Shown here: positions 1 through 64,000 of the stretch, in pieces
Position numbering within the stretch: position 1 is the stretch's first letter
How the letters are laid out: the number at the start of each line of letters is the position of its first letter
Translations under genes and position numbers: made by a program
The notes under the pieces: generated by a model
What the model saw: the letters and a program-made list of their open reading frames with translations, nothing else
Databases searched by the model: none
Told to the model about the DNA's origin: nothing
Assembly (NCBI GenBank): GCA_028293825.1
Contig: JAQGNY010000042.1
Span: 1 to 64,000, forward strand
Direction: 5' to 3'
Length of the DNA stretch: 64,000 nt
From: Verrucomicrobiaceae bacterium
GTDB lineage: Bacteria; Pseudomonadota; Gammaproteobacteria; Pseudomonadales; CAMLJR01

Positions 1-330
1 GTCGGGTATGCGGATCTCGATACATTACGAAAAACAGGAAATAACGCCGCATTATGGATTTTGGTCGACTTTGAAAAGCCGCCATTCGATGGCAATAATC
101 TTCGTTACCTTTCGCTGAAAATGCACAATGAATACGATTGCGAAAGAGCTCAATTCAGAGTGCTTTCCATGACATCGTATTCCGAAAAAATGGCGCGGGG
201 TGAGCAGCGCTATAAATCCGACGAAGCTGGAGAGTGGGAGTCAATCTCACCAAAAACTATTCAGAAAAAACTGTGGGAAGTGGCGTGTGGGAAACGTTAC
301 GGCATAAAAACAAATAAAAATTTAAACTAA
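1..330 (+). CDS. Surface-adhesin protein E-like protein, C-terminal part (5' end outside window)
   Basis: The frame is open from base 1, so the gene starts before the window; the TTG at 61 is only an internal codon. About 109 residues are visible. They match the pattern I know from the Surface-adhesin E domain (Haemophilus protein E type): a Y-x-D-x-x-x-L/I-R-K-x-G-N start, a central 'NEYDCERAQFRVLS' with its conserved Cys, a polar stretch ending in 'GEWESISP', and a final 'LWEVACGK' with the second conserved Cys, probably disulfide-bonded to the first. Such proteins are small secreted or outer-membrane proteins. No signal peptide can be judged because the N-terminus is missing. The next gene lies 4 bases downstream on the other strand, so the two are convergent. 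The family call rests on remembered motifs; a role in adhesion is not shown. Confidence 0.7.
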   Translation, partial: VGYADLDTLRKTGNNAALWILVDFEKPPFDGNNLRYLSLKMHNEYDCERAQFRVLSMTSYSEKMARGEQRYKSDEAGEWESISPKTIQKKLWEVACGKRYGIKTNKNLN

Positions 331-334
331 AAAT

Positions 335-937
335 TCAAATATCGAGCGCCATCAAAATTTCTTGAGCCCATTGATGTACGGCGGAATTCGATCGCTTAAG
401 AGCGCCCTCCACCAATCTGAACTGTAGCTTGGGCTCGGCCTGCTCAACGCTATTATCGTAGACATATAAGCGATCGACTTCCGGCGCTATCGCCGCGCAG
501 TTGGCGATCGATTTCTGATAACGGCTGACGATTTTCGAAATAGGCACATCGTGACCGCCAGCCATGTATCGGTACGTAACACGCGCGGCGTTTATTGCGG
601 GATGATCGGTACTGATAAAAAACAGACGAATAAAATAGCCAGCTTTTTTCGCTTCGCGTAAAAATTGTAATTTATCGTCGGCCGAAAAAACGGTTTCGAA
701 CGCTAAGTCTCTGCGTTGCTCAATACATTTTTCGCGTATTTTTTGGGCTTCGTGTGCGGCTTTCTTTATAGACGCTGGATCATTCCAACCGTCGAATTTT
801 GTGTCCGCGATGACATCGGGGTTTACGTATTCGCAACCCTGCATCCAGGTGTTGTGCAGCAATTGCTCGGTGATGCTGGTCTTGCCACTACCGTTGGGCC
901 CGCCCACTACGATGAGCCGCGGCTTGAGATTATCCAT
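335..937 (-). CDS. Zeta-toxin-like P-loop kinase
   Basis: 200 residues. An N-terminal Walker A 'GGPNGSGKTS' (residues 12-21) is followed by 'NPD' near residue 40, 'FETVFS' near residue 80, and an 'R-Y-M-A-GGHDVP' segment near residue 124. This order is typical of zeta-toxin-like ATPases, which phosphorylate UDP-N-acetyl sugars in the studied epsilon/zeta systems; many chromosomal relatives are untested. A 67-codon gene on the same strand ends 11 bases upstream, giving the small-gene-first arrangement of a toxin-antitoxin pair. The pair sits next to a tRNA-Leu gene at what looks like the edge of an acquired segment. The kinase fold is well supported; the toxin role is inference. Confidence 0.75.
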   Translation of the reverse strand: MDNLKPRLIVVGGPNGSGKTSITEQLLHNTWMQGCEYVNPDVIADTKFDGWNDPASIKKAAHEAQKIREKCIEQRRDLAFETVFSADDKLQFLREAKKAGYFIRLFFISTDHPAINAARVTYRYMAGGHDVPISKIVSRYQKSIANCAAIAPEVDRLYVYDNSVEQAEPKLQFRLVEGALKRSNSAVHQWAQEILMALDI

Positions 938-948
938 TAAATAATTAG

Positions 949-1152
949 CTATTCGCGAGCGGCTTTAGCCCGATTAACCGCAGCTTGAATTTCGTCGCGC
1001 AACCCGCGCATCAGCGCTGAGTCTACCGATTTAACATTCGCAGCGGCTTTAGACGAAACGGCTTTCATAACGACCCGCAGCTCACCGACAGTGAGATCCT
1101 TGCGCGCGGATTGTTTATCAGTTTGGGCACGTACCATTTTGGCAGTCATCAC
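949..1152 (-). CDS. Small basic protein, possible antitoxin partner
   Basis: 67 codons reading GTG-ATG-ACT at the start, so either GTG 1152 or ATG 1149 could be used; only a weak GGG lies upstream. The protein is Lys/Arg/Ala-rich, mostly predicted helix ('LTVGELRVVMKAVSSKAAANVK', split by polar residues), with no domain I recognise. It is directly upstream of, and 11 bases from, the zeta-toxin-like gene on the same strand. Position and size suggest an antitoxin or small partner, but no known antitoxin family (for example epsilon or PezA) is recognisable. The coding call depends mainly on this context. Confidence 0.5.
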   Translation of the reverse strand: MMTAKMVRAQTDKQSARKDLTVGELRVVMKAVSSKAAANVKSVDSALMRGLRDEIQAAVNRAKAARE

Positions 1153-1252
1153 TACAACCCATTAGTTTTGAAAAGCGTGAAAAACACTATAGCAAAGCCG
1201 ATCAATGAAACCTAATCGGACAGAACAGGCGCAGCGTTCTACTTACAGACTT

Positions 1253-1271
1253 TGGGCACAAAAGTGGGCAC
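1253..1271. repeat. Two direct TGGGCAC repeats beside tRNA-Leu
   Basis: TGGGCAC occurs at 1253-1259 and again at 1265-1271, a 12-base period, about 50 bases from the 3' (CCA) end of tRNA-Leu. Short direct repeats of this kind next to a tRNA 3' end resemble integrase arm-binding sites at island boundaries. No integrase gene lies inside the window, so the interpretation is tentative. Confidence 0.35.
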
Positions 1272-1320
1272 GCTAATAAATGTAACGATTAGCCAAAAAG
1301 AGTGAAGCAATTGATTTAAT

Positions 1321-1409
1321 TGGTGCCCGGGACCGGAATCGAACCGGTACGGCCGTCTCCAGCCGAGGGATTTTAAGTCCCTTGTGTCTACCTATTTCAC
1401 CACCCGGGC
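1321..1409 (-). tRNA. tRNA-Leu (anticodon TAA)
   Basis: Read on the minus strand: the acceptor stem GCCCGGG pairs with CCCGGGC before an encoded CCA. The anticodon arm GGGA-CTTAAAA-TCCC gives anticodon TAA. A long variable arm and a T-arm with GGTTCGATTCC complete a class II tRNA of 89 nt. It is the last of three tRNAs downstream of pgsA. Confidence 0.97.
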
Positions 1410-1492
1410 GTGTGGATTTGCGTGGGAGCTGTTGCAGTTAGCCGCCGCAGCGGCTATCGAACTTTATTATGGGTGCCGGTACTGCTTGAATA

Positions 1493-1566
1493 TGGAGGCG
1501 CGAGTCGGAGTCGAACCGACCTAGCTGGATTTGCAATCCAGAACATAACCGCTTTGTTATCGCGCC
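1493..1566 (-). tRNA. tRNA-Cys (anticodon GCA)
   Basis: 74 nt on the minus strand with acceptor stem GGCGCGA/TCGCGCC and encoded CCA. The anticodon arm CTGGA-TTGCAAA-TCCAG gives anticodon GCA. The T-arm contains GGTTCGACTCC. It lies between tRNA-Gly and tRNA-Leu, as in Pseudomonas-type clusters. Confidence 0.97.
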
Positions 1567-1584
1567 ACGAACTGTGCTGAAAAA

Positions 1585-1660
1585 TGGAGCGGGAAACGAG
1601 ATTCGAACTCGCGACCTCAACCTTGGCAAGGTTGCGCTCTACCAACTGAGCTATTCCCGC
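1585..1660 (-). tRNA. tRNA-Gly (anticodon GCC)
   Basis: 76 nt on the minus strand. Acceptor stem GCGGGAA/TTCCCGC with encoded CCA, D-arm AGCTCAGTTGGTAGAGC, anticodon arm CAACC-TTGCCAA-GGTTG (anticodon GCC), T-arm GAGTTCGAATCTC. It is the first tRNA after pgsA and is probably co-transcribed with its two neighbours. Confidence 0.97.
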
Positions 1661-1796
1661 AAATTCCCAAGCGGCTAATATCGACCGTATTTTTGGGAAC
1701 GCCCATTGTATTGACTGATCTTGCGGAGTCAAGCCGTTTTCCAGAAAAGGCCCTTTCATTCATGGATTTGCGCGCTTTTTGTGCGCCAAATGGCGA

Positions 1797-2357
1797 TTAA
1801 TTGCCGCGCATTTCCGGCCAGGCCGCTTTTAGGTAAAGCATCATCGACCACAGCGTTAGGATGGCGGCGCTGTAAAGAAGCAAAACACAGATGGCAAACA
1901 GCACGCCGCCGCTTAGTGGCGGAATCAACAGAAACCCCGTGATTGCAATCATCTGCATTGCCGTTTTCACTTTGCCGACGTAGGAAACCGCGATGCTGGT
2001 GCGCTTGCCGACTTCCGCCATCCACTCACGCAGCGCCGAAATAACGATTTCGCGACCGATAATCACCATTGCCGGCAGACTGAACCACGCGGTGTGATAT
2101 TGCTCGGCGAGCAAAACCAGCGCGAAAACCACCATCAGCTTATCGGCAACCGGATCGAGAAAAGCTCCGAACGGTGTGCTCTGGTTGAGCTTGCGAGCAA
2201 GGTAGCCATCGAGCCAATCGGTCGCGCCAGCAAGGGCAAAAACTATAGCTGCGGCTGGGTAGCTCCACGATTGCGGCGCATAAAACAACAGTACGAATAC
2301 CGGGATCAAAATGATCCGCAGCATTGTCAATTGATTGGGAATATTCAGAAGGCCCAC
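1797..2357 (-). CDS. pgsA: CDP-diacylglycerol-glycerol-3-phosphate 3-phosphatidyltransferase
   Basis: Catalyses the committed step to phosphatidylglycerol and cardiolipin at the inner membrane: CDP-diacylglycerol plus glycerol-3-phosphate gives PG-phosphate. 186 residues, the normal length. The CDP-alcohol phosphotransferase signature D-G-x2-A-R-x8-G-x3-D-x3-D is present ('DGYLARK' then '[10 protein letters not shown]', residues about 50-75). Several hydrophobic helices span the rest. The start is GTG at 2357 with GGGAG about 10 bases upstream. It follows uvrC on the same strand and precedes the tRNA-Gly/Cys/Leu cluster, the arrangement known from Pseudomonas. Confidence 0.95.
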
Positions 2358-2468
2358 TGCACGCTGACTCCCGCGCCACTGCTGCCGTTTATGGGAAATG
2401 CTGCAAACATAAAGCGCATTGATGATTGCTCGTTTTCGAACGGTTGCTCATCTTAATCGCAGCACGCG

Positions 2469-4313
2469 TTACTCGCCATGTAACACGCCGTAAATCTGCT
2501 CGGCGATTTTGCCGCTGATGCCGGGAACGCGACATAACTCTTCGAGGCTCGCTGCCTGCACACCCTGTAAACCGCCGAAATAGCGCAGTAATTCGCGCCG
2601 TCGCTTGGGACCGATGCCCGGAATTTCTTCCAGCGTCGATTGCCGACGTTTTTTGTCGCGCCGCATCTTATGTCCGGTTACCGCAAAGCGATGCGCTTCG
2701 TCGCGAATGTGTTGAATAAGATGCAGCGCAATCGAATCGCGCGGCAGGACTATTTCTTGATGAGTGTCCGGGCGAATCAATACCTCCATACCCGCTTTGC
2801 GATCGACGCCTTTGGCTACGCCGATAATCAAAACTTCCGTGATCTGCATTTCCTCAAGCGCTTGCACCGCTTGCGTCACCTGCCCTTTGCCGCCATCGAT
2901 AAAAAGAATGTCCGGCATTTTGCCTTCGCCGCGTTTAAGGCGCGCGTAACGTCGCGATAAAGCCTGCGCCATCGCCGCATAATCGTCGCCCGGCGTAATA
3001 CCTTCGATATTAAATTTGCGGTAATCGGATTTGAGCGGGCCGTTGGTATCGAACACCACGCACGACGCCACCGTCGCTTCGCCGCTGCTGTGACTGATAT
3101 CGAAACATTCAAGTCGCTGAGGCATTTCCGCCAGATCGAACGCTTCCTGCAACGCCTCGAAGCGCTGAAATTGCGTCTGCTTGTTGGCGATGCGATTTTG
3201 CAAATTCTGTTGTGCGGTGATCAGTGCGAGCTGTTGCCACTTAGCGCGATTGCCGCGCAAGCTGTGACTGATCTGCACCTTGCGCTTGCGTCCGCGTGCA
3301 ACACCAATCGCCTCGGTCAGCGCCGCACTGCCCGGCAATTCGGCATTCACGAGCAGCTCACCCGGAATATCCTGGCTGCCCAAACCGCTCAAATAATGCA
3401 GCAAAATAAATGCTTCGAGCACATCGGCCACATTTTCGTCGAGGTGACAGCTCGGAAAATAACTGCGGCTGCCGAGAATGCGGCCATCGCGCACATACAA
3501 CAGTTGTACGCAGGCGAGTCCGGCTTCCAGATGACAGACAACGATATCGAGATCGCCAGTTTCGCCTTCGATGTACTGACGCGCCTGCATCTGTTGCAGC
3601 AATTGAATTTGATCGCGCAACAGCGCTGCTTTTTCGAAATTCAATGTGCCGGCGGCACGCTCCATTTCGTTGGCGAGTTCAGTTCCTAAATCGGCATTGC
3701 GCCCACCTAAAAACATTTCCGTATGGCGAACGTCTTCGGCGTAACTTTCGCGAGTGACCTCGCCCACACACGGCGCCGTGCAACGGCCAATTTGATATTG
3801 CAAACAAGGGCGTGAGCGGTTGCGAAAAAAGCTTTCTTCGCACTGCCGCACCTTGAATACTTTCTGTAGAAAATTAAGGCTTTCGCGCACAGCGCCGGCG
3901 CTGGGATAGGGGCCAAAATAGCGCCCTTTGCCGGATTTCGCGCCCCGGTGAAAACTCAGGCGCGGAAACTCCTGATCGGACGATAAATAAATATACGGAT
4001 AGGATTTGTCGTCGCGCAGCAGGATGTTGTATGGCGGCGTGTATTCCTTGATCAGATTGTGTTCGAGCAGCAACGCCTCGACTTCAGTATTCGTTACCGT
4101 GACCTGTACCTGACGCACGCGCGCCACCATCGCAGCGGTTTTTATCGCGACCGCCTCAGTGCGGAAATAACTACTCAAACGTTTTTTTAGATTTTTAGCT
4201 TTGCCGACGTACAACACCTTACCGTCGGCGTCGAGCATTTGATAAACGCCGGGTTTATTCGTGACGTTCTTTAGAAAGGTCTGATGATCGAAGGCTTCTT
4301 GCATTACCGCCAT
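2469..4313 (-). CDS. uvrC: UvrABC excinuclease subunit C
   Basis: Makes both incisions around a DNA lesion in nucleotide excision repair, acting with UvrA and UvrB in the cytoplasm. 614 residues, the usual length. Domains in order: GIY-YIG nuclease ('GVYQMLDADGKVLYVGKAK', residues about 20-40), a Cys-containing segment ('CLQYQIGRCTAPCVG'), the UvrB-interacting UVR motif near residue 205-240, the RNase H-like C-terminal nuclease ('ECFDISHSSG', 'LFIDGGKGQ'), and two helix-hairpin-helix motifs at the end ('IPGIGPKRRRELLRYFG', 'VPGISGKIA'). It lies 39 bases downstream of gacA on the same strand, as in many gammaproteobacteria. Confidence 0.98.
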   Translation of the reverse strand: MAVMQEAFDHQTFLKNVTNKPGVYQMLDADGKVLYVGKAKNLKKRLSSYFRTEAVAIKTAAMVARVRQVQVTVTNTEVEALLLEHNLIKEYTPPYNILLRDDKSYPYIYLSSDQEFPRLSFHRGAKSGKGRYFGPYPSAGAVRESLNFLQKVFKVRQCEESFFRNRSRPCLQYQIGRCTAPCVGEVTRESYAEDVRHTEMFLGGRNADLGTELANEMERAAGTLNFEKAALLRDQIQLLQQMQARQYIEGETGDLDIVVCHLEAGLACVQLLYVRDGRILGSRSYFPSCHLDENVADVLEAFILLHYLSGLGSQDIPGELLVNAELPGSAALTEAIGVARGRKRKVQISHSLRGNRAKWQQLALITAQQNLQNRIANKQTQFQRFEALQEAFDLAEMPQRLECFDISHSSGEATVASCVVFDTNGPLKSDYRKFNIEGITPGDDYAAMAQALSRRYARLKRGEGKMPDILFIDGGKGQVTQAVQALEEMQITEVLIIGVAKGVDRKAGMEVLIRPDTHQEIVLPRDSIALHLIQHIRDEAHRFAVTGHKMRRDKKRRQSTLEEIPGIGPKRRRELLRYFGGLQGVQAASLEELCRVPGISGKIAEQIYGVLHGE

Positions 4314-4352
4314 GGAATTCGGGGATGGAAACGGGCCGGTAGGTTAGCACAC

Positions 4353-4997
4353 TCACCGCTCCGGCATATCCACCAGGCCGAGCTTGATCGCGAGATGGGT
4401 CAGCTCGACATCGCTCTCGATGCCCAGCTTTTCAAACAGCCGATAGCGATAGCTGTTGACCGTTTTGGGGCTGAGATTCAGTTTTTCGGAAATATCCGCC
4501 ACCCTTTCGCAGTTCACGATCATCAATGCGATCTGCAATTCGCGCTCGGATAGCTTTTCAAACGGCGACGATTCGCGGTTATCGAATTGCCGCAGCGCCA
4601 TTTGCTCGGCCACGCCTGCACTGAGATAACGCTGCCCCGCCATCACTTTGCGAATCGCTTTCACTACATCGTCGAACGGCGCGCCCTTGGCGACATAGCC
4701 AGAAGCGCCGGCCTGGAGCAGACGCGACGGCAGTGGATCGTCATCCCACGCGCTGACAGCGATCACTTTGATACCAGGGTCGCGCGTGGTGATTTTTCGG
4801 GTTGCTTCGAGACCGCCGATGCCCGGCATACGCACATCCATCAACACGACATCCGGTTGCAGATCGCGCGACAGCAAAACCGCCTGCTCGCCGCTGGTGG
4901 CATGACCGATAACAGTCATATCGTCGATATCAGCCAACAGCCGCCCGATGCCGTTGCGCACCAGATCGTGATCGTCCGCCAATAAAATTTGAATCAC
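4353..4997 (-). CDS. gacA: Response regulator GacA/UvrY
   Basis: Output regulator of the GacS/GacA (BarA/UvrY) two-component system, which in relatives drives small RNAs that titrate RsmA/CsrA. 214 residues: an N-terminal receiver domain with the acidic pair 'DDHD' (residues 8-11) and phospho-acceptor Asp54 in 'VVLMDVRMPG', then a LuxR-type helix-turn-helix with 'LSERELQIALMIVNC' and 'LSPKTVNSYRYRLFEKLGI'. Start is GTG at 4997 with GAGG about 8 bases upstream; a TATAAT hexamer lies further upstream near 5056-5061, without a good -35. The gacA-uvrC pairing supports GacA over other NarL/FixJ regulators. The GacS kinase gene is not in the window. Confidence 0.95.
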   Translation of the reverse strand: MIQILLADDHDLVRNGIGRLLADIDDMTVIGHATSGEQAVLLSRDLQPDVVLMDVRMPGIGGLEATRKITTRDPGIKVIAVSAWDDDPLPSRLLQAGASGYVAKGAPFDDVVKAIRKVMAGQRYLSAGVAEQMALRQFDNRESSPFEKLSERELQIALMIVNCERVADISEKLNLSPKTVNSYRYRLFEKLGIESDVELTHLAIKLGLVDMPER

Positions 4998-5210
4998 CGC
5001 TTAAACCTCGCACTTACTTTTTATAGGGGGCTTATGAGCTGATTTATGAATCGATTATAGCGGGCTGGTGGCTGAGCAGACTGTGATGATGCAGCTACAA
5101 AGCACTCGCTGATGCCGACCCGCAAAGTATTGTGTCGGGAACACTCGTCAAAAACATAGCAGCATCGCGCGAGAATTGCGCAATCGTGATCGCGCGCTCA
5201 CTGCCGCTGA

Positions 5211-6227
5211 TCAATTGCCATACACATTTGGTTCCAACTCCAGCGTCACGCCGAACCGATGCTGAACATCGGCTTGTATGGCCTGCGCCAATTCGAGCAA
5301 CTCATCGGCATCGCCACCGCCGTAATTAATCAGCACCAACGCCTGCTCTGCATGTACACCGACATGCCCGCGCCGCTGACCCTTCCAACCGGCGCGATCA
5401 AGCAGCCATGCCGCCGGAACCTTAATGCCATTTGGCGCCTGAAACTGCGGCAACCCGATATGACGGGCGGCCAACTCGGCGTAATGCGCGGCAGTGACGA
5501 CAGGATTTTTAAAAAAACTGCCGGCATTCGGCAATTGCGCCGGATTCGGTAACTTACTTTGGCGAATCGCGCGCACCGCCTGCTCGATTCGTTGCGCGGT
5601 AACGGCCCCGCCCTGCAATTTTTCACGCAGCGCAGGATACGACACGACCGGCGCGAATTGCGTGCGCAACGCCAATACAACTTCAGTAATGACGAAACGA
5701 TCGCGCAACGCGTGTTTGAAAATACTGTCGCGATAACCGAGACGACAATCTTCCGCACTTAATTCAATTATCGATTTTTCATCGAGCGAATATCCGCGCA
5801 CCGCATGCAAAAACTGCGACAACTCGACACCGTACGCGCCGATATTTTGAATCGGTGCTGCACCTGCAGTGCCGGGAATCAACGTGAGATTTTCCAGCCC
5901 GAATAATTGTTCGTGCAAACTCCACTGCACCAGCGCGTGCCAATTTTCTCCGGCGGCAACAGTCACACTTGCGTGCTCGTTACCGCGCTGCATTTTTTTA
6001 CCTTGCAACGCAATTTGCAAAACCAAACCCGGCCAAGTACCGCGCAAAATAATATTACTGCCGCCACCGATAACCAGCAGCGGTAATTTTTTTGTCTGTG
6101 CCCAATTGAGCGCTTCAGTTAAATGATCGGTGGTATCGATTGCTGCGAAGTAACGTGCACGCGCGGGTAACGCCAGCGTATTAAACGGCTGTAAATCGAT
6201 ATTTTCGCCAATCGATAATGTATTCAT
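5211..6227 (-). CDS. murB: UDP-N-acetylenolpyruvoylglucosamine reductase
   Basis: FAD enzyme that reduces UDP-GlcNAc-enolpyruvate to UDP-MurNAc with NADPH in cytoplasmic peptidoglycan synthesis. 338 residues, in the type I (E. coli-like) size range. The FAD-binding segment 'LPLLVIGGGSNIIL' (about residues 48-61), the 'IPGTAGAAPIQNIGAYG' loop and the catalytic 'NAGSFFKNPVV' stretch are visible; C-terminal 'ELEPNVYGN' is typical. The ATG overlaps the stop of the upstream phosphatase gene (ATGA), so it is probably translationally coupled as last gene of the kdsB block. Confidence 0.97.
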   Translation of the reverse strand: MNTLSIGENIDLQPFNTLALPARARYFAAIDTTDHLTEALNWAQTKKLPLLVIGGGSNIILRGTWPGLVLQIALQGKKMQRGNEHASVTVAAGENWHALVQWSLHEQLFGLENLTLIPGTAGAAPIQNIGAYGVELSQFLHAVRGYSLDEKSIIELSAEDCRLGYRDSIFKHALRDRFVITEVVLALRTQFAPVVSYPALREKLQGGAVTAQRIEQAVRAIRQSKLPNPAQLPNAGSFFKNPVVTAAHYAELAARHIGLPQFQAPNGIKVPAAWLLDRAGWKGQRRGHVGVHAEQALVLINYGGGDADELLELAQAIQADVQHRFGVTLELEPNVYGN

Positions 6228-6715
6228 GCAATACCGCGCACGAGGTGGTGACGCTCGATCAATTGCCGCAACAAGTGCTGTGAAGCATTTTCAACGAGAT
6301 CAAGCACGCGCTCGAAACCCTCACCATCGCCGTAATACGGATCAGGTACTTCCAACTCACCGTGATTGCCATAATCTAAAAATAACGCCAATTCACCATT
6401 GAAATGAGACGGCCGCATTTTCTGCAAATCGCGTAGATTTTTTTTATCCATCGCCAAAATATAATCGAAGTGTTCGAAATCCACCGCGCTGACTTGGCGT
6501 GCGCGCAGCACGCTTAAATCGTAGCCACGTCGCAATGCGGCCGCACTTGAGCGCTCATCGGGTGCCTTACCGATATGCCAATCGCCAGTGCCGGCGGAAT
6601 CGACATTAATTAAATGATCGAACTGCTGCTGCTTTACATAACGCGCAAAAATGCCATGCGCCGTCGGCGAGCGACAAATATTGCCGAGACAAACAAATAG
6701 TACTTTGATGCTCAT
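6224..6715 (-). CDS. Low-molecular-weight protein-tyrosine phosphatase
   Basis: Cytoplasmic LMW phosphatase. The start is placed at ATG 6715 (reads M-S-I-K-V-L-F) because it overlaps the kdsB stop as ATGA and puts the active site at the family position; an upstream in-frame start at 6733 lies inside kdsB. The P-loop 'CLGNICRS' holds nucleophile Cys9 and Arg15, and the general acid Asp lies in 'DPYYGD'. 163 residues, normal length. Overlaps both kdsB and murB by four bases. The substrate is unknown; conserved placement in this envelope cluster suggests a housekeeping role, but that is inference. Confidence 0.9.
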
Positions 6716-7494
6716 TGCGCGGTTCTCAGCCACTCACGTACGTGCTCAAGATCTTCGGCGGTATCGACACCGGGCGGAATTTCTTCCAACGATTCGTCGA
6801 CATGAATCGCCACACCATTTTCAAGCGCACGCAACTGCTCGAGTTTTTCGAGTCGCTCTAAACGACCGACAGGCCACTGCACGAAGGCGTGTAAAAATTC
6901 CGCGCGATAGGCATAAATGCCGATATGCCGCGCCCATTCGCCATCGACACCGGCATCGTCACTGTTGGATTGAGTTTGTATATCGCGATCGAATAATTCT
7001 CGATCCCACGGAATCGGCGCACGGCTGAAATACAGTGCATGCATCATGTTGTCGACCACCACTTTTACGATATTCGGATTAAATATCTCGTCGCGCCGAC
7101 GAATACGCTTGGCCAATGTCGCAATACCGGCGCGATCGGAAGCAGCGAGATTACGCGCCACCTGATTAATTACCGCAGGCGGAATTAACGGCTCATCACC
7201 CTGTACGTTGACAATAATTTGCGCGTCGTCGAAAGCGAGCAACGCTGCAACTTCTTGCAATCGATCGGTGCCCGATTCGTGTGTTGCGCGCGTCATGCAT
7301 ACCTCACCGCCAAAACTTTCGACCGCAACGGCGACGCGCGCATCGTCGGTGGCGATAATCACGCGCGTTGCCTCGCTCAATTGCGCACGCTCCCAAACGC
7401 GTTGAATCATCGGTTTGCCACCGATATCGAGCAGCGGTTTATTCGGCAGGCGCGTGGAGGCTAAACGGGCGGGAATCACAACGATGAATGACAT
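6712..7494 (-). CDS. kdsB: 3-deoxy-manno-octulosonate cytidylyltransferase
   Basis: Activates Kdo with CTP to CMP-Kdo for lipopolysaccharide inner-core synthesis in the cytoplasm. 260 residues. N-terminal nucleotide-binding signature '[17 protein letters not shown]', then '[13 protein letters not shown]', 'QGDEPLIPP' and the C-terminal '[11 protein letters not shown]' are all characteristic. It begins 16 bases after lpxK. In Pseudomonas and E. coli a small Trm112-like gene (ycaR) often sits between lpxK and kdsB; there is no room for it here. Confidence 0.97.
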
Positions 7495-7510
7495 GGCGAC
7501 AGGGACGCAA

Positions 7511-8515
7511 TCAGACTTTGAGGGCGCGTAGTTTAACGACTAATGCTGTAATCAGCGAATCGGGCAAGGTCGCGTCCACGCGCAAATACCAATGCTGTTG
7601 ATTAGCGAAGGCTGCGCATTTAACCGCATCTTTTTCCGTCATCACTACCGGCAGCTCATCGCCGAATTGCAAATCACCGGCAACAAACCCGTGATGATCG
7701 GAAAAGGGATGCTCGATAGCGACACAACCGAGATCGCGCAATGACACAAAAAACCGCGAGGGATTGCCAATTCCCGCCAGTGCATGCGCGCGCGGATAAC
7801 GCTGACACCATTCACTCGGCGCGAGCGTTTCGCCACTCTGCAAATTAACGAATGCGCTCGGCGATAAATTAAATCCAAAACGTTTTTTATTGTCATCGTT
7901 AACATTGCTGCCATTAACCAGCACTGCATCGACACGACGTAACCGCTGCGGCAATTCACGTAGCGGACCCACCGGCAGGCAATGGCCGTTGCCAAAACCG
8001 CGCGCTTCGTCAATTACCGCAAATTCAATATCGCGCTGCAATGCGTAATGCTGCAAACCATCGTCGCAAATCAATACATCGCACGGTTCGAGCGATAACA
8101 ATTTGCGAGCGGCATCAGCGCGAGTCGGATCAATAACCACCGGACAACCGGTGCGACGTGCAATCAATAACGGCTCATCGCCGCTGCATTGCGCGCTGTC
8201 ATCAATGGAAACCAAATGGGGGAATTGCGGTGGTTGCGCGCGATAACCGCGACTGATCACGCCGGGATTAAAACCCGCACGCTGCAGCGCTTCGCACAAT
8301 GCAATTGTGACCGGTGTTTTACCGGTACCACCGACACTGATGTTGCCGATCACAATCACCGGCACTGACGCGCGCCAACTGCTTAATACGCCGTTTCGAT
8401 AAAAAAAATAACGCAGCAGAGTGATTGCACGAAAAATTAATTCAAGCGGCAGCAACAACCATAACCAACCGGGTTTAGCGTACCAACGGCGTTGCACAGA
8501 CAGCTCCACGCTCAT
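7511..8515 (-). CDS. lpxK: Tetraacyldisaccharide 4'-kinase
   Basis: Phosphorylates the 4' position of the lipid A disaccharide to give lipid IVA, at the cytoplasmic face of the inner membrane. 334 residues. An N-terminal membrane-associating helix ('[18 protein letters not shown]') precedes the Walker A motif '[17 protein letters not shown]' (about residues 56-72). '[15 protein letters not shown]', with the 'DDGLQ' of the family, follows near residue 150. Lies 36 bases downstream of exbD and 16 bases upstream of kdsB, so it belongs to a minus-strand envelope operon. Confidence 0.97.
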
Positions 8516-8551
8516 GGTTATCGAATCACCCGCGATTATTTTTTGAGAAAT

Positions 8552-8980
8552 TTATTTGTGATCGTTCGGTGTTTGCGTCGTCAAACTTAGATGTGTAAAA
8601 CCCAACTGCCCCGCTGCGTCCATCGCGCGCACCACGGCAAAATTCGGTGTATTCGCGTCGGCCGTAATTGTCAGTGGCAATTCGACATTACCGGCAGATG
8701 CTTCCTGCAATGCGGCTTTAATCGTGCTGACATCGCCCTTCGTTAAGCTGCGATCGTTGATGCTGTAGTGACTGTCCGCAGTGATGATAATTTCGAGCTG
8801 TTTTTCGGTTTGCGTGATGGCCTCGCCAGTTGCCTCGGGTAATTGCACGCTGAGCTGACTCTGCTTGGTGAACGTGGTAGAGATCATAAAGAAAATCAAC
8901 AGCAGCAATAACACATCGACCAAGTTGACGATGTTGGTACCCATATCGACATCGGTAGTGGTCGGTCGCTTGAAGCGCAT
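8552..8980 (-). CDS. exbD: ExbD/TolR-family biopolymer transport protein
   Basis: 142 residues with one N-terminal membrane helix carrying the conserved proton-path Asp22 in 'NLVDVLLLLLIFFMIS', followed by a periplasmic domain. ExbD works with ExbB to feed proton-motive force to TonB. The ATG overlaps the exbB stop (TGATG), so the two are coupled. This pair lies upstream of lpxK, as in Pseudomonas, with no TonB beside it. It may also serve another partner, because exbB/exbD pairs in the lpxK cluster have not been tied firmly to iron uptake. Confidence 0.92.
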   Translation of the reverse strand: MRFKRPTTTDVDMGTNIVNLVDVLLLLLIFFMISTTFTKQSQLSVQLPEATGEAITQTEKQLEIIITADSHYSINDRSLTKGDVSTIKAALQEASAGNVELPLTITADANTPNFAVVRAMDAAGQLGFTHLSLTTQTPNDHK

Positions 8981-9624
8981 CAGCGATTGTCCTTCAACAA
9001 GTCGGCCTTCAACTCGACTTTGCGATCGCCCTGCATGGCGTCCACCAACTTCAATGCTTCTTGTTCGAGCAACATCACCAAGGTAGTAATACGACCGTTA
9101 AAAAAGCGATGCATGATCGTCGCCGGGATCGCCACCATTAGACCGGCCGCGGTGGTTACCAACGCTTCGGCAATGCCGCCGGCAAGCACAGTAGGATCGG
9201 TATTGCCCTGCAAACGAATTTGATTGAATACATCCATGATGCCGAGGATCGCGCCGATCAAACCAAACATCGGTGCCACCAACGCGACGGTGCCGAGCGC
9301 GTTTAAATAACGCTCCATGCCGTACACGACAACAGTGGCACTTTCTTCAAGACTTTCTTTCATGATTTCGCGGCCGTGACGCGCATTGGTCAATCCGGTC
9401 GCGAGAATTAAACCCAGCGGCGATAATTGTTTCAGCTCGCGAATTTTATTGGCATCGAGCTGATTATTTTTAATCCAGCTCCATACTTCGCCCAACAATT
9501 GCGGCGGCGCAATTTTCGAAACGCGCAGTGCCATTAACCGTTCCACGGAAATCGCCAGTGCGATTATCGAGCAAGCAATAATCGGCAGCATCAACCAACC
9601 GCCGGATTTTATAATTTCAAACAC
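8980..9624 (-). CDS. exbB: ExbB/TolQ-family proton channel (MotA/TolQ/ExbB)
   Basis: 214 residues, three predicted membrane helices: residues about 9-27, about 110-130 ('NALGTVALVAPMFGLIGAI') and about 155-175 ('GGIAEALVTTAAGLMVAIPA'). The last two hold the family's Gly/Ala/Thr-rich channel motif. Forms the pentameric stator around ExbD in the inner membrane. GTG start at 9624 with AGGA about 6 bases upstream. First gene of the exbB-exbD-lpxK-kdsB-phosphatase-murB run; a second, larger ExbB lies at 57920. Confidence 0.92.
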   Translation of the reverse strand: MFEIIKSGGWLMLPIIACSIIALAISVERLMALRVSKIAPPQLLGEVWSWIKNNQLDANKIRELKQLSPLGLILATGLTNARHGREIMKESLEESATVVVYGMERYLNALGTVALVAPMFGLIGAILGIMDVFNQIRLQGNTDPTVLAGGIAEALVTTAAGLMVAIPATIMHRFFNGRITTLVMLLEQEALKLVDAMQGDRKVELKADLLKDNR

Positions 9625-9735
9625 CGTGAATCCTCGCTGTTTTTTGTGAGCGCAGCGTGATCCGCACGCGCGTCTAATTTTCAGAGCGCCGAAACTGTAG
9701 CACAGCGCTCAACGCACCGGGAGCCACGCGCTGTA

Positions 9736-12057
9736 TCAATCCCAGTAATGTCGCAGCTGCGATCGCTGCGCCGTGATCTGCGGCACAGCAGCGCCGTTGA
9801 AATCGAAAATTAACGCGCCGTCGGTTGCAGTGTTGAACGAAGCAGCACCGGCTTCGCGATAGCGTTGTTCGACGCGCGGATGCGGATGATGAAACCGGTT
9901 TAAATAGCCGCTCGAAAAAACCACATAACGCGGTTGCGTGCGCGCAATAAATGCCGGCGTCGACGAGCTGTTACTGCCGTGATGCGGTGCAATCATCAAC
10001 GTGATGTGTTGAAAGTCGGAATTGTTAAGTAAGTTTATTTCGGCGCGATTCTCGATATCACCCGTTAACAAAATCGTATCGTTGCCGGCGCGTACCTGCA
10101 GCACGCACGAAGCATTGTTGCCGCGCTGATGGGTATTTTCGCTGCGCTCGCTCGCCGTGGGATAAAGCATTTCAAATTCGACTGCATTCCATCGCCAGCG
10201 CATGCCGGCCTGACAAAACTCGGCGTGGACAGCGCCTATGTTTTCGCCGATCAGCAAGCGACCGACGTCGAATTCGCGCTCGATATCGGGCCAGCCGCCA
10301 GCGTGATCGTTATCGTGGTGGCTGACAACTACCGTATCGAGCCGGTCGATACCGCGCCAGCGCAGCAGCGGTGAAATGGCCAACTCGGCCACGGTGCGCT
10401 CCGGGCCAAACGGCGGACCGGTGTCGTAGAGCAGTCGATGCCCGGCTGTTTCGACCAATACCGCCAGCCCTTGCCCAACATCGACCACGGTTACACGGAC
10501 AGCACCTTCAGCGATTGGCTCGATACGCGGCCACAACAAGGGCACCAGAAAAAACAGCGCGAAGGCCCGACCCGGCATTCCGCGCGGCAGCAATAGCAAC
10601 AACGCCAGCGCCGCCGCGCAAGTAATCGATAGCACGCTCACGCCCGCTGCATGCCAAATCCACACAGAGCCATGCAGCTGCAACCACTCGAGATAAAGAA
10701 CCAGCCAGTCCAGCGTGCGATCGGCGCACTGCCATAAAAAATTACCGACGACGGGCGTGATCGTATCGGCAATTAATGCAAGAAAAGCGAGCGGCATCGA
10801 CAGCAACGTTGATAACGGAATGGCGACTAAATTTGCCGGTAACGAGAGCAGCGTGAACTGCCCCGACAATGCTAATAACACCGGCAGCGACGCCGCAAAC
10901 ACCGCGCTTTGCGCGCGCCACCAGCGCCAGCGCGAAGGTCGCTGTGTGCGCTGACCGGCAATCGCCAGCAATAACGCAGCCACCGCTATAAACGAAAACC
11001 AAAAGCCGATGTCGAGCACCGCCAGCGGATCGAAGACCAGCACAATCCACAGCGAAAAAATCCAGCCGGTCGATGCGGTAATTTCGCGCCGACCCACCAG
11101 CGCCCACAGTAATATCGCAAACATGATCAACGCGCGTTGGATCGGCAAACCGAAACCTGCCAGCGCCGCGTAAATCAAAGCAACCGCCATCGCTGGCAAC
11201 GCCCCCAACCAACTGCTGCGGCGCGTGCTCACCGCGAATGGGCTGCGCCACCACTGCCGGCTCAGCCACAGGACCAAGCCGCCGGTAAATGCGATTTGCA
11301 AACCCGAAACGACAAACAGATGCACTGTGCCGGTGGCGCCGAATGTTTTCCATGAAGCTTGATTAATCGCGCTGCCATCGCCCACCAATAAACCGAGCAG
11401 CAAATCGCGGTGCGCAAAATGCTCGAGCCGTCGCTGTAAATAATTACGCGCCTGCTCGCGCCATGAGTCGATCGATAATTGCGATGCTATTTGCCGCCGC
11501 AGATTATCGGGGCTGCGCTCGACGTAACCGACCGCGCCGATCCGATTGGCAACCAGCCACGCTTCGTAATCGAAGCCGGCGGGATTGGCGAAACCGCGCG
11601 GACGCCTGAGTTTGACGCGCAACTGCCAGCGCTCGCCGGCCGCTGGCATAACCGGCGCTTCGTACCAACTGAGTTTTACCTGGCGCGGTGCTTGATCGCA
11701 GCGCACGCTCGGCGCACTGCTGCATTCGTCGACATCGAATTGAAAACGGAGCACCGGCTTTTGATCGAAGCCGAGCTCCTGCTCGACCAGACCGCTGACG
11801 CGGCCCTGCAACAACAGCGATTGTTGCTCCTGCGCGGCAGGCAAAATTCCGGCGCACAGATAGTGGCCAAACGCGGTGCCCCAACTCAGGCCAAGCAGCA
11901 GGGCGAAAAGAGCGATCCACCACTGCCGGCGATACCATCGGCAGGTCACCAGTACTAACGCACTCGTGGCCAGCAACGTCGCTGGCGAGGGCAATTGCGG
12001 CAACCAAGCAACTGCGCCGATTCCCAGCGCCATGCACAGCATCCCTACTCGAATCAC
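9736..12057 (-). CDS. comEC: DNA internalization/competence protein ComEC/Rec2
   Basis: Inner-membrane channel for single-stranded DNA import in natural transformation. About 773 residues in the expected order: an N-terminal DUF4131-like region with membrane helices, a central competence domain with many helices (about residues 215-500), and a C-terminal metallo-beta-lactamase-like domain with 'SHHDNDHAGG' and a later 'APHHGS'. GTG 12057 is chosen as start because AAGGA lies 8 bases upstream; TTG 12063 is too close to it. The gene is divergent from the DUF2062 gene. No other competence gene is in the window. Confidence 0.93.
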   Translation of the reverse strand: MIRVGMLCMALGIGAVAWLPQLPSPATLLATSALVLVTCRWYRRQWWIALFALLLGLSWGTAFGHYLCAGILPAAQEQQSLLLQGRVSGLVEQELGFDQKPVLRFQFDVDECSSAPSVRCDQAPRQVKLSWYEAPVMPAAGERWQLRVKLRRPRGFANPAGFDYEAWLVANRIGAVGYVERSPDNLRRQIASQLSIDSWREQARNYLQRRLEHFAHRDLLLGLLVGDGSAINQASWKTFGATGTVHLFVVSGLQIAFTGGLVLWLSRQWWRSPFAVSTRRSSWLGALPAMAVALIYAALAGFGLPIQRALIMFAILLWALVGRREITASTGWIFSLWIVLVFDPLAVLDIGFWFSFIAVAALLLAIAGQRTQRPSRWRWWRAQSAVFAASLPVLLALSGQFTLLSLPANLVAIPLSTLLSMPLAFLALIADTITPVVGNFLWQCADRTLDWLVLYLEWLQLHGSVWIWHAAGVSVLSITCAAALALLLLLPRGMPGRAFALFFLVPLLWPRIEPIAEGAVRVTVVDVGQGLAVLVETAGHRLLYDTGPPFGPERTVAELAISPLLRWRGIDRLDTVVVSHHDNDHAGGWPDIEREFDVGRLLIGENIGAVHAEFCQAGMRWRWNAVEFEMLYPTASERSENTHQRGNNASCVLQVRAGNDTILLTGDIENRAEINLLNNSDFQHITLMIAPHHGSNSSSTPAFIARTQPRYVVFSSGYLNRFHHPHPRVEQRYREAGAASFNTATDGALIFDFNGAAVPQITAQRSQLRHYWD

Positions 12058-12202
12058 AGTCAATATCCTTTTGTCTGACTCGGTTTTTCAGTTTTTCGAT
12101 TTTATTCGGCATAATGCCGCGCCTACTGAGATCCTGAGCGCAAACATCGCGCCGAATCATAGAGGTGCGGGTCTTTCTTACGCAATTGCTGAAGCGCTGC
12201 CG

Positions 12203-12736
12203 ATGTCACGAAATTTCTTCAAGCGATATATGCCCGACCCGGAAAAACTCCGGCAGCATCGCTCGCTGCGCTTTTTTCAGCGCTGGCTCAACGATCCCAA
12301 TCTGTGGCATTTGAATCGCTATTCGGTATCTGCGGCTGTATTTATCGGGTTGCTGATCGCGTTCATTCCGCTACCTATCCATATCGTGATTTGCACGCTG
12401 GTGGCGATTTGGTGGCGTGCAAACTTACCGATTGCGCTCAGCGTGATTTGGATATCCAACCCTTTTACCATCCCGCCGCAATTCTATATGGCCTACAAGG
12501 TCGGCTCTCTGCTTCTGCGCCGGCCGGAACATCATTTTTCGTTCGAATTGTCACTGCAATGGCTGGGTAGTGAATTCAGCTTCATCTGGCAACCACTGTT
12601 ACTGGGTTGCGCGGTGTGCGGTTTTGCCGCCGCCTTTCTCGGCGCGGCTTTGGTGCGAATTATCTGGCGTTTGCAAGTCATCGCGCGCTGGCGCGCCCGC
12701 AAAAATCACCGTCAAAATCAGCCTAAGTCGCATTAG
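12203..12736 (+). CDS. DUF2062 family membrane protein
   Basis: The ATG at 12203 (M-S-R-N-F-F-K-R-Y) is chosen; the longer open frame runs back into comEC on the other strand. 177 residues. A basic N-terminus ('LRQHRSLRFF') is followed by two to three hydrophobic segments: 'AAVFIGLLIAFIPLPIHIVI', the conserved 'ISNPFTIPPQFYMAYKVG' loop, and 'LLLGCAVCGFAAAFLGAALV'. The tail is Arg/Lys-rich. This is the pattern of DUF2062, an uncharacterised inner-membrane family. It lies between comEC and lolCDE in Pseudomonas too, here separated by an inserted SnoaL/htpX block. Confidence 0.88.
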   Translation: MSRNFFKRYMPDPEKLRQHRSLRFFQRWLNDPNLWHLNRYSVSAAVFIGLLIAFIPLPIHIVICTLVAIWWRANLPIALSVIWISNPFTIPPQFYMAYKVGSLLLRRPEHHFSFELSLQWLGSEFSFIWQPLLLGCAVCGFAAAFLGAALVRIIWRLQVIARWRARKNHRQNQPKSH

Positions 12737-12891
12737 TTAAGAACAAAAAGCTGGCATCTCCAACAGCGTGCCGGTTATTCTTTCAGACGCTGCCTTAAAT
12801 TCATTGCGACTCAAAAGGCACTCGATCACCATCGCAACTAAACCCTGCTACTAAAACACGCCCAAATACTAAAAATAGGTGGAGTTAACTA

Positions 12892-13902
12892 ATGAAAACA
12901 GATCGACTGAAACGACCCCTCGGTAAAGCTATCAGCCTCATCGTTGGCGCTGTTGCCTGCGCTTCGATATCGTTCGCCAATGCCGCGTCCACGTTCAACG
13001 CGCCGGCCGATGTGAAAGCTATTCACACTATCGAAGACGATCTCGCCACGCAGAAAAGCATGAAGGATCTGATCAAGTACTACGCACCCGATGCCGTGGT
13101 CTTGGACATTTTCGCGCCCGGCATCTATAAGGGCACCGACCAGATTTATAAAGGCTTCGAGGAGCAAATGGGCCCGATGCAAACGATGAAGAGCGATATG
13201 CCCGACATCAATGTGGCCACCAACGGCACGTTTGCTTGCGCGGCAATGACACTGCATTTCGACTCGACCATGAAAGATGGCAAAAAAGTCGAAGTCACCA
13301 TTCGCCAACTCGATGCATTCAAAAAGATCGACGGCAAATGGTTGATCGTGCAACAACACATCTCCATGCCAACCGATACTAAAACCGGCATGGCTGTGAT
13401 GAATGGTCCACTGCCAGTGCGCGGACCAATCAAATGGGCAGACAACGCAATTCCCGCATCGACCCAATCGCCTGCCGATGCTAAAGCAGATATCCGCAAG
13501 TTTATGGATGTGGGCGCGCTATCGACCAGCATTGAGCAATTAATGGCGTACTACGGTCCGGGCGACGACATCCTGATTTACGACACCTATTTCCCGGGCG
13601 AACTGCGCGGTCGCAAAGAAATCAACGATTACTACGCTGCAATGATGGGCAGCTACAGCAGCATCAAAGTGAAAATGCCGGAATTTGTCGCCGACTCCGA
13701 CGGTGCGTTCGGCATTCAGATCGATACACAAGATATGGAATTGAAAATGAAGGACGGCAGCACCAAATATATTTCGCTGCGTCAGAGCGATTGCATGCGC
13801 CGCGTTAACAACAAATGGTACTCGTTCTTTGAAATGATTTCGTATCCAGTCGATATGAAAACCGGAAAATCCATTGTCGAAAATCCCACTGCATTTAAAT
13901 AA
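12892..13902 (+). CDS. Secreted protein with two SnoaL/NTF2-like (DUF4440-type) domains
   Basis: 336 residues. A signal peptide (basic start, hydrophobic core, cleavage after 'SFANA' near residue 31) is followed by two homologous domains of about 140 residues. Domain 1 has 'YYAPDAVVLDIFAPGIYKG' and a strand ending 'DGKWLIVQQHISMP'; domain 2 repeats this as 'YYGPGDDILIYDTYFPGEL' and 'NNKWYSFFEMISYPVD'. Each ends in a D-x-K-T-G segment. The fold is that of ketosteroid-isomerase-like proteins; catalytic function cannot be assigned. GGTGGAG lies 7 bases before the ATG. An inverted repeat at 13920 probably ends both this gene and htpX. Confidence 0.8.
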   Translation: MKTDRLKRPLGKAISLIVGAVACASISFANAASTFNAPADVKAIHTIEDDLATQKSMKDLIKYYAPDAVVLDIFAPGIYKGTDQIYKGFEEQMGPMQTMKSDMPDINVATNGTFACAAMTLHFDSTMKDGKKVEVTIRQLDAFKKIDGKWLIVQQHISMPTDTKTGMAVMNGPLPVRGPIKWADNAIPASTQSPADAKADIRKFMDVGALSTSIEQLMAYYGPGDDILIYDTYFPGELRGRKEINDYYAAMMGSYSSIKVKMPEFVADSDGAFGIQIDTQDMELKMKDGSTKYISLRQSDCMRRVNNKWYSFFEMISYPVDMKTGKSIVENPTAFK

Positions 13903-13919
13903 ATTCGAAGCTCGGTAAT

Positions 13920-13954
13920 ATTGTCCGGTCTTGCGCAATGCGAGACCGGACAAT
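13920..13954. terminator. Inverted repeat between convergent genes, probable bidirectional terminator
   Basis: ATTGTCCGGTCT at 13920-13931 is repeated inverted as AGACCGGACAAT at 13943-13954, a 12-bp stem with an 11-base loop. It lies between the SnoaL gene end (13902) and the htpX end (13966). Only short T or A tracts follow, so it is not a classic strong terminator. Confidence 0.7.
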
Positions 13955-13965
13955 AATTTGCTCGA

Positions 13966-14841
13966 TTACCTCATTTGCTCCAATGCCGCGATGCGCGCTT
14001 CCAGCGGCGGATGTGACGACATTAACTTCATAAACCCACCGCGACCACCGGCAATTCCGAACGCCATTAATTTCTCCGGCATATGCTGCTCTTCGTGAAT
14101 CGATTGCAGACGGCGCAGCGCTGCGATCATTTTCTCGCGCCCGGCCAATACTGAGCCGCCGACGTCCGCGCGAAATTCGCGATGGCGCGAAAAGCTCATC
14201 ACCACCATTGACGCAATCACACCCAGCGCAATTTCCAACACCAAATGAATTGCGAAATACGCCATGCCTGGACCGTCTTCATTTTTCAACACCACGCGAT
14301 CGATAAAACTGCCCACTGCACGCGCGATAAAAATAACGAAGGTGTTCAGCACACCTTGGATCAGCGTCAACGTCACCATATCGCCATTCGCCACGTGCGA
14401 AATTTCGTGGCCGATTACCGCTTCCGCTTCATCTTGCGTCATCCGATGTAACAGCCCTTCGGACACTGCAACCAATGAATTATTACGCGATGCGCCGGTG
14501 GCAAAGGCGTTCACTTCCGGCGACGGGTAGATCGCAATTTCCGGCATTTTTATTCCCGCTTGCGCGGAATGCCGCTGCACGGTTTCGAATAACCAGCGCT
14601 GTTGCGGCGTTGCGGGCTCGGTGATCACTTTCGCACCGACCGCCATTTTGGCCGACCATTTCGAAATCAACAGCGAGATGAATGCACCGCCGAAACCAAA
14701 GATTGCCGCAAAGCCCAACAATGCGCCGAAGTCGATTCCCTGCGCGGTGATGTACCGATTAAAACCGAGTACCGAACTCACAACCGATAACGTAATTAAT
14801 ACGCCGAGGTTGGTTAGCAAAAATAACGCAATGCGTTTCAT
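13966..14841 (-). CDS. htpX: Membrane zinc metalloprotease HtpX
   Basis: Inner-membrane M48 protease that degrades misfolded membrane proteins together with FtsH in E. coli. 291 residues. Two N-terminal helices (about residues 5-25 and 36-60), the zinc motif HEISH at residues 145-149 inside '[17 protein letters not shown]', then two further helices and the third-ligand region '[10 protein letters not shown]'. AGGAG lies about 10 bases before the ATG. A riboswitch-like leader with promoter and terminator sits about 150-340 bases upstream on the same strand, with no other gene between, so htpX is the gene it would control. Confidence 0.96.
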
Positions 14842-14990
14842 AAACTACAGCTCCTACAAGGTGAAAAAATTCAGCAGCAAGTAAATAATTCGGCAATCGT
14901 TTCATAAATTATCGATTGACCAGTCACTAACAACCAATAAATTTTCAGTGCATAAGCGACCTCTGCTTCACTGCGCACAAATTACGCGCG

Positions 14991-15031
14991 AAAAAAAACG
15001 GCCTGGTTGAAAGACACAGGCCGTTTTTTTT
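14991..15031 (-). terminator. Intrinsic terminator of the htpX leader
   Basis: On the minus strand CGGCCTG and CAGGCCG form a GC-rich stem flanked by runs of eight A and eight T, with a loop of about 11 bases. It is downstream of the riboswitch aptamer and upstream of htpX, the place of an expression platform. Its 5' half can alternatively pair with leader bases just upstream (see findings). Confidence 0.88.
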
Positions 15032-15170
15032 GAACAAGCCCCTGCCTTTCGGCAAGGTCTTGCTCACAATATTGCAGCGATAATCGACTGCTAATTGCTC
15101 GGGCACCGGGTTGTTCGACTAAGAATCAACCGTGATGACGATGCACCGACGAAGAGCTACTCCCCTTGAT
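15032..15170 (-). promoter_or_regulatory. yybP-ykoY class manganese riboswitch upstream of htpX
   Basis: The minus-strand RNA carries the two hallmark segments of the yybP-ykoY Mn2+ aptamer. The 5' one is CAAGGGGAGUAGC (15156-15168) and the 3' one is GAGCAAGACCUUGCC (15051-15065), about 100 nt apart. P1 is CAAGG (15164-15168) pairing with CCUUG (15053-15057). Right after the aptamer, bases 15032-15065 can form an alternative near-perfect hairpin (GAGCAAG with CUUGUUC, CCUUGCC with GGCAGGG) that uses the P1 3' strand. A terminator follows at 14991. In known examples Mn2+ stabilises P1 and turns on exporter genes such as mntP and alx; here the downstream gene is htpX. Aptamer identity is by motif, not by covariance search. 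Confidence 0.88.
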
Positions 15171-15177
15171 AGCCGCA

Positions 15178-15206
15178 ACGTTATGGAAATTTGCACGCTG
15201 CGTCAA
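15178..15206 (-). promoter_or_regulatory. Sigma-70-type promoter for the riboswitch-htpX transcript
   Basis: On the minus strand TTGACG (15201-15206) is separated by exactly 17 bases from TAACGT (15178-15183). The predicted start near 15171 is one or two bases before the aptamer P1 region, which is what a riboswitch leader needs. Confidence 0.7.
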
Positions 15207-15283
15207 CCTTTACAACAAGATCGTATCGTTAAACCAGTAACGAATCCGGCCCTTAAATTGGCAAAAATTCACGTATTTGATAT

Positions 15284-16525
15284 TCAGTCGTAACGTAATG
15301 CCACCGCCGGCTGCACTTTAGAGGCGCGCCACGCCGGATAAATCGCCGCCAGCGTGCTCATCAACAAAGCCGTTCCAGCCACTTGCAACACATCGATAAG
15401 GCGCAAATCCGATGGTAAATAACTGATCGGGTATACATCCGACTTTAAAAATTGAATGTGTAATAGATGTTCGACACCGGCGATGATGTCGGTAATTGCC
15501 AGCGACAAAATAACGCCGAAGATCACGCCCAATACGGTACCGATAACACCGACAAAAAACCCCTGCACCAAAAATATTGTAACTATCCCGCGCGTGCTCG
15601 CACCCTGACTGCGCAATATCGCAATATCGCCGTGCTTATCGTTAACCACCAACACCAATGCCGACACGACATTAAATGCAGCGACCGCGATAATTATCGC
15701 GAGCATCATGCCGACCAAGCGCTTCGACAAATGAATCGCCGTATATAAATTGCCCTGCGTCACCGTCCAATCGCTGGCGTAGTAGCGTCCACCTAGTTCT
15801 TGCCATAATTCGCGCGCAATTTTCGGCGCGTCGAATAAATTATTAACAGTCACACGCATGGCAATCGCGTCGCTGCTGTCGCCACTCAAAATCTGCGCAT
15901 TATCGAGTCGCAATAATGCCAGGCCTTCATCGAGCTCAGTGCCACTTTTAATCAAGCCGGCCACGGTGAAACGCGAAATACGCGGCTGTACATGCGAATT
16001 ACCCGCCTCCGTATTCGGCACCACCACAACGATGTGATCGCCGACAGTCACGGCTAATTTTTTTGCGAGCCCCTGCCCTAACACAATGGCTTGTGGATCA
16101 TTTGTCAGCGCTGTTAACGCGCCAGCATCGAGAAAATGTGTCAGCGCGGTGGCGCGCGCTTCGCGTTCAGGATCGACACCAAAAACCAGCGCCGTTTCCA
16201 CCGCTTCGCCTTTAATCAACATGCCATTTAACTGCAGCAACGGCGACGCGCTGACAATGCCGGGAAATTTATCTAGCTGCGCCGCCGTTTCGCGCCAGTT
16301 ATCGCGCGGGTCGGACGGATATAAATTAATGTGCGGCACCAAACCCAAAATTCGCTCACGCATTTCGCGTTCGAAGCCGTTCATCACCGATAACACGACA
16401 ATTAATAATGCGACGCCAATAACCAAACCAGCGATGGCAGTGCGCGATAAAAATGTCGTCAGACGCGAGCCTCGTTTAGAACCGGTGTAACGCGTGCCGA
16501 TAAAAAGACTGTAGGGATTAAACAT
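15284..16525 (-). CDS. lolE: Lipoprotein-releasing ABC transporter permease LolC/LolE family (second copy)
   Basis: Permease of the LolCDE complex, which extracts lipoproteins from the inner membrane for hand-over to LolA. Start placed at ATG 16525 ([10 protein letters not shown]), overlapping the lolD stop by 8 bases; the longer frame is inside lolD. 413 residues: one N-terminal helix with '[18 protein letters not shown]', a large periplasmic domain (about residues 60-250), then three C-terminal FtsX-type helices ending '[21 protein letters not shown]'. Family is certain. The LolE name follows operon order (C-D-E); by local similarity the two permeases could be named the other way. Confidence 0.92.
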
Positions 16526-17222
16526 GCGCTGAACCATCGAGCAAACCATCGCGCAAATGCAGTACGCGATCCATACGTTCGGCCAGGACAAGATCGTGCG
16601 TGACGACGATGAAACATGTGTCGAGTTCGCGATTCAATTCGAGCATTAATTGATGAATCGTTTCCGCCGTATTGCGATCGAGATTGCCGGTTGGTTCGTC
16701 GAGCAACACACACAACGGCTGCGCCACTAACGCTCGCGCTATGGCGACACGTTGGCGCTCGCCACCGGACAACTCTGCAGGTTTATGTTGCAGCCGCGCG
16801 CCCAGCCCAACTCTCGCCAGCATCGCCTGCGCCGCAGCCGAAGCGCTGGCGGTTTTTTCACCGCGAATCAACAACGGCATCGCAACATTTTCCAGCGCGG
16901 TGAACTCGCCGAGCAAATGGTGAAACTGATAAACAAAGCCGAGCGTGCGATTGCGCAAAATACTGCGTTGCTTTTCGTTGAGTGCAGAAATCGGTTCGCC
17001 TTTGACGTGCACCGAACCACTGCTCGGTGTATCAAGGCCACCCAGCAAATTCAACAGCGTCGATTTTCCCGAGCCGGAACTGCCGACGATAGCGATGCGC
17101 TCACCGGCGTGAATTTTCATCGTAACGCCGTCGAGTACCTGCAACACCTGCGGACCTTCGTCGTACGACTTACGCAAATCGCGGCATTCGAGCACGATTG
17201 GTTTTTCGTTCAATCCTGACAA
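16518..17222 (-). CDS. lolD: Lipoprotein-releasing ABC transporter ATPase
   Basis: ATP-hydrolysing subunit of LolCDE at the cytoplasmic face. 234 residues. Walker A 'GSSGSGKS' (residues 47-54), Q-loop '[17 protein letters not shown]', signature '[15 protein letters not shown]', Walker B '[12 protein letters not shown]', H-loop 'VVTHD'. 'FHHLL' after the Q-loop is a LolD-typical feature. Lies between two LolC/E permeases, 59 bases after the first and overlapping the second. Confidence 0.96.
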
Positions 17223-17281
17223 AATTTTTCCTCGTTATTGGGTGCGAATAATCGCGGCCCCACATAGGCGATATAAAAAAA

Positions 17282-18526
17282 TCATTCGTAGCGCAATGCT
17301 TCCGCCGGTTGAATTTGTGCGGCGCGCCGCGCAGGATAAATCGCTGCCAACAAACTCAAACACCACGCCGCGATACAAATTTTAACGATGTCACCAGGCA
17401 CTACCACCGACGGAATACGACTGATGAAATAAACTTGTGGATCGAACACCTGCGCGCCGAATAACTTTTCCAGTACTTCGACAATTGCGCCGGCATTGAG
17501 TGCAATCGGCACACCGATCAGCGCGCCAATCGCAATACCGGATAACCCGATCACTGCGCCCTGCACCATAAAAACAATCATGATCGAACGCGGCGATGCA
17601 CCCATCGTGCGCAACACGGCAATATCGGAGCGTTTATCGCTGACCATCATGGTTAGAATCGACACGATATTAAATGCAGCGATACCGACAATAATAAACA
17701 GTAGTAAACCGACCATGGTTTTTTCCATGCGCACTGATTGAAACAAACTGCCCTGCGTTTGACTCCAATCGCGCACGACAAACTTATCACCATGTGCCGT
17801 ATTCCAACGCTGCAACAATGGGCCTGCCGCAAATAAATCTTTCGCGGCGACGCGCAAACCGGTGACGGCATCGCCCATTTGATAAAGCCGCTGGCCGTCG
17901 TTCAAATTAATAAATGCGGTGCTGCCGTCGAGCTGCGAGCCGCTGCGAAATATCGCAACCACGGTAAACCTTTTTTGCCGGGGAAATACGCCCATTGGCG
18001 TCACCGTGACTTTCGGCAAAATCACATCGATCGAATCGCCCACCATGGCGCCCAAATGCCGCGCCAGAATATCGCCAATGACAATGCCGAACGGCGTTGT
18101 CGGCAAATTATCGTAATGGCCATCGACAACGTGACGACCGATATCAGATACCTGTTTTTCGTACGCGGTATCGATTGCCCACAATTGCACGCCGCGCACC
18201 GGGCCGCGATTGGTCAACATCGCGCTGCCGCCAACAAACGGCGCCGCCGCAATTAAACCCGCCGTATGCGGCACATCTGCAGCGAGCGTTTGCCAATCGC
18301 GCAATTTGCCATCCGGCGATTCGATAAAACCATGCGGCACCAGCGCCAAAATGCGCCCGCGCAATTCCGACTCGAAACCATTCATCACCGACATCACCAC
18401 AATCAATGCCGCCACGCCGAGCACCATGCCCAGCAGCGAAATCAACGCGATAAATGAAATGAAGTGATCGCGCCGCCGCGAACGGGTGTAACGCCAGCCA
18501 ATAAAGGCGGCAAGCGGCTGAAACAT
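17282..18526 (-). CDS. lolC: Lipoprotein-releasing ABC transporter permease LolC/LolE family (first copy)
   Basis: First gene of the lolC-lolD-lolE transcription unit. 414 residues with the same plan as its paralogue: N-terminal helix ('GVAALIVVMSVMNGFESELR'), periplasmic domain, three C-terminal helices and 'AAIYPARRAAQIQPAEALRYE'. The opening 'FIGWRYTRSRRRDHFISFIA' is family-typical. Two different permeases flank lolD, so the complex is probably heterodimeric as in E. coli rather than the single LolF type of some other bacteria. The name is by operon order. Upstream it is divergent from the PilZ gene across about 100 bases. Confidence 0.92.
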   Translation of the reverse strand: MFQPLAAFIGWRYTRSRRRDHFISFIALISLLGMVLGVAALIVVMSVMNGFESELRGRILALVPHGFIESPDGKLRDWQTLAADVPHTAGLIAAAPFVGGSAMLTNRGPVRGVQLWAIDTAYEKQVSDIGRHVVDGHYDNLPTTPFGIVIGDILARHLGAMVGDSIDVILPKVTVTPMGVFPRQKRFTVVAIFRSGSQLDGSTAFINLNDGQRLYQMGDAVTGLRVAAKDLFAAGPLLQRWNTAHGDKFVVRDWSQTQGSLFQSVRMEKTMVGLLLFIIVGIAAFNIVSILTMMVSDKRSDIAVLRTMGASPRSIMIVFMVQGAVIGLSGIAIGALIGVPIALNAGAIVEVLEKLFGAQVFDPQVYFISRIPSVVVPGDIVKICIAAWCLSLLAAIYPARRAAQIQPAEALRYE

Positions 18527-18629
18527 GCGCTATTCCTTTCTCAACACTGGAACGGTCCTCGGCGCGCTATTAATCCGCGCGTGGGTGTACTAGAGTAATT
18601 CGACTTGCAAGCGACGGGAGATCGCCATT

Positions 18630-19247
18630 TTGACTGACAAAACCACTGACGATTCAACCCCGGAAAATAATAATGTGACAATCGGTACCGACCAAGATCG
18701 ACGCGAATATTTCCGGGTGGCAGATCGCGCCATTCTGCGTTACAAACCGGTCGCGGCAGATGCGATTGGTTATACGCCCGCCGAACGCCATTTCGATAAC
18801 AGTGAGATTTTCGAATTACTGCGCGATTTGCGTCAAATCGACCAAGAACATAATACCGTATTGCGTGGGCTCGCTGAACAGAATCGCGAACTCGGCGTGT
18901 ATTTGAAAAGCATGAATCGAAAAATCGAACTGGTCGCCAACGCGCTGGCCGTGGTCGATCAAACACAACAGAAACAAATTCCGCAAACCGTATCGATCAG
19001 CGAAACCGGCATCGCCTTCAAAACCGAGGACGATTTACTGCCCGGTTCGTTTATCGCGATGGAGCTTATTTTATTGCCGAGTCACACCGCATTGGCACTG
19101 TACGGCGAAGTGCTCGCGCAACGGGATCAAAGCACGGGACTGACGGTAATTTCATTCGTACGCCTGCGCGACAGCGATCGCCAAGTGATGGCGCGCCATA
19201 TTCTGCAAGTTCAAATCGCCGCGAAAAAACAAAACCAACCACTGTGA
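18630..19247 (+). CDS. PilZ domain protein
   Basis: 205 residues from a TTG start with GGGAG 9 bases upstream; no in-frame ATG fits better. An early 'RREYFRVADRAILRYKPV' (about residues 28-45) provides the R-x3-R c-di-GMP motif, and 'VSISETGIAFKTED' (about residue 125) the D/N-x-S-x2-G-like second half, here S-x-S-E-T-G with Ser and Glu in place of the usual D/N. A helical insertion of about 70 residues separates the two halves. The product may bind c-di-GMP, but the altered second motif leaves that open. The next gene starts 13 bases later, so the two are an operon. Confidence 0.8.
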   Translation: MTDKTTDDSTPENNNVTIGTDQDRREYFRVADRAILRYKPVAADAIGYTPAERHFDNSEIFELLRDLRQIDQEHNTVLRGLAEQNRELGVYLKSMNRKIELVANALAVVDQTQQKQIPQTVSISETGIAFKTEDDLLPGSFIAMELILLPSHTALALYGEVLAQRDQSTGLTVISFVRLRDSDRQVMARHILQVQIAAKKQNQPL

Positions 19248-19260
19248 GCGGAGGTTTGTC

Positions 19261-20376
19261 ATGCTGCTGATATTGCATCCCGATACAGAAGATACCAGCG
19301 AAGCCTATCGCATCACGCTCGATTTTTTACAGAAATTACCCGGCATCAAAATTAAAAAACATTTGGTGCAAGGTCAGGAACAAGCACTCACCGAAATTTA
19401 TTTAATCGGCAATACCAGCGCACTGGATAAATCCGAGCTGGAAGCGCTGCCTGCGGTCGAACGCGCGATTAAAATTTCCGAAGACTATCGCGTGCTCGGT
19501 CGTCATCGCGACGACAAACGCATCAGTGGTTTCGAATACCAGGGTTTGCGTTTCGATCAAGAAACACTGCACGTTTTTGCCGGTTTGTGCGCCGTCGATA
19601 ATCCCAAAAACGTCGAAGCGATGATGGCGGCACTGCGCGATAACGGCCAGCAATGCACCCGCATGGGCGCCTATAAACCGCGCACCAGCCCGTATGCATT
19701 CCAAGGGCACGGCGCCAGCTGCTTGCCCTGGGTATTCGAATTGGCCGGCAAATACGGCATTAAAGTGATCGCGATGGAAGTCACGCATGAAAACCATATT
19801 CGCGACATAGACGAAGCGTTAGAGAAAACCGGAAATCCTACCGGCGTCATTTTACAAATCGGCACACGCAATACGCAGAATTTCGAATTACTGAAAGCCA
19901 TCGGCAAACAAACCCGTCACCCCGCTCTGCTTAAACGCGGTTACGGCATCAATTTAAGCGAATCGCTGAACGCCGCCGAATATCTCGCCAGCGAGGGCAA
20001 CGATCGCGTAATTTTTTGCCTGCGCGGTATGAAAAGCGATTACGGCGCGCCGCACCGCAACATGGTCGACTTCGCACAGATTCCAGCCGTAAAACGTTTG
20101 ACGCGTATGCCGGTGTGCATCGATCCATCGCACTCGGTCGGCACCCGCGAGCGCGCACCGGATGGCGTGCTCGATTTATTGCACGCCACTTCGCAAGGCG
20201 TCATTGCCGGCGCCAATATGATTCTTGTCGATTTTCATCCGAACCCTAAAGAAGCGCTGGTCGATGGACCGCAAGCGTTGCTGCTCAGTGAATTGGATAG
20301 ATTTTTAAAAGACGTGGATATCGCGAGGCAGGCCTATATCGCGCGCAAAAATTTATGGGCCGATGCGGCGCAATAA
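19261..20376 (+). CDS. Divergent DAHP synthase-family protein (type I-beta-like)
   Basis: 371 residues. An N-terminal domain of about 90 residues precedes a TIM barrel with recognisable DAHP-synthase landmarks: 'AGLCAVDNP' (metal Cys), 'GAYKPRTSPYAFQG' (PEP site), 'QIGTRNTQNFELLKAIG', 'LLKRGYG', 'DPSHSVGTRE' (metal His), and 'VDFHPNPKEALVDGPQAL'. DAHP synthase condenses PEP and erythrose-4-phosphate at the head of the shikimate pathway. Differences from the usual consensus: LCAVDN instead of PCSVE, and Asp where the barrel normally has the metal-ligand Glu in VE-x-H. GGAGG lies 7 bases before the ATG, and the gene is coupled to the PilZ gene. Family placement is firm; the reaction is probable but not certain. 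Confidence 0.8.
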   Translation: MLLILHPDTEDTSEAYRITLDFLQKLPGIKIKKHLVQGQEQALTEIYLIGNTSALDKSELEALPAVERAIKISEDYRVLGRHRDDKRISGFEYQGLRFDQETLHVFAGLCAVDNPKNVEAMMAALRDNGQQCTRMGAYKPRTSPYAFQGHGASCLPWVFELAGKYGIKVIAMEVTHENHIRDIDEALEKTGNPTGVILQIGTRNTQNFELLKAIGKQTRHPALLKRGYGINLSESLNAAEYLASEGNDRVIFCLRGMKSDYGAPHRNMVDFAQIPAVKRLTRMPVCIDPSHSVGTRERAPDGVLDLLHATSQGVIAGANMILVDFHPNPKEALVDGPQALLLSELDRFLKDVDIARQAYIARKNLWADAAQ

Positions 20377-20566
20377 AATTAAGGTACAACAAAACCACCC
20401 TCGTTTTCAGCCGCTCCCAATTTTGACGCCACTGAAAATACTTTGGCCCCCTTTTTACTTGCACAATTAGTTGCAGTATTCACTGTGCTATTTAAATAGC
20501 CTGTTTGCAGTATTCGCAGCAGTACTGGATGATTCAATGCACCACGCTCAATGGACATAGCGCGAC

Positions 20567-21856
20567 ATGAATCAAGCCGCAGTAATCGAAGCCACCACCA
20601 ACCGCCAGCGCATTTTCGCCATTGTCGGCGCATCATCCGGCAATTTGGTCGAGTGGTTCGATTTTTATGTGTATTCGTTTTGCGCGATTTATTTCGCGCC
20701 AATGTTTTTCCCCAGCGACAATCCCACCACGCAATTACTAAATACCGCCGGGATTTTTGCCGCGGGATTTTTAATGCGCCCAATTGGCGGCTGGTTGTTT
20801 GGGCGTATTGCCGATAAACAAGGTCGGCGGCGCGCGATGATGATTTCCGTATTGATGATGTGCGCCGGCTCTTTGTGTATTGCAGTGTTGCCGACCTATT
20901 CGAGTATCGGTGCGATTGCTCCGATTATTTTATTGATTGCGCGACTAGTACAGGGGCTTTCAGTCGGCGGCGAATACGGCACCAGCGCCACGTACATGAG
21001 CGAAGTTGCACTGCCCGGCCATCGTGGATTTTTTGCATCCTTTCAATACGTGACTTTAATCGGCGGGCAATTACTGGCGGTATTGACGCTAGTTATTTTG
21101 CAGCAATTTTTAACAGCGGAGCAATTGTCGCAATGGGGTTGGCGTATTCCGTTCGTGCTCGGCGCAGGTGGTGCGCTGGTCGCGTTACATTTGCGGCGCT
21201 CATTGCGTGAAACCGCTGCCGCCGATATTCGCGAGCGCAAAGAGTCGGGAACATTCACGGAATTGATGAAACACAAACGTGCATTTTTCACCGTGCTTGG
21301 ATTTACCGCTGGCGGCTCGCTGGCGTTTTACACATTCACCACGTATATGCAGAAATATTTGGTCAATACCGCGGGAATGTCGAAAGAAGCCGCCAGCGCA
21401 GTGATGACCGGCGCGCTGTTCGCTTATATGTTGTTGCAACCGTTATTCGGCGCATTATCCGATCGCATCGGTCGGCGCAGGTCGATGATTATTTTCGGCG
21501 TATTAATGACAACCTGCACGCTGCCGATTTTGCACGCGTTAAAAGATTCAACAAATCCCTACGCTGCGTTCGGATTAATTCTGTTGGCGTTGTCGATGCT
21601 AAGTTTTTACACGTCGATTGGCGGCCTGATTAAGGCGGAAATGTTTCCGCCGCAGGTGCGCGCGCTCGGCTGCGGTTTTTCTTACGCGCTGGCTAATGCA
21701 TTGTTCGGCGGTACCGCCGAATACGTCGCGTTGTGGTTGAAATCGATTGGCAACGAATCATGGTTTTATACTTATGTCACCGTGCTGTGCGCGCTTGCGT
21801 TAGTCGTTTCGATCACCATGCGCGACCCGCAAAAGCATGGCTATTTACGCTCCTGA
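20567..21856 (+). CDS. MFS transporter, alpha-ketoglutarate permease (KgtP)-like
   Basis: 429 residues, 12 predicted helices. The opening '[16 protein letters not shown]' is the signature of the metabolite:H+ symporter branch (KgtP, ProP, ShiA). '[21 protein letters not shown]' is the helix 2-3 loop, and '[22 protein letters not shown]' continues the family pattern; '[14 protein letters not shown]' is the second-half loop. The likely substrate is 2-oxoglutarate or a related dicarboxylate. Weak ribosome site. The 190 bases between the DAHP-synthase gene and this one hold nothing recognisable. Confidence 0.87.
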
Positions 21857-22172
21857 AGAATCCTCTCCAGATTTTTACGAAGCTCCCATCACGCCAGTCA
21901 TATTGCCGCTCGAAATTGTCGAGTCGGCACGACAACTCTGAATAAAAACCTTCAAGCTTATTAATTGCAACTTTTTCTTCAGCCACTTTTTCGCGAGCCA
22001 CCATTTACCAACCACTCCGCCTGCCCTTTTCCCCACCTCTTTAAGTTAAAAAAATTTAATACGATTGTGCGAGATAATTTTACATATAAGTGAAATTATT
22101 GCGCCCGTAAAAACCGTAACACTAAGCTCACCTTGAAATACAAAACCGTCCATACAATAAGGAGAATAGGCA
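21857..22172. other. Non-coding gap before the tannase-like gene
   Basis: No convincing gene. An open minus-strand frame (to 22004) begins with a charged repeat-like segment but runs into the transporter gene and has no ribosome site; I did not accept it. The AT-rich 22050-22110 stretch probably holds the promoter of the tannase-like gene. AAGGAG lies 8 bases before its ATG. Confidence 0.6.
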
Positions 22173-23819
22173 ATGATCCGTACTCCACTTTTGAGTATCG
22201 CCGTTTTACTCGGCAGCATCGGAACCAGCGGCGCCCTCGCGGCGCAGAGCAACTGTACTGTCGACAAAATCCGTTCGATCACACCGTCAGATGCGGTTAT
22301 CGATGCGGTGAAACCCATCGCCGGCCCGGTCGCGCACTGCGAAGTGACCGGCCATATCATCACTACCGATCCCGGTCCCAACCGTGTCGAATTCGGCGTG
22401 ATGCTGCCGGATAGCAACTTCAATGGCCGCTACTACTTTATCGGCGAAGGCGCCGCTGCGGGCTTCGTTCCCACCACTACCGGCGAAGGTCCGCTGGCAA
22501 GTTATTACGTCGGCACCACCTGGAAATTACTCAGCGAAGGCTTCACCGTCGCCGGTTCCGACACCGGCCACAAAGGGTTGATGTGGGATTTTGGCGTCGA
22601 CAACCCGGCTGCCCGCCTCGATCACGGTCATCGCGGCGCGCACGTGTCCGCCGTTGCCACACAAGCGATCACGCGCGCCTACTACGCGATGAATCAGCAA
22701 AAACTCTATCGCTATCATTTGGGTTGCTCCGGCGGTGGACGAATGGGTGCGATGGCGGTTTATAACCATCCTGAAGATTACGACGGCGCCGTGGTTTCAA
22801 CCGGTTTCGGTGGCGGCGGCTCGACGTTTTTCCCATGGATTCTGCAATACGTCATTCAACATCCAGACAGCTGGATTTCCCCACCCAAACTCGCGTTTCT
22901 CGAACGTAAAGTCGCGGAAAAATGCGCAGGCCCGGATGGTTTAGTACGCGATCCCAACGCCTGTGGCTTCAAGCCTTCGACATTGCAATGCAAAGGCGCG
23001 GACAACGACGAATGCCTGACCGCAGCGCAAATCAAACTGGTCGAACGCGTCACCGGGCCGTATAAAATCGGTCCCGACAAAACGTCCGGTGGTTTCACCA
23101 TGACCAATCCCACCGGCTGGTCTGCGTTCCTGATCGGCGCCAGCAAGCCCACCAATATCGATCCAAACAATCCCTGGGCATTGCCGGGCGCACAGCCACC
23201 GTCCGATCCATCGATGTTAATGCGTGGTGGGCCAGGTATGCCGCCCTCGTCATATGGCATTGCACAAAGCATGTTTCGCGGTTTCTATTTCCGCGATGCG
23301 AAATTCGATTTACTTAAAATGAATTTCGACGACAAAGCGACCATGCAAACGCTGTACGACCGCTATGCCGATCTGGGTGTTATCGACACCGATATTTCGG
23401 CGTTCAAAAAAGCCGGTGGCAAATTGATTCTCTGGGCGGGCATCGATGAAAACGCCGTACCACCGAATACCGAGATCGAGTATTTCAACGCGCTGAAAAC
23501 AGCAGTGCCGGGACGCGACGATTTTGTGCGGCTCTATCTGGCACCGGGCGTGATGCACTGCGGCGGCGGTAAAGGCCCGCAAGACACATCCGAACGTCTG
23601 CTCGATAAAGTGATTGCGTGGGTTGAGGAAGGCAAACGTCCGGATGAAGTTGTCGCCAGCGCATCGGTGCCAATGCCAACACCAGGCGCACCCGCTGGCA
23701 TGGCACCACCGCCGGTTCCATCGCGCACTGTGTTGCTGTGTCCGTTCCCACAAACGGCAGTATTCAAAGGCAAGAAGGATGCTTTCGCTTACGACGCCAC
23801 TAACTGGAAATGCGAATAA
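22173..23819 (+). CDS. Secreted tannase/feruloyl esterase-family hydrolase
   Basis: 548 residues. A signal peptide is cleaved after 'ALAAQ' near residue 24. The alpha/beta-hydrolase nucleophile motif 'GCSGGGR' (Ser186 within residues 184-190) has the Cys next to the Ser that is typical of the family. The acid is probably the Asp in 'LILWAGIDENAVPPN', and the His is in 'APGVMHCGGG', which also supplies the second Cys of the family's catalytic disulfide. Members release gallate or hydroxycinnamate from plant polyphenols or cell walls; some act on other aromatic esters. A Pro/Ala/Gly-rich linker near residue 495-515 precedes the last 35 residues. Good ribosome site, and a terminator follows. Confidence 0.88.
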   Translation: MIRTPLLSIAVLLGSIGTSGALAAQSNCTVDKIRSITPSDAVIDAVKPIAGPVAHCEVTGHIITTDPGPNRVEFGVMLPDSNFNGRYYFIGEGAAAGFVPTTTGEGPLASYYVGTTWKLLSEGFTVAGSDTGHKGLMWDFGVDNPAARLDHGHRGAHVSAVATQAITRAYYAMNQQKLYRYHLGCSGGGRMGAMAVYNHPEDYDGAVVSTGFGGGGSTFFPWILQYVIQHPDSWISPPKLAFLERKVAEKCAGPDGLVRDPNACGFKPSTLQCKGADNDECLTAAQIKLVERVTGPYKIGPDKTSGGFTMTNPTGWSAFLIGASKPTNIDPNNPWALPGAQPPSDPSMLMRGGPGMPPSSYGIAQSMFRGFYFRDAKFDLLKMNFDDKATMQTLYDRYADLGVIDTDISAFKKAGGKLILWAGIDENAVPPNTEIEYFNALKTAVPGRDDFVRLYLAPGVMHCGGGKGPQDTSERLLDKVIAWVEEGKRPDEVVASASVPMPTPGAPAGMAPPPVPSRTVLLCPFPQTAVFKGKKDAFAYDATNWKCE

Positions 23820-23861
23820 CTACTTAGAAATGTAAGTAACGACAGCGCTGTAATTTAAATG

Positions 23862-23899
23862 AATCCCCCGGAGCGAAATAATTCCGGGGGATTTTTTTT
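23862..23899 (+). terminator. Intrinsic terminator of the tannase-like gene
   Basis: AATCCCCCGGA and TCCGGGGGATT form an 11-bp stem with a 10-base loop followed by a T-run, about 45 bases after the stop codon. Confidence 0.92.
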
Positions 23900-23956
23900 A
23901 GAAAATTTCGATTCGGTCAGCAGCGCACCGCGCACATTTTTATTATCCGAAAAATT

Positions 23957-24976
23957 TCAGCGCGAAAATCGTTTGCGATATTCACGCGGCGACACCGCTA
24001 AATTGCGCTGAAACGTAACGCGCATGCGCTCCTCATCACCAAAGCCGCACTGCACAGCAATTTGATCGATGTTGCGATCCGAATCCTCCAATTGCCGACG
24101 CGCCGCTTCAAGCCGAAAAATTTCGATCGCCTTCGCCGGCGTGCGCCCAGTTTTTTGTTTATACACGCGTGCGAAATTACGCGGACTCATACTGGCTTTT
24201 TCGGCCAGCGTATCGACGGTTAAATTATTGCTGCCGAGATTATCGGTAATCCAAACGTGCAACGCGTCAAAGTCGGCGCGGTCCTGCGTTTGCGATTGCA
24301 GCAACTCGCTGAATTGCGATTGACCGCCGGGCCGCTTTAAAAATACGACTAACTCGCGCGCCACTTGCATCGCGATATCGCGACCACAGTCCGCTTCCAC
24401 CAACGCTAACGCCAAATCGATCCCTGCGCTAACGCCGGCCGAAGTCCACACCGAATCCTGCTGCACAAAAATCGCATCGCGGTCGACATCAATCGACGGA
24501 AAATTCTCTTTCAGTAAATCGCACATCAACCAGTGCGTCGCCGCGCGTTTACCGTCAAGCAAACCAGCTTGCGCCAGAAAAAAACTGCCGCTGCAAACCG
24601 AGGCGGTACGACGCGCTTTTTTCGCTGCCGCACGCAGCCATTCCACCAATTGCGTCGACGCCGCCAGTGCCTGTTTTATTTGCGGCGCGCCGGGAATAAC
24701 CAGCGTGTCGATGCTGGTGCCGTCGAGTTCGGCAAGTGTCATCGTGTCGACAACCAAACCCTCCGCGCTGTGAATAAGTCCACCGCTAACGCTCGCGGTA
24801 TGGCGGATATAGCTGGGCAACCCGCGCTCGGCCAATGCTTTAGATGCCGCCCAAAATACGGTCTGTGGGCCGGTTAAATCCAATAATCCCAGCTCGGGGA
24901 AAGCGAGAAAAACCACCACGCGCGGCGCATTGAAACTCATTGGCTGAAATACCGGGTTATCTGTCATTTCCGCCAC
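23957..24976 (-). CDS. GlxA-type AraC-family transcription regulator with DJ-1/PfpI domain
   Basis: 339 residues. The N-terminal half is a DJ-1/PfpI-like domain: 'VVVFLAFPELGLLDLTGP' at residues about 20-37, and the elbow 'TASVCSGSFFLAQAGLLDGK' with the conserved Cys. The C-terminal half has two helix-turn-helix units of AraC type: 'LAEKASMSPRNFARVYKQ' and 'IAVQCGFGDEERMRVTFQR'. It is convergent with the tannase-like gene and divergent from the NDH-2-like gene, so either could be a target. The ligand is unknown. Confidence 0.92.
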   Translation of the reverse strand: MAEMTDNPVFQPMSFNAPRVVVFLAFPELGLLDLTGPQTVFWAASKALAERGLPSYIRHTASVSGGLIHSAEGLVVDTMTLAELDGTSIDTLVIPGAPQIKQALAASTQLVEWLRAAAKKARRTASVCSGSFFLAQAGLLDGKRAATHWLMCDLLKENFPSIDVDRDAIFVQQDSVWTSAGVSAGIDLALALVEADCGRDIAMQVARELVVFLKRPGGQSQFSELLQSQTQDRADFDALHVWITDNLGSNNLTVDTLAEKASMSPRNFARVYKQKTGRTPAKAIEIFRLEAARRQLEDSDRNIDQIAVQCGFGDEERMRVTFQRNLAVSPREYRKRFSR

Positions 24977-25165
24977 AGTCTTTCGTCATTAGGATGAACT
25001 GTCAACAAATGCTTTCCGGTCGCCAGCAAGCAACGTTTTAAAACTCATTCGTCACAAAGACCGAGCAAATACGTCTTTTTTATTCGCGCGCATTCCGTGT
25101 CCATGTACGGCCTGCGGCAACCGATCAATACAGAAAATTACTTTTATTTTTGTTGGAGCAAAAAA

Positions 25166-26371
25166 ATGAAGCAGCAAATTTTGGTAGTCGGCGCCGGCTT
25201 TGGCGGTTTGTGGAGTGCATTGAGCGCCGCGCGTTTACTCGATCAACACGATCGCGCAGATATTGAAATCAGTGTGATCGCGCCGCAGCCGGAATTACGC
25301 ATCCGCCCACGTTTTTATGAACAAAATGTGCATCAGATGAAAGCGCCACTCGGCGAGTTATTCAAAGCTGTCGGGGTTAAATTTATTCAGGGCAGCGCGA
25401 ATAAAATCGACGCTGATGCAAAACGCGTTTTTTACACCGATGTAAAAGGCAACGGCATCGTATTAAATTACGACCGCTTGGTGCTGGCCTCGGGTAGTCG
25501 CGCCTTTCGGCCACGCCTGCCGGGAATTAACGAATACACCTTCGATGTCGATCAAATCGAAGAAGCCGCAAAACTTGAAAACCATATCACCGCCTTGCGC
25601 GATTTACCCGAGTCGGCCGCACGCAATACGGTGGTCGTGGTTGGCGGCGGTTTTACCGGCATTGAAACCGCCACCGAAATGCCCGCCCGTTTACGCGCTG
25701 CACTCGGCGCTGACGCCGACATTAAAGTGATCGTGGTCGATCGCGGCAGCGATATCGGCATCGCGCTTGGCGATCAACTGCGTCCGGTGATTGCAGAGGC
25801 ATCAGCCAGTCTCGGCGTGCAATGGATTTTAAATGCCTCCGCCGCGTCGATTGATGCCGATGGCGTTACGCTCGCCGACGGTCAACGCATCGACGCTAAA
25901 ACCGTGATCTGGGCAGCTGGTTTACGCGCTAATGTTTTAACCGAGCAGCTGAATGCCGAGCGCGATCCGCTCGGACGTTTGCATGTCGATCAGAATTTAA
26001 AAGTGATTGGGCTGGACGATATTTTTGCATCCGGCGATGTGGCGTACGCGGCGAGCGACGACATCGGCAATCATGCGGCGATGTCCTGCCAGCACGCGAT
26101 TGCACTGGGGCGTGCGGCGGGCAATAACGTCGCGGCAAGTTTGCTTGGCGTTGATGCCATTCCGTACAGCCAGCCGAAATACGTAACGTGTTTGGATTTA
26201 GGCGCGTGGGGCGCGGTGTATACCGAAGGTTGGGATCGCCAAATCAAATTAATTAAAGACGAAGCGAAACAATTAAAAACGCAAATCAACACACAATGGA
26301 TTTATCCGCCCGCTGCAAATCGCGCGGAAGCACTTGCGGCAGCCGATCCGTTGATTCCTGTTGTCGCGTAA
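25166..26371 (+). CDS. NAD(P)/FAD-dependent oxidoreductase, NDH-2-like
   Basis: The start is ATG 25166 because GGAG lies about 8 bases upstream and the Rossmann motif then begins at residue 5 ('ILVVGAGFGGLWSALSAARL'); the longer frame upstream has no ribosome site. 401 residues. A second dinucleotide motif 'VVVVGGGFTGIETATEM' is near residue 155, and 'DDIFASGDVAYAASDDIGNH' carries the C-terminal FAD Asp. This is the plan of type II NADH dehydrogenases and related quinone reductases. No clear membrane helix at the C-terminus. Substrate unknown. Confidence 0.85.
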   Translation: MKQQILVVGAGFGGLWSALSAARLLDQHDRADIEISVIAPQPELRIRPRFYEQNVHQMKAPLGELFKAVGVKFIQGSANKIDADAKRVFYTDVKGNGIVLNYDRLVLASGSRAFRPRLPGINEYTFDVDQIEEAAKLENHITALRDLPESAARNTVVVVGGGFTGIETATEMPARLRAALGADADIKVIVVDRGSDIGIALGDQLRPVIAEASASLGVQWILNASAASIDADGVTLADGQRIDAKTVIWAAGLRANVLTEQLNAERDPLGRLHVDQNLKVIGLDDIFASGDVAYAASDDIGNHAAMSCQHAIALGRAAGNNVAASLLGVDAIPYSQPKYVTCLDLGAWGAVYTEGWDRQIKLIKDEAKQLKTQINTQWIYPPAANRAEALAAADPLIPVVA

Positions 26372-26436
26372 AGGAGTTTTCGTAGGGCGCTGCTTGCGGC
26401 GCCGCTTTTAATCTTGCAACTTGCAGCATCGACAAC

Positions 26437-28254
26437 TTACCGACCTCGGCTAACAAGCACCAGAATAACAATCAGCAAAACAATGCACACCACTTTCCAG
26501 AACAGCACCGGATTGCGTTCGATTAATGGCGCGCGCGTTTTATCGAGAAATTCCTGACGTGGATGGCGCAAATCGTAAATAAATTCCGATAATTCGCCAT
26601 AGCGTTTAAGCGGGTTTGGATGCACTGCTTTTTTAAATACGCCATCTATCCAGACCGGAATGGCGCGGTCTCTGGTGCGCACCGATTCATACACCAATTT
26701 ACTTTGCGCCGCCTGCGTCCGACATTTAGCGACTTCCGCGCCGTACGGTAATTTCCCCGTCAGCATTTGATAAGCGACAACGCCCAGCGAAAAAATATCG
26801 GACCGCGGCGATCCGCTTTCGCCGAGGAAGTATTCCGGCGCTGCATATTGCACCGTGCCGCGCACGTTCGCTTGTTGATCTTGCGCAGTAACCTCCAGCA
26901 CACCGGCTACGCTGGTCGAACCGAAATCGATAATCTTCATCACGCCTGCGCTGTCGATCACGATATTTTCCGGCCGTAAATCCTGATGCAACATTTCCGC
27001 GCGGTGAAACGCACGCAGGCCTTTTGCGACTTGCTCGATAATGCCGCGCACACTTTCCAAATCTGGTTTGGGGTGATCGATCATCCACTGCGCCAGCGTC
27101 TGCCCTTCGATGTACTCGGTGACGACATAAATAAAATTGCGTTTGCGCGTCGGCACGATAGCCTTCATCACATGCGCGTCGTCGATACGCCGCGCGATCC
27201 ATTCCTCCATCAAAAAGCTTTCGAGATACGTCGCATCGCCGCGCATATCTATCGACGGGATTTTAATTATCACGCGCGCCTGTGTTTCGTTGTCCTGCGC
27301 CAGATACAAATGGCTGCGATGGCTGCTGTGCACTTCGCGTAGCACGGTGTAACCGTCGAACTGCATGCGCGCGGCGAGCAAAGGCGGTAACGGCAATTGC
27401 GATAGCTGCTGATAAATCTCGCCGGCATCGCGGTTGGGCAATGCATCGACGCGAACAATCTGCACCGTTAGATTATCGGCACTGCCCTGTCGTAAAGCTT
27501 CGGCAACAATAATTTGTGCAGCGTTATCGAGATCACTCGCGCTGTCATCGATAGTTTTAGTAATGAAACGCGCATCGACATGTTCGTAAACGCCATCGGT
27601 CGCCAGCACGAACACATCACCTTGTTCGACATTCAACGACAGATAATCGATTTCGAGATGCGAGCCGATGCCCAGCGCCCGGGCCAGATAATTTTGCTCG
27701 GGCGATAAATGAATGCGGTGATCGGTGGTGAGTTGTTCGAGCGCGTTATCGACCACGCGATAAATACGCGCATCGCCAACGTGAAATAAATGCGCAGTCG
27801 CAGATTTAATCACCAGCGCGCTAAACGTGCAGACATAGCCGCGATCATTGTCGTTGCGGTACTGGCTTTGCTGCGTTTGCGCATAAAGCCACGAATTGGT
27901 CGCGGTCAATACGCGCTGCGCCGAGGTTTTAACCGACCACGCTTCCGATGTGCAGTAATAATCTTCAAGAAAACTTTTGACCGCCGATTCACTGGCGATC
28001 TGACTGACGTTGCTGCTGCTAATACCATCGGCTATCGCGACTGCAACGCCCTTTGAACTCAGCAACGGTTCTTTCGGAATACAAACGCCGTGAAAATCCT
28101 GATTGACCGTTTTGCAGCCCTTATCCGAAAACTGCCCGACCGTTACTTTTAATTCAGCGGGCTTTCTCTCAACAGTTCTTCTTTCAACAGCTTTTATTTC
28201 ACCGATCTTTATTTCGCCGGGCTTTATTTCGCCGGGCTGTGATTCACTAGACAT
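26437..28254 (-). CDS. Bifunctional PP2C-type phosphatase / Ser-Thr protein kinase, membrane anchored
   Basis: 605 residues. An N-terminal PP2C-like domain (residues about 37-270) shows 'NQDFHG', 'VAIADGIS' and 'VLATDGVYEHV'. A eukaryotic-type kinase domain (about 290-560) shows 'VIIKIPS' (ATP-binding Lys), 'MLHQDLRPENIVID' (catalytic loop) and 'IIDFGST' (DFG). The glycine loop is degenerate ('REVHSSHRSHLYLA'). One helix 'VVCIVLLIVILVLV' ends the chain, facing the catalytic domains to the cytoplasm. Bifunctional proteins like this accompany nitrate/nitrite assimilation genes in Pseudomonas; here a formate/nitrite channel gene lies 104 bases upstream on the same strand. The first 36 residues are six pentapeptide repeats. 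Confidence 0.9.
   Translation of the reverse strand: MSSESQPGEIKPGEIKIGEIKAVERRTVERKPAELKVTVGQFSDKGCKTVNQDFHGVCIPKEPLLSSKGVAVAIADGISSSNVSQIASESAVKSFLEDYYCTSEAWSVKTSAQRVLTATNSWLYAQTQQSQYRNDNDRGYVCTFSALVIKSATAHLFHVGDARIYRVVDNALEQLTTDHRIHLSPEQNYLARALGIGSHLEIDYLSLNVEQGDVFVLATDGVYEHVDARFITKTIDDSASDLDNAAQIIVAEALRQGSADNLTVQIVRVDALPNRDAGEIYQQLSQLPLPPLLAARMQFDGYTVLREVHSSHRSHLYLAQDNETQARVIIKIPSIDMRGDATYLESFLMEEWIARRIDDAHVMKAIVPTRKRNFIYVVTEYIEGQTLAQWMIDHPKPDLESVRGIIEQVAKGLRAFHRAEMLHQDLRPENIVIDSAGVMKIIDFGSTSVAGVLEVTAQDQQANVRGTVQYAAPEYFLGESGSPRSDIFSLGVVAYQMLTGKLPYGAEVAKCRTQAAQSKLVYESVRTRDRAIPVWIDGVFKKAVHPNPLKRYGELSEFIYDLRHPRQEFLDKTRAPLIERNPVLFWKVVCIVLLIVILVLVSRGR
28147..28236 (-). repeat. Six tandem 15-base (pentapeptide) repeats at the start of the PP2C/kinase gene
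   Basis: Residues 7-36 of the kinase read as PGEIK, PGEIK, IGEIK, AVERR, TVERK, PAELK. The first two DNA units are identical 15-mers and the others are progressively diverged. The repeat lies before the PP2C fold, which normally starts within a few residues of the N-terminus. Confidence 0.85.
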
Positions 28255-28358
28255 GGCATTCTCGCGAATTTTATTTTATGTCGTTAACGGCGAAATCAGT
28301 TTAGCAAAACGAACATCGGCCCAATCAAGGGCCGATGGCGTTAATCTAAAATGACGAA

Positions 28359-29168
28359 TTACAAAACGCGTTTCGGCGCTGTTTTGATATGCGTTGCATA
28401 CAAGGTCAGACCGGTAAACGAAAGGCCACCGATTAAATTACCGAGCACGGTCGGAATTTCATTCCAGATGATGTAATCCATGATCGAGAAATGGCCGCCC
28501 ATCAATAAGCCGGACGGAAACAAAAACATATTCACTACTGAGTGCTCGAATGTCATGCCGAAGAACAACATGATCGGCATCCACATCGCGATGACTTTGC
28601 CGCTGACCGATGTTGAAATCATCGCGCCGACTACGCCGGTCGATACCATCCAGTTACACAACATGCCGCGAATAAATAATGTCAGCATGCCCGCCGCGCC
28701 GTGCGCCGCATAACCAAGCGTACGTTTTTCACCGATGCCTGCAATCACCTGCCCGACTTTATCCGGCTCGGACGTAAATCCGAACGTGAATACAATCGAC
28801 ATCATTACCGCCACGACTAAGGCGCCGGCGAAATTGCCAACAAATACCAAACCCCAATTTCTCAACACGCCGCCGATTGTCACACCGGGACGCTTATCGA
28901 TTAATGCCAGCGGCGACAATACAAATACACCGGTTAACAAATCGAAGCCGAGCAAATACAACATGCAAAAACCGACTGGAAATAAAATCGCACCAATAAT
29001 CGGAAAACCGGTTTGCACCGTCACCGTTACCGCGAACACTGCCGATAGCGCGAGAATTGCACCGGCCATAAATGATCGAATCAACGTATCGCGTGTGGAC
29101 ATATAAACTTTCGATTCGCCGGCATCCACCATCTTCGTGACGAATTCCGAAGGCACCAAATAAGCCAT
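28359..29168 (-). CDS. Formate/nitrite transporter (FNT) family channel
   Basis: 269 residues, six predicted helices. FNT landmarks: 'SFMAGAILALSAVFAV' in helix 1, 'GFDLLTGVF' before helix 3, the 'GNFAGALVV' helix, 'IRGMLCNWMVSTGV' and 'FEHSVVNMFLFPSGLLMG' with the central-pore His. These channels pass formate, nitrite or hydrosulfide. GGGGG lies about 8 bases before the ATG. A PP2C/kinase fusion follows on the same strand, and the leader upstream holds a hairpin and a terminator; both are associated in other bacteria with nitrate/nitrite assimilation, which makes nitrite the better substrate guess. Confidence 0.9.
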   Translation of the reverse strand: MAYLVPSEFVTKMVDAGESKVYMSTRDTLIRSFMAGAILALSAVFAVTVTVQTGFPIIGAILFPVGFCMLYLLGFDLLTGVFVLSPLALIDKRPGVTIGGVLRNWGLVFVGNFAGALVVAVMMSIVFTFGFTSEPDKVGQVIAGIGEKRTLGYAAHGAAGMLTLFIRGMLCNWMVSTGVVGAMISTSVSGKVIAMWMPIMLFFGMTFEHSVVNMFLFPSGLLMGGHFSIMDYIIWNEIPTVLGNLIGGLSFTGLTLYATHIKTAPKRVL

Positions 29169-29203
29169 GTTATTTCCCCCAAATTAAAGCAGTTTGTTTA
29201 GGC

Positions 29204-29257
29204 AAAAAAAAACCCACTTCCACCTCCCCGAAATACGAGAAGAAAGAAATGGGCTTC
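29204..29257 (-). terminator. Terminator-like hairpin just upstream of the FNT gene (attenuator candidate)
   Basis: On the minus strand AAGCCCATTTC (29246-29256) pairs with GGAAGTGGGTTT, with an additional inner CTTCTC/GGGAGG helix, then a T-run of nine. It lies 35 bases upstream of the FNT start codon. It could end the lipocalin transcript, but its position fits attenuation of the FNT gene better. Confidence 0.65.
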
Positions 29258-29305
29258 GTTGTCCATTTGATCAATTGATTATCGACGGCAAGACCGCGCA
29301 ATCAG

Positions 29306-29323
29306 CAAGCCGCCGTTGGCTTG
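29306..29323 (-). promoter_or_regulatory. Hexaloop hairpin in the FNT leader, ANTAR-target-like
   Basis: The minus-strand RNA forms CAAGCC-AACGGC-GGCUUG: a perfect 6-bp stem with a six-base loop having A at position 1 and G at position 4, the bases required in known NasR/NasT-type ANTAR targets. About 50 bases later comes the terminator-like hairpin. I could not find a convincing second hexaloop. Confidence 0.45.
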
Positions 29324-29525
29324 AACCGCAAGAATAAAAGTAATGCGGAGCGCCAGCAAGCGTTAATTCTGCCTTTCAATCTGCCCCAATAATTTTCTTG
29401 GCACAGAACAAAAACCTTGCACGCTTTCTACGTATTTACTGTTCGCGAAGCGGCTCAGATTAGTTAACACAACACGTGCATATGAGCTTAATTATTTCTT
29501 CATTGCTTATTATTCGACGCCTGGA

Positions 29526-30116
29526 CTATTTATCGCCCGGCGATTGAAAGCCTGCTGTGCCGATTTGATCCTGCAGTTGCGGCACGCGTCTAAATTGCGT
29601 GGTGTCGTATCCCATCGCATCGAGCCGCGCTAATAATTCCTGATATTTTGCCTCGTCGATGGTGGGCGTGCGCGCGAAAATCCAACCGAGTTTTTTACCG
29701 GGATAACCGAGAATCGTATATTGATAATCGGGATCTACATACAGCGTCAGTTGCGTGACATAAATCGGCCAGAATATCCGCACCGACCATTTTGCATTGT
29801 TAGTTCCGGCCACCACGCTATCGACAAATTCGTGATGCGTCACCGGCTCATAAAAACTCATTTTGTGACCGAAAAATTCATCGCGGATTTTGCCATCGTC
29901 ACGCAAGGTCCATTGCGCATAACTGCCGACGAAATCGCGCTCCGCAAAATACGGAATATTGGCAATGATGTACCAACGGCCCATGTAGCGCGGCAGATCG
30001 ACATTTGCCATTTTCAGCTCATCGCCCGCACGCGGATTGGGATTCGGCGGCGTGCTGCTACAGGCCGCCAGTACCGCTCCGACTATTGCCGTCATAATTA
30101 CCGCAAACAGACGCAT
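29526..30116 (-). CDS. Outer-membrane lipocalin lipoprotein (Blc-like)
   Basis: The start is ATG 30116 because GGAGG precedes it and the signal peptide then has normal length; the longer frame adds 20 basic residues. 196 residues. Lipobox LAAC with Cys19 gives a lipoprotein; the residues after the Cys are Ser-Ser, which permit outer-membrane sorting by Lol. The lipocalin motif 'YMGRWYIIANIPYF' (G-x-W) is near residue 45, followed by beta strands including 'YTILGYPGKKLGWIFARTP', typical of bacterial lipocalins. Blc-type proteins bind lysophospholipids or fatty acids; the ligand here is not known. Confidence 0.92.
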   Translation of the reverse strand: MRLFAVIMTAIVGAVLAACSSTPPNPNPRAGDELKMANVDLPRYMGRWYIIANIPYFAERDFVGSYAQWTLRDDGKIRDEFFGHKMSFYEPVTHHEFVDSVVAGTNNAKWSVRIFWPIYVTQLTLYVDPDYQYTILGYPGKKLGWIFARTPTIDEAKYQELLARLDAMGYDTTQFRRVPQLQDQIGTAGFQSPGDK

Positions 30117-30516
30117 AACGCCTCCGTGATTAATCAATAAACGCTTCAACAGCTTGCGATTAACTAACCTACGCAATACAGCTGACTACAGATCAAACTC
30201 AATATTCAGCCTATTCGTGCGTGCGCTATTCATTGTGTCCAAATCCAACATCGCATCAGGCATGCGACCCGCAATAACCATATCGAACCGCCGCACATTT
30301 GGACGCGATAGAGCACACCCCTACAAATCAATCTCTTATCCTGCCTTACCCGTAGTGGCGCTGCCTGCTGCGCGCTCGCAGACTCGCCACCCGACCAAAC
30401 AAAGTTATTTTTCCTGATACTGTCGATCTGACATCGCCTGCAACGACTATCTATGTAATCCATAAAATTGCAGCAACCGATTGTTCCAATGTTTCATTTT
30501 TAACGAGGAAACTGAC
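30117..30516. other. Non-coding gap between the lipocalin and DUF1428 genes
   Basis: Divergent promoter space for the two flanking genes. A plus-strand open frame at 30154-30417 has no ribosome site and an unlikely composition, so I read it as non-coding. I see no hairpin followed by a T-run and no known regulatory RNA. Confidence 0.6.
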
Positions 30517-30888
30517 ATGGCCTACATCGATGGTTTTGTAATTGCAGTACCGACAGCCGACAAGGATAAATTTATCGCCCACGCAAAAACTATCGACGAT
30601 ATTTTTATCGAGCTGGGCGCGACACGAGTTATCGAATGCTGGGCTGACGACGTACCGAAAGGAAAAGTTACGGACTTCTATCGCGCGGTGCAGGCAAAGG
30701 ATGGCGAGACCGTAGCGTTCTCATGGGTCGAATGGCCCGACAAAGCAACCCGCGACAGCGCGTTCAAAAAAATGGAAGAGTTAATGAAAACCGACCCGCG
30801 CGCCAACCCGGAGAAAAACCCAATGCCCTTCGACGGCAGCCGAATGATTTTTGGCGGTTTCACACCGGTAGTTACGCTAGAAAAATAA
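30517..30888 (+). CDS. DUF1428 family protein
   Basis: The ATG at 30517 is chosen for the GAGGAAA site 7 bases upstream and the family-typical opening 'MAYIDGFVIAVPTADKDKF'. 123 residues, the normal length. 'ATRVIECWADDVPKGKVTDF' and 'PFDGSRMIFGGF' are further family landmarks. The fold is a small alpha/beta barrel (dimeric ferredoxin-like); function is unknown. It is followed after 58 bases by a VOC-family gene on the same strand; such pairs are common near each other, and co-expression is likely but not shown. Confidence 0.88.
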   Translation: MAYIDGFVIAVPTADKDKFIAHAKTIDDIFIELGATRVIECWADDVPKGKVTDFYRAVQAKDGETVAFSWVEWPDKATRDSAFKKMEELMKTDPRANPEKNPMPFDGSRMIFGGFTPVVTLEK

Positions 30889-30946
30889 AATTGCAGAGCG
30901 CACTATTTATTCACGCGAATAAGCTTATTGATGAAGGAATAACACG

Positions 30947-31429
30947 ATGAAACCAGCAAAAAATACAATTTGCATTTGGTACGAAGGTGAGGCCGAAGCT
31001 GCGGCGCATTTTTACGCGCAGACCTTTCCAGATTCGTCCGTCGACGCGGTACACCACGCACCGGGAGACTCTCTGTCAGGCAAGCAAGGCAACGTATTAA
31101 CCGTCGAATTTACCGTGATGGGCGTCGCCTGCCTCGGGCTCAATGGCGGACCCATATTCAAGCATAGCGAAGCGTTTTCGTTTCAAGTCGCAACCGTCGA
31201 TCAAGCCGAAACGGATCGCTACTGGAACGCGATCGTCGGCAATGGCGGTCAGGAAAGCAATTGCGGCTGGTGCAAAGATAAATGGGGAGTGTCATGGCAG
31301 ATCACACCAATTGCTTTGACACAAGCGACCACTGATCCCGACCGCGCTGCCGTAAAGCGCGCGTTCGATGCAATGATGCAGATGAAAAAAATCGATATCG
31401 CTGCAATCGAAGCGGCGCGCCGAGGTTGA
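30947..31429 (+). CDS. VOC-superfamily protein (PhnB-like)
   Basis: 160 residues. The opening 'TICIWYEGEAEAAAHFYAQTFPDS' and the 'LTVEFTVMGVACLGLNGGP' strand are those of PhnB-like VOC proteins once annotated as 3-demethylubiquinone methyltransferases. 'GWCKDKWGVSWQITP' near residue 105 is also conserved. Family members lack a methyltransferase fold, so that older name should not be used. AAGGA lies 8 bases before the ATG. Function not known. Confidence 0.88.
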   Translation: MKPAKNTICIWYEGEAEAAAHFYAQTFPDSSVDAVHHAPGDSLSGKQGNVLTVEFTVMGVACLGLNGGPIFKHSEAFSFQVATVDQAETDRYWNAIVGNGGQESNCGWCKDKWGVSWQITPIALTQATTDPDRAAVKRAFDAMMQMKKIDIAAIEAARRG

Positions 31430-31505
31430 TGTTGCTCAACAGAAAACCGTCTAAATAATTTCGGCGCGTACCTGTCTCAACTAAACAAAGTCATGCGGAA
31501 ATATA

Positions 31506-32315
31506 TTAAAAATAGGTTTCCGCGTGACCGCCGTCGACAACTATATATTGGCCGGTGATATAACCCGCCTGCTTCGAACACAGAAATGCACACAGCCCGG
31601 CTATTTCTTCCGGCGTGCCGAATCGATTCATCGGAATACGTTTCAACTCCGTTGCCATGAATTCCTCATACGTTTTGCCTTCGCGTTCGGCGCAATCGGC
31701 AAAGAATGCATGAAACGATTTACCCGTATCGATAAAGCCGGGCGGAATGGTATTAACGGTAATGCCGAACTGACCGAGCTCATCCGACAATGTTTTGCTG
31801 AGACCCAATGCAGCAGGCCGATTGGTATTGGCGAGTGCGTAATGAAAATGCAGTGTCGAATGCCGCGCAGGAACTTTTGCCGTACCCGAGCCAATCGTAA
31901 TAATTCGGCCCCAGCGTTTTTCTTTCATACCGGGAACAACCGCACGTGCGAAATGCGCAAAACCCATTACCAGAGACGCGTAGGATTTTTCGAAATCGGC
32001 ATCGCTCATTTCACTGAACGAACCGGGCGGCGGTGCCACCGGCGTGTAAATCGCAATATCGGGTGCGCCGAAAGCCGCCTTCGCTTCTTCGATAATGCGC
32101 GGATAACCCGCATGATCGAGCAAATCCGCCGACACCGCCGCTGCCTGTCCGCCTGCCGCTTTAATCGCAGCGACTGTTTCATCAAGCCGCGCTTTACCGC
32201 GCGCCACCAACACCACCTTACAACCGGCGCGCCCTAATTCTTCGGCAATCGACCGACCAATACCATGCGTGCCACCAGTAACCAAAGCCACTTTGCCTGC
32301 AATACCGAGATCCAT
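31506..32315 (-). CDS. Short-chain dehydrogenase/reductase, atypical active site
   Basis: The ATG at 32315 is chosen because GGAGG lies 4 bases upstream; the longer frame adds 26 residues with no family match. 269 residues. The NAD(P) motif is 'TGGTHGIGRS' (about residues 13-22). The usual catalytic Y-x3-K is replaced: the position reads 'YALANTNRPA', with Asn instead of Lys. A related SDR subgroup (S/A-N-T-x-R) shows the same change, so this may be a normal subfamily feature rather than a loss. C-terminal 'YITGQYIVVDGGHAE' is standard. Substrate unknown. Confidence 0.88.
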   Translation of the reverse strand: MDLGIAGKVALVTGGTHGIGRSIAEELGRAGCKVVLVARGKARLDETVAAIKAAGGQAAAVSADLLDHAGYPRIIEEAKAAFGAPDIAIYTPVAPPPGSFSEMSDADFEKSYASLVMGFAHFARAVVPGMKEKRWGRIITIGSGTAKVPARHSTLHFHYALANTNRPAALGLSKTLSDELGQFGITVNTIPPGFIDTGKSFHAFFADCAEREGKTYEEFMATELKRIPMNRFGTPEEIAGLCAFLCSKQAGYITGQYIVVDGGHAETYF

Positions 32316-32645
32316 AATTCCTCCAATAAGATAAGCCGTTGCAATAATTATTTGAGTTAGATGCGAACTACTTTCGCTCAATGCCGAGCGCACGAATTTT
32401 TAGTGGGGTATTCGCGCATATTGGCGAGTTGGGGTCAATCAATACAATTAGAACGTTGGTCAAAGTAATTTATTAAAAATAGAGATCACAACTCCGATGG
32501 TCATGATGCAGTAGCCGAATAGAAATCCAACTGTAGACATTATTTATACTATAAATCAACAGATGGATTACTTTCGCGTCAACTCAAATCATTATGCGAA
32601 ATGATTGAGAAAAAGCATAAAAAATTAAACGATATCGATGCGATA
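32316..32645. other. Gap between the SDR gene and the defence module, AT-rich on its right side
   Basis: This holds the upstream region of the SDR gene (about 32316-32410), then the AT-rich start of the inserted segment with the 26-codon frame at 32460-32540. An imperfect inverted repeat (about 10-base arms, CTCAAATCATT with AATGATTGAG) lies at 32583-32609, after the helicase gene end. It has no T-run on the minus strand, so its role as a terminator is doubtful. Confidence 0.5.
32460..32540 (-). CDS. Possible 26-residue single-helix membrane peptide
   Basis: An ATG-TGA frame of 26 codons reads M-S-T-V-G-F-L-F-G-Y and ends in I-S-I-F-N-K-L-L: one uninterrupted hydrophobic helix with a Lys near the end. 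It lies 105 bases downstream of the helicase gene on the same strand, within AT-rich DNA. There is no ribosome site upstream, and small hydrophobic frames arise by chance in such DNA. Reported only because of its position beside a defence module. Confidence 0.25.
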   Translation of the reverse strand: MSTVGFLFGYCIMTIGVVISIFNKLL

Positions 32646-33908
32646 TTATTTAAACGGTGGCTTAGTTAAGGATTTGCTAGATTGAACTAGCACTAAGCAC
32701 CGTTGTTTTGCTCGAGTAAGCGCATTGTAAAGCAATCGACGTTTTTGATCGTCACTACCAACCACAGAGGCAGGCCAGAGAATCACAACATTATCAAATT
32801 CGCGATTCTTAGCTCCGTGTACCGTCATTGCTCGACATCGACTTCCACTATCACGCTGATTTCGTCTACGATTAGAAAAAGATTGCTGAATGACCCTCTC
32901 AATTTCCAGCTTAGAAAAGACATCTTTACCTTGAGTTCTACGCTGTAAATCAAGCCACCTAATTACATCACTTTTTGATCGAGAATCAACGCACTCTTTC
33001 ATCACTTCTAATATTTCCATCGAAGAAAGGTTGGCCTGTAGATTCAATTGCGCCACCACACCTTCAAATGCTTTTACTTCTGAAATTTCCCACTCAATAA
33101 AATATGGACCGTGACGAAATTTCGTAGTGTTTCCACCTACCCATTCAATAACTTTTTTTGCAAACTCACCAACAACCGGGGTGATGATTGCTGTTTTTGA
33201 GCTCTGCCCAAACCAACCAATATTATTAGCTATCCAAGATCCGGCAAAAGGTGCTTTCGGTGTTAATTTAATTTTGAACAATCCGTCAGATATCGGAGGC
33301 CTCCCTGAGCGTATATCAGCCGCAGCTTTGATTAAAGCCGGGACACTCGTTCTGCGAGGAATTGTTAGCTCCAAAAGCTCTCCATCGCTTACTAACCAAT
33401 CATAAGCGGGATTTGGACGGAGACTTTCATCTAAGCACTGAAACTCGTCCGCTGCAGCAATTACTTTAATATAAGCGGAGAGCAATCGCACAACTTTAAG
33501 TCGTGCAGGACTAAGATCCTGGGCTTCATCCACAAGCAATAATGGGAAAGTAGCTGCAACCCAACGACAAGCAATCTCGTGTTTAAGAACGGCAGCAGCA
33601 GCATCGCAAACTTTTTCATAATCCTCTACGCCGGGAACTTCCAACCCAACTTCAGCTACAAGGCTTTGCCATCGACGTACTATTCGATACGCAAAGCTAT
33701 CTAAAGTAGAACACTCATATTTTTTCTCTAACGCGCTTAACGAGCGCAATCGCTCATCGAGTCGCCGCCTTGATCCATGCATAAAGGTTAACGCTAAAAC
33801 CTTTTGTCCTTTTTGCAGAGGAGAGAGAATTAACCATTCAGATAAAGCCTGTATTAACTGATAAGTTTTTCCACATCCAGCTCCGCCGGAAAAAGATTTT
33901 ATATTCAT
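32646..33908 (-). CDS. UvrD-like helicase, GajB-type partner of the OLD nuclease
   Basis: The start at ATG 33908 overlaps the nuclease stop as ATGA (translational coupling); ATG 33923, five codons upstream, is the alternative. 420 residues. Superfamily 1 motifs: Walker A 'GGAGCGKTYQL', motif II 'LLVDEAQDLSP', motif III 'AAADEFQCLD', motif IV-like 'RRTSVPAL', motif V 'MTVHGAKNREFDNVVILWP', motif VI 'LYNALTRAKQRC'. Short for UvrD (about 700) but near the size of GajB. In Gabija systems the GajA/GajB pair protects against phages. It lies in an AT-rich segment unlike its flanks. Confidence 0.85.
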   Translation of the reverse strand: MNIKSFSGGAGCGKTYQLIQALSEWLILSPLQKGQKVLALTFMHGSRRRLDERLRSLSALEKKYECSTLDSFAYRIVRRWQSLVAEVGLEVPGVEDYEKVCDAAAAVLKHEIACRWVAATFPLLLVDEAQDLSPARLKVVRLLSAYIKVIAAADEFQCLDESLRPNPAYDWLVSDGELLELTIPRRTSVPALIKAAADIRSGRPPISDGLFKIKLTPKAPFAGSWIANNIGWFGQSSKTAIITPVVGEFAKKVIEWVGGNTTKFRHGPYFIEWEISEVKAFEGVVAQLNLQANLSSMEILEVMKECVDSRSKSDVIRWLDLQRRTQGKDVFSKLEIERVIQQSFSNRRRNQRDSGSRCRAMTVHGAKNREFDNVVILWPASVVGSDDQKRRLLYNALTRAKQRCLVLVQSSKSLTKPPFK

Positions 33909-35695
33909 AATTGAAAAACCCATACTCCAGAGAGATCTCGCTGAAAACGTTGAGTCTCAATTCCAGCACACGCTGAAGCTAAACCGACGCACATTTCAGT
34001 TGCGCGCGATCTAGTCTTAATATTGTTAGCTATTATTTCTGCTAAAACCTCATAGGCAAGAATATTAGCTTTGTTGCTCTTCAGCTTTAGCCAATTAATG
34101 AGATCGCTGACACTCGTTAATGCTTCTGCGATTTCATTGAATGCAGGTATCACTGCTTCTTCGTCCGCCAGTAACATCCAACCAACTACATTCTCTATCG
34201 TCGCGTTATCCTGCCAGCGAATTATGGCATACGGGCGGTTTTGCTCCGTTAACAAGATATTTATGTAACGCAAACCGTCAGCATCACCGTCCAACACACA
34301 ACATACTCGATCATGAATTTTCGTAAGCATTCTATGCGTTTCAATAACGCTACTATCTTCGGTGGGTATCAATCCAACTTCCAAGCTTAAATCTCGGTCT
34401 AGATTAGAGTTCCAACCCTCTACCAACATCAGCGATCGTAAAATTGACCTAAGTAAATAAAACTCAGATTTCCCTTCGGGAATAAGCACGGTCGTATGCA
34501 ACAAAGCGCTTAAAACATCTACTCGATTCTGTTGGAATGTTTTTCGTTTCCAGTTAGGCGCTTCTGATGTTAAGGCACAATCCAGAAAAGGTTCTGCTGT
34601 TAATTTTCCTTCGGTATTACGGAGGACCATGACGGAGGTGGGGTCTGCCATGGCGGCAATTGTAGGAGAGTGTGTCGTAATAAATGTTTGCGTGCTCAGG
34701 GCTTGCACTCGTTGAACTAATTGTTTTTGCGTTGCTGGGGGTAGATGTAACTCCGGCTCTTCTAAGGCCAATATAAACTCTTCGCCATCTGCGGCCCTGG
34801 CCCTACCAAGTTCAAGCAATAACATTAATCCCTGCAACGAAATTAGTCCGCTGCCTTGACGTGCTGCGGGAATGCTAACGCCTTGTTCTACGCTAAAGTG
34901 CGCGGATACTGCCTCCATGACGGATCGACTATCCGTAGCTGTCACACGTAGTTGTATGGACGGCGCATTGGGAATACAGCGCCCGATTTCTAAATTCACA
35001 CTATTAATTAATGGCTGAATCCGATGGTCTTGTTCGATAGGTTGTTCAGGACTACGCAACCTATCCCTTTCAGCCAAGATTGCAGTAGAGGGTTGAGCTG
35101 CTGCTGTGCTAACCGTTCTTCGAAAAAGCTCGCTTCCCCATGAAAATATCTTGTCCCAGGTTCTAGAAGCGCGAACAAGAAAAAAACCAAGTTGCTGAAT
35201 AAGTCTAATAGGGATGCCCACAGGAGCATCATCGGAAAACGGATCAATTGGATTGTCATGGTCATGAAAGTACCGAACCACTTCTACACTAAGAGAGTCT
35301 TGATCAAAACGAGCCTGCACACCAATTTGACAACATAAACTCCATTTCAGATTACTCCTCAGAGGATGGACCGCCCCAGTGGACTCATCCAACCACTTCG
35401 GTACTGCCCGCCCCTCTCGAAACCAATCCGAACTAGCGTCAGGATCATCACCTGGGAAGTCGCTAATTGTGGCAACTATTTTAATCCTGTCAGCCGGCTG
35501 GGGATTTGACCCATAAAAATCATGTTCTGTCAGCTCCCGTATCAGGCGATCTCGCCCTAGCAAAAGAGTTAAAGCCTCAATTAAAGTAGTCTTGCCCGTA
35601 TTATTGCCCCCAATCAATACAGGGTGCTTCTTAAATTGAACATTGCCTTCTCTAATACCTCTAAAGTTTTTTATCTTGAGATTAGAAATTTTCAT
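33905..35695 (-). CDS. OLD-family endonuclease (ABC ATPase plus TOPRIM), GajA-type
   Basis: 596 residues. N-terminal ABC ATPase: 'FRGIREGNVQF', Walker A 'GGNNTGKTTLIEALTLLLG' (about residues 29-47), a signature-like 'RQGSGLISLQGLMLLLELG' and Walker B 'FILALEEPELHLPP', then 'TFITTHSP'. The C-terminal TOPRIM domain has 'VLIPEGKSEFYLL' (catalytic Glu) and 'CCVLDGDADGL' (D-x-D). This is the OLD architecture. An OLD gene directly followed by an overlapping UvrD-like helicase defines class 2 OLD/Gabija. Its promoter is probably in the AT-rich 35700-35880; GGAG lies about 11 bases before the ATG. Gabija-like is inferred from architecture, size and order. Confidence 0.88.
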   Translation of the reverse strand: MKISNLKIKNFRGIREGNVQFKKHPVLIGGNNTGKTTLIEALTLLLGRDRLIRELTEHDFYGSNPQPADRIKIVATISDFPGDDPDASSDWFREGRAVPKWLDESTGAVHPLRSNLKWSLCCQIGVQARFDQDSLSVEVVRYFHDHDNPIDPFSDDAPVGIPIRLIQQLGFFLVRASRTWDKIFSWGSELFRRTVSTAAAQPSTAILAERDRLRSPEQPIEQDHRIQPLINSVNLEIGRCIPNAPSIQLRVTATDSRSVMEAVSAHFSVEQGVSIPAARQGSGLISLQGLMLLLELGRARAADGEEFILALEEPELHLPPATQKQLVQRVQALSTQTFITTHSPTIAAMADPTSVMVLRNTEGKLTAEPFLDCALTSEAPNWKRKTFQQNRVDVLSALLHTTVLIPEGKSEFYLLRSILRSLMLVEGWNSNLDRDLSLEVGLIPTEDSSVIETHRMLTKIHDRVCCVLDGDADGLRYINILLTEQNRPYAIIRWQDNATIENVVGWMLLADEEAVIPAFNEIAEALTSVSDLINWLKLKSNKANILAYEVLAEIIANNIKTRSRATEMCVGLASACAGIETQRFQRDLSGVWVFQL

Positions 35696-35887
35696 TATTG
35701 GTTTATCTCCATATATACATGTTTTTCTTATGTGCTAACACAAAAGATACCGTAGCAATATCACTTCACTACACCTTTTTTCTAAACCTTGTTCACTACT
35801 ACCAACATTTCTCAACACATATATTGTTTAGTCAATTAGTCCAAAACTATAAGCCCTCAGTTATCCTTCTAGACTAAAAAAAATCAC

Positions 35888-36970
35888 CTACTCATCGGCA
35901 ACAAACCCCTTCCAATTCCCGGCCATATAATCAACAAACACATGCCCCAAACCCTGCTCTTTTAAATACGCACGCGTAACCGGTCGCTCTATCGATTCAA
36001 ACTGCGGATCGGCTTTAACCCGCTGCGGAAAATCATGATGCAAAACACCACCGCGACCGATCAATACAAAATCAGCGCCGCCATCCAAGCATTGCCGCGC
36101 AGTGGCTGCATCCATAATTTTTCCGGCGACGCCGAGGCGTGTGTTACCGCGTTCTAAATCAGTGAAATAGTCGAGCAGTGTTTTGCCACTATAAGCTTCT
36201 TCATTCGGTTCTTTGAAAACATCCCACAACGACATATCGAGATAATCGAGTTTGCCGTCCGTCATCAGCTGTTGCGCGAGCGTGCGCGCTTCTTCAAGCA
36301 CGATACCGAAGCGCTCTGGTGATAATCGAATACCTAATTGAAAACCGGCATTGGTACGCCGACGAATACCGTCGATTATTTCGATTATTACCCGTGAGCG
36401 ATTTTCAAAAGAGCCGCCGTAACGGTCTTCGCGATTATTCTCCGCATCCAGAAACTGTCCCAATATGTAACCGTGGGCGCCGTGTAATTCCACGCCGTTA
36501 AAACCGGCGCGTTCGGCACGCAATGCGGCAAGAATAAAATCTTCAATCAATTGTTCGACTTCAGCGGTCGATAATACGCGTGCGCCAGTTTCTTCATCAT
36601 TCCACGGTGCATGCGGCGCTTCGCCGATCAGCTCGCGTGGCGAACGACGACCGGCGTGATGCAATTGCACAGCGGACAACGAACCGGCGGTATTAATGCC
36701 TTTAGCCAAACGTTCAAGACCGGGTAAATGTTTATCCGACCAAATACCAAGTTGACCGCTAAATCCTTTGCCCGCTGCTTGCACGTGTGAAGCGCAGGTA
36801 ATCGTCAAGCCGAAGCCGCCCTGCGCGCGCATCGTCAACCAGCGATATTCATCGTCGCTAAGCGTGCCGTCTTCATTGCTTTGCATATTCGTCAACGGCG
36901 CCAACATAAAACGATTGCGCATAGGTTTACCGTGCGCAAAATTTATTGGTTCAAACAATTTGTTGCTCAT
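35888..36970 (-). CDS. Old Yellow Enzyme-family NADH:flavin oxidoreductase
   Basis: 360 residues forming an FMN TIM barrel. 'LMAPLTN'-like 'FMLAPLTNMQSNEDG' near residue 22, 'AVQLHHAGRRSP' with the His pair near residue 105, 'GFNGVELHGAHGYILGQFL' with the H-G-A-H motif, 'NREDRYGGSFENR' and 'DFVLIGRGG' are all present. Such enzymes reduce activated C=C bonds; the substrate is unknown. It lies directly after the AT-rich defence segment and was probably the right-hand neighbour of the SDR gene before insertion, but that is inference. Confidence 0.92.
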   Translation of the reverse strand: MSNKLFEPINFAHGKPMRNRFMLAPLTNMQSNEDGTLSDDEYRWLTMRAQGGFGLTITCASHVQAAGKGFSGQLGIWSDKHLPGLERLAKGINTAGSLSAVQLHHAGRRSPRELIGEAPHAPWNDEETGARVLSTAEVEQLIEDFILAALRAERAGFNGVELHGAHGYILGQFLDAENNREDRYGGSFENRSRVIIEIIDGIRRRTNAGFQLGIRLSPERFGIVLEEARTLAQQLMTDGKLDYLDMSLWDVFKEPNEEAYSGKTLLDYFTDLERGNTRLGVAGKIMDAATARQCLDGGADFVLIGRGGVLHHDFPQRVKADPQFESIERPVTRAYLKEQGLGHVFVDYMAGNWKGFVADE

Positions 36971-37043
36971 TTGCTTACCTCTTACCGCATCTCGCCAACA
37001 GAAAGTATCCGACCGTAAATTTATCGATAATGTTCAAGTCGCG

Positions 37044-39461
37044 TCACGGCACAAACTCCACACGCACATCTCGTTCTGCACTCATTCCACGATCATCTAC
37101 CACACGCAACGCATACCAGCCGCTATGCTCCGGTCGCCACGCATACGCGCGCTGTGCCGGATTCCGGCCGATAAAACTATTGCCGGCAAACCAGAATAAA
37201 TCTTTTACACCGCCGCCGACGGTTGCTTGCAGCGCGATATTTTCGGTCGGGCGCGAATCGCGCAAGGTGTAAACCACATCGCGCAATGGCGACGTAAATT
37301 GCGGGGCATCGGCGAATTGCGTCGCGCCACAATTTTGCTTGGGCGGTACGCGGCGTGGCATGCCGGCTTCGCGAAATAATCGCAACATATCGGATGACCA
37401 GTATTCGAAAACTTCGGTGCGCGTCGCATCGTTTTGATTTTGTGTGCAGGTGGGTTTTCCGTTGGCTACATCGAATTGCACCGGGCGATGCAGCGTGCTG
37501 ACTTTGATGGGCGATTTACCGGGGATGTACCAGGTCGTTTCGGTGCGTGGGCAATACGCGTTGGGTAAATCGCCGCTGGCTGCACATACATCGACACGCG
37601 CTAAACCGGCTGGTGGTTTTGCATCGTCGTTCCGCGCCAGTTCCGGGCGCACTAACACCATTGCATCGGCGATATGAAAAAATAATGGCGCGGCGGTATC
37701 GATGCCGACAAATGCGGGGTTGCCGCTGCCGTCGAAATTACCGACCCATACTGCGAGTACATAACGGCCGATAGCGCCGACAGTCCACGCATCACGAAAA
37801 CCCCATGAAGTACCGGTTTTCCATGCAATCGGTAAGCGTTGATTCGGTGAAAAACTTAAATCGGTATCGGGCCGTACGTTGTGGCGCAGCATATCGACGA
37901 CGATGTAGCTCGCCTCCTCGCTCAATAAACGCGGGCCGGATTTTTTCTCATCGTTCTGTAAATAACGAATCGGTTTTAATTCGCCGCGATTGCTGAGCAT
38001 GGCGTACAGCGAGACCAATTCTTCCATTGTCACTTCGCCCCCGCCAAGCACCAGCGATAGGCCGTAATGTTGTTCCGATTGCATTTGCGCAATGCCGGCG
38101 CTTTTCAAAAATTGATACAGGCCGGGATTTTTCAATTGCGAGGCGACCCACACCGCCGGAATATTGCGGCTGCGTACCAATGCATCTTGCGCGGTGATCG
38201 GTCCGACAAAACGGCCATCGAAATTTTCCGGCGAGAATGGGCCGAATGCGGTCGGCGCATCCTTTAATACGGTCAGCGGATGCAATAAACCTTGATCGAG
38301 AGCGAGGCCGTAAATAAATGGTTTTAATGTTGAGCCCGGCGAGCGCTTCGCCAAGACGCCGTTAACTTGACCGTCGATTTTTTCAGAAAAATAATTCGCT
38401 GAACCGACCCACGCTTTTACGCTCATATCGCGCGTATCGAGCAACATTGCCACGGCGTTGTGCACGCCGTTTTCTGAGCGCTGCGCTAAATAATTTTTCA
38501 TTTGCCGTTCGAGCAGGCGTTGTAATGAGCCGTCGAGCGTCGTATCGACATGCGCGGATAGATCGGTACGTTCAATGACGAGATCGGTAAAGTGCGGCGC
38601 AAGAAATGGCAGCTCGCCGGCACTGCGCATCGGTAACGGCATCGATGCAAGTTGCACATCGGCTTCGCTGACCGCAAATTTTTTCTGCCAGCGTTTAAAT
38701 AAACGCGTGCGCGCGGCAATTAACGATGTCGATTGTGCGAATTTGCCGGAACGTAAATTCGGTTGCTGCGGAATGACGGCGAGCGTCAGTATTTGTTGCA
38801 GCGTTAATTGTGCCGGCGTTTTGCCGAAATAAATCAAACTCGCAGCGCCAACGCCTTGCACGTTGCCGCCATACGGCGCGAGATTTAAATACGCTTCGAG
38901 TAAATCGTGTTTGCTGTAACGCGCCTCCAACCAAATCGCCGCCGCGACCTGACGCAATTTGCCACCCGGTGTGCGCGTATTTAATGAATACATTAAACGC
39001 GCGAGTTGCATTGTCAGTGTCGAGCCGCCTTGCCGATTTTCGTGCGCGTACGTGCGCACTGCGCCACGCAACAACGACACTGGATTGAAACCGGGATGAA
39101 ACGAAAACCAGCGGTCTTCCTGCAGTTTTACTGCAGCAATTAATGGCGGTGAGATTTGTTCGAGCGGCGTCCACAACCGGTATTGATCGTCGATGGCAAG
39201 CGTCAAACGCAGTAACTCACCATCGGCGGAATAAATAGCGTGAGAGGACGGTGCGAATTGTAAAAGTGGTGGATGGGGCCAGAGGCGAAAAACTAACAAC
39301 AAAATTGTAAGAAAACATATTGTGCCAGCGATTCGCCGCCCAGCTCGAAAACTTGCGACGACACGCCATAAATATATCCATGTAGGCGCGTGGTCGGCAT
39401 CTATGCCGCCCGCGGTCTGCGCAAGCTTCCGGGCAGGCCGACTCGCTCGAAAATATTTCAT
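37044..39461 (-). CDS. pbpC: Penicillin-binding protein 1C
   Basis: The start is ATG 39461, four bases after the alpha-2-macroglobulin stop; the open frame before it lies inside that gene. 805 residues. One membrane helix ('GTICFLTILLLVFRLWP'), a GT51 transglycosylase domain ('LQEDRWFSFHPG', 'RQGGSTLTMQLAR'), a transpeptidase domain with S-T-L-K (Ser377), S-R-N and 'KTGTS', and a C-terminal BiPBP domain. It polymerises and perhaps cross-links peptidoglycan in the periplasm. PbpC and the bacterial alpha-2-macroglobulin are a conserved pair, proposed to repair the wall where a trapped foreign protease has entered. Confidence 0.96.
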   Translation of the reverse strand: MKYFRASRPARKLAQTAGGIDADHAPTWIYLWRVVASFRAGRRIAGTICFLTILLLVFRLWPHPPLLQFAPSSHAIYSADGELLRLTLAIDDQYRLWTPLEQISPPLIAAVKLQEDRWFSFHPGFNPVSLLRGAVRTYAHENRQGGSTLTMQLARLMYSLNTRTPGGKLRQVAAAIWLEARYSKHDLLEAYLNLAPYGGNVQGVGAASLIYFGKTPAQLTLQQILTLAVIPQQPNLRSGKFAQSTSLIAARTRLFKRWQKKFAVSEADVQLASMPLPMRSAGELPFLAPHFTDLVIERTDLSAHVDTTLDGSLQRLLERQMKNYLAQRSENGVHNAVAMLLDTRDMSVKAWVGSANYFSEKIDGQVNGVLAKRSPGSTLKPFIYGLALDQGLLHPLTVLKDAPTAFGPFSPENFDGRFVGPITAQDALVRSRNIPAVWVASQLKNPGLYQFLKSAGIAQMQSEQHYGLSLVLGGGEVTMEELVSLYAMLSNRGELKPIRYLQNDEKKSGPRLLSEEASYIVVDMLRHNVRPDTDLSFSPNQRLPIAWKTGTSWGFRDAWTVGAIGRYVLAVWVGNFDGSGNPAFVGIDTAAPLFFHIADAMVLVRPELARNDDAKPPAGLARVDVCAASGDLPNAYCPRTETTWYIPGKSPIKVSTLHRPVQFDVANGKPTCTQNQNDATRTEVFEYWSSDMLRLFREAGMPRRVPPKQNCGATQFADAPQFTSPLRDVVYTLRDSRPTENIALQATVGGGVKDLFWFAGNSFIGRNPAQRAYAWRPEHSGWYALRVVDDRGMSAERDVRVEFVP

Positions 39462-39465
39462 GACT

Positions 39466-42400
39466 TTATTTAGCCGGTGTAATCGACAATTTGCCGCCCA
39501 AGCCGCGTGCGTATAACTCGCGGTGATACATGCCTTCCGCGTACGGCGCTGGCGTTTGGAATTCACCGACATTGGTAGCGCGCACGCGATACACAAATGT
39601 CGCGACATCGCGATTTAAATAACCGTACAGCACCATGCGATCGTCGCGCACTTCCGCGAACTGTGGATGCCAACTCGATTGCGCCGCGACACCAATCGGC
39701 AATGCGGTTGGAGCCGGTGCGGCTTCATCGACATTTGCAGTTGGATCGACCGCAACGGCCCGTTCGATAACCGGCTCGATACCACCCGGTAATAAATCGA
39801 CGACAGCAATTTGGCCGGCGTTGTCGCGATCAACAGTACGCAAACGCAGACGCACTAAAAATTCCGCGCCGACATCGACACTGCTAATCGCGTTGCCTTT
39901 CAAATCCAAATAGTCGCGTTGAATTTCCAAACCTTCGCGCGCCTCGGTGGCCGGTTGCGTGCGATCGAAACCGCTTTCAACCACCGAATAAAACGCCGGC
40001 AGATTACCTTCTCGATTGAACTGCACGCTTTTTGCGTCAATACCAATGGCTGCTTTCGCAATTAATCCGGCAGGCAGCGGTAATGCTTTGGCGTTGCCGG
40101 CTGCATCGACTTCCGCAATCGCTAGCGTACCGCCCTGCTCCGCCGCCGCACTCGCGTAGCTTTCCAGTGCGAGTAGCAGATACGCAGCCGACAATGAACT
40201 GTAACGGTTGCCGGAAATTTGTTTACCCATGTTATCGAGCACAGTCGCCGGCACCGCGCGCAATTGCGACGGGAATTGTTTGGCGATGATGTAAAGCAAT
40301 TGCGAATCGTGAATCAGCGCATCGTAATAATCGCCGTGCGCGATCGGATCGAGCGCTGGATTTTTCACATCTTGCGACCAATTGACGTGTTTGATTATTT
40401 TTTCCGCCAGATCGGTTTTTTGCAGCAAGCGATAACTGCCGGCAACATAGGCAGCCGTTAAATCGTTCGGCCATTCCTTCGCGTAACGTGCATCGAGTTC
40501 ATGCTGCAACGTGCCGAGCAATTCGCTGGTAACGACGCCTTGTCGCGTCAGCAAATAAATTGCATAGGCACGCGCGCGCATGTCATCAAGCGAATCACCG
40601 CGCGGACCTGCTTCGCGGCGCAGCCAGCTGTTCGCGTTGGCGAGCACATCCGCAGGTACGTTACGACCGCGTTCTTTGGCTTCCAGCAGGAAGTGAATCG
40701 CGTAAATCGACGGCCACGGCGCCACTTCCGTGGTCGATGACCATAAGCCGAAACCGCCCTCGTCGTTTTGGCGCGTGCGCAGTGTTTTGATTAATTCGTC
40801 AAAACTATTTTCCGGTTTATTCGCATCTATTATTTTTCCCAACTCGGGATGTGCACCCAACAATAATGCTGGCATCCCCATGCTGACTAATTGCTCGGTG
40901 CACGAGTATGGATAATTGGCGAGATACGCGGACAGACCGCTCGACCATGCCAGCGGCGAATAGCCGTACACCGCGTGCACATCGCGATATTCCTTGTATA
41001 AATCGCGGCTGAGTTTAAGCGTTAGTTTGTCGCGGGTCTGACGATCGGCTGTAGTTTGCACGCGATAGGTTGACGCTGGCCGTACACTCAGGCTTTCCGT
41101 GGCGTTTACTTTTTTATCGACGCCTTTGTCATTAATCGTGGCGACGAATTTAATTTCCGCTGCGCCGAGTGCATCGGTCGCTTTCAAACGCAATTGCGCG
41201 ACGCCTTCTTTTTGCTCGGCAATGGTCAACTTGATTTGCTTGTCGCCGATCACCGTTAAACCGGGCGATGTAATTGCTTGAAGATTGATTGGCGACGCGC
41301 TGCCTTTCACATTATTGAAAATGGAAACGCTGACATTGAATTCATCACCGGTCGCGACCATTGCCGGCAAATTCGGCGACAGAATTAAATCGCCGCGTAC
41401 CTCACTGCCGCCTTCGTATACACCGATGGTTTGCGCCGAAACGGCCACTGCAAAAATATGCAGCTTGCCGTTGTAGTAGTCCGGCACGGTGTAATGCAAA
41501 TCCTTGCCGCTCGCATCGACATCGACAATGCCCGACCAATACGCGGTGGGCGGACGATTCTTGCGCTTGAAAGGATTAACGTGACGACCGAGCGACGCAT
41601 CGCCATCACCGCCGGGGGCAGCGGCATTCAGCAATTGCTGAAATTCCGGCAGAATTAAATCGAGAATCTGCGCTGTGCGCACATCGAGCATGCGTTTCTG
41701 GAAGAAGAATGAAAGCGGTTCAGGCTTCTTGTAACCCGCGACTTGCAGAATACCTTCATCAATAGCGAACACGACAACGCGCGACGGTTTTTCCGTGCTG
41801 ACGTGCAGCTTCAAATCCTGACCGGGTTTTACCAGTGGCAACGCCTCGACTTTAACCGGCTCGGTGCGATGTTGCAGCGACACCGCAAATGGCATCACGC
41901 CATACGACAGTGGACTCATAAAAATTTCATCGGACGATGGATCGCGCAGAAATTGCACGCTGACGTAACCGTTGCCTTCGAAATCATCCGGCAATTTAAT
42001 TTTCTGCACCGAGCTGGTCGTGCTCGTTTTAAACCAGATGTGTTGGTACACCTTGTCGCGTTCGATAGTAATTAAACCCGAACCGATATACGGCGCTTGA
42101 ATGCTGAGTTCAATGGTATCGCCGGGCTCATATTCTTTTTTATCGAGCTTGATTTGCAGCTCGGCATTGCGTTCGAGCGAACGGCTGAGATTGGCCGCGC
42201 CGACTACGCTGTATTCGAGGCGATTTAACTCAAGGCCGTCTTTATCGCGCAGCACCAGCGAAAAATCGCCGGCCTCGCTGGTCGGCAATTCGATGTCGCT
42301 GCCATTGGCTGCGAGCGCGAGCGGTTTGGTATCGCGCACGATATCTTTGCGCCGCGATTGATAGCGATAGGTGCCGTTATTTTGTTTGGTCAGCACCGAC

Positions 42401-45400
42401 ACGAATTTGCGTTGTACCCACTCCTGCTTGATATCGGCGAGTGCAATGCCATTTAATTTTTGATCGACCGCGAGCCAACGACTTGCGTGTTTGCTATCGC
42501 GTTGCAAATAACCAAGTTCTTCCTCGGCTTTTACGCCGACTAAATACGGCGCGCTCGACACCAATGCCGCGCTGAATGCGGCGACGTTGCGCCCGCCTTC
42601 GGCTTCAAACGCACGCGCGAGAATCGACAATCGATACGTCGCGCGTTCGAACCGCGTTAAATTCAAATCGAATTTCGCATCGCCATTATCGTCCGTCGTC
42701 GCTGGCGCCAACGTGTCGCTATACGATTCGTTTAATTTGGTGCGATCGAAGAATACGTAATCGCGATAGCGTGCAAATGCCGGCACCGCTGGTGTGATTT
42801 TCATTTCCGCTTCGACGCGACGATTTGCCGCTGGCGCGCCGAATAATTGCATCGCTTTTACGCGCGCTTGAATTTGATCCGGTGTCAGCCAGCCATCGGC
42901 GGGTTGATCGCTCAACTGCGCGCTGACTTTCATCCGGTCCGGTTCGAATTCCTGCACGCGCACGGACGTACTGCCGAGCAGAATTTTGCGGTCTTCGTTT
43001 TTAACCAGATATAGCGACACTTGATAATGACCGGTCGGCGAACTCGGCTGCGTCGACCAATTTAATTCTTCGAATCCCGCTTTACCGAGCTGCATTTTTT
43101 GTCGCAACAATGTCATGCCGCGCGGATCGGTAACTTCTGCTTCAACCGGAATGCCGTCGAGCGCGGCGCGCCAATCCTGTGTGCGCACGATGGTGCCGAT
43201 ATGCACATTTTCGCCGGGACGATAAATACCGCGATCGGAAAATAAAAATGCGGAGAGTCGATTGGCATCGCGATTATTTTCGATACCGCCGATATCGAAA
43301 CGCGATAAATTTAACTGGCGGTCACCGCGATTGAGCGGCAGAAAGGAAATGTCGCCGTCTTTTTCGGCGGTAAATAACAGCGGCGTTTTATCGCGCAGTA
43401 ATTTATCGACCGGCGCGAAACGCGCTTTGCCGTTGGCATCGCTGGTCTGCGTTTGCACCGCCAAACCGTTGCGGCCGAGCAAATCGATTTTTACGCCGGC
43501 GACTGGCAGGCCGGTGTGAATCGATTGCACGAATACCACTTGGCTGCCGTCGAGTTCGCGCTTAACCAATAAACCCAAATCGGTGATGACGACGAGGCGC
43601 GTATCGTTTTGATCGTAATTCGATTCGCCGTATTCGCTGGCACCCTGATCGTATTCGCCCTCACCGCCCTCGCCCGATTCCGCATCGCGAGAGTCTTGTT
43701 GCGTGTCTGCGTCTTCGTCGGCCGCAGCACTGTCGGCGTCGGGTTGCGCTTCGGTCATCTTGATTAAAAATATGCCGTAGCGCGAATGCGATTTGTCTTT
43801 CAGATAAGCGCCGAGATCGATGCTGTCGTAAACCGGTTTGCCCGGACCTTGTACGACTAATTTGCGTTTTTCGATAAAGCGTTCGACCAGGCGATCGCTG
43901 GTGACGCTGCTCATATTCGGTTTGGCGAACGGGCCGAAATTTACATCGACCAATTGATGCAATTGATTCGCCAGCAAACGACCCACTTCGATTTGTACGC
44001 CATCGACACCGCGCGCCATGAAACCGATTTTGCGTTCGCCGGATAACGATAAAATTGCGCCGTCGCCCAACATATTCAGCGCGCGCGGATACGGTTGCAC
44101 CTGCACGATATTGGTAAATGGTTTACCGGATTGCGAGCCGCCGACCGCTTGCACACCTTCCGCAACTTCAACATAGACAGAGCGGCCAACCGGCGCGTGA
44201 AATTTAAAACTGTGCAGCGATTGCGCAGCGTCTTCGCCGGGAATTTGTTCGAGCGGCAGCGCTTCGGATTGCGCGATGATGTCCTTGCCGATTTCCGTTT
44301 TGCTCCAGGCGTACAAGTATTTTTTCTCGGCCTCTTTGGCACCGGGTCGATACGCCGGCAGCAACCATGCCTTCACTTTATTTTTCAGCGCATCGCCGGC
44401 CAATGGTGCCGAGCTTTCTAACAGCAACACTTGTTCGGGCTCGAAATGCTCGTTATCGACCAGCGTCATGCTGAGGTTCGGAAACTGCAAACTGAAGCGA
44501 CCCGGTACGGTAATGCTGCTTTCGATTTTTGCAGGCGTGCCATCGCCGCCGCGCGCGCTGCGAATCCCTTTATCGAGCGTCAGCAACATGCGCGTATCTT
44601 CGCGCGGCAACTGCAATGTGCGCGAATGGATGTAGGCGTTTAAACGCTGCTTGTCGTACGTCACCGCGAAGCCGGTGGCGTCGGCATTTAAGCCTAAAAA
44701 TGTCGCATCTTTTGCGAGCGTGATGGCGATGCGCTTTTCGAAATCGGCGGTTTCAACCGGATGACTGAAATGAATCGACGCAACCAGTTTCTTTAATTGC
44801 GGATCGACCGGGTCTTGATAAAACTCGTTACTGACAACTGTTGTAGTGAACGGCGCGCTTTGAAATGAAAAGTCATAGGTATCGAGACGAACCTGTGGCG
44901 CGAAAAATTTCTTCTTGTCGAAATCGACAGTGAACGATGCACCGACCGGCCAATCGTTCGCCGGTTGAAATACTAATTTTTTATCGTCTTCCCAACGCCA
45001 ACTGCCGGCGATATTCGGCGACATCGAAATTCCGGATTTAACCGGCTGGCCGATTGCGCTGAGTGGCGCGGCGGAATCGCTGAATTGCACGACGAGCGGT
45101 TGAATAACGTATTTGGCTTTTACATCGTCCCACACCGTTAACGGCGGCGCGGTGTAACTGAACGTGGTTTCAACCGGCTTCGGCCGCAATTGATACCAGC
45201 GATAGCCGGCGAAACTCGCGGCGACAATGGCAATGCAGGCGACGAATATACTCGCGCTGCGTTTTGGATTGGCTTTGCAATGCGACCAGAGTTGCGAGGA
45301 TTTTGCACTACACCATTGCATCCATGTGGGCGACTGCCATTGCCAGCGGCCGAATAATGCGCCGAGTACGGCAGCAATCAAACGAGCGAGTAAACGAAAC

Positions 45401-45432
45401 GGCAACAACACGATATTGAGCAGTGATTTCAC
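39466..45432 (-). CDS. Bacterial alpha-2-macroglobulin with thioester
   Basis: About 1988 residues from GTG 45432, chosen because AAGGAGG lies 4 bases upstream; TTG 45504 would add 24 very basic residues and has no such site. A membrane helix ('IFVACIAIVAASFAGYRWY', about residues 60-78) takes the place of the lipoprotein signal found in E. coli YfhM, so this version is inner-membrane anchored. The rest carries the macroglobulin (MG) repeats, 'FLFSDRGIYRPGENVHIG', and the thioester motif C-T-E-Q (Cys1511-Gln1514), so it should trap proteases covalently. An acidic Glu/Asp/Gly-rich insertion lies near residues 590-625. pbpC follows four bases later. Confidence 0.93.
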   Translation of the reverse strand: MKSLLNIVLLPFRLLARLIAAVLGALFGRWQWQSPTWMQWCSAKSSQLWSHCKANPKRSASIFVACIAIVAASFAGYRWYQLRPKPVETTFSYTAPPLTVWDDVKAKYVIQPLVVQFSDSAAPLSAIGQPVKSGISMSPNIAGSWRWEDDKKLVFQPANDWPVGASFTVDFDKKKFFAPQVRLDTYDFSFQSAPFTTTVVSNEFYQDPVDPQLKKLVASIHFSHPVETADFEKRIAITLAKDATFLGLNADATGFAVTYDKQRLNAYIHSRTLQLPREDTRMLLTLDKGIRSARGGDGTPAKIESSITVPGRFSLQFPNLSMTLVDNEHFEPEQVLLLESSAPLAGDALKNKVKAWLLPAYRPGAKEAEKKYLYAWSKTEIGKDIIAQSEALPLEQIPGEDAAQSLHSFKFHAPVGRSVYVEVAEGVQAVGGSQSGKPFTNIVQVQPYPRALNMLGDGAILSLSGERKIGFMARGVDGVQIEVGRLLANQLHQLVDVNFGPFAKPNMSSVTSDRLVERFIEKRKLVVQGPGKPVYDSIDLGAYLKDKSHSRYGIFLIKMTEAQPDADSAAADEDADTQQDSRDAESGEGGEGEYDQGASEYGESNYDQNDTRLVVITDLGLLVKRELDGSQVVFVQSIHTGLPVAGVKIDLLGRNGLAVQTQTSDANGKARFAPVDKLLRDKTPLLFTAEKDGDISFLPLNRGDRQLNLSRFDIGGIENNRDANRLSAFLFSDRGIYRPGENVHIGTIVRTQDWRAALDGIPVEAEVTDPRGMTLLRQKMQLGKAGFEELNWSTQPSSPTGHYQVSLYLVKNEDRKILLGSTSVRVQEFEPDRMKVSAQLSDQPADGWLTPDQIQARVKAMQLFGAPAANRRVEAEMKITPAVPAFARYRDYVFFDRTKLNESYSDTLAPATTDDNGDAKFDLNLTRFERATYRLSILARAFEAEGGRNVAAFSAALVSSAPYLVGVKAEEELGYLQRDSKHASRWLAVDQKLNGIALADIKQEWVQRKFVSVLTKQNNGTYRYQSRRKDIVRDTKPLALAANGSDIELPTSEAGDFSLVLRDKDGLELNRLEYSVVGAANLSRSLERNAELQIKLDKKEYEPGDTIELSIQAPYIGSGLITIERDKVYQHIWFKTSTTSSVQKIKLPDDFEGNGYVSVQFLRDPSSDEIFMSPLSYGVMPFAVSLQHRTEPVKVEALPLVKPGQDLKLHVSTEKPSRVVVFAIDEGILQVAGYKKPEPLSFFFQKRMLDVRTAQILDLILPEFQQLLNAAAPGGDGDASLGRHVNPFKRKNRPPTAYWSGIVDVDASGKDLHYTVPDYYNGKLHIFAVAVSAQTIGVYEGGSEVRGDLILSPNLPAMVATGDEFNVSVSIFNNVKGSASPINLQAITSPGLTVIGDKQIKLTIAEQKEGVAQLRLKATDALGAAEIKFVATINDKGVDKKVNATESLSVRPASTYRVQTTADRQTRDKLTLKLSRDLYKEYRDVHAVYGYSPLAWSSGLSAYLANYPYSCTEQLVSMGMPALLLGAHPELGKIIDANKPENSFDELIKTLRTRQNDEGGFGLWSSTTEVAPWPSIYAIHFLLEAKERGRNVPADVLANANSWLRREAGPRGDSLDDMRARAYAIYLLTRQGVVTSELLGTLQHELDARYAKEWPNDLTAAYVAGSYRLLQKTDLAEKIIKHVNWSQDVKNPALDPIAHGDYYDALIHDSQLLYIIAKQFPSQLRAVPATVLDNMGKQISGNRYSSLSAAYLLLALESYASAAAEQGGTLAIAEVDAAGNAKALPLPAGLIAKAAIGIDAKSVQFNREGNLPAFYSVVESGFDRTQPATEAREGLEIQRDYLDLKGNAISSVDVGAEFLVRLRLRTVDRDNAGQIAVVDLLPGGIEPVIERAVAVDPTANVDEAAPAPTALPIGVAAQSSWHPQFAEVRDDRMVLYGYLNRDVATFVYRVRATNVGEFQTPAPYAEGMYHRELYARGLGGKLSITPAK

Positions 45433-45574
45433 AAAACCTCCTTTTTTAGTTTCTTCTTTTGCTTTTTTTACGTTCTTCTTTTTTCTTTGCCGCGATCCCG
45501 ACAAGATGCAGATTCGAGCAACCGCACCGCTACATCAAAGCCAAGCTGGTGCCGCACAATTTACTGCATCGGAA

Positions 45575-45608
45575 ATAAAAAAACCGCCTTGCGGCGGCTT
45601 TTTATTTT
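45575..45608 (-). terminator. Intrinsic terminator after gap
   Basis: Minus strand: GCCGCC-GCAA-GGCGGT followed by a T-run, just after the gap stop codon. A-runs on the other side make it symmetrical, but no plus-strand gene needs it. Confidence 0.92.
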
Positions 45609-45616
45609 GATGCTGA

Positions 45617-47083
45617 TCAGGCTTCTTTCGGATACATCTTGTAAGTGACGCCGGCCATTTTTTCCAGGCACCGGTGCACTTGGCAGCTGTAACCGAATTC
45701 GTTGTCGTACCAGCAGTACAACACGACGCTGCTGCCGTTAACGATGGTCGCTTCGGCGTCGTAAATGCTGGCGTGACGCGAGCCGACCAGATCGGTCGAA
45801 ACCACTTCCGGCGAGTTCGAATAATCGATCTGTTTACGCAGTGGTGAACGCAGCGCAATGTTGCGCATATATTCGTTGATTTCCTGCACGGTGGTTTCGC
45901 GTTTTAGATTCAATTTCAGAATCGCCAGCGAGACATTCGGCGTCGGTACGCGAATCGCGTTGCCGGTCAGTTTGCCGAGCAGATGCGGTAATACTTTGCT
46001 GACTGCCTTGGCCGCGCCGGTTTCGGTGATAACGAGGTTCAACGGCGCGCTGCGACCGCGACGTTTCGACGGGTGGTAATTGTCGATCAGGTTCTGGTCG
46101 TTGGTGTACGAGTGCACGGTTTCGACGTGGCCGTTGATGATGCCGAAATGATCGTCGATCACTTTCAGCGGCGGCACGATGGCGTTGGTGGTGCAGCTGG
46201 CGGCGGTGATGATCTGATCGTCCGGCAGGATTTCGTTGTCGTTGACGCCGAACACGATATTTTTCAAATCGCCCTTACCCGGTGCGGTCAGGATGACTTT
46301 GCTGACGCCCGGCGATTGCAAATGTTTGGACAGACCTTCGCGGTCGCTCCATTTGCCGGTGTTGTCGACCACGATGGCATCGCTGATGCCGTACTGCGTG
46401 TAATCGATGGCATCCGGGGAATCGCCGTAGATCACCAGCACTTCGTTGCCGTTACAGATCAACGACTGACGCTCTTCATCGACCCGAATGGTGCCGTCGA
46501 ATTTGCCGTGGACCGAATCGCGTTGCAGCAGGCTGGCGCGCTTCGTTAAGTCATCAGGGCTTTTGCCCTTGCGCACGACGATCGCACGCAGACGTAGGTT
46601 GTCGCCAGAACCGGTCTTCTCGATCAGCAAACGTGCCATCAGGCGGCCGATACGACCGAAGCCGAACAGCACCACATCGCGCGGTTTGGCGATCGGTTTA
46701 ACATCGACACCGATCAGATCGGCGACTTGCTCACGCACGAAATCATCGACGGAAATGCCACTGCTTTTCGCTTTGTCGTACATCACTGCAATATGGCCGG
46801 CATCGATGTGCGCGGTGCCGAGATTCAATGCGGCCAGTGCTTTAACGACCGGAAAGGTTTCGAATTCGGACAGCTCGTTTTGCTCGACCTGACGCACGAA
46901 GCGGTGCGCCTGCATGATGTCGAGCGGTGATTTATTCACCAGCGGCTGACCGTAGATGTAGGTTTTGACGTTGTTTTCGCGGTACAGCTTCCCGACCAGT
47001 GGAATCAGGCCTTCGGCCAATGCTTCACGCTGTTTCCAATCTTTGAAGTAATCGTCGGGACGATTGCGTTTTCTCTGTTCCAT
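45617..47083 (-). CDS. Glyceraldehyde-3-phosphate dehydrogenase with N-terminal extension
   Basis: The start is ATG 47083 (M-E-Q-R-K-R-N), with AGGTG just upstream. 488 residues, about 130 more than classical GAPDH. The Rossmann motif 'VVLFGFGRIGRLMARLL' begins near residue 138, the catalytic Cys is in 'AASCTTNAIVPPLKVI', and 'HSYTNDQNLIDNYHPSKRRGRSAP' and 'WYDNEFGYSCQ' are the later landmarks. The N-terminal 130 residues are helical and match the extended GapA type that sits beside mfd in Pseudomonas. It is divergent from mfd across 260 bases. Confidence 0.93.
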   Translation of the reverse strand: MEQRKRNRPDDYFKDWKQREALAEGLIPLVGKLYRENNVKTYIYGQPLVNKSPLDIMQAHRFVRQVEQNELSEFETFPVVKALAALNLGTAHIDAGHIAVMYDKAKSSGISVDDFVREQVADLIGVDVKPIAKPRDVVLFGFGRIGRLMARLLIEKTGSGDNLRLRAIVVRKGKSPDDLTKRASLLQRDSVHGKFDGTIRVDEERQSLICNGNEVLVIYGDSPDAIDYTQYGISDAIVVDNTGKWSDREGLSKHLQSPGVSKVILTAPGKGDLKNIVFGVNDNEILPDDQIITAASCTTNAIVPPLKVIDDHFGIINGHVETVHSYTNDQNLIDNYHPSKRRGRSAPLNLVITETGAAKAVSKVLPHLLGKLTGNAIRVPTPNVSLAILKLNLKRETTVQEINEYMRNIALRSPLRKQIDYSNSPEVVSTDLVGSRHASIYDAEATIVNGSSVVLYCWYDNEFGYSCQVHRCLEKMAGVTYKMYPKEA

Positions 47084-47344
47084 TGAAAGCACCTACGCCT
47101 GTGGGAATGATGAGAGCGGGAAATATAGCTGTAAAACCAGGCCGCGTATTATCTTTTATTCCCCGAATAACGCGCAACCGCCGCGCGCCGGCTAAATCCG
47201 ACCAGATCGTTATATGGCTCACGCTGTGTCCCGTTAAGCACGGCACAGGTCGTTCGCGCGTTGCAGCGGTCACGTTACAATTTATTCGCGCTCGGCGGCG
47301 GTCAGTTACAATGCCGCCTCGCAAACCGAGGTGCCCCATTCCCG

Positions 47345-50300
47345 ATGTCGCCGACCGCCGCCGCTTCTTCGATCACGTCCCCGTTAACCGCCACGGTGCA
47401 GCCGAAACCGGGTGACCGCCAGCGCTGGAGTCAGCTGCGCGGCAGCGCGATGAGTCTCGCCGTCGCCAGTGCCGCGCGCGAGTTACAGCAGCCGGTGGTG
47501 TGGGTCACGCGCGATACGGCCGCTGCGCGTCGGGCCGAGCAGGAGCTGCGCTTCTTCGCCGACGAACTCGACATTCTGCACCTGCCGGATTGGGAAACGC
47601 TGCCGTACGATACGTTTTCGCCGCACCAGGACATCATCTCCGAGCGCCTCACCACTCTTTATCATTTGCCCGAAACCAAACGAGGCGTGCTGGTCGTGCC
47701 GGTTTCGACATTGCTGCATCGACTACCGCCGCCTTCGTATCTACTCGCCAACAGCTTGATGATCGACAAGGGCCAGCAGCTCGATGTCGAGCAATTGCGC
47801 GAACGGCTCGCCAGCGCCGGCTATCGTTCGGTAACCACAGTTTATGAACACGGCGAATTTGCACAGCGCGGCTCACTGTTCGATATTTTCCCAATGGGCA
47901 GCACGCAGCCGTTTCGCATCGACCTGCTCGACGACGAAGTGGATTCGCTGCGCACATTTGACCCGGAAACGCAGCGCACCACCGATCAGGTCGAGCAAAT
48001 CCGCCTGCTGCCGGGCCGAGAGTTTCCGCTGACGCCGGCCGCGATCAAGGCATTCCGCGAACGCTGGCACGAGACCTTCGACGTCGATCATCGCCGTTGC
48101 ACCGTATATCAGGATGTCAGTCAGGGCATCGCGCCGGCCGGTATCGAATATTACCTGCCATTGTTTTTCGGCGATTGCGCCAGCCTGTTCGACTATCTGC
48201 CGGCGCACACGGTGATCTTTGCCGACCAGGGCATCGAAAACACGGCGCAGTCGTTTTGGAGCGAGGCCAGCGACCGTTACGAGCAGCGCCGCCATAATCT
48301 GGAGCGCCCAATTCTGGCGCCGGCGCGGATTTTCGAGCCGGTCGATCAACTGTTCGCGCGTTTCAAAACGCACCAGCAGATCACGTTGAGCGAAGCCGAT
48401 GGCGAAGCTGGCTCGGGCCAGACCGTTTTCGCCACGCTCACTCCGCCGCCACTGGCAATTGACGCCAAAGCCGAAGATCCGATTGCGGCGCTGCGGCGTT
48501 TTGCCTCGTCCGATCAGCGCGTGTTGCTCTGCGCCGAATCCGCCGGTCGACGCGAAACACTGCTTGATCTGCTCGCCCGCAATCATCTGAAACCGAAAGC
48601 CGTCGACAACTGGCATGCGTTCGCCACCGGCAAACAGACGCTGGCAATCACCGTCGCGCCGATCGACCGTGGTCTGCAATTGCCGGAACAACATCTTGCG
48701 CTGGTTACCGAAAGCCAATTGTTCGGCCAGCGCGTGCTGCAAACCCGGCGGCGCAAACGCCAGAGCGAAATCGCCGAAAACGCGGTACGCAATCTCAGCG
48801 AGCTGCGTATCGGCGCGGCGGTCGTGCATATCGATCACGGCGTCGGCCGTTACGCCGGCTTACAAACATTAGCGGTCGACGGCCAGGAAGCGGAATTCGT
48901 CACGCTCGAATACGCCGAAGGCGCGAAACTCTACGTGCCAGTGGCCTCGCTGCATTTGATCGGTCGCTACAGCGGCGGCGATCCCGAGCTGGCGCCGCTA
49001 CATCGGCTCGGCAACGATCACTGGCAAAAAGCCAAACGCAAAGCGGCGGAGCAAATTCGCGATGTCGCGGCGGAATTGCTCGATATCTACGCGCGGCGCG
49101 CCGCACGACCGGGTCAGGCGTTCGACGATCCCGGCCACGCTTACGATGCTTTCGCGGCCGGCTTCCCGTTCGAGGAAACGCCCGATCAACAGAGCGCCAT
49201 AGCGGCCGTGTTAGAAGACATGCAGGCGTCTACCGCGATGGATCGTCTGGTGTGCGGCGATGTCGGTTTCGGCAAAACCGAAGTGGCAATGCGCGCGGCC
49301 TTTATCGCGGTGCACAACGGCACACAGGTATCGATTCTGGTGCCAACGACATTATTAGCGCAGCAGCATTTCGAGTCGTTCAAAGATCGCTTCGCCGATT
49401 GGCCGGTAACTATCGAAGTGTTGTCGCGCTTTCGCTCCGCCGCCGATCAACAGCGCGTGCTCGAACGCCTCGCCGAAGGCAAGGTCGACATCCTGATCGG
49501 CACACATAAATTGCTGCAGGACGATGTGAAATATCACAACCTCGGCCTGCTGGTTATCGACGAAGAACATCGCTTCGGCGTACGCCAGAAAGAAAAACTG
49601 AAATCGTTCCGCGCGCAGGTCGATATTCTCACGCTCACCGCCACGCCGATTCCACGCACATTGAATATGGCGATGTCGGGCATGCGCGATCTGTCGATTA
49701 TCGCCACGCCGCCGGCGCGACGTTTATCGGTAAAAACCTTCGTGCGCCGCTACGACAATCCACTGATCAAAGAAGCGATTCAGCGCGAAATTCTGCGCGG
49801 CGGCCAGGTTTATTTTCTGCACAACGATGTAAAAACCATCGAGAAAACCGCGAAAGATTTGCTCGCGATGCTGCCGGAATTGCGCGTCGGTATTGGTCAC
49901 GGTCAAATGCGCGAGCGCGATCTTGAACAAGTGATGTCGGATTTTTATCACAAGCGCCACAACGTGCTGGTGTGCTCGACCATTATCGAAACCGGCATCG
50001 ACGTGCCGAACGCGAACACGATTATTATCGAACGCGCCGATAAATTCGGTCTCGCGCAATTGCACCAATTGCGCGGTCGTGTCGGTCGCTCGCACCATCA
50101 GGCGTATGCGTATTTACTCACCGGCGCCGAAACACAATTGACGCCGGATGCGGAGAAACGTCTTGAAGCCATCAGCATGGCTGAGGATCTAGGCGCCGGC
50201 TTCACGCTGGCGACGCACGATCTGGAAATTCGCGGTGCGGGGGAATTACTCGGCGAAGAACAAAGCGGGCAAATTCACACTATCGGCTTCACGCTGTATA

Positions 50301-50833
50301 TGGAAATGCTCGAGCGCGCGGTGAAAGCAATTAAAGCCGGCAAAACGCCGAATATCGACGAGCCGCTCGATCACGGCGCCGAAGTTAATTTGCGCCTGCC
50401 TGCGTTGATTCCGGAAGATTATTTGCCCGATGTGCAGGCGCGTTTGATTCTGTACAAGCGCATCGCCAACACCTCGGACGAAGACGGTTTGCGCGAGCTG
50501 CAAGTGGAAATGATCGATCGCTTCGGCCTGCTGCCGGATCAATTGAAAAACCTGATTCGCGTCACCGCATTGAAGCAACAAGCGCAGGTGCTCGGCATTC
50601 GCAAAATCGAGGCCGGCGCCAACGGCGGCAAACTCGAATTCGAAGCGCAACCAAATGTGGAGCCGCTGACACTTATTAAAATGGTGCAAAGCAAACCCGG
50701 CACGTATCGTTTGGCTGGCGCTGCCGCGTTATCGTTTACGGCGGATCTCGAAGAGAACGAACAGCGCTTTCAATTCGTCGAAAAATTAATTTCCGCATTA
50801 ACGCCAGCCAATGCTGAAAAACGCCGCGCTTGA
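47345..50833 (+). CDS. mfd: Transcription-repair coupling factor
   Basis: Removes RNA polymerase stalled at lesions and recruits UvrA. The start is ATG 47345, giving 1162 residues, close to the E. coli length of 1148; the longer frame reaches into the promoter region. N-terminal UvrB-like module ('LPDWETLPYDTFSPHQDIISERL'), RNA-polymerase-interacting CarD-like domain ('DHGVGRYAGLQTLAVDGQ', near residue 500), RecG-like helicase motors with Walker A 'CGDVGFGKTEVAMRAA' and 'DEEHRFGVRQKEK' (DEEH box), and 'IIIERADKFGLAQLHQLRGR'. The C-terminal TRCF domain ends near residue 1150. The ribosome site is weak. Confidence 0.97.
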   Translation: MSPTAAASSITSPLTATVQPKPGDRQRWSQLRGSAMSLAVASAARELQQPVVWVTRDTAAARRAEQELRFFADELDILHLPDWETLPYDTFSPHQDIISERLTTLYHLPETKRGVLVVPVSTLLHRLPPPSYLLANSLMIDKGQQLDVEQLRERLASAGYRSVTTVYEHGEFAQRGSLFDIFPMGSTQPFRIDLLDDEVDSLRTFDPETQRTTDQVEQIRLLPGREFPLTPAAIKAFRERWHETFDVDHRRCTVYQDVSQGIAPAGIEYYLPLFFGDCASLFDYLPAHTVIFADQGIENTAQSFWSEASDRYEQRRHNLERPILAPARIFEPVDQLFARFKTHQQITLSEADGEAGSGQTVFATLTPPPLAIDAKAEDPIAALRRFASSDQRVLLCAESAGRRETLLDLLARNHLKPKAVDNWHAFATGKQTLAITVAPIDRGLQLPEQHLALVTESQLFGQRVLQTRRRKRQSEIAENAVRNLSELRIGAAVVHIDHGVGRYAGLQTLAVDGQEAEFVTLEYAEGAKLYVPVASLHLIGRYSGGDPELAPLHRLGNDHWQKAKRKAAEQIRDVAAELLDIYARRAARPGQAFDDPGHAYDAFAAGFPFEETPDQQSAIAAVLEDMQASTAMDRLVCGDVGFGKTEVAMRAAFIAVHNGTQVSILVPTTLLAQQHFESFKDRFADWPVTIEVLSRFRSAADQQRVLERLAEGKVDILIGTHKLLQDDVKYHNLGLLVIDEEHRFGVRQKEKLKSFRAQVDILTLTATPIPRTLNMAMSGMRDLSIIATPPARRLSVKTFVRRYDNPLIKEAIQREILRGGQVYFLHNDVKTIEKTAKDLLAMLPELRVGIGHGQMRERDLEQVMSDFYHKRHNVLVCSTIIETGIDVPNANTIIIERADKFGLAQLHQLRGRVGRSHHQAYAYLLTGAETQLTPDAEKRLEAISMAEDLGAGFTLATHDLEIRGAGELLGEEQSGQIHTIGFTLYMEMLERAVKAIKAGKTPNIDEPLDHGAEVNLRLPALIPEDYLPDVQARLILYKRIANTSDEDGLRELQVEMIDRFGLLPDQLKNLIRVTALKQQAQVLGIRKIEAGANGGKLEFEAQPNVEPLTLIKMVQSKPGTYRLAGAAALSFTADLEENEQRFQFVEKLISALTPANAEKRRA

Positions 50834-50853
50834 AAGCCCATTAGGAATCGCCA

Positions 50854-51501
50854 GTGAAAAAAATTCTTTTTGCGTTATGTCTGCTAACCAGCTTTGTAGC
50901 GCAAGCCGATACGCTGTATCAGATCGAAATTATTGTTTTCGCACGGGACAGTGCCGAAGCCGAAAACGAAGAAAACTGGAGCAAGCATTATGATCTGCGT
51001 TACCCCGCGCAGACAGTAATGCTGCAAGCAGGCGGCGACGGCAGCGCAACGTATCAATCGTTACCCGCGGATACTTTTCAGCTAAATAAAGAAGCGGCTG
51101 CAATCGGCCAGCGTAGAAATATGCGCGTTTTAGCGCATCAAGCCTGGCTGCAACCGATCGAAGATCCGACCCGCGCAAAAAGTATTTTTATCAGTGGCGG
51201 CAAACAATTCGGCGCGCATCACGAGCTGGAAGGAACCATCGCATTAGGTGTCGAGCATTTCTTACGCGCCGATGCCAATTTATGGCTGAGTCGGTTTGCC
51301 GCGAATGGCGCTAGCGAAGGTCAGGCACTGCCATTACCGCCGGGAACGATGAGCGATTCCACTACATCGAATCAAATTGCCCCGACGCAAATCGTGGTAC
51401 TGCAAGAACAGCGACGCATGCGCAGCGGCGAACTGCACTATTTCGATCACCCGAAATTGGGATTATTGATTTTAGTCACACGCAAAACTGAAGCGCCCTA
51501 A
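50854..51501 (+). CDS. CsiV family periplasmic protein
   Basis: 215 residues from GTG 50854, with AGGAA about 9 bases upstream. A signal peptide ends near 'SFVAQA' (residue 18). The family's opening strand 'YQIEIIVFARDSAEAENEENW' is clear, with a later 'LWLSRF' strand and 'QIVVLQEQRRMRSGELHYFDHPKLGLLILV', which matches the conserved C-terminal segment. The name comes from a Vibrio peptidoglycan-binding regulator; in this lineage the function is undetermined. It follows mfd by 20 bases, and its stop overlaps the convergent phosphorylase stop by three bases. Confidence 0.85.
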   Translation: MKKILFALCLLTSFVAQADTLYQIEIIVFARDSAEAENEENWSKHYDLRYPAQTVMLQAGGDGSATYQSLPADTFQLNKEAAAIGQRRNMRVLAHQAWLQPIEDPTRAKSIFISGGKQFGAHHELEGTIALGVEHFLRADANLWLSRFAANGASEGQALPLPPGTMSDSTTSNQIAPTQIVVLQEQRRMRSGELHYFDHPKLGLLILVTRKTEAP

Positions 51502-52253
51502 TTCACTGGTGTCGTATTTGAGGCCAGCACTTCAGCAATAATTTTCGCAATCGCACCCATTCCCCGTGCGGAAACTTTCTGCATTTGCGCCACGGTAATT
51601 GCCTCACCACGCCCCGCTGCCAAATTAACCACCAAGCACAGCGACGCGTATTCAATATTGAGTTCGCGCGCGAGCGCCGCTTCCGGCATTGCCGTCATGC
51701 CGACAATGTCGCAGCCATCGCGTTGCAGTCGATTTATTTCCGCAGCCGACTCCAAACGCGGACCTTGCGTCGCGCCATAGACGCCCTGATCAATTGTTGG
51801 AATACCGATAGCTGCCGCAGCGGTGATCAGCGCGTGACGCAACGGCGCACTAAACGGTGAGGTGAAATCGACGTGCAGCAACGGCACATCGGCGCAATCA
51901 CTAAAGGTGTGTTCGCGCCCGTAGGTGTAATCGATGATCTGCTCTGGAATTACTAACGCCCCCACACTCGCGTCGGCTCCGATACCGCCGACGGTATTAA
52001 TAGCGATGATTTTGCTGCAACCGATTTTTTGCAGCGCCCAAATGTTTGCGCGGTAATTAATGCGATGTGGCGGGATTCGATGCGGATTGCCGTGTCGCGG
52101 CAAAAAAATCACCGATTGCTTTTGATGGCGATAAATCTGCAGCGGCGCGGAACACGCGCCATACGGCGTTTCGACGGAGTTTTCCTCGACATAATCGCCG
52201 CATGTGCTCATATCAAATCCGCTGCCGCCGATAATCGCGAAGACTTCACTCAT
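51498..52253 (-). CDS. S-methyl-5'-thioinosine phosphorylase (MTA/PNP family)
   Basis: Phosphorolyses methylthioinosine, formed by deamination of methylthioadenosine, in purine and methionine salvage. ATG 52253 is chosen because GGA lies 7 bases upstream of it; ATG 52259 is the alternative. 251 residues. 'IIGGSGFD' begins the protein; 'FLPRHGNPHRIPPHRINYRANI', 'AINTVGGIG', 'GATQGPRLES' and 'DIVGMTAMPEAALARELNI' are phosphorylase landmarks. MTA phosphorylases also fit this motif set, but the csiV/mfd neighbourhood favours the Pseudomonas-type thioinosine enzyme. No dedicated leader was seen. Confidence 0.85.
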   Translation of the reverse strand: MSEVFAIIGGSGFDMSTCGDYVEENSVETPYGACSAPLQIYRHQKQSVIFLPRHGNPHRIPPHRINYRANIWALQKIGCSKIIAINTVGGIGADASVGALVIPEQIIDYTYGREHTFSDCADVPLLHVDFTSPFSAPLRHALITAAAAIGIPTIDQGVYGATQGPRLESAAEINRLQRDGCDIVGMTAMPEAALARELNIEYASLCLVVNLAAGRGEAITVAQMQKVSARGMGAIAKIIAEVLASNTTPVN

Positions 52254-52389
52254 GAGCATTCCAATTAATTGAATACTTTTAAAGATAAAACACTTATTTC
52301 AATGTTCTCTAAAAGTATCACAGCGCGCTATTCGCTTGGAAATCGATAGCTGTTAAGGTTAAGCCCCGGCGCTGAGTGAGGACGATACG

Positions 52390-52701
52390 ATGCAGACTAT
52401 CGAAGCAAGCATAGGCACATGGTATGAAGACCTGCGATTCGGTACGCAATTCGAAGTTGTCACTCTCGATGAAGCCGAGCAGACCGTTGAAATTCAAATG
52501 CTCGATGGCGAAATCTGCGAATACGATTTCGATAGCTGGCGAGAAATGACGCTGTTGTCGATTGCGCAACCTGAAGATGCACGCAAATTAAATAACGAAC
52601 ATACCCGTCGCTCCTCAGATACCCCGTCAGACGCGTCCGAGCTCAATTCATTCGATGACGATGAACCCGATATCCTCAGCGACCACAACGATAACTTCTA
52701 A
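52390..52701 (+). CDS. Small acidic conserved protein (DUF6763-like)
   Basis: 103 residues. 'IGTWYEDLRFGTQFEVVTLDEAEQTVEIQMLDGEICEYDFDSWREM' (residues 8-53, in parts) resembles a small beta-barrel family, 'I-G-x-W-Y-x-D-L', that I recall as DUF6763 and that occurs near mfd or lexA in Pseudomonas relatives. The tail is Ser/Asp-rich and probably disordered. A start ATG at 52390 has GAGG about 7 bases upstream. Function unknown. Confidence 0.65.
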   Translation: MQTIEASIGTWYEDLRFGTQFEVVTLDEAEQTVEIQMLDGEICEYDFDSWREMTLLSIAQPEDARKLNNEHTRRSSDTPSDASELNSFDDDEPDILSDHNDNF

Positions 52702-52764
52702 ACCGATCGCGCAACGCCCTCCCCTTCAAGACAATTATTTCAGATAGTTGCTTTTGGCATTTCA

Positions 52765-52799
52765 CTGTATATAATCACAGCCACTGTATATACAGCCAG
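52765..52799 (+). promoter_or_regulatory. Two LexA (SOS) boxes upstream of lexA
   Basis: CTG-N10-CAG occurs at 52765-52780 and again at 52784-52799, only three bases apart and 11 bases before the lexA ATG. The spacing puts both operators on the same DNA region, as in autoregulated lexA promoters. Confidence 0.92.
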
Positions 52800-52809
52800 A
52801 GGCTCAGCC

Positions 52810-53412
52810 ATGAAGCTCACCGATCGCCAACAGGAAGTATTGGATCTTATTCGCCGCTACTCGGAAGAAACCGGCTATCCGCCCACGCGTGCGGAGATAG
52901 CTCGCGAATTAGGCTTCAAGTCAGCCAATGCCGCTGAGGAACATTTAAAGGCTCTCGCTCGCAAAGGTGCTATCGAAATGATTGCGGGTGCCTCGCGCGG
53001 GATACGTATCTCTGAGGAAAACAAAGGTATCCCAGTGCTAGGTCGCGTTGCCGCCGGCAATCCGATCCTCGCCCAAGAAAATATCGAAGAATACTGCTCA
53101 TTGCCGGCAAGCTTTTTTCACCCCGCTGCGGATTATTTTCTGCGCGTGAAAGGTGACAGCATGATCGAGGCCGGAATTTTCGAAGACGACTTACTTGCCG
53201 TGCACAGAACTACCGAAGCGGCCAACGGCCAAATAATTGTTGCCCGCATCAACGATGAAGTAACAGTCAAGCGTTTGCAACGCACTCGCAGCAAGCATCA
53301 ACTGCTGTTATTGCCGGAAAACGTCAATTACAAACCGATCGAAGTCGATTTGCGCGAGCAAAATTTTTCTATCGAAGGATTGAGTGTCGGCGTGTTACGG
53401 CGAGGTATTTGA
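52810..53412 (+). CDS. lexA: SOS repressor LexA
   Basis: 200 residues. N-terminal winged helix ('[20 protein letters not shown]', '[23 protein letters not shown]'), the autocleavage site Ala82-Gly83 in 'GRVAAGNPI', catalytic Ser117 in '[14 protein letters not shown]' and Lys154 in 'VTVKRLQR'. Represses SOS genes until RecA-stimulated self-cleavage. Two operators lie just upstream. sulA starts one base after the stop. Confidence 0.98.
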
Positions 53413-53413
53413 T

Positions 53414-53824
53414 ATGGCGACGGCTCAATCACAGATAAACACTGGAACTCATTCAAATGCGGTCGATCGAGTTTCGGAATTTATTTTTTCAGGCGAGCCG
53501 CGCCAGCAATTTTCTCTTCTTTTGCCAGTTTTGAGTCATCTCAGCCATAAAGGTGATTCGCGCTGGTTAACCTGTATCGGCACTTCTTTTCTATCGAAAA
53601 AAGATTGTGCCGATTTTGATCTCGATTGGAGACGGCTTTTGCAAGTGTTGCCAAGCTCGCGCTGCGATGTTTTTGATATCGCTACGCGCGCACTGACGGC
53701 TGGCAAGAGTCATACGGTGGTGTGCTTTGCTTCCTCCGCAGCAATCAGTCAGCAGCAACTGCTGGTTTTAGAGCAGGCAGCACGCGTGGGTGAATGCCGC
53801 TGTATTGTGGTTCGCTACCGTTAA
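53414..53824 (+). CDS. sulA: SOS cell-division inhibitor SulA-like
   Basis: The ATG at 53414 is one base after the lexA stop, with CGAGG 8 bases upstream; an earlier in-frame start lies inside lexA. 136 residues with the RecA-like SulA core: 'VSEFIFSGEPRQQFSLLLPVL', 'LTCIGTSFLSKKDCADFDLDW' and the C-terminal strand 'CRCIVVRYR'. SulA blocks FtsZ polymerisation. Overall similarity is moderate, so the call rests largely on the lexA-sulA order known from Pseudomonas. Confidence 0.82.
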   Translation: MATAQSQINTGTHSNAVDRVSEFIFSGEPRQQFSLLLPVLSHLSHKGDSRWLTCIGTSFLSKKDCADFDLDWRRLLQVLPSSRCDVFDIATRALTAGKSHTVVCFASSAAISQQQLLVLEQAARVGECRCIVVRYR

Positions 53825-53846
53825 GCTCTTAAGCAATGCTGCTTGC

Positions 53847-54620
53847 TTAGTGCTCTACAAATGCACGTTCAATGACGTAGTGGCCTGAATCTCCGTGACG
53901 CGCCTCTTTAAATCCGCCCGCATCCAAAATTACACACGTGTCTTTCAACATTTGCGGACTGCCGCAAAGCATAAAGCGATCGTTTTCTAAATTGAGCGGC
54001 GGCAATCCGATATCGGAAAATAGTTTTCCGCTTTGCATCAAATCGGTAAGTCGGCCCTGATTGCGAAACGGCTCGCGCGTCACTGTGGGGTAATAGATTA
54101 ACTTCTCTTTGACTTGGTCGCCAAAAAACTCATTTTCCGGCAGTTCACGAGTAATGAAATCGTCGTATGCCAGCTCTCCAGTTTGCCGCACACCGTGAAT
54201 TAATATAATTTTTTCGTACTGCTCGTAAGTCTCCGGGTCTTTGATAATACTCAAAAAAGGCGCGAGTCCAGTGCCCGTACTCAACAAATAGAGATGTCGA
54301 CCCGGCAATAAATTATCGAGAACCAATGTGCCCGTGGGCTTGCTGCTCATTAAGACCGGATCACCAACTTTTAAATGCTGCAGACGCGAGGTCAATGGAC
54401 CATCGGGTACCTTAATACTGAAAAATTCCAGCTGCTCTTCGTAATTCGCACTGGCGATACTATATGCGCGCATTAAAGGGCGACCAGCAGACTCAAGACC
54501 GATCATGATGAAATGGCCGTTTTTAAACCGCAGCGTATTCGAACGAGTAGTGGTGAAACTGAATAATTTATCAGTCCAGTGATGCACGCTGAGCACATGT
54601 TCAGTAATAAAAGATGCCAT
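53847..54620 (-). CDS. fpr: Ferredoxin-NADP+ reductase
   Basis: 257 residues. FAD site 'RPLMRAYSIASANYEEQLEF' (R-x-Y-S), NADP site 'LYLLSTGTGLAPFLSIIKD', and C-terminal 'VIERAFVEH'. It transfers electrons between NADPH and ferredoxin or flavodoxin, in the cytoplasm. Divergent from a LysR-type gene across 160 bases, which is the fpr-finR arrangement of Pseudomonas, where FinR activates fpr under superoxide stress. Confidence 0.95.
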   Translation of the reverse strand: MASFITEHVLSVHHWTDKLFSFTTTRSNTLRFKNGHFIMIGLESAGRPLMRAYSIASANYEEQLEFFSIKVPDGPLTSRLQHLKVGDPVLMSSKPTGTLVLDNLLPGRHLYLLSTGTGLAPFLSIIKDPETYEQYEKIILIHGVRQTGELAYDDFITRELPENEFFGDQVKEKLIYYPTVTREPFRNQGRLTDLMQSGKLFSDIGLPPLNLENDRFMLCGSPQMLKDTCVILDAGGFKEARHGDSGHYVIERAFVEH

Positions 54621-54781
54621 GAAAAATAAACACTCCTAGAGGGGTACGGGCGCAGTTAACTAAGCAAACGCTTAGCCAATAAAGACATTTAATCTGCCTT
54701 ATTCGCGCGGATGACGAATTCTAGTAATTTTTGCTTAATCGGTAAATCAAGTTATTCTGATTCTTATTTTCGGAGCAGCCG

Positions 54782-55669
54782 ATGATGCACTATACCCTGC
54801 GTCAATTAGAAGTATTTCTTGCCGTTGCCGTTACCGAAAATATCAGCCGGGCTGCGGAAACTTTGGCTATGTCGCAATCGGCGGTGAGTGGCTCGCTCAG
54901 CGATCTCGAGGGCCATTTCGATATCCAATTATTCGACCGCCTCGGCAAACGTATACAACTTAATGAGTTCGGAAGAGCGCTGCGACCGCGCGCGCAATCG
55001 TTGCTTGAGCAAGCGAAAGATTTAGAGAATGCGTTTCGCAGCCACTCCGATATTGGGCGCTTGCATATCGGCGCAACGCTTACCATCGGCAATTACTTGG
55101 CCGTTGAATTGATGGCGCGCTTCATGCGGGAGCAACCTGGTGCACAGGTTTCGTTACATGTAGCCAATACCGCAGAAATCGTTCATAAAGTCGCTAACTT
55201 CGAACTCGATATTGCGCTGGTCGAAGGTGAGCTATCACATCCGGATTTGGAAATTACGCAATGGCTGGAGGATGAGCTCGTAATATTTTGCGCCCCCAAT
55301 CATCCGCTCGCTGCAAAATCACGTTTAAATGACGATGATTTAATGAAGGCCACTTGGATTGTTAGAGAGGCTGGTTCAGGCACTCGTCAAACTTTTGAGC
55401 GCGGCATGCACGGCCTGCTTTCAAAAATAAAAATCATGTTAGAGCTGCAGCATACTGAGGCAATAAAACGAGCGGTAGAAGCAGGACTAGGCATTGGCTG
55501 CATATCGAAAGTCGCGCTCCAGAATGCTTTTGATCGTGGTAGCTTGGTTCCGCTTACGGTAGCTCACCGAGACTTTCATCGACACTTTTACTTCATCGTG
55601 CATAAGCACAAATATCGCAGCGAAGGTATAAAAAAGTGGCTCGCTATTTGTCAGAAGTCTAATTTGTGA
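54782..55669 (+). CDS. finR: LysR-type regulator FinR-like
   Basis: 295 residues. N-terminal helix-turn-helix 'LEVFLAVAVTENISRAAETLAMSQSAVSGSLSDLE' (in parts) and a C-terminal periplasmic-binding-like effector domain from about residue 90. Divergence from fpr supports FinR, the superoxide-responsive activator of fpr in Pseudomonas; the ATG has no strong ribosome site. Confidence 0.85.
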   Translation: MMHYTLRQLEVFLAVAVTENISRAAETLAMSQSAVSGSLSDLEGHFDIQLFDRLGKRIQLNEFGRALRPRAQSLLEQAKDLENAFRSHSDIGRLHIGATLTIGNYLAVELMARFMREQPGAQVSLHVANTAEIVHKVANFELDIALVEGELSHPDLEITQWLEDELVIFCAPNHPLAAKSRLNDDDLMKATWIVREAGSGTRQTFERGMHGLLSKIKIMLELQHTEAIKRAVEAGLGIGCISKVALQNAFDRGSLVPLTVAHRDFHRHFYFIVHKHKYRSEGIKKWLAICQKSNL

Positions 55670-55683
55670 GCGATTAAATGGAA

Positions 55684-55717
55684 TTAAAAAGGGCGGCTCA
55701 TTGGCCGCCCTTTTTAA
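55684..55717. terminator. Bidirectional terminator between finR and the TonB operon
   Basis: A-run, GGGCGGC, five-base loop, GCCGCCC, T-run. It lies between convergent finR (ends 55669) and the TPR gene (ends 55736). Confidence 0.93.
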
Positions 55718-55735
55718 TTCATGACCACTAATAAG

Positions 55736-57001
55736 TCATTTTTTTCCGTTTATGTAAACTATCCAAAGACGAGCTACTGAAGCCAGTTTCGAATCAGCAG
55801 GAACTGATTTGAACGCAGCAACTGCTTCACTCGATTGTTTAGCATCGAGCAGTGCAAGTCCTAATTGAAAATTGGCTTCGTCGACTGCTTTGACATTACC
55901 TTTTTTGATGCCGCGCTTAATGGCTTCGATTGCTTTAGCACTATCGCCATAGCTGAGATATGCCTCACCCAACTTAACATCGCTATCGCCATTAGCTGCC
56001 GCAGATGCCTCTTTATCAAAAGCTGGTAACGACTTTTGATCCGCGGCCGAGTTAGTTTGGGCAAGATTCAACAAGCGAGTTTCGCGATCCTTATTAGCAC
56101 CGGTACCTAAAACTTTTTCGCTGAAGCCTTTATCAAGTACGTTTTTCGCATCGCCCGGGAAGCCGAGCGCCATGGCCAACTGCGCCATGTCGACATATTC
56201 AGAATCTTTAAGCAGATTGTTTGCAAGCTTCAAACGATACACTTCAAGATTTTTACGATCAGAGCTACCACCGTGCGTCTGAACATAACCTAACAACTGG
56301 GTCCAATATTGTTTGCTCGGATATTTTGCAACTAATTGCTCAAGCGTGCTTACAGCATCGTCTTCTTTGCCAGAGTTAACTTGGCAATTCATCAGCAGTT
56401 GCAGCCATGGCTCTTGAACAGGTTGACCGGCTTGGCTTGCCATCCGAATCAAATTCTGCGCGGCCTCTACACCATGCGCATAATCTTTTTGCTGATAGTA
56501 GGCTTGCGCCACCAGCACAGCTATCGATGTATCGGTGCCACCATCTTTTAAATATTGACTGCCGTACTGAATAGCTTTTGGATAATTATTTAATTGATAG
56601 TAAAGCTTCACCAACTGATTGACGCGATCTTTTGCCTGATCCGCTGGTAACTGACCGCTTTGTAAGGTCGCTTCATATGCTTTTGCGGCGGTGTTGTAAT
56701 CACCTAGCTTTACCGCAATAAACGCAGTAACTTCATTTACCTTGAATTCTTCAACCGGCGTTTTTCCAGATACCGCGCCAGCTTCCTGAACCTTGGCCAT
56801 AGCCTCTTTCAGTTTTCCGCCCTGAGCCAAGCTCAACGCTTCTTGTAGGGGTTTGCCCACCTTCGCGCTGATCTGCTGATCTGCTTTAGCTGCGTAAACA
56901 GCAGTAGTTGCAAAGGTATTCAGTGCTACGGTTGCTACAACACCGCTACTAATAAAACCAATAGTCGGCAGCGACAGTATTAAAGCCTTAATTACTCGCA
57001 T
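55736..57001 (-). CDS. Periplasmic tetratricopeptide-repeat protein of the TonB operon
   Basis: 421 residues, last gene of the tonB-exbB-exbD-exbD set. A signal peptide is cleaved near residue 36 ('TTAVYA'). Repeats with TPR character include 'LGDYNTAAKAYEATLQSGQL', 'YYQLNNYPKAIQYGSQYLKDGG' and 'YLSYGDSAKAIEAIKRGIKKG'. In related bacteria such a TPR protein accompanies a second TonB system; its role there is not defined. A terminator lies downstream. Confidence 0.88.
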   Translation of the reverse strand: MRVIKALILSLPTIGFISSGVVATVALNTFATTAVYAAKADQQISAKVGKPLQEALSLAQGGKLKEAMAKVQEAGAVSGKTPVEEFKVNEVTAFIAVKLGDYNTAAKAYEATLQSGQLPADQAKDRVNQLVKLYYQLNNYPKAIQYGSQYLKDGGTDTSIAVLVAQAYYQQKDYAHGVEAAQNLIRMASQAGQPVQEPWLQLLMNCQVNSGKEDDAVSTLEQLVAKYPSKQYWTQLLGYVQTHGGSSDRKNLEVYRLKLANNLLKDSEYVDMAQLAMALGFPGDAKNVLDKGFSEKVLGTGANKDRETRLLNLAQTNSAADQKSLPAFDKEASAAANGDSDVKLGEAYLSYGDSAKAIEAIKRGIKKGNVKAVDEANFQLGLALLDAKQSSEAVAAFKSVPADSKLASVARLWIVYINGKK

Positions 57002-57047
57002 TGAAAGACACTCGCCTCAGTTCAAAGGTGTGACAGATGGACAACGA

Positions 57048-57461
57048 TTACATTTCTTCGTTGCCAACAATACCTATATTTTTAATTCCTTTACGTTGTG
57101 CCGTAGCTAACACTTTGGCAACAACATCATATTTCGCCAATTTATTCGGACGAAGATGCAACTCTGGCTGCGGATCTTTTGCAGCAGCTTCCACGAAATA
57201 GCTAATCAGCGTATCGCCATTTGGAACAGGCTGATTATTCCATAACAACGTGCCGTCAAAATCGACGACCAAGTCAATGACTTCAGGTTGCGTGGTCGGC
57301 GGAGTTGCATTTGGCCGCGGCATATCCAGCTTAACCGCATGAGTCTGCACTGGAATTGTGATAATTAACATAACGATCAGAACGAGCAACACGTCGATTA
57401 ACGGCGTGGTATTCATCTCAATCATTACGTCGCCATCGGCACTACCTACGCTCATTCCCAT
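57048..57461 (-). CDS. ExbD-family protein (second)
   Basis: 137 residues. An N-terminal segment 'MNTTPLIDVLLVLIVMLIITI' holds the conserved Asp23; a periplasmic domain follows. It resembles the ExbD before it (57495) but is clearly diverged. Two ExbD paralogues beside one ExbB is typical of this TonB operon type. The C-terminus ends 'IGIVGNEEM'. Confidence 0.92.
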   Translation of the reverse strand: MGMSVGSADGDVMIEMNTTPLIDVLLVLIVMLIITIPVQTHAVKLDMPRPNATPPTTQPEVIDLVVDFDGTLLWNNQPVPNGDTLISYFVEAAAKDPQPELHLRPNKLAKYDVVAKVLATAQRKGIKNIGIVGNEEM

Positions 57462-57494
57462 GGAATGTCTCCCGCGAATTTATCGTTCTAAATA

Positions 57495-57917
57495 CTACTT
57501 CTGACCAGGTTCGGTGATGAAGCCTACCTTTCGAATGCTGGCACGTTGGCAGGCTAGAACTACCCTGCCAACATTTTCGTAACGACCGCGAAGATCGCCA
57601 CGAATATGAATCTCTGGTTGCGGAGATAAAACCGCTATTTCCTTGAGCTTCTGCAACAGCACGCCTTGGTCAGCAATCCGCAAAGAGTTCCAGTACAGAT
57701 CACCATCTTTATCGACACCGATCACAATATTTTCTGGTTTTGTTTGCGTCGGCACATTGGATGCTTTCGGCAACTCAACCGGGACCGTATGAACAACGAC
57801 CGGAACCGTGATCAAAAATATGATCAGCACGACCAACATGATGTCCACGAGGGGCGTCGTATTGATCGTTGAATTCAGATCGCTGTCGTCATCACCCGAG
57901 GAAACGCTCATCCCCAT
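57495..57917 (-). CDS. ExbD-family protein (first)
   Basis: 140 residues. 'INTTPLVDIMLVVLIIFLIT' contains Asp25 in the membrane helix; the periplasmic part includes 'EIHIRGDLRGRYENVGRVV'. Starts two bases after the ExbB stop, so it is tightly linked. It should form the ExbB-ExbD motor that energises TonB. Confidence 0.93.
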   Translation of the reverse strand: MGMSVSSGDDDSDLNSTINTTPLVDIMLVVLIIFLITVPVVVHTVPVELPKASNVPTQTKPENIVIGVDKDGDLYWNSLRIADQGVLLQKLKEIAVLSPQPEIHIRGDLRGRYENVGRVVLACQRASIRKVGFITEPGQK

Positions 57918-57919
57918 TT

Positions 57920-58819
57920 TTATTTGCTCCGTTGCGAAAGCGTATCGCCTTGATCGATACGAGCGCCCAGCGACAGAGTAGCGTGCACGTCTTCACCAAA
58001 CTGGCGAATTTGTTCCATCGCTACTTTGTTACGACGTACTAACCAGTTGTAACCAAGCACCGCCGGAACAGCAACAGCCAAGCCGATCGCGGTCATGATA
58101 AGTGCTTCACCAACTGGGCCAGCCACTTTATCAATACTTGCTTGACCAGCAACACCAATTGCAATCAGAGCGTGGTAAATACCCCAAACGGTACCGAACA
58201 AACCGACGAACGGTGCGCACGAGCCAGTAGTTGCAAGAAAAGACATACCACCTTGGAGCGCACTATTAACCGATTCAACACCACGCTGAATTGTCATGGT
58301 GATCCAATCCTGAATATCGATTTTGTCTGTCAAGCGACCATCGTGATGCTTAACAGCCTTTAAGCCGTCTTCAGCTAAACCGCGATAAGCACTGTTTTTC
58401 GACAGTTTTTGCACGCCTTCAGCGATGCTATTAGCTTCCCAAAGCTTGCGAGCTTCTTTAGCTTGATTGAATAAACGTTGTTGTTCCCACAGCTTGGTGA
58501 ACAACGTGTACCAAGTAACAGCCGACATGATTGCCATCAACACCAGAGTGCCTTTAGCAACTGCGTCACCTTGGCTCCAAAGAGCGCCGAGGCCGTAGGG
58601 GTTTTTTTCAGTGGTAGCTTCGTTTGCCGAGCTTGCAGCGCTGGTAGCTTGATCTACTGGTGCTGCGGATTGATCTACTGGCGCTGCCGTTTGATCAGCT
58701 GGTGCAGCTGTATCGGCAGCCGGTTGTTCTTGAGCAGAAACAGGAGCGCTCATCAACTGCAGACCGGCGAAAACCATCGCGAGCTGAAGAACGAACGGGG
58801 TAAGGCGTTTAATGGTCAT
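57920..58819 (-). CDS. ExbB/TolQ-family proton channel with signal peptide and low-complexity linker
   Basis: 299 residues, larger than the ExbB at 8980. The N-terminus is a signal peptide ('LMSAPVSAQ', cleavage near residue 29), then an Ala/Pro/Asp/Gln-rich stretch with APADQ/APVDQ repeats. The channel core follows with helices near 90-110 ('KGTLVLMAIMSAVTWYTLFT'), 190-215 ('SFLATTGSCAPFVGLFGTVW') and 230-260 ('GEALIMTAIGLAVAVPAVLG'). Such periplasmic N-termini are known in ExbB proteins of this operon type. Confidence 0.92.
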   Translation of the reverse strand: MTIKRLTPFVLQLAMVFAGLQLMSAPVSAQEQPAADTAAPADQTAAPVDQSAAPVDQATSAASSANEATTEKNPYGLGALWSQGDAVAKGTLVLMAIMSAVTWYTLFTKLWEQQRLFNQAKEARKLWEANSIAEGVQKLSKNSAYRGLAEDGLKAVKHHDGRLTDKIDIQDWITMTIQRGVESVNSALQGGMSFLATTGSCAPFVGLFGTVWGIYHALIAIGVAGQASIDKVAGPVGEALIMTAIGLAVAVPAVLGYNWLVRRNKVAMEQIRQFGEDVHATLSLGARIDQGDTLSQRSK

Positions 58820-58907
58820 TGCATCTTCCTTCTTTTGGCAAATTTTTAGTAACTAAGATGGTTGCACTACGAAAATCGTTTTATCCAACGCCATATCTAA
58901 TCAGCGC

Positions 58908-59543
58908 TTATTTTTTCAAATTAAACGTAACCTTTATTGATTTCCAAGCCGCTATCGGCTGGCCATCTTTTGTACCGGGAAGGAACTTACCGCGGCGCAT
59001 GTAGTAATCGAGCGCAGCTTTATCGAGACGCTCAAAGCCACTGCTTTTCTCAATTTTGCCGTCGCCAATTTTGCCATCGGCCTGGACCAGGACAGAAATA
59101 ATGACCTCGCCTTCTTCACCCAAGCGACGCGACTGATCCGGATACTCTGACTCAGGAAAAGCATTAGCGCGCGACTTCGCATCGAAACGCGGAGCAACAT
59201 CTGCAACTGGAGCAGACGGCGGCGGCGCAGCAACTGGCTTGGTGGTTGAAACGGCAGCAATTGCATGCGATGCCGTCGTCGGTGCAGCTTCAATCGCCAC
59301 ATCTAAATCGGGCGGCGGCACATACGGCGGAGGGGTTTGTAACTTGGGTGGAGGTGGAGGTAGTTCCTCCTGCTTAGGCTTGGCTTCTTCAATTACCTTG
59401 GTCTCGATTGGACCGGCAATAGACTCTACCGCTTTGTGAGCAAGACCTGATGCCACAAAATAGATAGCCACGATGTGGAGGACTATAACGAAGCCCAAAC
59501 CACCGAATTGTTGCGAAAAGCTTTTACGAGTTTTGTAAGTCAT
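58908..59543 (-). CDS. tonB: Energy transducer TonB
   Basis: About 211 residues from ATG 59543 ('MTYKTRKSFSQQFGGLG'); a GGAAG lies about 11 bases upstream. ATG 59573 has no ribosome site. One membrane helix ('GFVIVLHIVAIYFVASGL') is followed by Pro-rich linkers ('EELPPPPPKLQTPPPYVPPP') spanning the periplasm and a C-terminal domain with 'SEYPDQSRRLGEEGEVIISV' and 'AALDYYMRRGKFLPGTKDG'. It energises outer-membrane receptors. First gene of the five-gene operon. Confidence 0.92.
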   Translation of the reverse strand: MTYKTRKSFSQQFGGLGFVIVLHIVAIYFVASGLAHKAVESIAGPIETKVIEEAKPKQEELPPPPPKLQTPPPYVPPPDLDVAIEAAPTTASHAIAAVSTTKPVAAPPPSAPVADVAPRFDAKSRANAFPESEYPDQSRRLGEEGEVIISVLVQADGKIGDGKIEKSSGFERLDKAALDYYMRRGKFLPGTKDGQPIAAWKSIKVTFNLKK

Positions 59544-60049
59544 GAACCGGTTATCTTCCGCTACAACGCCCATCGCCCAGAGCGAGGGAGATTACACGAC
59601 ACCCATTCGCTGTTGCGACTGGCTCTTCTTTAATTGTTATTGCCCGGCCATCCGGTGCTCCAACAAACTTAGGTAAAACATCTGACCTATATTTGCTGCT
59701 GGTGCCTGTGAGCTGCCGAATGAGCTGCCAAGCACTTTCTGTAAGCGTTTAATCCACGATTAATATTATTTGCAGACACGACGCTTACTTCATGTCTACC
59801 GCTAAAAGGCATGCAAGTGTAAAGATGGAGAAATTACTCGGTCAAGAGAAATTTACGAATAATTAATATATTCAAGCATCCATATTGCAGGCTTTTTACA
59901 CAGACACCGCGCACTAATGTCAAACAAAATCATACGCACCGCTTTATCAAACTGATAATAGGATCATATGCATTTACAGGTTTTTCGGCTAAGCTTTTGT
60001 CTCTATTGAAAAATCACTCAACAAAACAAATCAAGGCGACCGCCGATTG
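59544..60049. other. Divergent promoter gap between the TonB operon and gspD
   Basis: About 500 bases without a believable gene. It must hold the promoters of both operons. I see no clear sigma-70 consensus pair, no Fur-box-like 19-mer and no T-run hairpin. Several AT-rich segments occur at 59850-59880 and 59930-60040. Confidence 0.6.
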
Positions 60050-62083
60050 ATGCTTTTCGCAGGAATTCACTCCCGCATTTTATGCGCCGTGCAACGCCCT
60101 GTCGGAGCGCTTAGCGCGCGGACTTTTTCGCTTTTTTTTGCTCTCTTTATGATCGTTTCTCATGCTTCGGCGCAAACTATCGCAAATTCAACGAGCGCCA
60201 ATAATGAATCCGGCCTCGTAACCTTAAATATGCGCGACGCCGATTTGCGCGCAGTCATTCAGTGGATTGCCGAACAGACACACAAACAAATTGTTATTGA
60301 TCCGCGCGTACAAGGCCGAGTTACCGCATTTGCCGATCGGCCAATGACTATTGCGCAAGCGTATCAAGTATTTCTTTCTCTACTCGATGTCCAGGGTTAC
60401 AGCACGTCGGACGTAGATGGGATTCTGCGAATTTATCCCAGCGCACTCGCAAAAATTTCGCCGCGCGCGGTCATCGATGATTTCGGCAAGCCCGAGGGCA
60501 GCGGTCAGGTTGTTCAAGTAATCGCGGTTAAAAATGTTTCTAACGCAGCGATGTCGCAGTTAATAAAACCGCTAGTTTCCCCCACCGGATATATCGCCCC
60601 GCTTGATTCCAGCGACTCGCTCCTCATCGCGGACAGCGGTGACAATGTAAAAAGGTTAGTCGAGTTAGTGCGCCGTCTCGATCGCAGCGGCTCCTTGGAA
60701 ATCGACGTCATAAAATTGCAGCACGCCAGCGCGAAAGATGTTGCACAAGTTTTATCTGGCTTGGTGAAACCGGCGAACAACAACTCCGGGGCATCCGAAG
60801 GCAGCAGCAGTTCATCGCCAATATCGATCGCTGCCGATGAGCGCTCGAATAGTATTTTATTGGCGGGCGAACCGATCAGCCGCCAACGCGCTCAACAATT
60901 AATTCGTCAACTCGATCAACCGCTCAGCGCGACTAACGCATCCCGAGTAGTTTTTTTGCATTATTTATCTGCGGAAGAAATGTTGCCGATTCTTAAGAGC
61001 GTCACTAACACCGCGCAAAAAGAAGCGAAAGAACAAGCAGTATCCGACTCCTCAATTAGCATCGAGGCAAGCAAAAGCAATAACGCCATTGTTATGACCG
61101 GACCACCCGACATGCTCGACAACATGCAAACAATTCTGAGCAAACTCGATGTGCAGCGCTCACAGGTATTGGTGGAAGCGTTAATCGTTGAGGTGAGCAA
61201 CGATGTGGCAAACGATCTCGGCGTAATGTGGCAAACCACAAACATTGGCGACACCAAAGGCAGCGGCGGCGTTGCAGCGGTTAGCACGCTCGGCAACTTA
61301 AGTGCCGCTGCAGTGGATAGCACAGGTGCAGTCACAGGCCCTGCAGCCGGGCTTACACTGGGCTATTACACTGGCGGCAATTTACAAGCCGCAATACGCG
61401 CATTGAGCTCAAATTCAAAGGTCAATGTGTTATCGACACCCTCAGTAATGACGCTCGATAACCAGCAAGCGCAAATTATTGTCGGCTCGAATATCCCGAT
61501 AATCACAGGGCAAAGTACTGGTACCGCGTCTTCGACCGACAATCCGTTTACTACCTATCAACGTCAGGACATCGGCGTAACATTGAAAATCACGCCGCAA
61601 ATTAATGCCGACAAATCGGTAATGCTCGATATCTTGCAAGAGGTGCAAACCGTTGCGGATACAGCCAATACCTCGCTGGCCGGTGCGAATGATATCGTTA
61701 CGAATAAACGCAGCATTACTACCAAAGTGGTTGTGAGTAACGACAAAACATTAGTGCTCGGCGGGCTTATTTCAGATCAGCGCCAAGACAGTGAAAGCAA
61801 AGTGCCGATACTCGGCGATATGCCGTTAGTGGGTCGTTTATTTCGATCCAACAGCCATAAAATGACAAAACAAAATTTGATGGTATTTATTCATCCGATA
61901 GTCATCGATTCCGATGCTATGGGAAACAAAGTCAGTCGTGAAAATTATGATGCCACGCGCGTGCAGCAGATGAAATATGAAAATGGAAAGCTCGAACCAA
62001 CAGTTCCGATGGAGCTACCGGAGTTCGAAAAAATTCTGCCGCAACGCGGTGCTACTGATGACAATGCTGAACCAGCCAAATAA
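60050..62083 (+). CDS. gspD: Type II secretion system secretin GspD
   Basis: About 677 residues; ATG 60050 is preferred over TTG 60047. A long signal peptide ends near 'SHASA' (residue 41). Domains in order: N0 ('VTLNMRDADLRAVIQWIAEQT'), N1 ('VIAVKNVSNAAMSQLIKPLV'), N2 with a Ser-rich loop ('GASEGSSSSSPISIAADERS'), N3 ('VVFLHYLSAEEMLPILKSV') and the secretin core ('LVEALIVEVSNDVANDLGVMW', 'VNVLSTPSVMTLDNQQAQIIVG', 'LVLGGLISDQRQDSESKVPI'). It forms the outer-membrane pore. It is convergent with gspB; the two stops are 4 bases apart. No pilotin gene or other gsp genes lie in the window. Confidence 0.95.
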   Translation: MLFAGIHSRILCAVQRPVGALSARTFSLFFALFMIVSHASAQTIANSTSANNESGLVTLNMRDADLRAVIQWIAEQTHKQIVIDPRVQGRVTAFADRPMTIAQAYQVFLSLLDVQGYSTSDVDGILRIYPSALAKISPRAVIDDFGKPEGSGQVVQVIAVKNVSNAAMSQLIKPLVSPTGYIAPLDSSDSLLIADSGDNVKRLVELVRRLDRSGSLEIDVIKLQHASAKDVAQVLSGLVKPANNNSGASEGSSSSSPISIAADERSNSILLAGEPISRQRAQQLIRQLDQPLSATNASRVVFLHYLSAEEMLPILKSVTNTAQKEAKEQAVSDSSISIEASKSNNAIVMTGPPDMLDNMQTILSKLDVQRSQVLVEALIVEVSNDVANDLGVMWQTTNIGDTKGSGGVAAVSTLGNLSAAAVDSTGAVTGPAAGLTLGYYTGGNLQAAIRALSSNSKVNVLSTPSVMTLDNQQAQIIVGSNIPIITGQSTGTASSTDNPFTTYQRQDIGVTLKITPQINADKSVMLDILQEVQTVADTANTSLAGANDIVTNKRSITTKVVVSNDKTLVLGGLISDQRQDSESKVPILGDMPLVGRLFRSNSHKMTKQNLMVFIHPIVIDSDAMGNKVSRENYDATRVQQMKYENGKLEPTVPMELPEFEKILPQRGATDDNAEPAK

Positions 62084-62087
62084 AAAT

Positions 62088-62708
62088 CTACCAGCCCGAT
62101 AACACGCTGATATGTATTCTGTGTGCCGCGTACAGCAAAATCACGCCATCATCGGTAATTGTTTGCAGCTGCAAACCTGAACTTACTTCGTCGCCTTCAC
62201 GCATACGCTTATTATTAATAATGATCGTGCGCTGTTGTGGATTCGTCGAATACACATGAAATGAAAACGTCATCGCCGGCAAATTATTGCGCACGTCTTC
62301 CGGTAATTCGCTTACTTCCTCGATACGTAAATCACTGACCGCAGATGTCTGCGCAGCGGCATTTTGAGTGGGTGCGATTCGCGTGTACTCATCGGGCGTG
62401 GCATTTGTAGTCACGCCAGGTACAGCGGGAATTATTTTTTTTGCTTCAGTAAGAGGCGCATTGGTAACTGCTGGCTCTGCAGATTTTGCAGCGATTGAAT
62501 TCGCCGCAACTGAAAGCGACGGCTGCTGCAAACGCCAGTACATCAACACCGCCGCGTTGACAAAAACCACTGCGGCAATAATCCACAAATGACGCCGCGA
62601 ACGCACCTCACGGCGCGGCAACGGCTGATGAATACTCTGCAAATCAGGCGTTTTTTCGCGCTGACGTTCGCGCTCTGATTTTTTTAATGCGTCGAGTATT
62701 AATGACAT
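62088..62708 (-). CDS. gspB: Type II secretion assembly protein GspB
   Basis: 206 residues from ATG 62708, one base after the gspA stop. Start 'MSLILDALKKSERERQREK' is a GspB hallmark. One membrane helix ('LWIIAAVVFVNAAVLMYW') is followed by an Ala/Thr-rich linker and the C-terminal T2SSB domain ('FSFHVYSTNPQQRTIIINNKRM'). GspB works with GspA to place the secretin in the outer membrane by remodelling peptidoglycan. Confidence 0.92.
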   Translation of the reverse strand: MSLILDALKKSERERQREKTPDLQSIHQPLPRREVRSRRHLWIIAAVVFVNAAVLMYWRLQQPSLSVAANSIAAKSAEPAVTNAPLTEAKKIIPAVPGVTTNATPDEYTRIAPTQNAAAQTSAVSDLRIEEVSELPEDVRNNLPAMTFSFHVYSTNPQQRTIIINNKRMREGDEVSSGLQLQTITDDGVILLYAAHRIHISVLSGW

Positions 62709-62709
62709 G

Positions 62710-64000
62710 TCAGCTGCCCCGCCCGTCTGCAACCCGGTTCAGCGCAGGAACATCCGGCATGCTGGTGCGACTTAATGCCAGCAGCGTCGCCAAATCGATA
62801 ATGCCGTTACTCGCCAGACCTTGTTCTTGCTGAAATTGTTTTACGTTGGACAACAACGTCGCATCGTAAACCGTTGTCGATGGCTGTTCGCGCAGCGCCA
62901 GATAATGACTAACTAACCAGGCGGATTTGGAGGCGCCATCGGCAAGCTGTTCGCTGCGGTCGTAAACCTCGCGCTGCCAGCGGCGCTCATTGCGATGAAA
63001 ATGCCGATACAGCTGCGTATCGAACCACGCCACCAATGAATCGGTCGCACCGGGTTGCAACGGCAACTGCGCGACCGGTGCCGGCGCCAAAATTAAAACC
63101 TCACCGCGCCACAGCGGCGACAAATCCTTCAGCGCCACATGCCAGTCACGCGCGGCGAAATAAATATCGGCGCGATCCGCTTGTATTCGCTTCAACACCA
63201 CGTAGCGCGGAGTCGTGGCATCGGTGTGCAACACCAAAACCAATGGCACGTTGTAGCGCGTTACATCGTCGATTTTTATTTGTTCAAGCTGAAGACAACT
63301 TATATCGGGTGTACTTTGCGGGCACTCGGTAATTTTTTCTTTTTCACCCGAAGCACCGCGCCAGACATTCGTCAGCTCACCGAGCGCGATGGCCTTGTCA
63401 CCTTCTGTAGACTGCAAAGATTCTCGCCATTCTTTATCGTTTGCTACGGCATCGGTTGCCGGCGTTAAAAATACCGCGCGCTGCTGCCACGCGAAATAAA
63501 TCCCGATTAATAACGCTGCCGCAATTGCGCTGCCCACGGCAAATTGAATCCATGAAAAATCCGGTAATCCACGTTGCGAGCGCTGCTGCGGCAATACTTC
63601 ACGAGCGGCGCGGCGAATCATCGCCGTATCGACTTCGCCGCCATTTTCAGAATACACACCAAGCAACGCGCGATCGCACAGCAAATTAATTAATCGCGGA
63701 ATGCCTTTACTGAAGCGAAAAATCTTAGCGATCGCCGCTTTGGAAAATAATTGACCGCGACCACCCGCCACAGCAACGCGATGTTCGATATAACTCACCA
63801 CCTCGTCGCGTGCAAGCGGACGCAGGTGATAACGCGCGGTAATCCGCTGCGATAGCTGACGCAGCGAAGGCTGCGCCAATAATGTATTTAATTCCGGCTG
63901 CCCCAACAAAATTAATTGCAGCAATTTGCGTTCATTGGTTTCGAGATTGGTCAGCAAGCGCAATTGCTCGAGCACATCCGGCGCGAGGTTTTGCGCTTCG
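62710..64000 (-). CDS. gspA: Type II secretion assembly ATPase GspA/ExeA, N-terminus beyond window
   Basis: The frame is open to the window end, so the N-terminal ATPase part is outside. The visible sequence begins with the 'E-A-Q-N-L-A-P-D' Walker B context of ExeA-type AAA proteins, then 'EQLRLLTNLETNERKLLQLILLGQPEL' and 'LSQRITARYHLRPLARDEV'. A membrane helix ('FAVGSAIAAALLIGIYFAW') follows near residue 160 of the visible part. The C-terminus carries a peptidoglycan-binding domain ('VKQFQQEQGLASNGIIDLATLLAL'). Coupled to gspB. Confidence 0.92.
   Translation of the reverse strand, partial: EAQNLAPDVLEQLRLLTNLETNERKLLQLILLGQPELNTLLAQPSLRQLSQRITARYHLRPLARDEVVSYIEHRVAVAGGRGQLFSKAAIAKIFRFSKGIPRLINLLCDRALLGVYSENGGEVDTAMIRRAAREVLPQQRSQRGLPDFSWIQFAVGSAIAAALLIGIYFAWQQRAVFLTPATDAVANDKEWRESLQSTEGDKAIALGELTNVWRGASGEKEKITECPQSTPDISCLQLEQIKIDDVTRYNVPLVLVLHTDATTPRYVVLKRIQADRADIYFAARDWHVALKDLSPLWRGEVLILAPAPVAQLPLQPGATDSLVAWFDTQLYRHFHRNERRWQREVYDRSEQLADGASKSAWLVSHYLALREQPSTTVYDATLLSNVKQFQQEQGLASNGIIDLATLLALSRTSMPDVPALNRVADGRGS

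Follow-up and report, generated by a model that had tools for sequence, protein, structure and literature searches.

The 64,000-nucleotide stretch of DNA analysed here (the window) carries on its minus strand, at 15173-15049, a leader that belongs to the yybP-ykoY class of riboswitches, in its terC/ykoY branch, and that precedes htpX. This leader probably controls htpX by transcriptional antitermination. By analogy with its class, its ligand would be Mn2+ and the response would be of the ON type: in this bacterium and in one congener, an enzyme of membrane-protein quality control is probably turned on by manganese. An initial annotation of the window had proposed a Mn2+ riboswitch at this place, and the proposal is borne out at the level of sequence and structure, the pairing of leader and htpX being kept in the congener. 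The riboswitch class is a known one; for its target gene, htpX, no report of a link to a riboswitch was found in the open literature searched.

The gene behind the leader is indeed htpX, as first read: its product scores 422.9 bits against NCBIfam NF003965 (protease HtpX equivalog; cut-off 245) and 131 bits, above the cut-off, against Pfam PF01435 (M48). It is also the sole gene 3' of the leader on the minus strand of the window, the next gene (12892-13902) lying on the plus strand. This convergent neighbour encodes a 336-aa SnoaL/DUF4440-like protein whose Pfam domain is confined to the N-terminal half. The promoter, initially described as well placed, was upheld in part. The distance between its TTGACG -35 element and the aptamer is identical in the congener, where a 17-nt spacer separates the hexamer from a TATGTT -10 element, whereas the -10 element of the window is weak and a consensus promoter scan of the window made no call at TTGACG/TAACGT. 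The features flanking the riboswitch are the following:

15178-15206, minus strand: candidate promoter, -35 TTGACG (15206-15201), 17-nt spacer, weak -10 TAACGT (15183-15178)
14851-14855, minus strand: putative Shine-Dalgarno sequence AGGAG of htpX, from sequence
13966-14841, minus strand: htpX, inner-membrane M48 metalloprotease of 291 aa (Pfam PF01435 and NCBIfam NF003965)

Both conserved segments on which the initial annotation relied are found on the minus strand (GGGGAGTAGC at 15165-15156 and GAGCAAGACCTTGCC at 15065-15051), together with the P1 pairing, which covaries in relatives. The aptamer is made of these elements:

15049-15173, minus strand: yybP-ykoY (Mn2+) aptamer, terC/ykoY branch (covariance model R1, described below; unique in the genome; helix covariation)
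15164-15168, minus strand: switch helix (P1/P1.1) 5' strand CAAGG, pairing with CCTTG 15057-15053; the outer pair covaries
15156-15163, minus strand: 5' side of loop L1, GGAGUAGC, invariant in the aligned members
15132-15139, minus strand: loop L3, GUCAUCAC, with the Mn-discriminating adenosine at 15136; GUCA invariant in siblings
15053-15057, minus strand: switch helix 3' strand CCTTG, common to the anti-switch hairpin (folding and covariation)

L1 (GGGGAGUAG, 15165-15157) and the 3' element AGACC (15060-15056) that closes the switch helix are both present and invariant in the alignment. Alignment to published L3 sequences gives GUC-A-UCAC for the L3 of the window and places the discriminating adenosine at A15136. 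This adenosine corresponds to A41 in L. lactis and to A48 in X. oryzae, where its mutation abolishes the Mn2+-docked state (PMC6754395). Folding of the leader was compared with that of shuffled sequences, none of which was as structured (z = -6.76; 0/200 shuffles).

Sibling leaders were collected over GTDB genomes with a pattern derived from the htpX leaders of the window and the congener, which combines GGGGAGTAGC, CGTCATNNC and AGACCTT with variable gaps. At least 119 stretches matched, where about 2 chance matches would be expected by our estimate. The genes behind these matches are independent of the pattern. Among the matches listed, the largest gene cluster comprises 73 homologous proteins, assigned to TerC by Pfam (PF03741) in the members tested; VTT (DedA-type) proteins, Na/Ca exchangers and Spo0M are also encoded there. 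Genes for TerC and for cation exporters are those with which yybP-ykoY riboswitches are known to be associated. The leader of the window departs from this habit, which is not defining for the RNA, since the gene behind it is htpX and not terC/alx, mntP, GDT1 or an exchanger.

The cores of 26 siblings, none of them an htpX leader, served to build the covariance model R1. This model scores the leader of the window at 70.6 bits (E of 9.4e-16 in 73.5 kb and 5.6e-14 genome-wide), a score that is partly circular because the training set was gathered with motifs common to the htpX leaders, and the congener leader at 75.5 bits. The leader is the single match of R1 in the genome, ranks 24th of the 53 members, and with filters off the runner-up near the locus reaches only 1.7 bits. 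The helices were not part of the collecting pattern and lie outside this circularity. In an alignment of the 53 members, fitted to the structure, all four aptamer helices covary: 93.1% of cells are paired and 291 are double-change cells, compared with 93.7 in shuffles, and far fewer are counted when the alignment is slid. The outer pair of the switch helix (helix 1) is AU in 22 members, CG in 16 and GC in 8.

The Infernal search with the Rfam yybP-ykoY model, suggested as a check in the initial annotation, formally failed. RF00080 (Rfam 15; 177 model positions) did not match the htpX leader at gathering (45 bits), nor at E ≤ 10 on a 601-base stretch. Nothing can be concluded from this failure, as the relatives of the terC branch escape RF00080 too: none of the 17 sibling leaders examined, which mostly precede terC, was detected, nor was the congener leader. 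RF00080 alone was thus rejected as arbiter of membership. It scores several Firmicutes siblings at 28-46 bits; since these are recognised and the neighbouring genes are the known company of the class, the branch falls within the class although the model represents it poorly, and many members of the regulon are probably unannotated. Other Rfam families (Thr leader, sRNAs) gave weak matches at the leader, driven by the terminator hairpin, and were discarded. The same genome has two RF00080 riboswitches, one before GDT1/UPF0016 (on C9) and one before a Na/Ca exchanger (on C10), showing that the Mn2+ riboswitch class is present in this organism. Both resemble the htpX leader in the GGGGAGUAGC element and in GCRAGAC near the 3' end, but they represent a different branch, in which L1 is followed by a hairpin and L3 contains CGUCAACAUAC. 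R1 gives them only 17-18 bits, against 70.6 for the htpX leader, which RF00080 in turn leaves unscored.

Downstream of the aptamer, the terminator announced initially was found as a strong intrinsic terminator at 15031-14991, beyond the interval first assigned to the riboswitch. The expression platform comprises:

15032-15065, minus strand: anti-switch hairpin GAGCAAG-A-CCTTGCC-GAAA-GGCAGGG-G-CTTGTTC (ligand-free state; MFE structure)
15038-15050, minus strand: antiterminator strand GAAAGGCAGGGGC, pairing with 15022-15009 when the switch helix is forced
15009-15022, minus strand: terminator 5' arm and loop, GGCCTGTGTCTTTC, partner of the antiterminator (folding, partner-swap permutations, covariation)
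14991-15031, minus strand: intrinsic terminator A8-CGGCCTG...CAGGCCG-T8 (MFE and covariation)

The CCTTGCC/GGCARGG helix of the anti-switch hairpin is kept in 15 leaders, across which 97.4% of the cells of the terminator helix are paired, with 13 double-change cells. Equilibrium folding of the full leader is dominated by the terminator in both states; switching was assessed by folding the transcript without the terminator 3' arm and by partner-swap permutations. With the switch helix imposed, and before the terminator 3' arm is made, the pairing of GAAAGGCAGGGGC with GGCCUGUGUCUUUC arises unaided in the MFE structure. Over the 15 leaders, antiterminator strands bind their own partners with a mean of -16.3 kcal/mol; the corresponding values are -14.3 with partners swapped and -9.5 with strands shuffled, and 0 of 600 permutations of swapped partners did as well as the own partners. 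Covariation of the antiterminator is modest: double changes occur in 5 cells (1/500 shuffles), four leaders having A-U in place of G-C at one position, and such counts can be inflated by kinship, the 15 leaders being related.

In the leader of the window, the switch helix, the anti-switch hairpin and the antiterminator/terminator are three mutually exclusive pairings. This three-way competition, which is common to the terC leaders, predicts that Mn2+ leads to antitermination and to htpX being ON. At low Mn2+, the 3' strand of the switch helix, CCUUGCC (15057-15051), would pair with GGCAGGG (15046-15040), the terminator 15031-14991 would form and transcription would stop short of htpX. At high Mn2+, L1 and L3 would dock around the metal and keep the switch helix CAAGG/CCUUG closed; the freed GAAAGGCAGGGGC would then pair with the terminator 5' arm GGCCUGUGUCUUUC, letting RNA polymerase continue into htpX. 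The predicted sign agrees with the L. lactis member, in which Mn2+ stabilises the switch helix P1.1 and antitermination (PMC11087558).

The L. lactis yybP-ykoY riboswitch, a transcriptional ON switch of known crystal structure, shares with the htpX leader L1, the L3 adenosine and a competing switch helix (PMC6754395, PMC11087558). The two differ in that the 3' strand of the L. lactis switch helix partitions directly into the terminator, whereas the htpX leader uses an additional anti-switch hairpin, its terminator being a structure apart. The likeness is closer with proteobacterial terC/alx leaders (L057, L107, L168, L208 and L211), which show the same aptamer, anti-switch hairpin, terminator and antiterminator but precede terC (PF03741), where the leaders of the window and the congener precede htpX. 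Several terC leaders have the platform of the two htpX leaders, CCTTGCC...GGCARGG followed by the terminator GGCCTGTGTCC...GGA.CAGGCC-T(n), and two of them (L208 and L211) carry CCTTGCCGAAAGGCAGGGGCTTG letter for letter as in the window.

Conservation upstream of htpX was examined in the congener (G001), which is of the same genus and is the only other genome of the family examined. Its leader (C145:7296-7454) is 67% identical to that of the window and lies directly upstream of htpX at 7545; the HtpX proteins are 64% identical. The aligned leaders have ATCAAGGGGAGTAGC, GCATCGTCATNACGGTT, CAACCCGGTG, AGCRAGACCTTGCCGAARGGCAGGG and ACGGCCTGNGTC in common. Among the neighbouring proteins of the window that were tested (ComEC, LolC/D/E and others), only HtpX matched in the 20 kb of the congener contig searched. 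Little of the sequence from terminator to ATG is conserved between the two species, yet both keep the aptamer, anti-switch hairpin, terminator and antiterminator; this suggests selection for holding leader and htpX together.

The expectation that relatives would carry the aptamer upstream of htpX thus holds for the congener, which has the same leader, and fails elsewhere: among 53 htpX loci searched with R1 on both strands, only that of the congener matched. In 391 genomes of the order, surveyed like other large R1 searches with stricter filters that may lose weak matches, R1 is present in 13, and htpX lies behind it only in the two congeners. One match aside (L176), the others examined precede GDT1 or, in nearly all cases, terC/alx, from which a small zinc-ribbon gene separates some of them. 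Being found in one genus only, the arrangement reflects a lineage-specific recruitment and not a general regulator of htpX, and a history in which htpX of this genus recruited a terC-type leader is plausible.

The same distribution lends some weight to another explanation, in which the aptamer is genuine but the leader is a leftover of a terC-type locus, or produces mainly a short terminated RNA, while a separate promoter 3' of the terminator accounts for most of the transcription of htpX. Relatives have this leader before terC, and the genome's own terC (on C18) has no such leader by R1. There is also room for a promoter in the 150 nt between terminator and ATG, where a GATAAT-like hexamer occurs near 14916-14911. 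We nevertheless consider this explanation improbable, since two species whose HtpX proteins are 64% identical keep the aptamer, anti-switch hairpin, terminator and antiterminator before htpX although the spacer has diverged, and since no obvious promoter is seen in the sequence of the congener spacer.

Control of htpX by antitermination could also operate with another divalent ion suited to HtpX (for example Mg2+, Fe2+, Cd2+ or Zn2+) bound to the same fold. The target is a zinc metalloprotease and not a manganese gene, and L3 reads UCAU here where L. lactis has UCAA. Yet UCAU is common in siblings before terC, the discriminating adenosine is kept and is likewise followed by U in X. oryzae (A48-U49; PMC6754395), and L1 is invariant; a change of ligand is therefore very unlikely. 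Chance resemblance of an unrelated structured leader or of an sRNA with a terminator, which the lack of an Rfam match might suggest, is effectively refuted by the branch model (E of 9e-16), the uniqueness of the match genome-wide, its conservation in the congener and the covariation.

Known Mn2+ riboswitches precede genes for exporters and for TerC-family metalation factors. If the control of a membrane protease by Mn2+ is true, a cis-acting sensor, kept in two diverged species, would link manganese overload to membrane-protein quality control. A riboswitch of this kind before htpX fits two observations in B. subtilis: purification of the TerC protein MeeF, which metalates exported enzymes together with the Sec machinery, brings HtpX and FtsH along (PMC10550928), and proteolysis of the transporter MgtE by YqgP/FtsH is activated when Mn is in excess (PMC7231995). 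In both, as is predicted here, Mn excess or TerC proteins are tied to membrane proteases, but the link in B. subtilis is at the protein level, whereas here an RNA acting in cis ahead of htpX would provide it. Excess MntP is itself toxic to the membrane in E. coli (PMC11647493). Quality control of membrane proteins under Mn load may thus be the purpose of the switch, and a Mn-induced membrane protease would suit either a role as TerC partner or the removal of damaged membrane proteins. We lean slightly towards a direct induction of the inner-membrane protease by Mn2+ load, which would extend the regulon from export and metalation to quality control, with HtpX acting in a TerC/secretion-linked Mn response or clearing mis-metalated membrane proteins.

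Three further arrangements were noted among the sibling leaders. In several Burkholderiales-like genomes, terC-branch Mn2+ riboswitches occur as divergent pairs, one on each strand and separated by a few hundred bases (among them G764 C118:19807-20245, G799 C4:73194-73729, G842 C14:12046-12491 and G883 C18:12080-12595), possibly controlling two Mn-controlled genes from one intergenic region. In L160, L169, L171 and L172, the riboswitch lies about 100-500 bases before the gene of a small zinc-ribbon protein (CPxC...CPxCrGvWLDRGELD); in L160 and L172, where the sequence is long enough, this gene sits between the leader and terC/alx. In Firmicutes (L069, L076, L106, L137, L138 and L151), the aptamer is found upstream of Spo0M-like genes, one of them confirmed by Pfam, which constitute another non-transporter target.
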